Below, in pieces: positions 1 to 35,166 of a DNA stretch of 35,166 bases. The stretch is from NCBI GenBank assembly GCA_017514685.1, contig JAFWJN010000043.1:1-35166 (forward strand), given 5' to 3'. Under the pieces are notes generated by a model. That model did no database searches, was not told where the DNA came from, and saw only the letters and a list, made by a program, of their open reading frames with translations. This DNA comes from Clostridia bacterium (lineage in GTDB: Bacteria > Bacillota > Clostridia > Christensenellales > CAG-138). Numbering within the stretch: the first letter of the stretch is position 1; the number at the start of each line of letters is the position of its first letter. The position numbers and the translations under genes were made by a program.

Positions 1-38
1 ATATCCAGCAGTTTTGTGATAAAATCTTCGTAGAGCAT
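1..38 (-). CDS. 5' end of a leftward gene, possibly an ISL3-like transposase (partial)
   Basis: Only the first 12 codons are in the window (MLYEDFITKLLD), reading leftward off the edge. The ATG at 38-36 is preceded by AGAGG with about seven bases of spacing, so a real start is likely. The pattern of an aromatic/acidic stretch followed by I-x-KLL-D-I resembles the N-termini of ISL3-family transposases, but twelve residues cannot prove a family. The leader further upstream (complement of about 142-110) begins GGGTTC and contains ACATTGGGGT, which could be an IS terminal repeat. The gene itself is moderately sure; the transposase call is a weak inference. Confidence 0.4.
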   Translation of the reverse strand, partial: MLYEDFITKLLD

Positions 39-160
39 AAGTCACCTCTTGCAGATGTTTGGTGGTACTTTCATTCTACAAGCTTTTTGTGATTTGTGCT
101 CTATCTTTTTTTATTTTACCCCAATGTTTAGTATAGAACCCTTTAATCCGAAGACATCAG

Positions 161-187
161 GAAGCCTCCCCGAACCGGGGAGGCTTC
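161..187 (+). terminator. Strong hairpin with T-rich tail on the + strand
   Basis: An 11-bp perfect stem (GAAGCCTCCCC with GGGGAGGCTTC) closes over a short loop and is followed on the + strand by TTCTCTGTTTT. The tail suggests rightward termination, yet no rightward gene precedes it in the window. It may be the leftover terminator of a gene cut off by a mobile element to the left. Confidence 0.6.
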
Positions 188-207
188 TTCTCTGTTTTAT
201 TAAAGAG

Positions 208-238
208 AAAGACACGGAACCGAAGGAACCGTGTCTTT
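208..238 (-). terminator. Terminator of the isomerase gene
   Basis: A 10-bp stem (AAAGACACGG with CCGTGTCTTT) with an 11-base loop lies 20 bp past the stop codon of the leftward isomerase gene. On the minus strand the stem is followed by CTCTTTAAT, a modest U-rich tail. Confidence 0.65.
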
Positions 239-257
239 AATCTCAAAGAGGAATGGC

Positions 258-1739
258 TTATGCCCAGGGATTCTCAGTGGGATAAGGCAGTGATTTGGGC
301 TGATTGTAGGCAATGTCGCCGACACCCAGGAATTTGAAGACTTCGAACAATGCTTTTCCGTGATGTCCGAAGGCAACGGCGCCGTGATGCGGATAACGTT
401 TCTGAATCAGGACGTGACGATAGAATCTGCCCATCTCATGGATCGCAAATACGCCGATACCGCCGAAGCTGGTGGTTGCAACGGGGAGGACTTCGCCTTC
501 GGCAATGTAGGAGCGAAGAACACCGTCACTGTCGCACTGCAGACGATAGAATGTGATTTCGCCCGCTGCAATGTCGCCTTCAAGCGTGCCGCGCGTAAAG
601 TCGGGTTCCGATCCTTCCGGTTCGAGCAGACGGTGCTGGATCAGCTGATATTTTACAGCACGGTCCGCGCACATCTTGCAGGAAGGCGTGTTTCCGCAAT
701 GGAAGCCCATGAACGTATCGGTCAGAACATAATCGAATTTGCCCTTGATGTGTTCTTCCCACATCTGTTTCGGAACAGAGTTGTTGATATCCAGCAGCGT
801 AATCGCATCACCGGAAACACAGGCTCCGATGTATTCGGAAAGAGCGCCGTAGATATCGACTTCGCAAGCGACGGGAATGCCTTTGGAAGCAAGACGGGAG
901 TTTACGAAGCAGGGCTCGAAACCAAATTCCTTCGGGAACGCAGGCCAGCATTTATCCGCAAAAGCAACATATTTGCGGTCGCCCTTGTGGTTCTCCATCC
1001 AGTCGAGCAGCGTCAGCTCAAACTGCGCCATGCGCGGCAGAAGTTCCGGATAGTTGTTGCCGGAAACGCCTAATTCTTCCGCCATGTCCTTGCATACATC
1101 ATTGATGCGCGGATCGCCGGCATGCTCGCGGTAGGAAACCAAGAGGTCGAGTTCGGAATTTTCTTCAATCTCTACACCGAGTTCATACAGCCCTTTGATC
1201 GGGGCGTTGCAGGCGAAAAAGTCCTGCGGACGCGGTCCGAAAGTAATGATCTTGAGATTTTTGACACCGATGACCGCGCGGGCAACCGGTACGAAGTCCG
1301 CTATCATCTTGGCGATATCTTCTGCGGTGCCGACCGGATACTCGGGGATATAACCCTTCAGATGACGCATGCCAAGGTTGTAGGAGCAGTTCAGCATACC
1401 ACAATAGGCATCTCCTCTGCCGTTAATCATGTCGCCATCGCCTTCTGCCGCAGCAACGAACATACAGGGACCGTCAAAGTGCTTCGCAATCAGTGTTTCC
1501 GGCGTTTCAGGACCGAAGTTTCCTAAAAACACGACCAGAGCATTACAGCCGTTTGCCTTGACATCGGCAACAGCCTTTTGCATATCGAGTTCATTCTCGA
1601 CTGTTACGGGGCATTCATACAGGTCGCCCTGATACTGAGCCACAATGTTCTTTCTTCTCTGGGTGGACAATCCAATCGGGAAACAGTCGCGGGAGACCGC
1701 AATGATGCCGAGTTTGACATTGGGAATGTTGGAAAACAT
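258..1739 (-). CDS. L-fucose/L-arabinose isomerase family protein
   Basis: A 493-residue cytoplasmic protein of the FucI/AraA-like superfamily (COG2407 type), which interconverts aldoses and ketoses using a divalent metal. Visible supports are an N-terminal Rossmann-like half (ending near GPRPQDF at 168-174), then a catalytic half with CEVD at 292-295 and LLDINN at 315-320, which supply the metal-binding Glu293 and Asp317, and C-terminal histidines near 451-452 and 459-460. The start is preceded by AGGAGG and by a clear promoter, so the gene is probably transcribed alone, ending at the hairpin 208-238. The substrate cannot be read from the sequence: fucose, arabinose or an unusual sugar are all possible. 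No sugar transporter or kinase is adjacent, which leaves the pathway open. Confidence 0.8.
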   Translation of the reverse strand: MFSNIPNVKLGIIAVSRDCFPIGLSTQRRKNIVAQYQGDLYECPVTVENELDMQKAVADVKANGCNALVVFLGNFGPETPETLIAKHFDGPCMFVAAAEGDGDMINGRGDAYCGMLNCSYNLGMRHLKGYIPEYPVGTAEDIAKMIADFVPVARAVIGVKNLKIITFGPRPQDFFACNAPIKGLYELGVEIEENSELDLLVSYREHAGDPRINDVCKDMAEELGVSGNNYPELLPRMAQFELTLLDWMENHKGDRKYVAFADKCWPAFPKEFGFEPCFVNSRLASKGIPVACEVDIYGALSEYIGACVSGDAITLLDINNSVPKQMWEEHIKGKFDYVLTDTFMGFHCGNTPSCKMCADRAVKYQLIQHRLLEPEGSEPDFTRGTLEGDIAAGEITFYRLQCDSDGVLRSYIAEGEVLPVATTSFGGIGVFAIHEMGRFYRHVLIQKRYPHHGAVAFGHHGKALFEVFKFLGVGDIAYNQPKSLPYPTENPWA

Positions 1740-1789
1740 GCTGGTTAATTCCTCCTGAATTTGTTAAAAGTAAGAATGATACTGCTTAT

Positions 1790-1818
1790 ATTTTAATTTG
1801 AAACAGCAAAATTGTAAA
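1790..1818 (-). promoter_or_regulatory. Promoter of the isomerase gene
   Basis: On the minus strand, -35 TTTACA (1818-1813) and -10 TAAAAT (1795-1790) are separated by exactly 17 bases, about 50 bp upstream of the isomerase start. Confidence 0.6.
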
Positions 1819-1860
1819 GCAGAAATCTGACAGAACAGAAAAAGATGATATGGTGAAGAG

Positions 1861-1889
1861 CGAGCCGTCCGGGCAACCCGGACGGCTCG
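1861..1889 (-). terminator. Terminator of the hyp operon
   Basis: A perfect 13-bp GC-rich stem (CGAGCCGTCCGGG with its complement) has a 3-base loop and lies just past the hypA stop codon at 1893. The tail on the minus strand is only mildly T-rich (CTCTTC), but the stem is very strong. Confidence 0.7.
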
Positions 1890-1892
1890 TAT

Positions 1893-2240
1893 TCAGTCAT
1901 AGACTTCAATCTCTTTTATGATGCATTCGTTTCCGCGGATCAGCCAGGTTTCACCGCTGTGACAGTAGGGACACTCCCGACCGAACCGGACAGTCGGATA
2001 TGTTTTCCCGCAATGGTCGCAATAGGTAAATGCGGGAATCGTTTCGATCACCAATTCGGCGGTTTCCAGCCGGGGGTGGCGGGTGCGGAAGTAATTCCAG
2101 CAGTCTTCGAAATAATCCGTCATAATGCCGGATACTTCACCGACCTGAAGCACGACCTTGCCGATTCCTTTCAGATTCTGCTCCTCACAGGTTTCATCCA
2201 GTGTTTTTGCGAGGTGCAGGATGATACCCATCTCATGCAT
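1893..2240 (-). CDS. hypA: HypA, nickel metallochaperone for hydrogenase maturation
   Basis: A 115-residue protein with the N-terminal MHEM sequence in which His2 binds nickel. A four-cysteine zinc site is present (CDHC at 74-77 and CPYC at 90-93). HypA works with HypB to insert Ni into NiFe hydrogenase or other Ni enzymes. The ATG at 2240 is chosen because it gives the conserved MHEM start and has AAGGA upstream; a TTG three codons earlier is in frame but unlikely. The gene starts five bases after the stop codon of the large oxidoreductase, so it is the last gene of the hypB - oxidoreductase - hypA operon. No hydrogenase structural gene is in the window. Confidence 0.92.
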   Translation of the reverse strand: MHEMGIILHLAKTLDETCEEQNLKGIGKVVLQVGEVSGIMTDYFEDCWNYFRTRHPRLETAELVIETIPAFTYCDHCGKTYPTVRFGRECPYCHSGETWLIRGNECIIKEIEVYD

Positions 2241-2245
2241 ATGGA

Positions 2246-5170
2246 TCAATCATCCTTCATAAGGGATTCAACACTGATGGAATTTCCGGTATGGGGGTGT
2301 GTCTTGTGGAATTCTTTGGTCGCCTTGTTGTATTCTTTCCGTTTCTCGCGCATCATCTTCGCTTCTTCGGAACCGCTGTGCATCAGGATCTTGAACGCAC
2401 GCGGGATTGCGTAACCGGCAAGTCCGCCGACCTTGTCTTCCGCACGGCGCATATTTGTGTTCTGAGGATGATCACGCTTCAGATGAATCGCATCGAACTC
2501 GCAGCGGGTTGTGCAAAGACCGCAGCCGATACACTTGTTTTCATCCACAATCGTGGCTCCGCAGCCGAGGCAGCGGCTTGCTTCAATCTTGACCTGCTCT
2601 TCTGTCAGAGTCAGGCGCGGGTCGGAGAATCCGTTCTTGGCGTCGATGGAAGGATCGACGGCAGGAACCTGACGCTGCGCGACATCGTAGGAATCGATGG
2701 CAATGTTGTCTTTATCCAGTTCTTTGAAGAACCGGCGGTCTCTGCCGAGCGTCTGATTGACATGGTTCTTGGAAACGAAACGTGCAAGAGATTCTGCAGC
2801 TTCATGACCCTGACCGATGGCATCAATGACAAATTTCGGACCGGTGAAAACATCGCCGCCGACGAAGATGCAGGGATCATCGGTCTGGTAGGTGAACTTG
2901 TCGGCAACAGGATAATTGCCGTGCCAGAATTTCACATTCGTACCGCTTAAGAGATTGCCCCATTCGATGGCCTGACCGATTGCAAAGATGACCGTTTTGG
3001 CATCGACTGTCATGGTCTCTTCTTCATCGTATGCAGGGGAGAATTTTCCGGTTTCCGGATCGATCGTCCGGACACAGCGCTTGAGAACAATCCCCTTTAC
3101 TTTCCCTTCTTCATCTGTAAGAACTTCTTTTGGTCCCCAGCTCGGGAAAATCTGGACATTTTCTTCCTGGGCTTCCTTGATCTCTTCTTCGGAAGCGGGC
3201 ATGGTCTCGCGTGATTCGAGACAGAACATGGATACGGAATCCGCACCGAAGCGGTGAGCCGTCCGGGCACAGTCAATCGCTACATTGCCACCGCCGATGA
3301 CCACGACGTCTCCGGAGAGTTTGCGGCTGTTATCCGAGAGTGCTTTGGACAGGAAACTGACCGCAATTTCGGTTCCTTCGGCTGTTTCACCGGGAACGCC
3401 GGGGAGCCTTCCGCCCTGGCAGCCGATTGCAATGTAGAATGCTTCGTAACCTTGTTCTTTGAGCTCGGCGATCGTAATGTCTTTGCCGACTTCCACGCCG
3501 CATTTGATTTCAGCACCGAGTGCACGGATTACATCGATCTCTGCGTCAATGACATCCTTTTCCAGCTTGTAGGAAGGAATACCGTAGGTCATCATACCGC
3601 CGGGCTTTGCGTTTTTCTCAAAGACCGTGGGACGGTATCCTCTTGAAGCAAGATAATATGCACAGCTGAGACCGGCAGGGCCTGCGCCGATGATCGCGAT
3701 TTTCTGAGGCCATTCGCCTTCGACGCGGTTGATCAGTTTCTTGGGAACATAGCGCGTCTCTGCATGGAGATCACGTTCTGCCAGGAATTTTTTCACATCG
3801 TCGATTGCGACCGGCTGGTCGATCGTTCCGCGCGTGCAGGCATCTTCGCAGCGCTTGTTGCAAACACGTCCGCAGATGGCGGGGAAGGGGTTCTCGCGCT
3901 TAATCAATGCAAGAGCCTCATCATAACGGCCTTCTTTGGCCATCTTCAGATAACCCTGAACGGGAACGTGCGCAGGGCAGGCGGCCTTGCAGGGAGAAGA
4001 ACCGGTCTTATGCGTGTTGACGCGCGCGGTATCGCGGTAGTTCTCATCCCAGGCATATTTGCCCCAGCGGATTCGATCCGGAAGAACCGATTTCGGATAC
4101 TGGATTTCTTTGCCTTCCTTGGTGCAGAGCTTCTGACCGAGTTTCAGAGCTCCGGCAGGGCAGATTTCCACGCAGCGACCGCAGGCAACGCACTTTTCTT
4201 TTTCCACGTTTGCGGTATATGCGCTCTTGGACATGTTCGGGGTGTTATACAGAAGAGAGGTCCGAAGAGCGTTGCAGATCTGAACGTTGCAGTTGCAGAT
4301 ATCAAAGATATGATCTTCGCCGTCGATGTTGGTCAGCTGATGGACATAACCGTTTTCTTCTGCTTTCTTCAGAATGTCCAGGGCCTCTTCTTTTGTGATA
4401 TAGTGCGCGCGTCCGGTTTCGACGGTATAATCCGCCATATCGCCTACCTGAATGCACCAGTCGTTGACATCGTCTGTGCAGCCTTCACCCAGCATCGATC
4501 TGGAAGCGCGGCAGGAGCAGATACCTGCGGAAAGATGTCCGTCATACTTCTGCAGCCAGTAGGAGATTTTTTCCAGCTTGACAGCTTCCCTGTTGGCAGA
4601 TACTTCTTTTTCAACCGGAATGACATGCATGCCGATGCCATCGCCTCCCGGAGGCACCATGGAAGTGATATGCTCAAGGGGCAGGAAAGTCATCCGCTCA
4701 AACATCTTTGCAACGGGAGGATTTTTCGCAATCCGGTCCTCGGAGGAATTGAACAATTCCGCACTGCCGGGCACGAAGTAACTGGTACGATAACGCTTTT
4801 CTTTCGGAGCACCTGGAATCGGACCGTCGTCATTATAATGATCGCCGTAATCATACTCGACAAATCCATGGACACAAAGCAAATCCAGAGCCTCTTTGAA
4901 TTTTTCCTTGCCCATGTTCTTGTTCATCTCGAAGAGCTCTTCTTCGGTATACCATTTGCGCTGTTTCATGGTCAGCGCGATGTCAACTTCCGGTTCTGTC
5001 AGGACTTCACGAAGTCCCCAGTATTCTTCATCGGTTGTTTTCAGGCCCATCAGTTTGTGCCCGACATTGTCCGTAATACGACGTCCGAGCGTAGCATATT
5101 TTTTATTCAGCTCAGCTTCGCCATCGTATTTGGACTGGGTGATAGGATTGCTGTCGTAGGTTTCCGGCAT
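2246..5170 (-). CDS. Large FAD-dependent, multi-Fe-S oxidoreductase (GltD-like core)
   Basis: A 974-residue multidomain redox protein. Residues 1-320 form an unnamed cysteine-rich region (CSC at 218-220, Cys231, Cys239, CNC at 292-294, Cys299) that could bind an Fe-S cluster. A ferredoxin motif CxxCxxCxxxCP follows at 327-338. Residues 394-465 resemble the N-terminal Fe-S region of the glutamate synthase small subunit (CKAAC, CGRVCNKRC). The FAD site is GAGPAG at 495-500, and a second Rossmann motif (IGGGNVA) follows near 645, probably for NAD(P)H. The C-terminus carries CLGC and a second ferredoxin-like CIGCGLCxxxC motif. It sits between hypB and hypA, so it may move electrons between NAD(P)H and a ferredoxin-like partner. 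The physiological substrate is unknown. AAGGAG precedes the ATG. Confidence 0.82.
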   Translation of the reverse strand: MPETYDSNPITQSKYDGEAELNKKYATLGRRITDNVGHKLMGLKTTDEEYWGLREVLTEPEVDIALTMKQRKWYTEEELFEMNKNMGKEKFKEALDLLCVHGFVEYDYGDHYNDDGPIPGAPKEKRYRTSYFVPGSAELFNSSEDRIAKNPPVAKMFERMTFLPLEHITSMVPPGGDGIGMHVIPVEKEVSANREAVKLEKISYWLQKYDGHLSAGICSCRASRSMLGEGCTDDVNDWCIQVGDMADYTVETGRAHYITKEEALDILKKAEENGYVHQLTNIDGEDHIFDICNCNVQICNALRTSLLYNTPNMSKSAYTANVEKEKCVACGRCVEICPAGALKLGQKLCTKEGKEIQYPKSVLPDRIRWGKYAWDENYRDTARVNTHKTGSSPCKAACPAHVPVQGYLKMAKEGRYDEALALIKRENPFPAICGRVCNKRCEDACTRGTIDQPVAIDDVKKFLAERDLHAETRYVPKKLINRVEGEWPQKIAIIGAGPAGLSCAYYLASRGYRPTVFEKNAKPGGMMTYGIPSYKLEKDVIDAEIDVIRALGAEIKCGVEVGKDITIAELKEQGYEAFYIAIGCQGGRLPGVPGETAEGTEIAVSFLSKALSDNSRKLSGDVVVIGGGNVAIDCARTAHRFGADSVSMFCLESRETMPASEEEIKEAQEENVQIFPSWGPKEVLTDEEGKVKGIVLKRCVRTIDPETGKFSPAYDEEETMTVDAKTVIFAIGQAIEWGNLLSGTNVKFWHGNYPVADKFTYQTDDPCIFVGGDVFTGPKFVIDAIGQGHEAAESLARFVSKNHVNQTLGRDRRFFKELDKDNIAIDSYDVAQRQVPAVDPSIDAKNGFSDPRLTLTEEQVKIEASRCLGCGATIVDENKCIGCGLCTTRCEFDAIHLKRDHPQNTNMRRAEDKVGGLAGYAIPRAFKILMHSGSEEAKMMREKRKEYNKATKEFHKTHPHTGNSISVESLMKDD

Positions 5171-5210
5171 ACTTTTTCTCCTTTTAAATATTTATTTGAA
5201 AAACGGTTGG

Positions 5211-5870
5211 CTATTGCTTCCAGCTGTCGATCGCATCCGACAGCCAGGACTCCCATGCTTCCATTCCTTCCCCTGTTTTGGAAGAAACCAGGAATACCTT
5301 GATACGGGGATTCAGTTTTTTCGCCCGCTCAATGCATTTTTCCGCATCAAAATCAAAATAGGGTAGGACATCGATCTTTGTAATAAGAAGCGCATCAGAA
5401 GTAGTGAACATCAAAGGGTATTTGAGCGGCTTGTCGTCTCCTTCGGGAACCGACAGAAGCATAACGTTTTTTCCCGCACCGGTGTCAAATTCCGCGGGGC
5501 AGATCAGGTTCCCGACATTTTCCAAAACAACCAGATCGGACTCGGGTGCATTCAGTTCTTCCAGCGCTCTTCTGGTCATGCCGGCATCCATATGACACAT
5601 ACCGCCGGTATGCGCCTGGACAGCTTTGGCACCCATCATTTCGATTCTCTTCGCATCCACATCGGAATCCACGTCCGCTTCCATGACGGCAATGCGGTAC
5701 TTGGAGCCGAGATCCTGAATCGTGCGTTCCAGAAGAGTGGTTTTTCCGGCACCCGGGGAGGCCATCAGGTTCACTAAAAGAGTTTTTTGCTCTTTGAGTT
5801 CGGAACGGAGCACTTCTGCGTCCCGGTCATTGGAAGCGGTTATCGTTTCTTTGAGCTCAATGATTTTCAA
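5211..5870 (-). CDS. hypB: HypB, GTPase for nickel insertion
   Basis: A 219-residue SIMIBI GTPase. The P-loop ASPGAGKT is at 37-44, and the HypB metal site TGGMCHMDAG includes Cys92 and His93. NLICPAEFD and TKIDVLPY are the later G-domain motifs. It lacks the N-terminal metal-binding or histidine-rich extension seen in some HypB proteins. The only reasonable start is TTG at 5870-5868, with AAAGGA about 12 bases upstream and no in-frame ATG nearby. It is the first gene of the operon and is followed 40 bp later by the large oxidoreductase. It hydrolyses GTP while delivering Ni with HypA. Confidence 0.93.
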   Translation of the reverse strand: MKIIELKETITASNDRDAEVLRSELKEQKTLLVNLMASPGAGKTTLLERTIQDLGSKYRIAVMEADVDSDVDAKRIEMMGAKAVQAHTGGMCHMDAGMTRRALEELNAPESDLVVLENVGNLICPAEFDTGAGKNVMLLSVPEGDDKPLKYPLMFTTSDALLITKIDVLPYFDFDAEKCIERAKKLNPRIKVFLVSSKTGEGMEAWESWLSDAIDSWKQ

Positions 5871-5911
5871 GGTAAATAACGATCCTTTCTGAAATGCTTT
5901 ACATCTTTTTC

Positions 5912-5940
5912 ATTTTACCAAGACGGAGCGTTTTTTGCAA
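5912..5940 (-). promoter_or_regulatory. Promoter of the hypB operon
   Basis: Minus-strand -35 TTGCAA (5940-5935) and -10 TAAAAT (5917-5912), spacer 17, located about 42 bp upstream of the hypB start. Confidence 0.6.
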
Positions 5941-5962
5941 TCTGTAATCACAATTCCGTTCC

Positions 5963-6007
5963 GCAAAATAGAAAAAACTGCCACGCAGTTTTTCACTGTC
6001 ATGGCAG
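5963..6007 (-). terminator. Terminator of the bilin-reductase-like operon
   Basis: On the minus strand, CTGCCA pairs with TGGCAG and CAGT with ACTG around a gaaaa loop, followed directly by TTTTTTCTATTTTG. It lies nine bases past the stop codon of the 216-aa gene, a textbook intrinsic terminator. Confidence 0.8.
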
Positions 6008-6015
6008 AATCCGGA

Positions 6016-6666
6016 TCAGTGTGATTGGATTGTTCCGAATAATGCGGAACGGAAAACCCATTCCGTTTTTTCCTGTCCGAGCGCTTTTAAGAACACATCC
6101 GTTGAAGGACCGCCGTTTTTCAGAAGTCCTTCTACATAGACGGAAGCTTTTTCCCGCTTGGCAGCGGCATCGCAAGCATGATCAGGCTCGATTTCCAGCA
6201 GCGCTGCGAGATGTTTCTCAGCGAATTCGCTGAATCTGCCGGACAGATTCTTTTTCGCTTTTTTGGAAACACTGATCGGCAGCTTGATGGAGTCATACCA
6301 ATGTGCTCCGAGAACATGGTCAGGGAGATCGGAATAAGACTGTTTGACTTTTTCCACACCCGAAAAATCAGAAGGAGCAATCAAAGTATCATAGATCTCA
6401 ACAATCAGAGTGTCGTTGCCCATCGCAAAGATACGGTCGTAGGAATAAAGAGGAAGATCTTTTGCAGTCGGATTGATGATCAGGGAATCCATTTTCATCA
6501 GACCGAGAAAACCGACTGCGTGCATGACGGAAACATGACCGAGGCCTTCTGCTTCATATGCCCGGATCGTAAAACGCATGCCGCTGGCCTTCACTTCCCG
6601 GTAGGGATCGACAGACTGTTCTTTGAGCGGATACTTTTTACGGAGAAGATTGAGCAGTTGTTCCAT
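6016..6666 (-). CDS. Bilin-reductase-like (FDBR-like) hypothetical protein
   Basis: A 216-residue soluble protein with no signal peptide. It resembles ferredoxin-dependent bilin reductases (PcyA/PebA/HY2 family) in three places: a central beta-rich segment with NPTAKDLPLYSYD at 65-77 (compare the P-x-x-DLPFFGAD strand of PcyA), a following strand NDTLIVEIYD at 84-93 (compare GHLIALDMQPL), and a C-terminal F-L-K-A-L-G-x(5)-W-V-x(4)-LF helix at 192-210 that matches the family's closing helix. The length is slightly below the usual 230-250. FDBRs use ferredoxin electrons to reduce linear tetrapyrroles without a bound cofactor. The start shares one base with the stop codon of the upstream membrane protein gene, so translation is coupled. 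The family call is pattern recognition, not a search result. Confidence 0.45.
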   Translation of the reverse strand: MEQLLNLLRKKYPLKEQSVDPYREVKASGMRFTIRAYEAEGLGHVSVMHAVGFLGLMKMDSLIINPTAKDLPLYSYDRIFAMGNDTLIVEIYDTLIAPSDFSGVEKVKQSYSDLPDHVLGAHWYDSIKLPISVSKKAKKNLSGRFSEFAEKHLAALLEIEPDHACDAAAKREKASVYVEGLLKNGGPSTDVFLKALGQEKTEWVFRSALFGTIQSH

Positions 6667-7310
6667 TATGCACTCCTTTTTTCCAGCTTCAGTTCTTTCA
6701 GACCTGCTTTGTGAATGATACAGACAGCAGTAAGGAGGGCAATCTGGCCAAGAATATTAACGCCTTCCGCGATCCAGTTCATGGAAGCCTGCTCAAAGTT
6801 CCGGGAAGACAGATAACCCATCATCATGCTGAAGACGAAGCTGACACAGAACAGTACGACGGCAACCGGCTTCTTCAGTTTTTTTGCGACAGCGGCGAGG
6901 CCGAAATTCATGAATCCGAATCCGAGAACCATCAGCGTGACAAAAATGAAAGTTCCGGAGAACGCAGCCGGTGCTGCCGCGACGGCGGGAACCGTTTCGG
7001 TTTGCTTGTGGACCAGCATGGCAATCACGCCGATGCCCGCGAGCAGGAATCCGATTGACTGGACCGGAAAGAACATGTTGTTCAAAGGCGCGAAGTCGCA
7101 GATGTTCATCGCGTAGAGCAGCTTATAAAGCGCTTTTAATAATCCGGCGGTAAACACGTTGATCGTTCCGGCTGCAAACAGGGCGAAAGCTCCCTTGCTC
7201 ATTTTGTTATAGAGTCCGCGCTGCAGAAGAACAGCGGAAATCCCGAACAGAAAAACAGGGATAAAATCAACCAGCGCCATCGGGACGGAGAATTGCTTTA
7301 CAGCTTCCAT
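6666..7310 (-). CDS. Six-TM membrane protein of unknown function
   Basis: A 214-residue integral membrane protein with about six hydrophobic segments, near residues 14-33, 40-65, 78-100, 116-138, 146-167 and 180-203. It has a short charged C-terminus (KELKLEKRSA). No transport or catalytic motif is recognised. GGGAG inside the end of the preceding gene serves as ribosome site, the gap to that gene is five bases, and the stop overlaps the next start by one base. The gene is therefore firmly part of the TetR / flavin-reductase / bilin-reductase-like operon. It might be a substrate transporter or a membrane anchor for electron transfer; both are guesses. Confidence 0.6.
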   Translation of the reverse strand: MEAVKQFSVPMALVDFIPVFLFGISAVLLQRGLYNKMSKGAFALFAAGTINVFTAGLLKALYKLLYAMNICDFAPLNNMFFPVQSIGFLLAGIGVIAMLVHKQTETVPAVAAAPAAFSGTFIFVTLMVLGFGFMNFGLAAVAKKLKKPVAVVLFCVSFVFSMMMGYLSSRNFEQASMNWIAEGVNILGQIALLTAVCIIHKAGLKELKLEKRSA

Positions 7311-7315
7311 CGTGA

Positions 7316-8254
7316 TCAGACTCCCTTCTTGGAATTCTTTTCTTTGGAACGTTTGTCGTTAATGATTTTCATGTGCTCTTCTGTGATGAGAGTAACACCG
7401 TTTTCCTTCGCCCAGTCGACACACCCCTTTAAAACAAGGGGCAGGAAGACGCGGGGAACATTGAGGATCGTTTTAAGAGCTTCATCCGTGAACTTTACGG
7501 TATCATCCGCCCGGTCAGCGGCATAGCGGACAGATTCCAGGGTCTGTTTGCGGATAGCCAGCAGTTCGGAACGCATGCGCTTTGCTCTGTGGAACCAGAA
7601 GTTTTTGCTGTCGCGGTAACCGTAGTCGACCGGAAGCTTGGGGAAATCCTGCGCACGGACACCGTTGATGATCGCGTCGGAATACTTTTTCTTCATCAGG
7701 ATTTTGTCAACTCTCAAAATGAAATGCGCACCGAATTTGGAAGTGATGCCGTTGAAATCATGATACGGGGGTTCATAACCGGTCGTACAGCCTGCCTGAT
7801 CGGAGGCAGCACCGTCGAGTTCACGCATCCACGTGCATTCAATTACCTCAATCGCGTCGGAAAGGACCATAGGACGGACATCGGAAGGATCCTGTTCTTC
7901 TATCATGGACTTTTCAAGACGGAAATTGACCTTCGGCATTTTTTCTTCCGGTTTGTCTCCCGGCCAGGAAAGCTTGACTGCTTCCTTGAATGTTTTCGGA
8001 TTGTCATCCACGAAATTGATGGCACATTTCCCGGTTCTCAGAATATTCTGCGCGGTGTTGGATGAATTGCGGCACTGAAGCAGCATCGCATAGTAGTCCT
8101 TACCGGCAACATAATAAGGCTGAACCAGAGAATACGGCCCGAGTGTTGTCATCCCGCTTTCCGTAAGTGTGCTGATCAGAACGGTCGGCATCGGGAAGAA
8201 CAGGGAAGTCTGGTAGAAGTTGTCAACGATCCGCAGGTTTTCAAAACTGCTCAT
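7316..8254 (-). CDS. Flavin-reductase-like split-barrel protein with PCP_red-like C-terminus
   Basis: A 312-residue protein. Residues 1-200 look like the FMN-binding split barrel of the flavin-reductase-like (DIM6/NTAB) family: PMPTVLISTL near the start, then GPYSLVQPYY, and CRNSSNTAQNILRTGKCAINFV, the usual N/T-rich FMN-phosphate region followed by a strand. The last 60 residues (from about 250) follow the pattern F-T-x-EAL-x-x-(I/L)-x-x-VP-x(8)-(V/L)-x-x-(C/E)-x-x-WA-x-x-x-GV-x-x-IT of the protochlorophyllide-reductase-associated (PCP_red) domain. The ATG at 8254 is chosen because GGAGG lies eight bases before it; an ATG five codons upstream overlaps that ribosome site. Its position suggests it serves the same pathway as the bilin-reductase-like gene. 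Confidence 0.6.
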   Translation of the reverse strand: MSSFENLRIVDNFYQTSLFFPMPTVLISTLTESGMTTLGPYSLVQPYYVAGKDYYAMLLQCRNSSNTAQNILRTGKCAINFVDDNPKTFKEAVKLSWPGDKPEEKMPKVNFRLEKSMIEEQDPSDVRPMVLSDAIEVIECTWMRELDGAASDQAGCTTGYEPPYHDFNGITSKFGAHFILRVDKILMKKKYSDAIINGVRAQDFPKLPVDYGYRDSKNFWFHRAKRMRSELLAIRKQTLESVRYAADRADDTVKFTDEALKTILNVPRVFLPLVLKGCVDWAKENGVTLITEEHMKIINDKRSKEKNSKKGV

Positions 8255-8294
8255 GAAATAATCCTCCATTTCATCAATCTATCTGAATCCGCGC

Positions 8295-8816
8295 TTAAAG
8301 GAGCGGGTCGAGAACGGAAAAGAGTTCCTCTTCGGAGACACCGGCAAGACACCAGGTCATAAGGGACTCAGTCAGAAAAACAGCCAGAAAGGATGCGTTT
8401 GCTTTTCCGGAATCAGATAAAATCTTTTCCAGTGGTTCTGACAGCTGACGGCGGAGCATCGGATGACGGTCACGCGCGACAGAGGAGAAGATACGGATTG
8501 CATCCGGATCGGAAAACAGTTTCTGATGAGAATGCACAAACGATGAAAGACCTTTATATTCGGAATGGAGAAGACTTCTCGCGTCTCCCGACTCGGGAGC
8601 AATCAGCATTTCACTGAGAGCAATATTCCAGTCCTCCATCATAAAAGCGGCAATCAGGTGTTCTTTGGAAGGAAAATAATTATAAACGGTACCAACGCCA
8701 ACGCCGCAGGCGGAAGCAATTCCCCTGACCGTGATTTGTCCGTATCCGAGCTGATTGACCTGAAGACGGGCTTCCGCCATTAATTTTTCACGCAGATTTT
8801 CAATGATTTTTGGCAT
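8295..8816 (-). CDS. TetR-family regulator of the bilin-reductase-like operon
   Basis: A 173-residue regulator. The N-terminal helix-turn-helix is clear: QITVRGIASACGVGVGTVYN followed by YFPSKEHL, the hallmark TetR recognition helix. The C-terminal half is a helical ligand-binding domain whose ligand cannot be read. GGAGG precedes the ATG. It is the first gene of the operon, with about 40 bp to the flavin-reductase-like gene. A perfect palindrome sits in its own leader just downstream of the -10 box, so it most likely represses its own operon until an inducer binds. Confidence 0.88.
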   Translation of the reverse strand: MPKIIENLREKLMAEARLQVNQLGYGQITVRGIASACGVGVGTVYNYFPSKEHLIAAFMMEDWNIALSEMLIAPESGDARSLLHSEYKGLSSFVHSHQKLFSDPDAIRIFSSVARDRHPMLRRQLSEPLEKILSDSGKANASFLAVFLTESLMTWCLAGVSEEELFSVLDPLL

Positions 8817-8878
8817 ATAGGCCTCCGGAGAAGTTGCAAAAACACATGATATGCAAAAGGATTACATGTGGTGAAATT

Positions 8879-8896
8879 ATATGAACGTGTTCATAT
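8879..8896. promoter_or_regulatory. Probable TetR operator (perfect palindrome)
   Basis: ATATGAAC and GTTCATAT form a perfect 8-bp inverted repeat with a 2-bp centre. It begins three bases downstream of the -10 box of the TetR operon, where a bound repressor would block transcription. Confidence 0.7.
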
Positions 8897-8898
8897 GA

Positions 8899-8926
8899 AT
8901 TATATCATGGCAGTATTGTTTGTCAA
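8899..8926 (-). promoter_or_regulatory. Consensus promoter of the TetR / bilin-reductase-like operon
   Basis: Minus-strand TTGACA (8926-8921) and TATAAT (8904-8899), both perfect consensus, with a 16-bp spacer. Such a strong promoter next to a palindromic operator suits a tightly repressed, inducible operon. Confidence 0.8.
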
Positions 8927-8972
8927 TGAAGTACTGAAGAAAAGAAGCCGGTTTTCAGGAAATGAAACAAAG

Positions 8973-9018
8973 AAAAATGACCATCCCGGTACAGGAAAAA
9001 CATGCCGGAGATGGTCAT
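8973..9018 (-). terminator. Terminator of the fak-plsX operon
   Basis: Minus-strand ATGACCAT pairs with ATGGTCAT, with an inner CCGG/CCGG pairing, and the stem is followed by TTTTTC. It lies 18 bp past the plsX stop codon. Confidence 0.75.
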
Positions 9019-9035
9019 AGAAATCAAAGAACAAA

Positions 9036-10082
9036 TTACTCCTTCTGGGAAGGTTTAGACGGAAGAGAAGATTCGCGCGGAATCAGGGCAATCTCGTCCC
9101 GGATGCGGACGGTCATACCGTTTTCCTGCATGCGGTAAGCCTGCTCGATGCACTTGGAGACCGCTATCTCATTGCTGGAACCGTGACCCTTAACAACGAT
9201 TTTCGAACATCCTAACAGAACGCTTCCGCCGTAGTTACGGTAATCCATGAACTGCTTTTCTTCCAGGAACATCCGTTTTAACAGCAGCGCTCCGAGTTTG
9301 TAGAGGGGTTTTGAAAGGAGATCTTTTTTCAGCTTTTTCAGCAATTCAAGGGAAGTCCCTTCCGCTGATTTGATTAACACATTACCGGAAAAACCGTCAG
9401 TGACGATCAGATCATAGTTTCCGGAAAGAAGATCTCGGCTTTCCATGTTTCCGGAGAAGCAGATGTTCGGAAGAGCGGCAAGCGCAGGATAGGCGGCTTT
9501 GCGAAGTTCATCGCCTTTCTCTGCTTCCGTACCGATGTTCAGCAGTGCAACGCGAGGCTTTTCAATTCCGTATGCACACTGAAGATAGATGCTCCCCATG
9601 ATGGCGAACTGCTCCAGCATCTGCACGGAAACATCCACGTTAGCGCCGCTGTCGCAAACTCCGACAATTCCTCCGTTCATAGTGGGGAGCAAAGGACAGA
9701 ATGCGGGGCGCTTGATGCCGTGAATTCTCCCGATGCGAAGGGTCGCCGCAGCGACCAGGGCGCCGGTTGAACCGACCGAGACCAGTCCATGAACCGATTC
9801 GTCAGTTCGGACCAGTTCCACGGCTTTCATGAGGGAACTGTCTTTTTTCGCTTTGATCGCCTGCGTCGGAACCTCATCGCATCCGATGATTTCAGGCGCA
9901 TGCACTACGGACAGCCTGGAGGAATCGTATTCTTTTCCGATGAGTGCATTCCGGATCAACGATTCGTCACCGGTCAGGGTCAGTTCCAGATCGGGAAATT
10001 GTTTCAGAGCCAGCAAGGCTCCGTTCACGTTTGCATCCGGACTGTGATCACCGCCGAAGCAGTCTACTGCAAGTCGTATCAT
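9036..10082 (-). CDS. plsX: PlsX, acyl-ACP:phosphate acyltransferase
   Basis: A 348-residue enzyme with the PlsX opening AVDCFGGDHSPD (usually AVDAMGGD) and the conserved GSTGAL and DSGANVD motifs, plus SGNVLIKSAEG. It interconverts acyl-ACP and acyl-phosphate at the membrane surface; acyl-phosphate feeds PlsY in phospholipid synthesis. It starts with a four-base ATGA overlap with the GNAT gene, with GGAGG as ribosome site, and is the last gene of the operon tetR-fakA-fakB-GNAT-plsX. The usual fabD/acpP companions are absent. Grouping PlsX with FakA/FakB puts both routes to acyl-phosphate under one promoter. Confidence 0.93.
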   Translation of the reverse strand: MIRLAVDCFGGDHSPDANVNGALLALKQFPDLELTLTGDESLIRNALIGKEYDSSRLSVVHAPEIIGCDEVPTQAIKAKKDSSLMKAVELVRTDESVHGLVSVGSTGALVAAATLRIGRIHGIKRPAFCPLLPTMNGGIVGVCDSGANVDVSVQMLEQFAIMGSIYLQCAYGIEKPRVALLNIGTEAEKGDELRKAAYPALAALPNICFSGNMESRDLLSGNYDLIVTDGFSGNVLIKSAEGTSLELLKKLKKDLLSKPLYKLGALLLKRMFLEEKQFMDYRNYGGSVLLGCSKIVVKGHGSSNEIAVSKCIEQAYRMQENGMTVRIRDEIALIPRESSLPSKPSQKE

Positions 10083-11209
10083 TTGTTGTCCTCCAGCTTT
10101 TTGACATAGGAGCGGCGGCGTTTATGAGGAACTGCCACGAACCGTTTCCATTGGTTCTGAATCGCATAATTGTCTTCCAGATTCAGATTGGTTTCAGCAT
10201 ATTCAATGCCGTCCTCCCGGAGCATTTTTTCCAGAGCAGCGGAAATCGCGACGCTGATCCCCCGGTTGGCCCAGGCAGGATCGATGCCGATCAGTCCGAG
10301 ATCGATGATCTTCGGGTGCCGGATTGCTTTTAGAATACGGATGATCGCGGCAGGAGTGAGATGCCCTCTGGAGGGCTGGACCGCTCTGGCAATGGACGGG
10401 AAGCAGATTCCGAGACAAACGATATTGTCGTTCTCATCCAGAAGCACTGCGACATGCTCAAGATCGATGATCAGACGGAAATTATCGATCATCAGCTTTT
10501 TCATGCCGTCCGTGAACGGAACGGTGCCGTACAGAAGATCGTAGGATTTGTCTAGAAGTTCAAACAGCTCGTCGGCATATTTGTTCAGAAAGTCATTGAC
10601 GTTTTTAGCCGGACCGAAATGAAGCTTATAGCGGGCCATAAGCTTTTCCGTTACGCGGGCAAGAGCTCCGTCGTTTTTTTCGGGCGGATAGATTTTGCTT
10701 TCTGTCCAGTCGACTTCCTTGACATAACCCCTGTTTTCAATCAGGGTCTGATAATAATCCGCGTTATATTGCTCCTCAAACGTAGAAAGCTGGTCAAACC
10801 CCTCTACCAGCAGGCCTTCTCGTTCCAGATCGGAAAATCCGAGCGGACCGACAACCGTATCCATGCCTTTTTTCCGGGCCCAGCACTCTACCGCTTCAAA
10901 CAGCGCATCCGCGACTTCCTGATCGTTGATCGCGTCAAACCTGGTAAAGCGAACCCGCTTTTCGCCGTTTTTAGCGTTTGCCGCTTTCTGAAGGATTCCG
11001 GAAATGCGGCCGACGATACGGCCGTCCCGGTACGCGTTGTAATAGACTGCTTCGCAGGTGTCATTGTAGACATAATCCTTGCGGAAAATCTTCTTTTCAT
11101 CTCCGTAAAGAGGGGGAACGAAGCAGGGATTGCCGCTGTACAGATCAAGAGGAAAATTTAAAAACCTCCGCTGTTCTTTTTTTGTAGTTGCTTCGCGAAT
11201 TTCGATCAT
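10079..11209 (-). CDS. GNAT-like acyltransferase in the fatty-acid operon
   Basis: A 376-residue protein of a GNAT-like family seen in many bacteria, with the opening EIREATTKKEQRRFLNFPLDLY, then NPCFVPPLYGDE, a central GPLGFSDLEREGLLVEG, and a second acetyltransferase-like half containing GLIGIDPAWANRGI before the AETNLNLEDNYAIQNQW end. It lies between fakB (six-base gap) and plsX (four-base overlap), so it is probably translated with them. The context suggests an acyl-group donor, possibly acyl-ACP or acyl-CoA, but the acceptor is unknown. A role in N-acylation of an amine or in lipid modification is speculative. Confidence 0.7.
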   Translation of the reverse strand: MIEIREATTKKEQRRFLNFPLDLYSGNPCFVPPLYGDEKKIFRKDYVYNDTCEAVYYNAYRDGRIVGRISGILQKAANAKNGEKRVRFTRFDAINDQEVADALFEAVECWARKKGMDTVVGPLGFSDLEREGLLVEGFDQLSTFEEQYNADYYQTLIENRGYVKEVDWTESKIYPPEKNDGALARVTEKLMARYKLHFGPAKNVNDFLNKYADELFELLDKSYDLLYGTVPFTDGMKKLMIDNFRLIIDLEHVAVLLDENDNIVCLGICFPSIARAVQPSRGHLTPAAIIRILKAIRHPKIIDLGLIGIDPAWANRGISVAISAALEKMLREDGIEYAETNLNLEDNYAIQNQWKRFVAVPHKRRRSYVKKLEDNK

Positions 11210-11215
11210 ATCCGG

Positions 11216-12085
11216 TTACCTGTGGATCGCATGGAAGCAGATTCCGACGCCGTTGGGACCGCAGTGGCCTCCGGTTGTCGGATTGACAACGACCGCCTCA
11301 ACATTCAGATCATCGCCGTATTTCTCCTTCAGACGGGAAACGATGGCTTCCGCAATTTCCGGAGCGTCCGTATTTCCCACGATCACGCGGTGATCACGGA
11401 TATTGTCACCCAGCTCTTCCACATATCGGAGAAGGCGGGCAATTGCACGTTCTCTGCCGCGTTCGCTGCCGATCGAGACCATTTTTCCTTCGGAATTCAT
11501 ATAGATGATCGGACGGACGCCGAGCAGGGTGCCCATCGTGGCGGTCAGGCCGGAAACACGTCCGCTGTGTTTGAAAAATTTCAGATCGTCTGCAAAGAAA
11601 TAGATCGCAAATCTGTCGACTTCGGTCTCCGCCCATTTCAGAATCTCTTCCACCGGCTTGCCGTTCAGAACCATATCCCCGACTTCCAGGGCAATGTTCA
11701 GACTGATGATCGTAATGCCTTTGGTATCGATCTCGTAGAATTTGCGTTCCGGAAACCGGCTCTTCAGTTCGCTGACAGCCTGATCCATGGCATCAAAGGT
11801 GGCGGTCATTGCACGGGAAAAATGCACGTACAGAATATCATCCCCGGCAGCGAAGACCGGTTCGAAGATCTCGAGGTATTTTTCACGGCTGATCGCGCTG
11901 GTGTTGGGAATCGTTCCCTTGCGGAGAAGATCATAGAAGGCATGGGAATCGAACGACTCGAAATCCTCATAGGGGTATACTGTTTTTCCATCGATGGAGT
12001 AGGGCATGCTGATCAGAGAGTAGCCGTATTTGGCGGCGATCTCCGGCGTGACGTCGCAGTCGGTATCGGTAAACAGTTTCAACAT
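11216..12085 (-). CDS. FakB-type DegV family fatty-acid-binding protein
   Basis: A 289-residue DegV-fold protein. It has the family opening FTDTDCDVTPE, a TSAIS motif, the ILYVHFSRAMTAT segment that usually reads SSGLSGT, and a C-terminal HCGPNGVGICF that lines the lipid pocket. FakB presents a bound exogenous fatty acid to the kinase FakA. The gene follows fakA after 14 bp, which strongly supports a FakA/FakB pair. Fatty-acid preference cannot be read from the sequence. Confidence 0.88.
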   Translation of the reverse strand: MLKLFTDTDCDVTPEIAAKYGYSLISMPYSIDGKTVYPYEDFESFDSHAFYDLLRKGTIPNTSAISREKYLEIFEPVFAAGDDILYVHFSRAMTATFDAMDQAVSELKSRFPERKFYEIDTKGITIISLNIALEVGDMVLNGKPVEEILKWAETEVDRFAIYFFADDLKFFKHSGRVSGLTATMGTLLGVRPIIYMNSEGKMVSIGSERGRERAIARLLRYVEELGDNIRDHRVIVGNTDAPEIAEAIVSRLKEKYGDDLNVEAVVVNPTTGGHCGPNGVGICFHAIHR

Positions 12086-12099
12086 AGTTAGCCTCTTTC

Positions 12100-13758
12100 T
12101 TACTCTAAAATAAGAATATAGTCATATATCGGCTGACCGCCGTCCAGAAGAATGACCTCGGTCAGAGGATAAGCGTGTTCAAGCGCTTCTTTCAGCTTTT
12201 CCGATTGATCAGGATCAGCTTCCGAACCGCAGACCAGAAGAAGCACGCCATAGTCTTCCGCATGAAGAGCGGAAGACAGAGCGATTGCAGCCTCTGTTGC
12301 GGTTGCAGCATCGGAATAGATCGTTCCATCGGAGAAACCGATATAGTCGCCTTTTTTGACAGAAACGCCGTCGCGTTCCGTGGTGCGGTTGGCTTTCGAG
12401 ACGGTACCGGTCCGGACGCTCTGCATGTTTGAGATGCACTGATCTCGAATGATGTCAGGATCATCTGAGGAAAGATCTAAAAGGGAAAGGGCAGCATAGC
12501 ACTCGCCGATCGTATGACTCGGTAAAACTATGATCCTGGCACCCGGATATAAACCGGCAGCCTGTTCAGCAGTAAGAATAATATTGCTGTTATTGGGATA
12601 CACGAAAATGACATCTGCATCCACGGAAGAAAAAGCGTCGAGAAAGCTTTCTGCAGAGGGGTTCATGCTCTGGCCGCCGTCGACAACCGCATCGGCACCG
12701 ATCGACAGGAACGTATCGCGGATCCCGTTTCCGGCGGCAACCGCGACGATCCCGTATTTCTTATGAGGACGCTTCTTATTGGTATAGTTGTTGCGAATGG
12801 TAGCCTGATGATTCTGAAGCATCATGTTTTCAATCTTCAGAGTCAGGAATTCACCGTATTCATGGCAATGAGCAAGGATCTGCTCCGGGAACATGGTATG
12901 GACATGAACCTTCAGAATGCTTCCTTCACGGAAGGCAACGACCGATTCTCCGTTGGCAATCAGCCAGTCAATCAGAGGGTTTTCATCAAACTCCGATACA
13001 TTTCCGACTTTGATTGTCTGCAGACGGAGCAGGAATTCCGTGCAGTAACCGAATTTCAGAACGGAATCTTTTGTGAATCCTTCGGTGTTGACCGCTTTGA
13101 CACGCTGGGATGAAACAGCAGGGGCAGATTGGGAGATGGAGATTCCGTCCAGAGCGTCACGCATACCTTCCGCGATATAGACGAATCCTGCGCCACCGGA
13201 ATCAACGACGCCGGCTTCTTTGAGAACGTTCAGGAGCGTTGGAGTGCGGTCAAGAGATTCCCGGAGTTCTTTGATCAGATCATCGAAATATTGTTCGAAA
13301 GAAGAATGATCGGAGATACGGGAATTTGCATATCTGACAGCATCTGAATAGACTGTGAGGATTGTACCTTCTACAGGCGTCTGGACCGCATGATAGGATT
13401 CTTCAACGCCGACTTCCATAGCGGAAGCAAACTTCCGGACGTCAGCGGTTGCTGCTCCTTCCAGACCTTTTGAAATCCCAAAGAAGATTCTGGAAAGAAT
13501 GACGCCGGAATTACCGCGCGCTCCGAGCAGCATTCCCTGTGAAATCCGCTTTGAGGTAAGACCGAGATCGTCGGTGGACTCACCTAAAAGGGAAGAAAAA
13601 CCTGCGTCAATGGTCATGAACATATTGTCACCGGTATCACCGTCCGGTATGGGAAAGACGTTTAGCTCGTTGACGACGACCCGGCTGAGATTCAGCTTGG
13701 CTGCTCCGCTTTCGATCATCTTTGCGTACAGCGTGCCGGTTAAAGAAAATGTTTCCAT
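12100..13758 (-). CDS. fakA: FakA, fatty acid kinase (DhaL/DAK2 + DegV-like)
   Basis: A 552-residue kinase. The N-terminal DhaL domain shows NVFPIPDGDTGDNM with the Mg-binding aspartates and GARGNSGVILSRI. A middle linker domain follows, and the C-terminal part has the GDYIGFSDGTIY region. FakA phosphorylates fatty acids held by FakB to give acyl-phosphate. The length matches the family. An in-frame TAG three codons upstream fixes the ATG as the first possible start; the nearest good Shine-Dalgarno (AGGAAGGG) is rather far, about 15 bases. The gene begins 38 bp after the TetR gene, in the same operon. Confidence 0.92.
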   Translation of the reverse strand: METFSLTGTLYAKMIESGAAKLNLSRVVVNELNVFPIPDGDTGDNMFMTIDAGFSSLLGESTDDLGLTSKRISQGMLLGARGNSGVILSRIFFGISKGLEGAATADVRKFASAMEVGVEESYHAVQTPVEGTILTVYSDAVRYANSRISDHSSFEQYFDDLIKELRESLDRTPTLLNVLKEAGVVDSGGAGFVYIAEGMRDALDGISISQSAPAVSSQRVKAVNTEGFTKDSVLKFGYCTEFLLRLQTIKVGNVSEFDENPLIDWLIANGESVVAFREGSILKVHVHTMFPEQILAHCHEYGEFLTLKIENMMLQNHQATIRNNYTNKKRPHKKYGIVAVAAGNGIRDTFLSIGADAVVDGGQSMNPSAESFLDAFSSVDADVIFVYPNNSNIILTAEQAAGLYPGARIIVLPSHTIGECYAALSLLDLSSDDPDIIRDQCISNMQSVRTGTVSKANRTTERDGVSVKKGDYIGFSDGTIYSDAATATEAAIALSSALHAEDYGVLLLVCGSEADPDQSEKLKEALEHAYPLTEVILLDGGQPIYDYILILE

Positions 13759-13796
13759 AAGAATCTAACTTGACCCTTCCTAAACTCTGTTGGTAG

Positions 13797-14378
13797 TTAT
13801 GCCAAAAAGGATGCGCTTCCGGAGGAAAGAATCGGAAGAAACAGTTTTGCTACTTCTTCCAGCGATAACTGCATACCACCCTGAATCCATTCCTGATATA
13901 CCGATATCATGCCGTTCATCAGAAAATCGGCATAGATACGGGAATATTTCTGCATTCCGGGAGAGATGGTCTTCATCAGGAAAGCCTGATAACGTGAGGA
14001 CAGAGAATCGCGGAGCTTCTGAAAAACAGAAGTTCCGTTATTCATTCGAAAAAGCGGAATCGTCAGATCACGATAAGCAGTAAATGCGCCGTGTACGGAT
14101 TCCAGAAATGTTTTCGGATCCTGCAAAAATCCGGAAAAGCCGGTTTGCTCCAGTGAGGAACTGATTTTCAGAACCAATTCGTTTTCCAGTTCATTACGGA
14201 TCGCGTCAATTCCTTCATAATAATTGTAGATTGTCTTGCGGTCCACATCTGCATGATCTGCGATATCAGTCACGGTGATTTCCGAAGAATCCATTTGACC
14301 GAGGAGAAGCAGATAGGCGTTGCGGATTGCCGATTTGGAGCGCAGAATACGACGATCGCTCTTTCTTTCCTTTTCCAT
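13797..14378 (-). CDS. TetR-family regulator of the fak-plsX operon
   Basis: A 193-residue regulator with the HTH EITVTDIADHADVDRKTIYN followed by YYEGIDAI. A GTG 15 codons upstream is in frame but would fall at the expected transcription start, so the ATG at 14378, eight bases after AAAGGG, is chosen. The C-terminal domain is unassigned. It is the first gene of the operon and is likely self-regulating through palindromes in its leader. By analogy with FapR, FabT and other lipid regulators, the ligand may be an acyl derivative, but that is inference. Confidence 0.85.
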   Translation of the reverse strand: MEKERKSDRRILRSKSAIRNAYLLLLGQMDSSEITVTDIADHADVDRKTIYNYYEGIDAIRNELENELVLKISSSLEQTGFSGFLQDPKTFLESVHGAFTAYRDLTIPLFRMNNGTSVFQKLRDSLSSRYQAFLMKTISPGMQKYSRIYADFLMNGMISVYQEWIQGGMQLSLEEVAKLFLPILSSGSASFLA

Positions 14379-14407
14379 TGATTGATCCCTTTGGAGTATA
14401 ATTGCGA

Positions 14408-14430
14408 AATTGTGTTTTTCCACAATTGTG
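14408..14430. promoter_or_regulatory. Probable operator of the fak TetR regulator
   Basis: AATTGTG (14408-14414) and CACAATT (14421-14427) are inverted with a 6-bp spacer, and CACAATTGTG (14421-14430) is itself a perfect 10-bp palindrome. The sites lie immediately downstream of the -10 box of the TetR-fak operon. Confidence 0.6.
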
Positions 14431-14431
14431 T

Positions 14432-14460
14432 ATTATATCTTTGCTGTGGATACAATGCAA
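14432..14460 (-). promoter_or_regulatory. Promoter of the tetR-fakAB-GNAT-plsX operon
   Basis: Minus-strand -35 TTGCAT (14460-14455) and perfect -10 TATAAT (14437-14432) with a 17-bp spacer, giving a leader of about 50 bases to the ATG at 14378. Confidence 0.7.
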
Positions 14461-14523
14461 CCTTTTTACGAAAATATACAATACCGCTGATGCGAAACAC
14501 GATGGGGAGCATCAAACAAAAGA

Positions 14524-14558
14524 TAGAAAAAAGCCGATGACACTGATCATCACCGGCT
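14524..14558 (-). terminator. Terminator of the ABC transporter gene
   Basis: Minus-strand AGCCG with CGGCT and an inner GATGA/TCATC pairing (2-base bulge) is followed by TTTTTTC. It lies about 30 bp past the ABC transporter stop codon and separates it from the fak promoter. Confidence 0.75.
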
Positions 14559-14588
14559 GTAAAAAATGAGTTGACAAGGAAAAAAGCC

Positions 14589-16490
14589 TTATTCTGCCGT
14601 TTCCAGATACCGTGCGGCCTGTGTGGTAAAAAAGGTATAATACTCTCCGCCCAGTTCCATCAGTTCGCGATGATTTCCCTTTTCCACGATTTCTCCGTTG
14701 ACCATTACCAGAATCGTATCCGCAATCGTTGCACTGGAGAGACGGTGGGAAATAAAGATGCTGGTCTTATCAAGTCGCAGTTCGTTGAACTGATTGAAGA
14801 TCTCCTGCTCTGCCATGGGATCCAAAGAAGCGGTCGGTTCATCCAGGATCAGGATATCGGAATCGGTATAGAACGCACGGGCAATTGCGAGTTTCTGCCA
14901 TTGTCCGATCGACAGCTCTGTTCCGTTTTCTTCAAAGTATCGCATCAGCGGAGTATCATATCCGTTTGCCAGCGCATCGATAAACACATCGGCACCGGAC
15001 CGGACAGCAGCCTCTTTGATTTCTGCATCGCCCGCGTCGCGTCCGAGATCTCCGAACTGAATGTTTTCACTGATGGTACAGGCATACTTTCCGTAATCCT
15101 GGAAGATCATGCCGAAGATGTCATACAGTTCATTTACATCGTATTCTTTGATATCGTGTCCGTCCAGAAGGATCGTTCCGGAAGTCGGATCGTAAAGACG
15201 GGTCAGAAGCTTGACCAGAGTCGTTTTGCCTGCTCCGTTGAATCCGACGATTACCACGGTTTCACCCTCGTGAATGGTGACGTTGATGTTTTTCAGAACA
15301 TCCTTCGGGGAACCAGGATAACGGAAATACACGTTCCGGAATTCAATGGTATGCCCGGTATGCCGTGAGACATGCCGCGGTTCTGCAAGTGACGGGACGA
15401 TACTGGGCTTTTCGTTCAGGAACGAGATCAGGTTTTCAATAAAAAGCGTGCCTTCGTAGATGGAAGAGGTGCTGTTGATCAAAGAAGAGACACCGGCGCT
15501 GATTGCGGTAATGGCTCCCGTATACAAAGAGAAGTCGCCCACAGGGAAACTTCCGTGATAGACCCCGCGTGCCAGGAAAATATACAGGAGACAGTAAACA
15601 ACGCTGGTCAGGAGAGCGGCGGCAAGTCCGTAGAGACATTCTTCCACACGGAGCTTGCGCAGGCCCTCATAATACTCTTTGAACGCAGCCTTGTATTTTT
15701 CGGTAAAGGTATCGGCCAGATTGAACATCCGGATCTCTTTGATCAGATCCTTGTCGGTAACCGTGCTTGCATAGTACTCCATCTGACGGCGGTTCTTGGA
15801 ACGCAGATACATATAGTTCACGTTCTTCTTGCGATAGATGAAGTTGATGACGGTCGTCGGGATCGAAACGATCACGATTACAAGAGGTGCCCACCAGCTG
15901 ACAACGAGAAGTACGATCACGTAGCTGACGATGCTGATAATCGTGGACAGGACCGAAAATGTCGCGTTCATGATCTGCAGCGGACGCATTCCCGCTTCCC
16001 GGTTCGCGTTTTCCATCCGTGCATAAAAGTCCGGAGAGTCATAACTCACCATATCGACTTCTTTCGCTTTCGCCATGATTTTCATTTTGACATGGTTGGA
16101 AAGCTGCTCGCCGGAAATGGAAGTGACAAGGCTGTACAGCCTGGAAATAGAACTGTTGACGAAGGTATAGAAAAACTGGAGGGCAAGGAGAACCGCAATG
16201 ATGCTGAAAGCAAAAGCCGTACCGTTTCTGCTGGCGGTATAAGCTTCTGCAAGGCGGTTCATGATCTGGGCCCCGATCAAAGAACCGATAACCGGCATGA
16301 TACCATTGAACAGTGCCATGAACACCATCCAGAAAAGCAATGATTTCCGGGTCTCCCATACAAGCTGGAAAATATAAAACAGCCGTTTAAAAAAAGAGGT
16401 AAACAGCGTTTTCAGATATGCAGGAACCTCGCGGATGGATTGGGGCTTTGGAATACGGTAACGATCATTGACATTATTGACTGCGCGCAT
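14589..16490 (-). CDS. ABC exporter half-transporter (fused TMD-NBD)
   Basis: A 633-residue protein with a transmembrane domain (segments near 50-72, 92-112, 175-218, 285-305 and 318-340) followed by a nucleotide-binding domain. The NBD has Walker A GFNGAGKT at 416-423, Q-loop IFQDYG, signature LSIGQ at 526-530 (LSGGQ in most), Walker B ILILDE ending at Glu551, D-loop SLD and switch His582. It would act as a homodimer, or as a heterodimer with a partner not in the window. Substrate is unknown; lipid, peptide and drug are all possible. It lies 95 bp after galE and may be cotranscribed with it, since no clear promoter was seen between them. AAAGG precedes the start. Confidence 0.9.
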   Translation of the reverse strand: MRAVNNVNDRYRIPKPQSIREVPAYLKTLFTSFFKRLFYIFQLVWETRKSLLFWMVFMALFNGIMPVIGSLIGAQIMNRLAEAYTASRNGTAFAFSIIAVLLALQFFYTFVNSSISRLYSLVTSISGEQLSNHVKMKIMAKAKEVDMVSYDSPDFYARMENANREAGMRPLQIMNATFSVLSTIISIVSYVIVLLVVSWWAPLVIVIVSIPTTVINFIYRKKNVNYMYLRSKNRRQMEYYASTVTDKDLIKEIRMFNLADTFTEKYKAAFKEYYEGLRKLRVEECLYGLAAALLTSVVYCLLYIFLARGVYHGSFPVGDFSLYTGAITAISAGVSSLINSTSSIYEGTLFIENLISFLNEKPSIVPSLAEPRHVSRHTGHTIEFRNVYFRYPGSPKDVLKNINVTIHEGETVVIVGFNGAGKTTLVKLLTRLYDPTSGTILLDGHDIKEYDVNELYDIFGMIFQDYGKYACTISENIQFGDLGRDAGDAEIKEAAVRSGADVFIDALANGYDTPLMRYFEENGTELSIGQWQKLAIARAFYTDSDILILDEPTASLDPMAEQEIFNQFNELRLDKTSIFISHRLSSATIADTILVMVNGEIVEKGNHRELMELGGEYYTFFTTQAARYLETAE

Positions 16491-16585
16491 GGGATTGCCT
16501 TTCTGGATTCAAATAGCCGGGATTGAGGGAATAATGATCGGTGTTTTGCTGTGGAAACGAGAGAAAAGAATCACTTTTTGGGAGG

Positions 16586-17605
16586 TCAATCCTCTTCGTA
16601 TCCGTTGGGATTGAGTTTCTGCCATTTATAGCTGGTTGCGCACATGTTGGAAAGATCGCGTTCGGCTTTCCAGGCTAAAAGTTCATTCGCTCTGGAAGGG
16701 TTTGCAAAGTTCTGGGCAACGTCTCCGGGACGGCGGGGATCGATCACATACGGAATTTCGGCTCCGCTTGCTTTCCGATAGGCTTCGATTACCTCAAGAA
16801 CACTGTATCCGTTTCCGGTTCCGAGATTAAACGCTTCGGTTCCTTTGTGTGAAAACGCATAATCGAGTGCGGCCAGATGACCTTTGGCAAGGTCGACAAC
16901 ATGGATATAATCACGGATGCCGGTTCCGTCACGTGTTTCGTAATCGTTGCCGAACACATGGACCTTTTCAAGCTTTCCGCCGGCGACTTTTGTGATATAT
17001 GGGAGCAGATTGTTGGGAATTCCATTAGGATCCTCACCGATAAGCCCGGAATCATGGGCACCAATCGGGTTGAAATAACGGAGAAGAATAGCCGACATTT
17101 CCGGGATTGTTTTAGCCGTATCCGAAATGATCTGCTCGCTCATCAGCTTGGTCCATCCATATGGATTCGTGCAGCCTTTATCCTGATCTTCGGAAATCGG
17201 AGAGGTCATATCGCGGTAGACCGTCGCGGAGGAACTGAAGACAAGAACATAGACATGATGACGGCGCATGCATTCAAGGAGGGAAATCGTGGCGTTCAGA
17301 TTGTTCCGGTAATACATTAAAGGCTCAGCAACACTTTCGCCGACAGCTTTCAGGCCGGCGAAGTGAATGACCGCATCAAAATGATGCTGTCCGAAGAGAT
17401 TGTCCAGTAATAATTCATCCGAAACATCGATTTTATAGAAGGGGACTTTTTTGCCTGTGATTTTCTCCACCCGGCGAATGGATTCTTCTTTTGAATTTCT
17501 CAGATCGTCAGCAATCACAACGTTATAACCTGCCTCCAACAGAGCAACGCAAGTGTGAGAACCGATATAACCGGCACCGCCTGTTACCAAAATAGTACGG
17601 TTCAT
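16586..17605 (-). CDS. galE: GalE, UDP-glucose 4-epimerase
   Basis: A 339-residue short-chain dehydrogenase-type epimerase. The NAD motif VTGGAGYIGSHT starts at residue 7; the catalytic Ser/Thr and YxxxK are in SSATVYRD and YGWTK; LLRYFNPIGAH and the substrate-loop region GTRDYIHVVDLA (read here with GIRDYIHVVDL) are typical. It interconverts UDP-glucose and UDP-galactose (and perhaps the N-acetyl forms), for galactose use or for surface polysaccharide precursors. The length is standard. AAAGGA precedes the ATG. It may share a transcript with the ABC exporter downstream. Confidence 0.95.
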   Translation of the reverse strand: MNRTILVTGGAGYIGSHTCVALLEAGYNVVIADDLRNSKEESIRRVEKITGKKVPFYKIDVSDELLLDNLFGQHHFDAVIHFAGLKAVGESVAEPLMYYRNNLNATISLLECMRRHHVYVLVFSSSATVYRDMTSPISEDQDKGCTNPYGWTKLMSEQIISDTAKTIPEMSAILLRYFNPIGAHDSGLIGEDPNGIPNNLLPYITKVAGGKLEKVHVFGNDYETRDGTGIRDYIHVVDLAKGHLAALDYAFSHKGTEAFNLGTGNGYSVLEVIEAYRKASGAEIPYVIDPRRPGDVAQNFANPSRANELLAWKAERDLSNMCATSYKWQKLNPNGYEED

Positions 17606-17655
17606 ATCATAATTCCTTTCTAAATTTGTATACTGTGGGATTTGCCATTTCCTTA

Positions 17656-17684
17656 ATTATATAAGAAGAAAAATGAAAGTACAA
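17656..17684 (-). promoter_or_regulatory. Promoter of galE
   Basis: Minus-strand perfect -10 TATAAT (17661-17656) with a weak -35 TTGTAC (17684-17679) at 17-bp spacing, about 50 bp before the galE start. Confidence 0.5.
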
Positions 17685-17753
17685 GAATTATTCGTAATTG
17701 CATGCATTTTATACGTAATCACTTTACGAGCGAGGAAATGTTCTTACTGAAAG

Positions 17754-17779
17754 TAAAAACACTGCCAAAATCGGCAGTG
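17754..17779 (-). terminator. Terminator of the adenine deaminase gene
   Basis: CACTGCC and GGCAGTG form a 7-bp stem with a 6-base loop, followed on the minus strand by TTTTTAC, 27 bp past the stop codon of the deaminase gene. The rest of 17606-17805 holds only the galE promoter. Confidence 0.75.
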
Positions 17780-17805
17780 CAAGATGATTTGGTTCTGAAA
17801 AAGGA

Positions 17806-19506
17806 TCAAATAAATGACATTCTAGTAACATCAAACAGCCCGAGATCAGTCAAACGGGCTTCCGGAATGACCGGGAGAGCTAGGAAGGAAAGCAGAACCA
17901 GTGGATCAGCGGAGTCTGTGCATCCAAGGGAATGTGCTGCATTGAGAAGCGCTCGCTGTCCGGACAGCACGTCTTCAATCGGGGCGTCAGTCATGAGACC
18001 TGCGATCGGCAGGGGCAGACATGCTGCCACGGTTCCATCTTTGACAACGCAGTATCCGCCATGACAGTCAATCAGGGTCTGAACGGCAAGGAGCATATCT
18101 TCATCACTGTCACCAGCAACAACAATATTGTGAGAATCATGCGCGACAGTTGAGGCGACGGCTCCGCCGCAGATGTTCAGACCTTCCACAATGCCAAGTC
18201 CGACATGCCCTGTCTGATGATGCCGCTCAATGACTGCGAGTTTGTTCCACTTTTCAGAAGAGATGAAGAGTCCGTTTTCATCTTTAGGAACGGAACGATA
18301 AACCAGTTTTGTAACAAGCTGATTCGACACGGTCTGTATGACAGGCATCGGATCTGAGCTGACTGCGAGTCGGAAGGAATCTGCTGTCACCGGCGTAGGA
18401 TGCACGGTATCGTAGATCGATTCCGGAACGGGGCGTCCGCTGATCGGAGCTTTCGGGTCGTAAAGTTTCCCAAGAGTGAAAACTGCTTTGGGCTGAATAT
18501 CCGCCAGGCTGTCAAACAAAACCATGTCCGCTCTGTACCCAGGGGCAATCGCGCCGGTTCTGGCCAAGCCGAAAGCGCGTGCAGAGTTCAGCGTTGCCAT
18601 CCGGATCGCTTCAATCGGGGCGATGCCGTGACGGATTGCAGTATTGATGATGTGATTGATATGACCTTCCCTCAGGATGTTCTCGATGTGCTTGTCATCC
18701 GTGCAGAAGCAGATCATATCGGTCGGAAGATGTTCCGACACAATACCGTCCAGCATTTCTTCCACGCCGTTTGCGGCGGAACCGATCCGGATCAGGATTG
18801 CCATGCCGTTGCGGAGTTTTTCTTTCAGCTCTGCGAAGTTTGAGCACTCGTGATCGGTTCGGGGACCGGCGATACAGTACGCATTCAGGTCACGGCCGGA
18901 AAGCAGCGGCGCATGGCCGTCGATATTGCGGTTGAAAAACAGTTTCAGTTTCTCCACCATCTCAGGATCCGCATTGGTTGTCGATATATAATCCATGACC
19001 TCGCCAAGTCCCAGGACACGGCTTTTTTTCTGCATGAACGGGATGAAATCGACAGCGGTCAGTTTGGCACCGCTGTTTTCAAACGGGGTAGCAGGCACAC
19101 AGCTCGGGAGCATAAAGAGAACCTGCAGAGGGAGGTCAGCCGACTGCCGGTAGATTGCCTCGAGACCAATCGTTCCGGCGACATTCGCAATTTCATGCGG
19201 GTCGGCAATGATCGTTGTCGTTCCCTTGGGAAGGATGATCTGGGCAAATGAAGCAGGGGTGACCATGGAACTCTCGATGTGAACATGCGCATCAATGAAG
19301 CCCGGTGCAAGATAGGAACCTTTGGCATCATAAACATTGTCACCCTCAAAAGAGCCGATACCGATAATCGTATCTTCATAGACAGCAACATCGGCTTCGA
19401 TGATTTCATTGGTGAACACATTAACGACTTTCGCGTTTTTGATTACCAGCGTGGAATTTCCATCACGCGCGGCGAGAATCATCCGGGACAGGTCGGTTGC
19501 CTGCAT
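17806..19506 (-). CDS. ade: Adenine deaminase
   Basis: A 566-residue amidohydrolase that converts adenine to hypoxanthine in purine salvage. The metal-binding motif GFIDAHVHIESSM is followed by KGTTTIIADPHEIANV and later by CFCTDDKH; the C-terminal VAHDSHNIVVAGDSDEDM is specific to adenine deaminases. The ATG at 19506 lies after AGGAGGTG at good spacing; a GTG three codons upstream is part of that ribosome site. It is a single-gene unit transcribed divergently from the beta-propeller gene. Together with guaB and guaA nearby it adds to purine salvage, but it is not in the same operon. Confidence 0.93.
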   Translation of the reverse strand: MQATDLSRMILAARDGNSTLVIKNAKVVNVFTNEIIEADVAVYEDTIIGIGSFEGDNVYDAKGSYLAPGFIDAHVHIESSMVTPASFAQIILPKGTTTIIADPHEIANVAGTIGLEAIYRQSADLPLQVLFMLPSCVPATPFENSGAKLTAVDFIPFMQKKSRVLGLGEVMDYISTTNADPEMVEKLKLFFNRNIDGHAPLLSGRDLNAYCIAGPRTDHECSNFAELKEKLRNGMAILIRIGSAANGVEEMLDGIVSEHLPTDMICFCTDDKHIENILREGHINHIINTAIRHGIAPIEAIRMATLNSARAFGLARTGAIAPGYRADMVLFDSLADIQPKAVFTLGKLYDPKAPISGRPVPESIYDTVHPTPVTADSFRLAVSSDPMPVIQTVSNQLVTKLVYRSVPKDENGLFISSEKWNKLAVIERHHQTGHVGLGIVEGLNICGGAVASTVAHDSHNIVVAGDSDEDMLLAVQTLIDCHGGYCVVKDGTVAACLPLPIAGLMTDAPIEDVLSGQRALLNAAHSLGCTDSADPLVLLSFLALPVIPEARLTDLGLFDVTRMSFI

Positions 19507-19529
19507 GCAAATCACCTCCTATTTTTTCT

Positions 19530-19557
19530 ATTTTACCATATTTTTACAGCGATGCAA
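19530..19557 (-). promoter_or_regulatory. Promoter of ade
   Basis: Minus-strand -35 TTGCAT (19557-19552) and -10 TAAAAT (19535-19530), spacer 16. Confidence 0.6.
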
Positions 19558-19614
19558 TCCCGTTTTTGGAGAAGCCGAACATAGAAATGTTTCAGAATTG
19601 TCGCATTCGTCTGG

Positions 19615-19643
19615 TTGCAAGTGCAGGGGAAATACGCTATAAT
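19615..19643 (+). promoter_or_regulatory. Promoter of the beta-propeller / DNA glycosylase operon
   Basis: -35 TTGCAA (19615-19620) and perfect -10 TATAAT (19638-19643), spacer 17; the ATG follows 28 bp later. It is back to back with the ade promoter. Confidence 0.7.
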
Positions 19644-19670
19644 GATTCACGAAGAAAGGAGAGACCTTTC

Positions 19671-21536
19671 ATGTCCAGACGTGACCGGAACAGAACAATT
19701 AATCCCAGATTTCTTTTATTTTTGGCTTCCGTATTTATTTTGCTGATTAGCGTTACACTGCTTGTGATCGCAATCATATACGGCAGTTCTTTCTGTTCCG
19801 CCACCAGCTGCGGACGTTCCCCCGATTCGCTGACACTCGGAAGCACGGTAATCGATACCGGCACCGGACCGACTTCTCCTCCGGCTGTTACAAAAACGGA
19901 GAATTCCCAGAAGAAACTGATTGCAGCACCTCCGGAACTGGATCCCAACAAGGCATACATGACGGTTCCGGTTGATGCAGCTATGCCCGGGACGCTCGGC
20001 TTTACATATGATATCCGGCGCAACAACCGTGAGGAGACATTCACTTCAAATCCGCTGACGACCGCCTTCTCCTTTGCAAAAGGGAGCGAATATTCTTCAG
20101 TAAAAGGAATTACGACTTTTGCCGGAAATAATTACCGGAATACGTTTTCATATGGAAAAGCAACGGTTTCCATGCAGACGCTGACGGAAAGATGGTCGAA
20201 CGGCATCGGAATGCTGAATAATTTTTCCGGAGCCCAATGGACCGGTCAGGCGCTGGTTGTGACATGGGAAGGACAGGTACTGAAGACTCTAGGTGTTTTG
20301 GATTCCTTTAAAAGGTCGGACAGTCTGACAGAAGTGATCCTGTGTGCGGCGGATGGGAACATCTATTTCTATGAGGCGGAAAGCGGACAGAAAACAAGGG
20401 AGCCGATCAACATCGGAATCTCGGTGTTTGGGACGCCGTCTCTTGATCCGCGAGGAATCCCCATGCTGTATGTCGGCCAGGGAACTGTTTACGAAACAAA
20501 CAAATCCGCTTTTTACGGCGTCAATCTGGTCACCAACCGCTTTGAGCCGATCGTCAGCGGAAAAGACCATACTGCAAGGCGAGACGACTGGTCAGCTTTT
20601 GACTCAAGCCCGCTGATCGTCGAAGATACGCTGATCTGGCCTAGTGAGAACGGATTGATTTATCTGGTCAAACTGAACACCCAGTACGATCCGGAGACAG
20701 GAAGATTGTCTATAAATCCGGGAGACCGTATCAAGTACCGATATGTTGCCACGGGTTATTCGACCAGCTCCGTCAAGGGAAAGCGGTGGTACGGATATGA
20801 GGCGAGCGCTGCTGCGTTCCGGAATTATCTGTATGTGACGGACAACGGAGGCAGACTGCAGTGTATCGATGTCAACACACTGAAACTGCAGTTCGTTGTG
20901 GATCTTGGCGGCGATACCGATGCGACTGTCGTTATGGAGGAGGATGGAGGAGCCGGAACCGTATGGCTTTATACCTGCAGCCAGACATCAGAACAGGATG
21001 AAACGCTGCCAAACGGATATGGCTACTGCTACACTAAAAAGATCAACGGGCTGACCGGCAAGGTGGTCTGGGAACAGAAACAGCTAGTAATTACGGTTGG
21101 CGGAGCGAAAGGCGGAAGCAAAGCGACTCCGCATATCGGGAAGGATACGATCGGAGACCTTCTGATCTGCGCATACTACGGACTGGCAGTTGATGCTGTG
21201 GATGATGAGGGCAATGTTACCTACGGCTATGGCGGCAAGGTCGTTGCTTATGACCGCAACAACGGGGAAGTCCGGTGGGAAATCAAGCAGTACGGGGAAG
21301 CGGATTATGTCTCTTCACCGCTTGTGGTCTATACCGACCGCGGGGACGCTTATCTCATTATGTGCGACAGAGCCGGGGCGGTAAGGCTGTACAACGCGCT
21401 CAATCCGGGAGAGAATTCCCTGTTTGCCCTGAGCGTGGGTTCTGAAATCGATGCGACTCCCATTGCCTATAATAACAACATTTATGTTGCGTCAACGGGA
21501 ACGACTCCAAGGCTCTATTGCTTTAAACTCCAATGA
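19671..21536 (+). CDS. Membrane-anchored PQQ-type beta-propeller protein
   Basis: A 621-residue protein. After a short basic tail (RRDRNRTINPRF), residues 14-37 form one transmembrane segment, then comes a Thr/Pro-rich linker and a large extracellular domain with repeated blades of the PQQ/WD-like type. Examples are DGNIYFYEAESGQ, NGLIYLVKLNTQ, GGRLQCIDVNTLKLQFVVDLG, GGKVVAYDRNNGEVRWEI and AGAVRLYNALNPG. No PQQ-ligand set was recognised, so it is more likely a structural or binding propeller than a dehydrogenase. The ATG at 19671 is chosen for its AAGGAGAG ribosome site and basic-then-hydrophobic start. Its stop overlaps the DNA glycosylase start (ATGA). Confidence 0.8.
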   Translation: MSRRDRNRTINPRFLLFLASVFILLISVTLLVIAIIYGSSFCSATSCGRSPDSLTLGSTVIDTGTGPTSPPAVTKTENSQKKLIAAPPELDPNKAYMTVPVDAAMPGTLGFTYDIRRNNREETFTSNPLTTAFSFAKGSEYSSVKGITTFAGNNYRNTFSYGKATVSMQTLTERWSNGIGMLNNFSGAQWTGQALVVTWEGQVLKTLGVLDSFKRSDSLTEVILCAADGNIYFYEAESGQKTREPINIGISVFGTPSLDPRGIPMLYVGQGTVYETNKSAFYGVNLVTNRFEPIVSGKDHTARRDDWSAFDSSPLIVEDTLIWPSENGLIYLVKLNTQYDPETGRLSINPGDRIKYRYVATGYSTSSVKGKRWYGYEASAAAFRNYLYVTDNGGRLQCIDVNTLKLQFVVDLGGDTDATVVMEEDGGAGTVWLYTCSQTSEQDETLPNGYGYCYTKKINGLTGKVVWEQKQLVITVGGAKGGSKATPHIGKDTIGDLLICAYYGLAVDAVDDEGNVTYGYGGKVVAYDRNNGEVRWEIKQYGEADYVSSPLVVYTDRGDAYLIMCDRAGAVRLYNALNPGENSLFALSVGSEIDATPIAYNNNIYVASTGTTPRLYCFKLQ

Positions 21537-22021
21537 AACGGGAAGCGATCGTTCATCCGTTTCCGGCTTTCTATCGGCCGGATTCGAGAATTCTGATACT
21601 CGGCAGTTTTCCGTCCGTGAAATCCAGGGAGCAGATGTTCTTTTACGGACATCCCAGAAACCGCTTCTGGAAGGTGATAGCGGCGCTTTACGGAGAAGAG
21701 GAACCTTCTTCCGTTCCGGACAAGAGACGTCTTCTGGAGAAGCACAGGATTGCCCTTTGGGATGTGGTCGGTTCTTGTACGATCTGCGGGTCAGCTGACA
21801 GTACCATTGAGGATGTCGTTCCGAATGATCTTGCCAGAATATTGGATGCGGCTCCCATTGAGCGCATCTTTGTAAACGGGAAAACAGCAGAAAAATGGTA
21901 TCTAAAATACCAGCTTCCCCTCCTGCAGCAAGAAGCGTTCTGTCTTCCATCCACCAGCCCCGCCAACGCTGCATGGTCTTTTGAGAAACTTCTGGAGGCA
22001 TGGAAGATCATTCTGGAATAA
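21533..22021 (+). CDS. DNA-deoxyinosine glycosylase (uracil-DNA glycosylase superfamily)
   Basis: A 162-residue protein with the family opening ILILGSFPSVKSREQ, then FFYGHPRNRFWKV, a central ALWDVVGSC, and the closing STSPANA motif. These identify the hypoxanthine/uracil DNA glycosylase group (UDG family 6-like), which removes deaminated bases. The active-site region HPRNRFW is intact. The start overlaps the upstream stop by four bases, giving tight coupling to a cell-surface propeller gene whose function is unrelated, so the pairing is probably an accident of gene order. A strong terminator follows. Confidence 0.88.
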   Translation: MKREAIVHPFPAFYRPDSRILILGSFPSVKSREQMFFYGHPRNRFWKVIAALYGEEEPSSVPDKRRLLEKHRIALWDVVGSCTICGSADSTIEDVVPNDLARILDAAPIERIFVNGKTAEKWYLKYQLPLLQQEAFCLPSTSPANAAWSFEKLLEAWKIILE

Positions 22022-22050
22022 CATACCGGGACAACTGAAACAGAAAAGTT

Positions 22051-22083
22051 AACGGAGAGAGTGGAAAGCTCTCTCCGTTTTCG
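22051..22083 (+). terminator. Terminator after the DNA glycosylase gene
   Basis: An 11-bp perfect stem built on ACGGAGAGAG / CTCTCTCCGT with a 7-base loop, followed by TTTTC. Confidence 0.85.
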
Positions 22084-22107
22084 AGTTGTAAAATGGGTGC
22101 TGTTTGT

Positions 22108-22136
22108 TTGACAATAACAGTAATGACGGATATAAT
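22108..22136 (+). promoter_or_regulatory. Consensus promoter of the first PIG-L deacetylase gene
   Basis: Perfect TTGACA (22108-22113) and perfect TATAAT (22131-22136) with a 17-bp spacer, about 60 bp before the ATG. This implies strong expression. Confidence 0.85.
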
Positions 22137-22194
22137 TTATATATTACGGATAATTAGATGCTGAAATAAGAGATGCAAAAAGGAGAGCAAAAAG

Positions 22195-23481
22195 ATGCGG
22201 AAGTTGAAACGGTTGACAGAGTTGCTTCTGGGTCTGCTGCTCGTTTTTTCGTTCGGAGTTTCTTTTGCTGCGGCGGAAGAGAAAAACGGAAATGCGGAAA
22301 ATCTGACAGAACGATGCGTCTATTCGTCCGATCTATACAATTCTTATTATCAGGTCAAACTTTCCGATCATGATTTTGAATCTGCACAGACATTCCAGAA
22401 AGGCGTCAAGGTGAGCCTTCAGTGGACGGAGGATGTCCCGGTCAAAACGGTGGCCATTTTATTTTACAAGGAACCCGGAAAATGCAGATTTTTGCAATAT
22501 GATGCGGATGAGAATCTCCTTTGTGAAACACAGGGAAGCGGGTTCCTCAATGAATTTATCACCGTTGAAAGCAATACAAAAAAAGTAACGGTCGTTCCGG
22601 AAGAGGAGATTGCAATCTGTTCTTTTTATGCGTATGGCGATGGAACGATCAAAAGTCAGCACGACTGGGCGCCAACGCCGGAAAAAGTCGATTATATGGT
22701 GATCGCTACTCATCCGGATGACGATGTTCTGTTCCTCGGAGCAATTGTCCCGATCTATACGGGAGAGCAAAAATATGAAGGCACCATCTATTATGTTACG
22801 TCAACGCTTCGGAGACGTAAGAATGAGGCGATGAACGGCGCATGGGCGATGGGACTGAGAACGATGCCGATTCTCGGAGGGTTCAGGGACATTCCGCAGC
22901 AGAATGCAAACCCGCATGATCCCGATTTCCGCTGGCCGAGGTTGGTCCAGGAAATGGTGAGGCTGTTTCGGGAACATCAGCCGGAAGTTGTTTTTACCCA
23001 TGATCAGAGAGGAGAATACGGTCATTGGCAGCATGTTCGGGTTTCCAATGCAGTCCGGGAGGCTGTTCTTCTGGCAGCGAATCCGGAATATGATCCGGAA
23101 TCCGTTCTGACATACGGAGTCTGGGAAGTAAAAAAGCTATATCTTCATCTCTATCCGGAAAATAAGATTTCGATTCCGGCCTCGGAACCGCTGACAGCTT
23201 TCGGCGGGCGCAGCGCAAAGGAAGTCGCGGAAGAAGCGTTCTTATGCCATGAATCACAGATGATTTCACGTCATCGCGTGACAGACGAAGGAGTTTATTC
23301 TTTATCGGATTTCGGGCTGGCTTATACGACCGTGGGATATGACACGGAAGGTCTGAACGATCCGTTTGAGAATATCGGAATCAATACGGAAACAGCGCTG
23401 CAAATGAAGGTTTCCGAGAGCATTGAAAAGGCGATACTGGCATTCTCCGGGAACGGGGTCCAAACAGAGGATCGGCAGTGA
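22195..23481 (+). CDS. Exported PIG-L/LmbE family deacetylase
   Basis: A 428-residue protein with a signal peptide (KLKR then hydrophobic 8-25, likely cut after AAA near 27). A beta-rich N-terminal domain of about 130 residues precedes the catalytic PIG-L domain, which starts at YMVIATHPDDDVLFLGA. The zinc-binding HPDDD is at 173-177, and the second metal motif is FTHDQRGEYGHWQH near 266-279. PIG-L enzymes remove N-acetyl groups from amino sugars or sugar conjugates. Being exported, it probably acts on a cell-wall, capsule or host glycan substrate. AAGGAG lies before the ATG. A second, longer paralogue follows immediately. Confidence 0.88.
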   Translation: MRKLKRLTELLLGLLLVFSFGVSFAAAEEKNGNAENLTERCVYSSDLYNSYYQVKLSDHDFESAQTFQKGVKVSLQWTEDVPVKTVAILFYKEPGKCRFLQYDADENLLCETQGSGFLNEFITVESNTKKVTVVPEEEIAICSFYAYGDGTIKSQHDWAPTPEKVDYMVIATHPDDDVLFLGAIVPIYTGEQKYEGTIYYVTSTLRRRKNEAMNGAWAMGLRTMPILGGFRDIPQQNANPHDPDFRWPRLVQEMVRLFREHQPEVVFTHDQRGEYGHWQHVRVSNAVREAVLLAANPEYDPESVLTYGVWEVKKLYLHLYPENKISIPASEPLTAFGGRSAKEVAEEAFLCHESQMISRHRVTDEGVYSLSDFGLAYTTVGYDTEGLNDPFENIGINTETALQMKVSESIEKAILAFSGNGVQTEDRQ

Positions 23482-23510
23482 GATCAGGAAGAATCGGGAG
23501 AATCCTTTCG

Positions 23511-23540
23511 TTGACACTGTTTTTTTCAGGATTGTATAAT
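23511..23540 (+). promoter_or_regulatory. Promoter of the second PIG-L gene
   Basis: Perfect TTGACA (23511-23516) and perfect TATAAT (23535-23540) with an 18-bp spacer. Transcription would start only about ten bases before the ATG at 23558. Confidence 0.7.
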
Positions 23541-23557
23541 ATAGTGTGAGTATATTG

Positions 23558-25111
23558 ATGAGTAGAAACAATTGGGTGAAAGCAACGATCGTTGCCGGGT
23601 TGGCACTGCTTCTGATGCTCATGAGCATTCCGGTCTCGCTCGCAGAGAAAAACGAACCGACCGCGCTCGGAAAGCAATGTACATATGACGGCTCCAGACA
23701 GAAAAAATATCTGAAAAGTTTTCTTTCGGACCGGGACTATGACACCAGAACGCAGATGAAGGAAAACGGATGGGTCTCAGTCCGGTGGACCAAAAAGCAG
23801 CAGGTCGATTTTGTTTACTGGGAATGGTCTGATAAAGCGGGAATCGAACCGGTGCCCTATACAGTGGAACTGCTGGACATAAACGGCAATGCCATGGAAC
23901 AGTTTGAGGGAGAACTTTACTGGAATTCCGGAACGGAGATCAAAGAAGACGTTTACGGCGTCCGGCTCAGAGTCAGTCAGGAAGTACTGCTTTGTACTTT
24001 GATTCCGTATCAGGGAGGGGCTCCGAGCGATTATCATCCCTGGAGGCCATCCGTAGAGAAGGCGGATTTTCTGGTTATCGCAACTCATCCGGATGACGAC
24101 ACCCTTTTTATGGGCAATATGATTCCGACCTATGGTGCGGAACGGGGGCTGGAAGGTTCGATCCTGTATCTGACAACAAGAGACCGTGTCCGCAGAACGG
24201 AAGCCTGCAACGGCGCGTGGACCATGGGATTAAGGACTTATCCGTATATGGCCGGGCTGCCCGATATTTCGGTCAAGAACAAGGTGAAGTACGCGGCGGA
24301 TTTCCTGGTAGAAGATGTGGAACGTGTACTTGTCAGGTATCTCAGACAGATCCGTCCGGAAGTAGTGATGACGCATGACGTCAACGGGGAATACGGACAT
24401 TGGCAGCATATCGTCGTGGCAAATGCGATACAGGCGGCAGTCGTTGATGCGGCAGATCCTTCCTATGATACGGAATCCGCAGAACGGAACGGAGTCTGGC
24501 AGGTCAAAAAACTGTATCTGCATCTTTCCGAAACAAACCCGATCTTCATTTCGGCGACCGTTCCTCTTCAGGCTTTTGACGGGCGGACCGGATGGGAAGT
24601 TGCGCAGGAAGCGTATCAGTGCCATCAGTCACAGAGGCTGTGGTACCATCTTTGCAACAATGAAAATGAAAACAGCCTTGAAAAGTTCGGGCTTGTGTAT
24701 ACAGCCGTAGGTTTAGATACAGGGATCAATGACATGTTTGAAAATATCGATCCCGAGACACTGAGTGATTTTGTCCCGACACCCGCACCAACCGAAACGC
24801 CGACGCCGGAACCAACCGAAGCGCCGACGCCGGAACCAACCGAAACACCAACGCCTGTTCCTTCCGGGACACCAACTCCGAAGCCTACGGATCCGCCGGC
24901 TTCAGAGCCTGCTTCGCCGCAGAATGTTTCGGAAGAAAGCGATATTGAGAAGATACCTTCTATCGAAACAGAAGGGTTTTCGTCAGAACCTGGAGAGAAG
25001 CAGATTGATATGAGGATCATCCTGATTGGCCTTGGTCTGATACTGGTAATTCTGGTGGCTGGACTTGCGGCAGTGGTGATCGTGAAACGAAACAACAGGA
25101 GTGAACGCTGA
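23558..25111 (+). CDS. Surface-anchored PIG-L/LmbE family deacetylase with Pro/Thr linker
   Basis: A 517-residue paralogue of the preceding protein. It has a signal peptide (hydrophobic 8-28), an N-terminal beta domain, and the catalytic domain with HPDDD at 177-181 and MTHDVNGEYGHWQH. Unlike its neighbour it continues into a Pro/Thr/Glu linker of about 45 residues (TPEPTE repeats) and a C-terminal transmembrane helix (MRIILIGLGLILVILV) with a basic tail, so the catalytic domain is displayed outside and anchored. No Shine-Dalgarno precedes the ATG; an in-frame GTG (23546) and TTG (23555) are alternatives. It begins a unit with the LRR and NlpC-like genes. Confidence 0.85.
   Translation: MSRNNWVKATIVAGLALLLMLMSIPVSLAEKNEPTALGKQCTYDGSRQKKYLKSFLSDRDYDTRTQMKENGWVSVRWTKKQQVDFVYWEWSDKAGIEPVPYTVELLDINGNAMEQFEGELYWNSGTEIKEDVYGVRLRVSQEVLLCTLIPYQGGAPSDYHPWRPSVEKADFLVIATHPDDDTLFMGNMIPTYGAERGLEGSILYLTTRDRVRRTEACNGAWTMGLRTYPYMAGLPDISVKNKVKYAADFLVEDVERVLVRYLRQIRPEVVMTHDVNGEYGHWQHIVVANAIQAAVVDAADPSYDTESAERNGVWQVKKLYLHLSETNPIFISATVPLQAFDGRTGWEVAQEAYQCHQSQRLWYHLCNNENENSLEKFGLVYTAVGLDTGINDMFENIDPETLSDFVPTPAPTETPTPEPTEAPTPEPTETPTPVPSGTPTPKPTDPPASEPASPQNVSEESDIEKIPSIETEGFSSEPGEKQIDMRIILIGLGLILVILVAGLAAVVIVKRNNRSER
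24791..24862 (+). repeat. 24-bp tandem repeat coding for the Pro/Thr linker
   Basis: Two near-identical 24-bp units (24791-24814 and 24815-24838, one mismatch) and a diverged third unit encode the TETPTPEP-type linker of the anchored deacetylase. Such repeats change copy number easily. Confidence 0.8.
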
Positions 25112-25113
25112 AA

Positions 25114-26979
25114 ATGAGCACTGGAAAAAAGATCATTCTGATTGTACTGACGGTTTTTCTCTTTTTGCTGATCGCAGCGTTTGCTGCCTTCTGGCTGATG
25201 TTTCCCTGGATCGAGCAAAAGCCTGTATGGTATCAGACGGAATCATATGTTTCCGGAACGGTGACAAAAAGCGATATTGATTCCATCCTGAAACTGAAAT
25301 CCCCCAAACTTCTTGATTTGCTGGGGTCCGATCTGGAGGAAGGCGACATTGCAAGATTGGAGAAGGCATTTCCGGACTGCGTCGTTTTATGGTCTGTTCC
25401 GATTAACGGGCAGAAGATTGACTGCAGGGAGGAGTCGCTTCGGTTTACACATGCAACGGAGGAGGATCTTGAGCGGCTGAGACTGTTTCCCAACCTGAAG
25501 AGCATCCGGGTCACAGAAAGCGACTGCTACGATGCACTGCGCAAGGCGGAGACCGCCAATCCGGAAGTTTCTTTTTCCTGGACAGTAGAACAGGACGGGA
25601 TTACGCTGGAGCGTGATGTGGAAGAACTGGACGTGAAAGATCCGGTACCGCTTGAAACACTGACCAAGCTTCTGGCGGAACTGGACAGAATGAAGCAGGT
25701 CACCCTGACGTCCACTCATCTTTCAAATGCAGAAACAAAAGAACTGATGGAACGTTTTCCGTCGATTCATTATACCTATTCCGTTCATATCGGGGATCTG
25801 GTTGTTTCACCGGATCTTGAGGAAATCGGCGCGGATCTCATGGCCGGAATTCATTCGGCAAAGGATATCGCTGACGCATTGCCGTACCTTCCGAATCTCA
25901 AAAAAGTGGATCTTGAGCCGCTGATGCTGTCCAACGCTCAGCTGGCAGAAGCGATTCCGTTGCTGGAAGGACTGGAACTGCATTATAACGTTGTTGCATG
26001 CGGACAGCGCGTGGATCCGGCTACGGAAGCATTGAAACTGACCAATGCCGGCCCGGAAGATGTCGCGGCGGTTTCTGAGGCGGTCCTTGTGCTTCCGAAA
26101 CTGAAGAGCATTACCTTGGACGGATGGAAAGGAACTCTTTCCGAACTCTCGGATTTTGTGACAGGATTTGACAGTTTGTCGTTCACCTATTCGTTTGAGT
26201 ATCAGGGAATCAAACTGGATTATACTTCTGAAACGGCAGATTTTCACGGGAAGAAGATTGAAGATCATGAGATGCTTTATTCCGTAATCAGAATGCTTCC
26301 GAACCTGACCAAAGTCGATATGGTGGATTGCGGGTGGACTGATGAGCAGATGGCGGAACTGTCAAAAACGTTCCCGGCAGTCAAATTTGTCTGGGAAATT
26401 GATCTCGGATTCTGGGGGAAACTCAGAACGGATGCGGTTGCCTTTACAACCAGAAGCAGCAAGGAAGACGATGAGCTGAAATACCGGCTGACAACGGAAA
26501 CCGTTCAGCCGATCCAGTACTGCACGGATCTGGTTGCGCTGGATCTGGGACACCAGCGGATCGAGGATATTTCCTGCCTGGCAAACCTGAAGAAACTGCA
26601 GATTCTGATTCTGGCGGATAACAGAATCGAGGATATTTCCGCACTGGCGTCTATGCCGGATCTGATCTATGTGGAATTGTTTATGAATAAGATTTCCGAT
26701 CTCAGTCCGCTTTCGGGACTGACGAAAATCAAGGACCTGAATCTATGCACCAATAATATCAGTGACTTGAAACCGCTGTATTCCCTGTCAACACTGGAGA
26801 GGCTCTGGTATTCGAACAATAAGTATACCAAGAAGGATCATGACGCGCTTCAGGCGGTGCTTGTCAACTGCAAATGCAACCGGACGGTATGGCAGGAAAC
26901 GGATGACGGATGGCGCACCCATGAGAGGTACTTCTGGATGAGGTCATTTTTCGAGAATTCTCCGAGGTATAAGAAGTGA
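25114..26979 (+). CDS. Membrane-anchored leucine-rich-repeat protein
   Basis: A 621-residue protein with an N-terminal transmembrane anchor (residues 6-30) and an extracellular body made of leucine-rich repeats. Degenerate repeats fill 60-440 (for example LERLRLFPNLKSIRVT and ALPYLPNLKKVDLE). Regular internalin-type units follow near 470-580 (LVALDLGHQRIEDISCLANL, LQILILADNRIEDISALASM, IKDLNLCTNNISDLKPLYSL). No enzyme motif is visible, so it is probably a binding or scaffold protein. It begins three bases after the deacetylase stop (AGGAG as ribosome site) and overlaps the next gene by four bases, so it is in the same operon. Confidence 0.85.
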   Translation: MSTGKKIILIVLTVFLFLLIAAFAAFWLMFPWIEQKPVWYQTESYVSGTVTKSDIDSILKLKSPKLLDLLGSDLEEGDIARLEKAFPDCVVLWSVPINGQKIDCREESLRFTHATEEDLERLRLFPNLKSIRVTESDCYDALRKAETANPEVSFSWTVEQDGITLERDVEELDVKDPVPLETLTKLLAELDRMKQVTLTSTHLSNAETKELMERFPSIHYTYSVHIGDLVVSPDLEEIGADLMAGIHSAKDIADALPYLPNLKKVDLEPLMLSNAQLAEAIPLLEGLELHYNVVACGQRVDPATEALKLTNAGPEDVAAVSEAVLVLPKLKSITLDGWKGTLSELSDFVTGFDSLSFTYSFEYQGIKLDYTSETADFHGKKIEDHEMLYSVIRMLPNLTKVDMVDCGWTDEQMAELSKTFPAVKFVWEIDLGFWGKLRTDAVAFTTRSSKEDDELKYRLTTETVQPIQYCTDLVALDLGHQRIEDISCLANLKKLQILILADNRIEDISALASMPDLIYVELFMNKISDLSPLSGLTKIKDLNLCTNNISDLKPLYSLSTLERLWYSNNKYTKKDHDALQAVLVNCKCNRTVWQETDDGWRTHERYFWMRSFFENSPRYKK

Positions 26980-28106
26980 AAAAAATCCAGCGAATTCTGA
27001 ATCTTCTTTTTGTACTGCTGTTTCTGTTTCCGGGATTCGGGACGGCAGAGGAACCGGCGCGCCCGCAAATCGTTCTTGCGCAGGCATACGGCGCGATCGT
27101 TTATGTGGAAACAAATGAGCCGGTCAGCCAGTATTGCATCGTTACCAAGGATATCATCCCGGATGAAGATCATCCGGACTGGCGTCCTTGCGAGGGAAGA
27201 TCCTTTACTGCCTTTAAAATGGACGGCTCCTACTATATCCGCGTCAAACGGGAAGACGGAGCGGTCAGTGAACCCGCTTATGTGACGGTCAGCACATCGT
27301 TTCATTACGGCCTGGAGGCGGAGAATGTCAAACCGTTGAACACCCCGATTCTGAATCTGCTGGAAAAGAACGGTGACAGCCTTGACGCATTCAATGCTGA
27401 AATTGCAAAGAGCGCTGTGGAAGGCGGACTCTATTCGCGGGCTGCAGTCGCAAATGTATGCATGACGCTACTGACCCGTCTGTACAAGTATGGAATGACC
27501 CTGTCCTATCAGCCCAGCGGTAATTTCACCAAAGCGGGCGACTGGGGCATCTCTCCCGGATGGGGAACCAAAATGAACAAAAAGGAGAAAGATAAGGCAG
27601 GCACGTATGACCGGTACAGCATGAATTGCGGAACGATCATCGTGTGGGCATACAAACAGGCAGGACTGAATCTCAACAGCAACGCCCGAAGGGACGGAAT
27701 CTATGACTCTGCTTTGAAAAAACGGCGGGGAGACAACAATATCAGCCTGAATGACGGAGATACGGGGGACATTATCGCGACGAAAACCGGACATACGATT
27801 CTGGTGCTCGACCGGGTCGATACCAATGGGGACGGCTTATCTGATTCCTATCTGGTTTTTGAGATGGAAAGTCCGTATCTGAAACTGAAAATGCGGTCGC
27901 TTTATTCCATCCGTATGTGCAAAATGTATGACATGAGCGCCATGTTTTCGGATACAGGAGCATTGAGAAAAGAAACACGTTACTGGCCGGGCAGCTTTTA
28001 TATTTCCGAATCCGAGTTTCCGGCATATTATCAGGAAGCATATACGGCAGAACTGCCGAGGTTTGCTATCCGGCAGGCGCTCTGCGCAATTGAAAATCCT
28101 TCGTAA
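26976..28106 (+). CDS. Exported NlpC/P60-like cysteine peptidase or amidase
   Basis: A 376-residue secreted protein: a signal peptide (KKIQRILNLLFVLLFLFPGF, cut near 24), a beta domain (30-108), then a papain-like region. MNCGTIIVWAYKQAG at 216-230 with Cys218 matches the catalytic helix of NlpC/P60 proteins (usually DCSGFVSWAY), and DIIATKTGHTILVLDR at 265-280 supplies His273. The NCG in place of DCS is unusual and leaves activity uncertain. A wall peptide is the likely substrate. The start is GTG overlapping the LRR stop (GTGA). It closes the surface-protein operon, just before a terminator. Confidence 0.65.
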   Translation: MKKIQRILNLLFVLLFLFPGFGTAEEPARPQIVLAQAYGAIVYVETNEPVSQYCIVTKDIIPDEDHPDWRPCEGRSFTAFKMDGSYYIRVKREDGAVSEPAYVTVSTSFHYGLEAENVKPLNTPILNLLEKNGDSLDAFNAEIAKSAVEGGLYSRAAVANVCMTLLTRLYKYGMTLSYQPSGNFTKAGDWGISPGWGTKMNKKEKDKAGTYDRYSMNCGTIIVWAYKQAGLNLNSNARRDGIYDSALKKRRGDNNISLNDGDTGDIIATKTGHTILVLDRVDTNGDGLSDSYLVFEMESPYLKLKMRSLYSIRMCKMYDMSAMFSDTGALRKETRYWPGSFYISESEFPAYYQEAYTAELPRFAIRQALCAIENPS

Positions 28107-28112
28107 CAGGAT

Positions 28113-28134
28113 ACCGGCAGAAATGCCGGTTTTT
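28113..28134 (+). terminator. Terminator of the surface-protein operon
   Basis: ACCGGCA and TGCCGGT close a GAAA tetraloop and are followed by TTTT, seven bases past the stop codon of the NlpC-like gene. Confidence 0.85.
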
Positions 28135-28180
28135 GTCGCTTGTCAAGCAGTAAAAAGTCAGTAAAAACACACTTCATATC

Positions 28181-28209
28181 TTGGCTCGTTTTTTGAATTA
28201 TGATATGAT
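28181..28209 (+). promoter_or_regulatory. Promoter of guaB-guaA
   Basis: -35 TTGGCT (28181-28186) and -10 TATGAT (28204-28209) with a 17-bp spacer. The leader to the guaB ATG is only about 28 bases, too short for a purine riboswitch. Confidence 0.6.
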
Positions 28210-28243
28210 AAACAAAAGCTGAAAAAGCAAATTAGGAGGCAAA

Positions 28244-29749
28244 ATGACAAGAATCATTAACGAACCTTCGCATACATTCAGTGAGTATCTGCTGATTCCC
28301 GGCTATTCCTCTGCGGAATGCATTCCCCAGAATGTCAGCCTGAAAACTCCGCTGGTGAAATATCGCCGCGGTGAGACCACTTCGATTCAAATGAATATTC
28401 CGATGGTGTCCGCGATTATGCAATCTGTTTCGGGCGATCGGTTGGCGATTGCGCTTGCCCAGGAAGGCGGCGTTTCTTTTATATTTGGGTCTCAGACAAT
28501 TGAGAACCAGGCGGCGATGGTACGCCGTGTAAAAACCTACAAAGCGGGATTTGTTCCGAGCGATTCCAATATCCGTCCTGACGCAACGCTTGCCGATGTT
28601 ATTGATTTGAAAGCAAGGACCGGACATTCCACCGTCGCTGTAACGGACGACGGAACACCGAACGGAAAACTGGTTGGAATCGTAACAAGCCGTGATTATC
28701 GTGTCAGCCGTATGACACCGGATACAAAGGTGCATGAGTTTATGACTCCCTTTGAAAAGGTGATCTGGGCAAAGGAAGGTATTTCGCTGAAGGAAGCGAA
28801 TGATATGATCTGGGAGTACAAGCTGAATGCGCTTCCGATCGTCAACAGCGAGGGGAGACTCTGCTCGTTTGTTTTCCGGAAAGACTATGATCTGCACAAG
28901 CAGAATCCAAATGAACTTCTGGACAGTTCTAAACGGTATATCGTGGGCGCAGGTATCAATACGAGGGATTACCGTGATCGTGTCCCTGCTCTGCTGGAAG
29001 CAGGAGCGGATGTTCTTTGCATCGATTCCAGCGAGGGCTTCTCGGAATGGCAGAAACTTACGATCGAATGGATCCGCAAAGAGTATGGAGAATCGGTCAA
29101 AGTCGGCGCAGGCAATGTTGTGGACGCGGACGGGTTCCGTTTCCTCGCCGATTGCGGAGCGGACTTTGTGAAGGTCGGGATCGGAGGAGGTTCCATCTGC
29201 ATCACCCGTGAGACAAAGGGAATTGGCAGAGGACAGGCTTCTGCCCTGCTGGATGTCTGCAAAGCCAGAGATGAATATTTTGAAGAAACCGGAATTTATG
29301 TCCCGGTTTGTTCGGATGGCGGTATTGTGTATGATCATCATATTACGCTGGCACTGGCGATGGGTGCGGACTTTGTGATGCTCGGCCGCTATTTCGCCCG
29401 TTTTGATGAAAGCCCGTCTGCCCGTGTTTCAATCGGCGGCACCTACTACAAGGAGTACTGGGGTGAAGGCTCAAACCGTGCGCGCAACTGGCAGCGTTAT
29501 GATATGGGCGGCGACAAGAAACTGAGTTTTGAGGAAGGCGTAGACTCGTACGTTCCTTACGCCGGCAGTCTGAAAGATAATGTCCTTATGACTCTTTCGA
29601 AAGTCAAGTCAACTATGTGCAACTGTGCAGCACTGTCTATTCCCGAATTGCATGAAAAAGCTGTTCTGACCCTGGTCAGCGCAACCAGCATTGTGGAAGG
29701 CGGAGCACACGATGTTATTCAAAGAGAAAAAAGCAATCCTATAAAATAA
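28244..29749 (+). CDS. guaB: IMP dehydrogenase of the Tritrichomonas-like type
   Basis: A 501-residue enzyme that oxidises IMP to XMP with NAD, the committed step to GMP. A barrel with two inserted CBS domains (about 105-225) is visible. The catalytic loop is [15 protein letters not shown] with Cys319; R382 sits in MLGRYFARF; the flap carries R418-Y419 in NWQRYD; and [11 protein letters not shown] is the phosphate-side signature. This wording differs from the usual bacterial GIGPGSICTTR loop and follows that of the Tritrichomonas foetus enzyme, even in residue numbers as recalled. AGGAGG precedes the ATG. guaA follows after 20 bp. Confidence 0.93.
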
Positions 29750-29769
29750 AATAGATTTGGAGGCAGATA

Positions 29770-30759
29770 ATGGAACAAGGCAATGTACGTCCGGAAACAA
29801 TGGAACGGATTACAAATGAAGCACTGGCGAATGCTTTTATTGAAGAACAGATTAAAGCACTTCGGGAACAGATCGGTGATAAAAAAGTTCTGCTGGCACT
29901 TTCAGGCGGTGTGGATTCTTCCGTATGCGCTGCGCTGATTTCAAAAGCAGTCGGCAAGCAGCTGATTTGTGTTCATGTAAATCATGGCCTCCTGCGCAAA
30001 GGCGAACCGGAGCAGGTGTGCGAAGTATTCGGAAAGCAGTTTGATGTCAATCTGATTTATGTAGATGCGATTGACCGGTTTCTAGATGCTTTGGCCGGCG
30101 TTTCGGAACCTGAACAAAAGCGTAAGATCATCGGAAAGATTTTCATCGATGTGTTTGCGGAAGAAGCAAGGAAACTGGAAGGGGTCAGTTTCTTAGGTCA
30201 GGGAACGATTTATCCTGACATTTTAGAATCCCACGGTGTCAAAGCGCATCATAATGTCGGTGGCCTTCCGGAAGACATGCAGAATTTCGAGCTTGTTGAG
30301 CCGGTTAAACTTCTTTATAAGGATGAGGTTCGTGTCGTTGGGAAAGCTCTCGGACTGCCGGACAATATGGTTTACCGTCAGCCGTTCCCGGGACCGGGTC
30401 TCGGTGTTCGCTGCGTAGGCGCTATCACCCGTGATCGACTGGAAGCACTGCGTGAAGCGGATGCAATCGTACGTGAAGAAATCGGAAAACTTCCGGAAAC
30501 TCCATGGCAGTATTTCTGCGCAATTCCGGATATTGTTTCAACAGGCATCCGCTATGTAGACGGAAAAGGTGTTCGATATATGGGATGGGCTGTTGTGATC
30601 AGAGCCGTCAACACAGTAGATGCGGTCACTGCGACAGTACCTGAAATTCCGTTCTCTGTATTGTGCAAAATGCGTGATCAAATCGTTAAAATCCCCGGCG
30701 TAAACCGTGTACTGTGGGATATCAGTGAGAAACCAGTCGCGACAATCGAGTGGGAATAA
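29770..30759 (+). CDS. guaA: GMP synthase, ATP-pyrophosphatase subunit only
   Basis: A 329-residue protein equal to the C-terminal two thirds of ordinary GuaA. The PP-loop SGGVDSS is at 45-51, the QGTIYPD motif and the FPGPGLGVRC region follow, and the dimerization domain ends in the conserved TIEWE. The N-terminal glutamine amidotransferase domain (about 190 residues) is absent: only some 35 residues precede the PP-loop, and no GATase is found upstream because guaB ends 20 bp earlier. It converts XMP to GMP either with free ammonia or with a separate glutaminase subunit, as in archaea. The last codons are a probable integration site for the element that follows. Confidence 0.9.
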   Translation: MEQGNVRPETMERITNEALANAFIEEQIKALREQIGDKKVLLALSGGVDSSVCAALISKAVGKQLICVHVNHGLLRKGEPEQVCEVFGKQFDVNLIYVDAIDRFLDALAGVSEPEQKRKIIGKIFIDVFAEEARKLEGVSFLGQGTIYPDILESHGVKAHHNVGGLPEDMQNFELVEPVKLLYKDEVRVVGKALGLPDNMVYRQPFPGPGLGVRCVGAITRDRLEALREADAIVREEIGKLPETPWQYFCAIPDIVSTGIRYVDGKGVRYMGWAVVIRAVNTVDAVTATVPEIPFSVLCKMRDQIVKIPGVNRVLWDISEKPVATIEWE

Positions 30760-30801
30760 GAACCGAAACCGCGAAAATGCCCTAAAATACTGGGTAAATC
30801 A

Positions 30802-30836
30802 GTTGTCAAGCTGTCAAATGACAACAAATTGACAAC
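30802..30836. repeat. Cluster of TTGTCAA/TTGACAA half-sites, possible integrase arm sites
   Basis: GTTGTCAA (30802-30809), CTGTCAA (30811-30817), TGACAAC (30819-30825) and TTGACAAC (30829-30836) lie within 35 bp as two nested inverted pairs. They lie 43 bp from the end of guaA and just inside the proposed element, where a tyrosine integrase or excisionase would bind. Confidence 0.55.
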
Positions 30837-30866
30837 ATTCGGCTATTATCCATAGAGTAAAATACG

Positions 30867-30906
30867 AAAGAGCTAACTGATTTTCAACAATCGGTTAGCT
30901 CTTTTT
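30867..30906. terminator. Strong bidirectional terminator between guaA and the XRE gene
   Basis: AAAGAGCTAAC and GTTAGCTCTTT form an 11-bp stem extended by a further six pairs (one wobble), ending in CTTTTTC on the + strand. It serves guaA from the left and the leftward XRE gene from the right. Confidence 0.85.
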
Positions 30907-30935
30907 CATTTTGTCTGAAAGGAGATACAGGGATG

Positions 30936-31463
30936 TCAGTCCTTCAATCGATCTTTGAACTTTTTGAGCAGTACATCGCTCATCTCTTGAGACGGGATTT
31001 TTGCCGTGATTTGCGTTTCGTCATGCTGCGGATAGTCATAGCGCCATGTGTCATATTCTTCCTTGCTGATCTTCCCGGAGCGGTATTCTTCCGCGATGGC
31101 TGCCCATGCGTCAATCATTTCCCGCAGAACTGCGGCGTCTTTGCCCTTGTTCGGATCAATGCGGAAGATCACTTCGTTGTTTTTTTTCTCGATTGTCAGA
31201 CCGTACAAATCTTCCAACGCAAACAAGGTGTGCATCAAACCAAAATAGCTGTCAATGTCGGGAACATTCAATGCGAGAGGAGATACCTCCAGAACACCGG
31301 CAACAGCGTTTGTCAGATCTTCCTTCGGCGTTCTTGTACCGGCTTCATACTGTGCCATACGAATATCGGCGGTCTTTTCCGGAAAGCCCACCAATGTACC
31401 GAGATATTTCTGCGTCATTCCACGCAGATTGCGAATAAAACGGATTCTTTCACCGATTGCCAT
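30936..31463 (-). CDS. XRE-family repressor of the mobile element
   Basis: A 175-residue regulator. Residues 3-60 form a Cro/CI-type HTH (ERIRFIRNLRGMTQKYLG, then IRMAQYEAGTRTPKED), with an unassigned C-terminal part rich in charged residues (about 85-175) that may sense a signal or dimerise. It is transcribed divergently from the excisionase-integrase genes. GGAGG precedes the ATG. Several TTAAACA-type half-sites lie in the shared promoter region, including inside its own promoter spacer, so it probably controls both directions. Confidence 0.85.
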   Translation of the reverse strand: MAIGERIRFIRNLRGMTQKYLGTLVGFPEKTADIRMAQYEAGTRTPKEDLTNAVAGVLEVSPLALNVPDIDSYFGLMHTLFALEDLYGLTIEKKNNEVIFRIDPNKGKDAAVLREMIDAWAAIAEEYRSGKISKEEYDTWRYDYPQHDETQITAKIPSQEMSDVLLKKFKDRLKD

Positions 31464-31494
31464 ATAAAAACCTCCAAGAAATGCTTACAAGAGG

Positions 31495-31523
31495 AGTATA
31501 GCAAAGATGTTTAAGATAGTCAA
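31495..31523 (-). promoter_or_regulatory. Promoter of the XRE repressor
   Basis: Minus-strand -35 TTGACT (31523-31518) and -10 TATACT (31500-31495), spacer 17. The spacer contains TTAAACA on the minus strand (31514-31508). Confidence 0.75.
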
Positions 31524-31625
31524 GAGAAAATTAAACAAAAAAGTTAAATTATTTTCTAAAAACCTCTTGACATAAACAAAAATGTTTAGTATAATGACGA
31601 GAGGAAGTTAAACATATATGTTTAA
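31508..31625. promoter_or_regulatory. Operator cluster of TTAAACA/TGTTTAA half-sites
   Basis: Half-sites occur at 31508-31514, 31531-31537, 31573-31578 paired with 31583-31588, and as a perfect 18-bp palindrome at 31608-31625. The third lies in the spacer of the rightward promoter and the fourth just after its start site. This arrangement resembles a phage-like repressor switch. The remaining leader 31626-31830 holds no further gene that I can support. Confidence 0.7.
31567..31595 (+). promoter_or_regulatory. Rightward promoter of the excisionase-integrase genes
   Basis: Perfect TTGACA (31567-31572) and perfect TATAAT (31590-31595) with a 17-bp spacer that holds the inverted repeat TAAACA/TGTTTA. 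The leader to the first gene is about 230 bases. Confidence 0.85.
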
Positions 31626-31830
31626 GACAACTGAATACCCGTCCGAATGAGGATACTTCGCCAAGACCTTTCGATCAGACGTCCGTGATCGGAAGCGAGC
31701 GGACAACGCCGTGCAGAGCAGGGCAGGAACGGCATTCGGGAGAACGGAGAAGGATGGAAGGGCGAAGACAAACGATTCTACAGAAAGGGGGATGAACAAC
31801 ATGAAAAACAGCAAGAAAGGGGGTGAGAGT

Positions 31831-32040
31831 ATGGAAAAGAGCATGTTCCTGACGGTTAAGGAAGTAGCTTCGCTGCTTGGCATCTCGGATTCCTACGCAT
31901 ACAAGATCATGCGCCAGTTGAATGATGAGTTGAAGCAGAAGGGGATGATCATAATCTCCGGGAAAGTTAACCGTCGTTATTTCATGGAACGACTGGACTA
32001 CGGTTCGGCATACGAAAAAGAAACAGAAAGGAGGGACTGA
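31831..32040 (+). CDS. Excisionase-like small HTH protein
   Basis: A 69-residue protein with a winged-helix/HTH-17-like domain: FLTVKEVASLLGISDSYAYK is the typical helix-turn-helix, followed by a beta wing (GKVNRRYFMERL). Small proteins of this type next to integrases act as excisionases or as recombination directionality factors. The start at 31831 follows AAAGGGGGTGAG; in-frame ATGs at 31801 and 31792 also have ribosome-like sites, so the start is not fixed. It ends three bases before the integrase start. Confidence 0.65.
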   Translation: MEKSMFLTVKEVASLLGISDSYAYKIMRQLNDELKQKGMIIISGKVNRRYFMERLDYGSAYEKETERRD

Positions 32041-32043
32041 GAA

Positions 32044-33135
32044 ATGGCAGTCTACAAAGAACCGAACGCAAACACATGGCGCGTTGTATATCGGTATAAT
32101 GATGTACAGGGCAATCCAAAGCAAACGACCAAGCGCGGCTTTGCAACAAAGCGGGAAGCCGTCGCATGGGAGAGAGAACAGATGAACAAACGCGAGGCGA
32201 AGATGGATATGACCTTCGAGAGCTTCGTGGAGATCTACACAGCGGATATGAAGAATCGAATCAAGGAACATACGTGGTGTACGAAAACCAATATCCTTGA
32301 AAAACGGATTCTCCCGTTCTTCGGAAAACGGAAAATGTGCGATATTCAGGCGAAGGATGTCATTGCATGGCAGAATGAGATGATCAAGCACAGGGACGAA
32401 AACGGAAAACCGTATGCGCCGACGTATTTGAAAACACTGCATAATCAGCTCAGCGCGGTTTTCAATCATGCGGAGAAGTATTACGGGCTAAGGGAGAATC
32501 CAGCGCGAAAAGCCGGAAACATGGGGAAGGACCGAACGCGGGAGATGCTGTTCTGGACGCAGGATGAATACAAGCGATTCGCCGAAGCGATCATGGACAA
32601 GCCGCTTTCGTATTACGCCTTTGAAATGCTGTATTGGTGCGGTATCCGTGAGGGCGAATTGCTGGCGCTGACACCGGAGGACATTGATTTCGAGCAGGGG
32701 ACGGTACGGATCAACAAATCGTATCAGCGCCTGAACCGGCGGGATGTCATTACCGAGCCGAAAACACCGAAAAGCAATCGAACGATTCAGATGCCGGATT
32801 TTCTGGTGGAGGAGATGCAGGATTATATTCAGCGACTTTATAAGATCGATCCGAAAAGCCGTTTGTTTGACATCACCAAATCCTATCTGTATAGGGAAAT
32901 GAAACGCGGCGCAACGGCGGCAGGAGTGAAGAAGATCCGCGTTCACGATCTCCGGCACAGCCACATATCGCTGCTGATTCAGCTCGGCTATTCTGCGGTG
33001 GCAATCGCGGATCGTGTCGGGCATGAGAGCATCGACATCACTTACCGTTACGCGCACTTGTTTCCGTCCACACAGAAGGACATGGCAAAATCACTCGCAA
33101 ATCTACGCAAGGAGGAACAAAAGAATGTCAGCTAA
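32044..33135 (+). CDS. int: Tyrosine integrase
   Basis: A 363-residue phage/Tn916-type site-specific recombinase. An N-terminal AP2-like arm-binding region (WRVVYRYNDVQGNPKQTTKRGF) is followed by a core-binding helical domain (about 58-160) and the catalytic domain. The catalytic residues are Arg202 in GIREGELL, His301 and Arg304 in VHDLRHSH, His327 in VGHESI and Tyr336 in YRYAH. All are present, so the enzyme should be active. AAGGAGGG precedes the ATG. The next gene overlaps its end by 11 bp. Confidence 0.95.
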   Translation: MAVYKEPNANTWRVVYRYNDVQGNPKQTTKRGFATKREAVAWEREQMNKREAKMDMTFESFVEIYTADMKNRIKEHTWCTKTNILEKRILPFFGKRKMCDIQAKDVIAWQNEMIKHRDENGKPYAPTYLKTLHNQLSAVFNHAEKYYGLRENPARKAGNMGKDRTREMLFWTQDEYKRFAEAIMDKPLSYYAFEMLYWCGIREGELLALTPEDIDFEQGTVRINKSYQRLNRRDVITEPKTPKSNRTIQMPDFLVEEMQDYIQRLYKIDPKSRLFDITKSYLYREMKRGATAAGVKKIRVHDLRHSHISLLIQLGYSAVAIADRVGHESIDITYRYAHLFPSTQKDMAKSLANLRKEEQKNVS

Positions 33136-33463
33136 AAACAGAGACGAGCATAATCGCTGGCGCAACATTACGGTCGGCTTTCGGGTATCCCCGGAAGAGA
33201 ATGAACAGTTGAATATCGCAGTCGCGCTGTCCGGGCTGCCGAAACAGGAATATTGCTATCGGCGCTGCATGAATCGGGACATCGTTGTGCAGGGCAATCC
33301 CCGCGTTTACAAAGCGTTGAAGGATCAGCTTGCAAACGTGCTCTCAGAATTGCAGCGTATCGCGTCGGCAGGCGAAATACGGGACGAACTGTTCGAGAAC
33401 ATTGTTTTGATTACAAAAACATTGAACGAAATGAAGGAGGAACCAGATGAACCCCAAAAATGA
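33125..33463 (+). CDS. MobC-like mobilization accessory protein
   Basis: A 112-residue protein. It opens with a basic stretch and RWRNITVGFRVSPEENEQLN, the ribbon-helix-helix type start of MobC-family relaxosome proteins. It then has ALSGLPKQEYCYRRC and VVQGNPRVYKALKDQL, sequences typical of MobC-like proteins in clostridial elements. Such proteins bind oriT and assist the relaxase. The ATG at 33125 lies inside the integrase end with AAGGAGG upstream; upstream in-frame sequence belongs to the integrase in another frame. It overlaps the RepA-like gene by 17 bp. Confidence 0.75.
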   Translation: MSAKNRDEHNRWRNITVGFRVSPEENEQLNIAVALSGLPKQEYCYRRCMNRDIVVQGNPRVYKALKDQLANVLSELQRIASAGEIRDELFENIVLITKTLNEMKEEPDEPQK

Positions 33464-34577
33464 AATGGCTGCCGTTGCATCGCCTGTTGGCGCAGACGAT
33501 CGGCAGTCACCCAATTACTTTAATAATAGTATAACCGATTTCGACGAAGAAATCAAGACTATTGAAGAAGAAAGTGCGGAATTTCTCCGCAAAATGGAGC
33601 CATCGTACATGGAAACGATTTCCATGACCAAGCTGTTCGACAGTGTGTATCAGAGTAAACCGCCGATCATCGACGGCCTTCTCTATCGCGGCGCGTATCT
33701 GTTTGTCGGCGCGCCGAAGCTCGGCAAGAGCTTCCTCATGGCACAGCTTGCGTATCATGTCAGTACTGGGACTCCCCTTTGGGGCTTTCCGGTGCGGCAG
33801 GGAACAGTCCTGTATCTTGCGCTCGAAGACGATTACAGACGGCTGCAGGAACGCTTGTATCGGATGTTCGGAGCGGCAGAGAATGACAATCTGCATTTCG
33901 CTGTTTCGGCAAGTCAGATCGGGAAGGGGCTGGACGATCAGCTCGGTCGTTTCATCCGGGAGCATCCCGATACGTCGCTTGTGATCATCGACACGCTGCA
34001 GAAGATCCGGGAGGTCGGCGGTGAAGCGTACAGCTATGCAAGTGACTATCAGATCATCACCCGCATGAAGCAAATCGCCGATTCCTATGGAATCTGTCTG
34101 ATGCTTGTGCATCATACGCGCAAGCAAAAAGCCGACGATTGCTTCGACATGATTTCCGGTACGAACGGCTTGCTCGGCGCGGCGGACGGCGCGTTCCTGC
34201 TGCAGAAGGAACAACGGACGTCAAACACCGGTTGGCTGGAGATCTCCGGCAGGGATCAGCAGGATCTGCGCTTGATTCTGAAAAAGGATGAGGAGACGCT
34301 CTGCTGGGAACTGGAACGTGCGGAAACGGAACTGTGGAAAGCGCCGCCGGAGCCGTTGCTGGAAATGATCGCGGAGAAAATCACGGCGGACTGCCCTGAG
34401 TGGACGGGCAGCCCGACCGAGCTTTGCGAGTTCCTTGCAGTCGATTGGAAACCGAACGTGCTGACGCAGCGGCTGAACGTCAACGCTTCGCGGCTGATGC
34501 AGGAATACGGAATCCGATACTGCTACAAGCGAAGTCACGCAGGGCGCAGAATCTGGCTGCGCTATGAACAGGCGTGA
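33447..34577 (+). CDS. RepA-like AAA ATPase / hexameric helicase
   Basis: A 376-residue RecA-fold ATPase of the RepA/AAA-25 type. Walker A GAPKLGKS is at 88-95, Walker B LVIIDTL ends with Asp182 plus the following residues, and LMLVHHTRK is the conserved sensor histidine segment. The C-terminal 70 residues look like a winged helix (TELCEFLAVDWKPNVLTQRLN). Such proteins accompany integrases and relaxases in Bacillota elements and may help replicate the excised circle or unwind DNA at oriT. GGAGG lies just upstream of the ATG. An iteron-like repeat block begins at its stop codon. Confidence 0.8.
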   Translation: MNPKNEMAAVASPVGADDRQSPNYFNNSITDFDEEIKTIEEESAEFLRKMEPSYMETISMTKLFDSVYQSKPPIIDGLLYRGAYLFVGAPKLGKSFLMAQLAYHVSTGTPLWGFPVRQGTVLYLALEDDYRRLQERLYRMFGAAENDNLHFAVSASQIGKGLDDQLGRFIREHPDTSLVIIDTLQKIREVGGEAYSYASDYQIITRMKQIADSYGICLMLVHHTRKQKADDCFDMISGTNGLLGAADGAFLLQKEQRTSNTGWLEISGRDQQDLRLILKKDEETLCWELERAETELWKAPPEPLLEMIAEKITADCPEWTGSPTELCEFLAVDWKPNVLTQRLNVNASRLMQEYGIRYCYKRSHAGRRIWLRYEQA

Positions 34578-34639
34578 CGGTCCGTGACGGTCGTGTCGGT
34601 CATTTTGACGGTGTGCAAATCATCGTCACGACCGACACG
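34573..34639. repeat. Iteron-like 10-bp repeats after the RepA-like gene
   Basis: CGTGACGGTC occurs twice in tandem (34573-34582, 34583-34592), a third variant CGTGTCGGTC overlaps at 34592-34601, and its exact inverse GACCGACACG is at 34630-34639. Iterons or nick-site repeats of an origin are the likely meaning. Confidence 0.65.
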
Positions 34640-34699
34640 CATCGACACGGAAGAGCGGATGCCGCTTCGCGGGGTGCAGGGAGGCAAGCCCTGCCGGGG

Positions 34700-34834
34700 C
34701 GTTGCTCGAAAGCAACGGGGCAGCGCCCCAAAGCCCCCTCGGAGAGCGCAATGCCTGCTTGCAGGCAGCATTTTTGACGGCTTGCTGTCAAAAGTGCTTT
34801 TGCGTTACTTTCGCAGAAAGTAACAAAGGCAAAA
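34700..34834. repeat. Run of five hairpins upstream of the relaxase gene (oriT or origin candidate)
   Basis: Successive stem-loops: CGTTGC/GCAACG (34700-34717), GGGGC/GCCCC (34717-34729), TGCCTGC/GCAGGCA (34752-34767), TTTTGAC/GTCAAAA (34772-34793), and GTTACTTTC/GAAAGTAAC (34804-34824) framed by TTTTGC/GCAAAA (34798-34834). No convincing gene lies in 34578-34868. The position beside the relaxase gene suits an origin of transfer or a single-strand origin. Confidence 0.6.
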
Positions 34835-34868
34835 ACGCTTCGCTCAACAAGGAAAAAAGGAGGATTCT

Positions 34869-35166
34869 ATGCAAAGAACCATCAGCGCAATGGTCGGAAA
34901 AGGATCAGTGAATCACAACAGCCGCAAATTCCACGCAAAGAACACGGATCCCAACCGTACCGAGAACAATATCGAATACTGCAACGAGCCGATCCGAGAG
35001 GTTTATCACAAACTGTTCGATGAAGCCCTAAAGCAGTACAACGAAAAACAGACGCGTGCGGATCGTGTGATTCCGGATTACTATGAAAAGATCCGCAGCA
35101 GCAAACAGGAGAAGCCGTTTCATGAGCTGATCCTGCAGATCGGGGACAAGGACAATATGAACGCGA
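34869..35166 (+). CDS. MobV/Pre-type relaxase, N-terminal part
   Basis: The first 99 residues are in the window, from an ATG preceded by AAGGAGG. The opening RTISAMVGKGSVNHNSRKF, the ENNIEYCN segment and the EKPFHELILQIGDKDNM end follow the N-terminus of plasmid-recombination/mobilization enzymes (Pre/MobV) of Bacillota. These nick oriT and carry the DNA strand during transfer. The catalytic histidine triad would lie further right, outside the window. It is probably intact, since it continues without interruption to the edge. Confidence 0.85.
   Translation, partial: MQRTISAMVGKGSVNHNSRKFHAKNTDPNRTENNIEYCNEPIREVYHKLFDEALKQYNEKQTRADRVIPDYYEKIRSSKQEKPFHELILQIGDKDNMNA

Follow-up and report, generated by a model that had tools for sequence, protein, structure and literature searches.

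A candidate tetrapyrrole-reduction operon with a bilin-reductase-fold protein in gut Clostridia

Described systems and the operon in the window

Classical FDBRs use biliverdin as substrate. PcyA is an FDBR for which biliverdin is given as substrate in the accessible text of PMC10151467, and the same text places plant RCCR after an oxygen-dependent step. It also describes pre-PcyA clusters, in which FDBR relatives of non-photosynthetic bacteria stand in fixed gene clusters, as in the locus studied here; in the pre-1 and pre-3 clusters these relatives are accompanied by genes for heme oxygenase, Fe-S, V4R and globin proteins, whereas other families are found here. Gut bacteria are likewise known to reduce tetrapyrroles with BilR and BilV, which are Old Yellow Enzymes according to the accessible part of PMC13252198; none occurred among the operon members examined. 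In the literature searched, which excluded most subscription journals, no description of an operon of the present kind was found.

The operon lies in the window, i.e. the whole stretch of 35,166 nucleotides that was analyzed, and consists of the following features.

8295..8816, minus strand: TetR-family regulator, 173 aa (TetR_N, E 1.9e-11)
7316..8254, minus strand: P2, flavin-reductase-like split barrel with C-terminal PCP_red-like domain (first ATG of the open reading frame at 8269)
6666..7310, minus strand: MP, membrane protein, 214 aa, six hydrophobic stretches (Kyte-Doolittle)
6016..6666, minus strand: P4, predicted FDBR-superfamily protein, 216 aa, assigned by fold; D77 aligns with PebS Asp105
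8899..8926, minus strand: sigma-70-type promoter, TTGACA-16-TATAAT, 12/12 consensus matches
8879..8896, no strand assigned: putative TetR operator, inverted repeat ATATGAAC-AC-GTTCATAT (palindrome)
5972..5994, minus strand: terminator-like stem-loop 3' of P4, 10 pairs, T-run

P4 has the whole-length fold, as modeled, and the Asp105 position in common with the FDBRs (PebA, PebB, PcyA, PebS, HY2; PF05996), but it is only 11-15% identical to them, lacks Asp206, comes from gut bacteria and has other operon partners. Plant RCCR is farther from P4 than the FDBRs by Z score. P2 shares its N-terminal split barrel with flavin reductases and flavoredoxin, and its PCP_red-like C terminus with PCP_red domain proteins such as the tail of DPOR BchB. 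DPOR has only this small tail domain in common with the window operon; its nitrogenase-like subunits BchL, BchN and BchB are not represented among the four window genes, which belong to other families or folds. A difference from the BilR/BilS pair had been claimed in the original prediction and is borne out for BilR: the NCBIfam BilR model NF045599 matched none of the operon proteins, and 0 of 13 genomes searched with this strict "exception"-type model exceeded its cut-off of 750 bits (best score 429.9, in the genome of the window itself).

Gene set, control elements and hosts

The four leftward, tightly spaced genes of the original prediction are all present on the minus strand, with 25 bp between TetR and P2, 5 bp between P2 and MP, and an overlap of 1 bp between MP and P4. 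The predicted consensus promoter at 8926-8899 matches at all 12 positions, and the predicted operator corresponds to the palindrome ATATGAACACGTTCATAT at 8879-8896, upstream of TetR. Its core, TGAACNNGTTCA, was found exactly in 30 of 44 TetR upstream regions, against a mean of 0.015 exact cores in mononucleotide-shuffled sets; locus L060 was omitted from the 44 regions and also contains an exact site, and the operator is additionally given as exact in 43 of 45. In the genome of the window, ATGAACNNGTTCAT occurs at one place, which is the operator at 8879-8896. The proposed terminator fared less clearly. The 10-pair stem with a T-run is present at 5994-5972, but 6 terminator-like sites were observed against 3.8 in shuffled sequences, and thus the stem after P4 is not significant alone.

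The gene set is conserved across genomes, and the comparison of gene order favors the prediction: 44 of 80 loci with P4 are complete, a TetR homologue precedes P2 in 44 of 80, and an MP homologue is found in 66 of 80, in 65 of these 66 at most 100 bp from P4. MP itself matched no Pfam family at E<=1. The notion of a complete, closed unit has to be given up, since most complete relatives carry two further reductase genes, an SDR and a DUF1295 gene, between P2 and MP. Both are missing from the window operon and are present in a second cluster of the same genome, beside a P4 paralogue. The window operon is a reduced version of a larger gene set. Among the 53 loci whose upstream sequence extends to 4.4 kb or more, 41 have P2, SDR, DUF1295 and MP, and 10 have P4 alone; over all 80 loci, 14 had P4 without partners, some of them on short contigs. 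SDR-DUF1295-MP-P4 is carried by Pseudobutyrivibrio ruminis CF1b and Pseudobutyrivibrio sp. YE44. The six-gene set includes no transporter, and evidence for the pigment uptake that had been suggested was not found. Seventeen neighbor families, not all of them annotated, are common to at least five loci; one is an ABC ATPase, and inspection by eye recognized neither heme oxygenase nor biliprotein genes among them. A hydrolase with a hydrophobic N terminus is linked to some loci and a corrinoid demethylase set to four.

P4 is patchily distributed (13 of 121 and 12 of 391 genomes, the genome of the window included), which fits an accessory trait. Most carriers of the gene set are gut bacteria of herbivores: as raw counts taken by hand from the record titles of the 80, without background host frequencies, 39 name a ruminant, 1 the rumen, 2 "Lapin" and 8 RUG. 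The operon is complete in one MAG from goat omasum (L055) and in the RUG MAGs L101, L117, L118 and L124, and a goat rumen MAG (L103) carries P2 to P4.

Sequence and fold of P2 and P4

P2 probably starts at 8254 rather than 8269, because four relatives begin at MSSF (residue 6 in the window) and GGAGG lies 8 bases upstream of the ATG for this residue. The P2 alignment (A5) comprised 47 rows, the window and 46 of 51 loci, incomplete reads and those of at most 290 aa being omitted. MSSF constitutes the first residues in 23 of the 46 relative rows; the remaining rows have up to 12 residues before it, some counted from a BLAST start instead of a start codon. The N-terminal region has the flavin reductase split-barrel fold (PF01613). 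Window P2 scored 20.5 bits, below the gathering cut-off of 27, relative L024 reached 32.2, and all 47 rows matched PF01613 at E<=1 (best 4.4e-8). At residues 258-301, hhalign detected PCP_red (PF08369) with a probability of 95.6 and E 1.2e-8; 0 of 200 shuffles reached this score, and the reversed control gave 17.1 compared with 41.4. A motif search found 15 PCP_red domains in 20 loci, and 14 of these domains were used. Direct searches with PF08369 matched 2 of 10 P2 tails and 0 of 47 full-length P2 sequences, and a search of the window's own genome gave no match at P2. Judged by its sequence profile, the tail of P2 is a distant member of the PCP_red domain family, in agreement with the original prediction. 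PCP_red was found in 48 of 398 genomes of the phylum, 35 of the 53 matches listed lying in frames of at most 210 aa; being so widespread, its presence in P2 is no proof of tetrapyrrole chemistry. The structure model of P2 was poor (pLDDT 62.9). Against the PDB, phmmer with P2 alone gave no useful match, the A2 profile gave 0 matches, and the tail profile found no PCP_red structure; P2 had no match among plasmids. To our knowledge, no described protein joins a split barrel and a PCP_red domain.

For P4, Foldseek retrieved 44 PDB chains at E<=1e-3, all of them FDBRs, RCCR or FDBR-fold subunits of the chloroplast motor, the last being two subunits (8xqw, 8xks). The VIA Z scores were 19.9 for PebB, 19.8 for PcyA, 17.6 for RCCR and 14.7 for HemF. 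On the basis of its model, P4 belongs structurally to the FDBR superfamily, with the fold extending over its whole length, and this fold comparison speaks for the bilin-reductase-like protein that had been proposed. Window P4 scored 12.1 bits (E 0.15) with Fe_bilin_red (PF05996), below the gathering cut-off of 31; relative L136 just passed it (31.3 bits), L140 reached 25.5 bits and L135 gave no match. In the alignment of 80 rows (A4: the window and 79 loci, L061 omitted), Fe_bilin_red was matched by 39 and the next family by 3; none of 61 genomes had a PF05996 match over the cut-off. P4 family profiles found FDBRs among PDB sequences at E 0.12-2.2, which is not significant, the 80-row profile found none at E<=1, and an unrelated chain ranked first in all three profile searches; phmmer with P4 alone gave no useful PDB match. 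In HMMER alignments to 2x9j and 2x9o, which scored E 0.12-0.13, D77 of P4 aligns with PebS D105, the catalytic Asp. D77 is conserved in 80/80 and 26/26 rows, and E90, W123 and Y124 are likewise invariant in 80/80. The position of PebS D206 is occupied by G186, a Gly in 80/80, a placement made less certain by nearby gaps.

Candidate substrates

The probable function of the gene set is to reduce a chlorophyll-type or bile-type pigment. We propose, at somewhat below an even chance, that the operon serves the substrate-inducible reduction of a tetrapyrrole that is hydrophobic and most likely arises from chlorophyll breakdown in the gut of herbivores, with pheophorbide- or phytoporphyrin-type compounds as candidates. 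TetR would be bound at TGAACNNGTTCA and released by the ligand. P2 would supply or use reduced flavin and hold the pigment with its PCP_red domain, and P4, with its bilin-reductase/RCCR fold, would reduce it with Asp77 as proton donor. In full operons, the NmrA-like NAD(P)H reductase and the DUF1295 membrane reductase may catalyze further steps, and the hydrolase or, in four loci, the corrinoid demethylase set may remove an ester or methyl group.

That the same enzymes instead act in the large gut on biliverdin, bilirubin or urobilinogen, e.g. converting urobilinogen to stercobilinogen, a step to which no enzyme is assigned, appears fairly unlikely. FDBRs are the nearest fold of P4, and 37 of 39 site-named MAGs came from cecum, colon or rectum. 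The accessible text of PMC13252198 concludes that BilV is not the enzyme that reduces urobilinogen, and describes herbivores as excreting variable amounts of both pigments. Against bile pigments, operons are present in omasum, rumen and RUG MAGs, upstream of bile entry, none of the 13 genomes exceeded the BilR cut-off, and free bilins offer no evident target for the hydrolase or demethylase linked to the operon. We lean toward chlorophyll products over bile pigments. The mostly hindgut origin of the site-named MAGs is to be set beside this, bile pigments also arriving there.

Phytosterols are part of the herbivore diet. Reduction of plant sterols or steroids, with DUF1295 resembling steroid 5-alpha reductase, the SDR resembling 3-beta-hydroxysteroid dehydrogenase and P4 as a binding protein, is improbable. 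In its favor, and as a point against tetrapyrrole reduction, a relative DUF1295 passed not only the cut-off of PF06966 (93.7 bits, cut-off 20.4) but also that of Steroid_dh (PF02544; 33.1 bits, cut-off 22.6), and the SDR passed that of 3Beta_HSD (33.9 bits).

Quite improbable is a P4 that binds or scavenges tetrapyrroles without catalysis, in an operon that detoxifies or sequesters pigments with no reduction through P4. The FDBR fold can be non-enzymatic, as in 8xqw, and FDBR-fold subunits are part of chloroplast motor complexes (8xqw, 8xks); the Gly at the D206 position and the 14 of 80 P4 genes without partners point the same way. The four invariant residues argue against it, as do the redox genes adjoining P4: L135, a distant P4, is flanked by an NmrA reductase gene on one side and a flavodoxin/ferredoxin gene on the other, and in L136 P4 adjoins a FAD protein that is akin to the GG-reductase family but scores below the cut-off of that family. 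Such FAD proteins were seen by eye next to P4 in four similar loci.

ChuY is NmrA-like. Anaerobic breakdown of heme or anaerobilin, with the NmrA-like SDR acting like ChuY, the reductase named for that pathway in the accessible text of PMC10151467, is very improbable, a radical-SAM heme-opening gene not being recognized by eye among the 17 partly annotated neighbor families common to at least five loci.

For the chlorophyll products, a narrower and rather doubtful proposal is that in herbivores the operon converts them, by reductions and ester removal, to phytoporphyrin (phylloerythrin) or to colorless products, as an anaerobic analogue of the RCCR pathway of plants; P4 would then represent a new bilin-reductase superfamily branch. 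According to two reviews, grazing animals form phytoporphyrin from chlorophyll, and the compound photosensitizes livestock (PMC3907879, PMC13030745). One of these two reviews states that gut bacteria make it, and the accessible text of both names no gene for its formation. The known enzymes of the bilin-reductase fold are tied to oxygen, as far as PMC10151467 is accessible, and the operon places proteins of this predicted fold in gut Clostridia. If the proposal is true, the operon would provide candidate genes, and a regulator with its putative operator, for the formation of phytoporphyrin, the photosensitizer of grazing livestock.

Organization and conservation of the gene set

The original prediction of a closed minus-strand unit held for the four tightly spaced genes (gaps of 25 and 5 bp, then a 1-bp overlap) and for the consensus promoter, which matched at 12 of 12 positions. 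The proposed terminator stood only in part: a stem was present after P4, but six such sites were counted versus 3.8 in shuffled sequence.

Features of the operon and its neighbors
9036-10082, minus strand: upstream gene, presumably of plsX type
8926-8899, minus strand: promoter
8295-8816, minus strand: TetR-family regulator (TetR)
7316-8269 (likely start 8254), minus strand: flavin-reductase-like split barrel with C-terminal PCP_red-like domain (P2)
6666-7310, minus strand: membrane protein (MP)
6016-6666, minus strand: bilin-reductase-fold protein (P4)
5994-5972, minus strand: terminator-like stem
5211-5870: HypB, downstream of the operon, TTG start

Outside the operon, HypB adjoins a 974-aa NAD(P)-binding oxidoreductase (2246-5170, minus strand; best family PRK12771, below cut-off). 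By eye, 32044-34577 (plus strand) contains a gene resembling integrases (363 aa), then a small gene and one for a RepA-like ATPase; this region may mark a mobile element's end.

A single scan of GTDB genomes yielded 108 P4 relatives, and the best 80 were analyzed; many of these loci lie on contigs that end early. Among these best 80 of 108, the order TetR-P2-SDR-DUF1295-MP-P4 occurred in 44, and partial sets comprised P2 to P4 (7), SDR to P4 (8), DUF1295-MP-P4 (5), MP-P4 (2), and P4 alone (14). Where at least 4.4 kb preceded P4 (53 loci), P2, SDR, DUF1295, and MP were all found in 41, SDR to P4 in 2, both Pseudobutyrivibrio, and P4 alone in 10. Spacing was at most 100 bp for MP-P4 in 65/66, DUF1295-MP in 62/64, SDR-DUF1295 in 57/59, TetR-P2 in 43/44, and P2-SDR in 43/51 cases. 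The SDR is NmrA-like (NAD_binding_10, 57.1 bits; NmrA, 45.9), and the DUF1295 protein also exceeded the Steroid_dh cut-off. A genome of another family in the same order (G082) contained the six-gene order again, with P4 39% identical. Conservation of the gene set was confirmed, except that the window copy lacks both SDR and DUF1295.

The own-genome assembly (82.6% complete) had one SDR match and one good DUF1295 match, both in a PNPOx-P4 paralogue-SDR-DUF1295 cluster on contig C45. Next to this cluster lie an ABC transporter and glycoside hydrolases belonging to families 88 and 28. A weak DUF1295 match elsewhere contained internal stops. A variant, TetR-P2-PNPOx(-SDR-DUF1295), occurred in three genomes, one cut off by the contig end. 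At L007:390-1574 (the same place as L025), a single open frame joined P4-type and pyridoxamine-oxidase-type (PNPOx) domains, a natural fusion. P2 alone was more widespread (57 of 297 genomes of the order), and at several of 20 inspected places no partner gene was seen. PCP_red domains occurred in 48 of 398 phylum genomes, with 35 of the 53 matches listed lying in frames of at most 210 aa.

When window genes were compared with loci L101, L051, L052, L054, and L060, nonsynonymous differences per site were fewer than synonymous ones in all 16 pairings (pN: TetR 0.34-0.41, P2 0.06-0.13, MP 0.15-0.28, P4 0.23-0.32; pS 0.69-0.83); only the direction counts because dS is saturated. The trimmed window operon shows no visible decay.

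Among the paper titles listed in literature searches, including ones on bilin reductases and phylloerythrin, none named this operon. PMC10151467 describes pre-PcyA proteins as FDBRs of heterotrophs encoded beside heme oxygenase, Fe-S, V4R, and globin genes. In contrast, none of these partners was recognized by eye among the 17 families common to at least five of our loci.

A shared operator

An exact copy of the operator, TGAACNNGTTCA, precedes TetR in 30 of the 44 regions compared (the window and 43 loci); mononucleotide shuffles of the same regions gave a mean of 0.015 exact sites. Three half-site control patterns gave no exact sites and, with at most one mismatch, 2, 1, and 0. In all 14 regions without an exact site before TetR, an alpha/beta hydrolase gene directly preceded TetR, and in 12 of these an exact operator lay near the likely hydrolase start. 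The operator of L085 had one mismatch, the L109 contig begins inside the hydrolase, and L060 contained an exact operator. With the 12 sites near the hydrolase and that of L060 included, 43 of 45 operons have an exact operator, one (L085) a near one, and one no readable site. Over the 80 loci (998,296 bases), 48 exact sites were counted, 42 before such operons and 6 others. Of 11 whole genomes, 6 contained ATGAACNNGTTCAT, each at a single position, which in the own genome is the window operon; its reversed control pattern occurred in 1 of 11.

Linked genes, hosts, and proposed substrate

Linkage of the hydrolase (Abhydrolase_5) was seen in 33 loci, where it precedes TetR, runs divergently, follows P4, or separates DUF1295 from MP; all three hydrolases examined had a hydrophobic N-terminus. 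Four loci without a hydrolase match (L056, L062, L080, and L087; L056 and L080 are on short contigs or start close to P4) instead carried a URO-D-type methyltransferase, a corrinoid protein, and a pterin-binding methyltransferase. An exact operator lay just before the URO-D gene in three of them; L080 ends inside that gene. As the four are closely related, this set represents one or a few events. Hydrolase and demethylase may be alternative routes for removing an ester methyl, e.g. from the chlorophyll carbomethoxy group.

Other neighbors were also observed. L056, L062, and L087 have a second MP-like gene. In L136-L139 and L141 (genomes G254, G358, G480, G318, and G144), two FAD proteins adjoin the P4 relative, and both of those in L136 scored best, below cut-off, with the geranylgeranyl-reductase superfamily; chlorophyll ChlP is a member of that family. 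In L102 (Pseudobutyrivibrio), and by eye likewise in L095, SDR-DUF1295-MP-P4 adjoins two opposite-strand 2-hydroxyglutaryl-CoA dehydratase D family genes.

Hosts were tallied by hand, as raw counts, from the titles of the 80 loci. The 39 RGIG MAGs come from roe deer, water deer, goat, sheep, yak, or water buffalo; the other titles are 8 RUG, 1 rumen co-assembly, 2 'Lapin', 13 SIG that name no host, 4 bearing the names Butyrivibrio or Pseudobutyrivibrio, and 13 others, one 'pullistercoris'; no title carried a human label. RUG denotes a rumen genome set, and the code is used for the 11000-14000 series. The RGIG titles named cecum, colon, or rectum in 37 cases, omasum in 1, and rumen in 1. Carriers of complete operons include L055 (goat omasum) as well as L101, L117, L118, and L124 (RUG). 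Thus, carriers live mainly where chlorophyll products and bile pigments both arrive, and partly where bile does not.

Beyond the operon, its operator, the folds, and their conservation, which are established, a hydrophobic tetrapyrrole would enter without a dedicated transporter, release TetR, and be reduced by P4 together with the accompanying reductases. Bile pigments (PMC13252198) are the close rival and would be met at most carrier sites, the forestomach examples speaking against them. Phytoporphyrin is made from chlorophyll in grazing animals, according to PMC3907879 and PMC13030745. Chlorophyll products are favored here as the candidate substrate on account of the herbivore sources, the occurrence in the forestomach, and the linkage to a hydrolase or demethylase.
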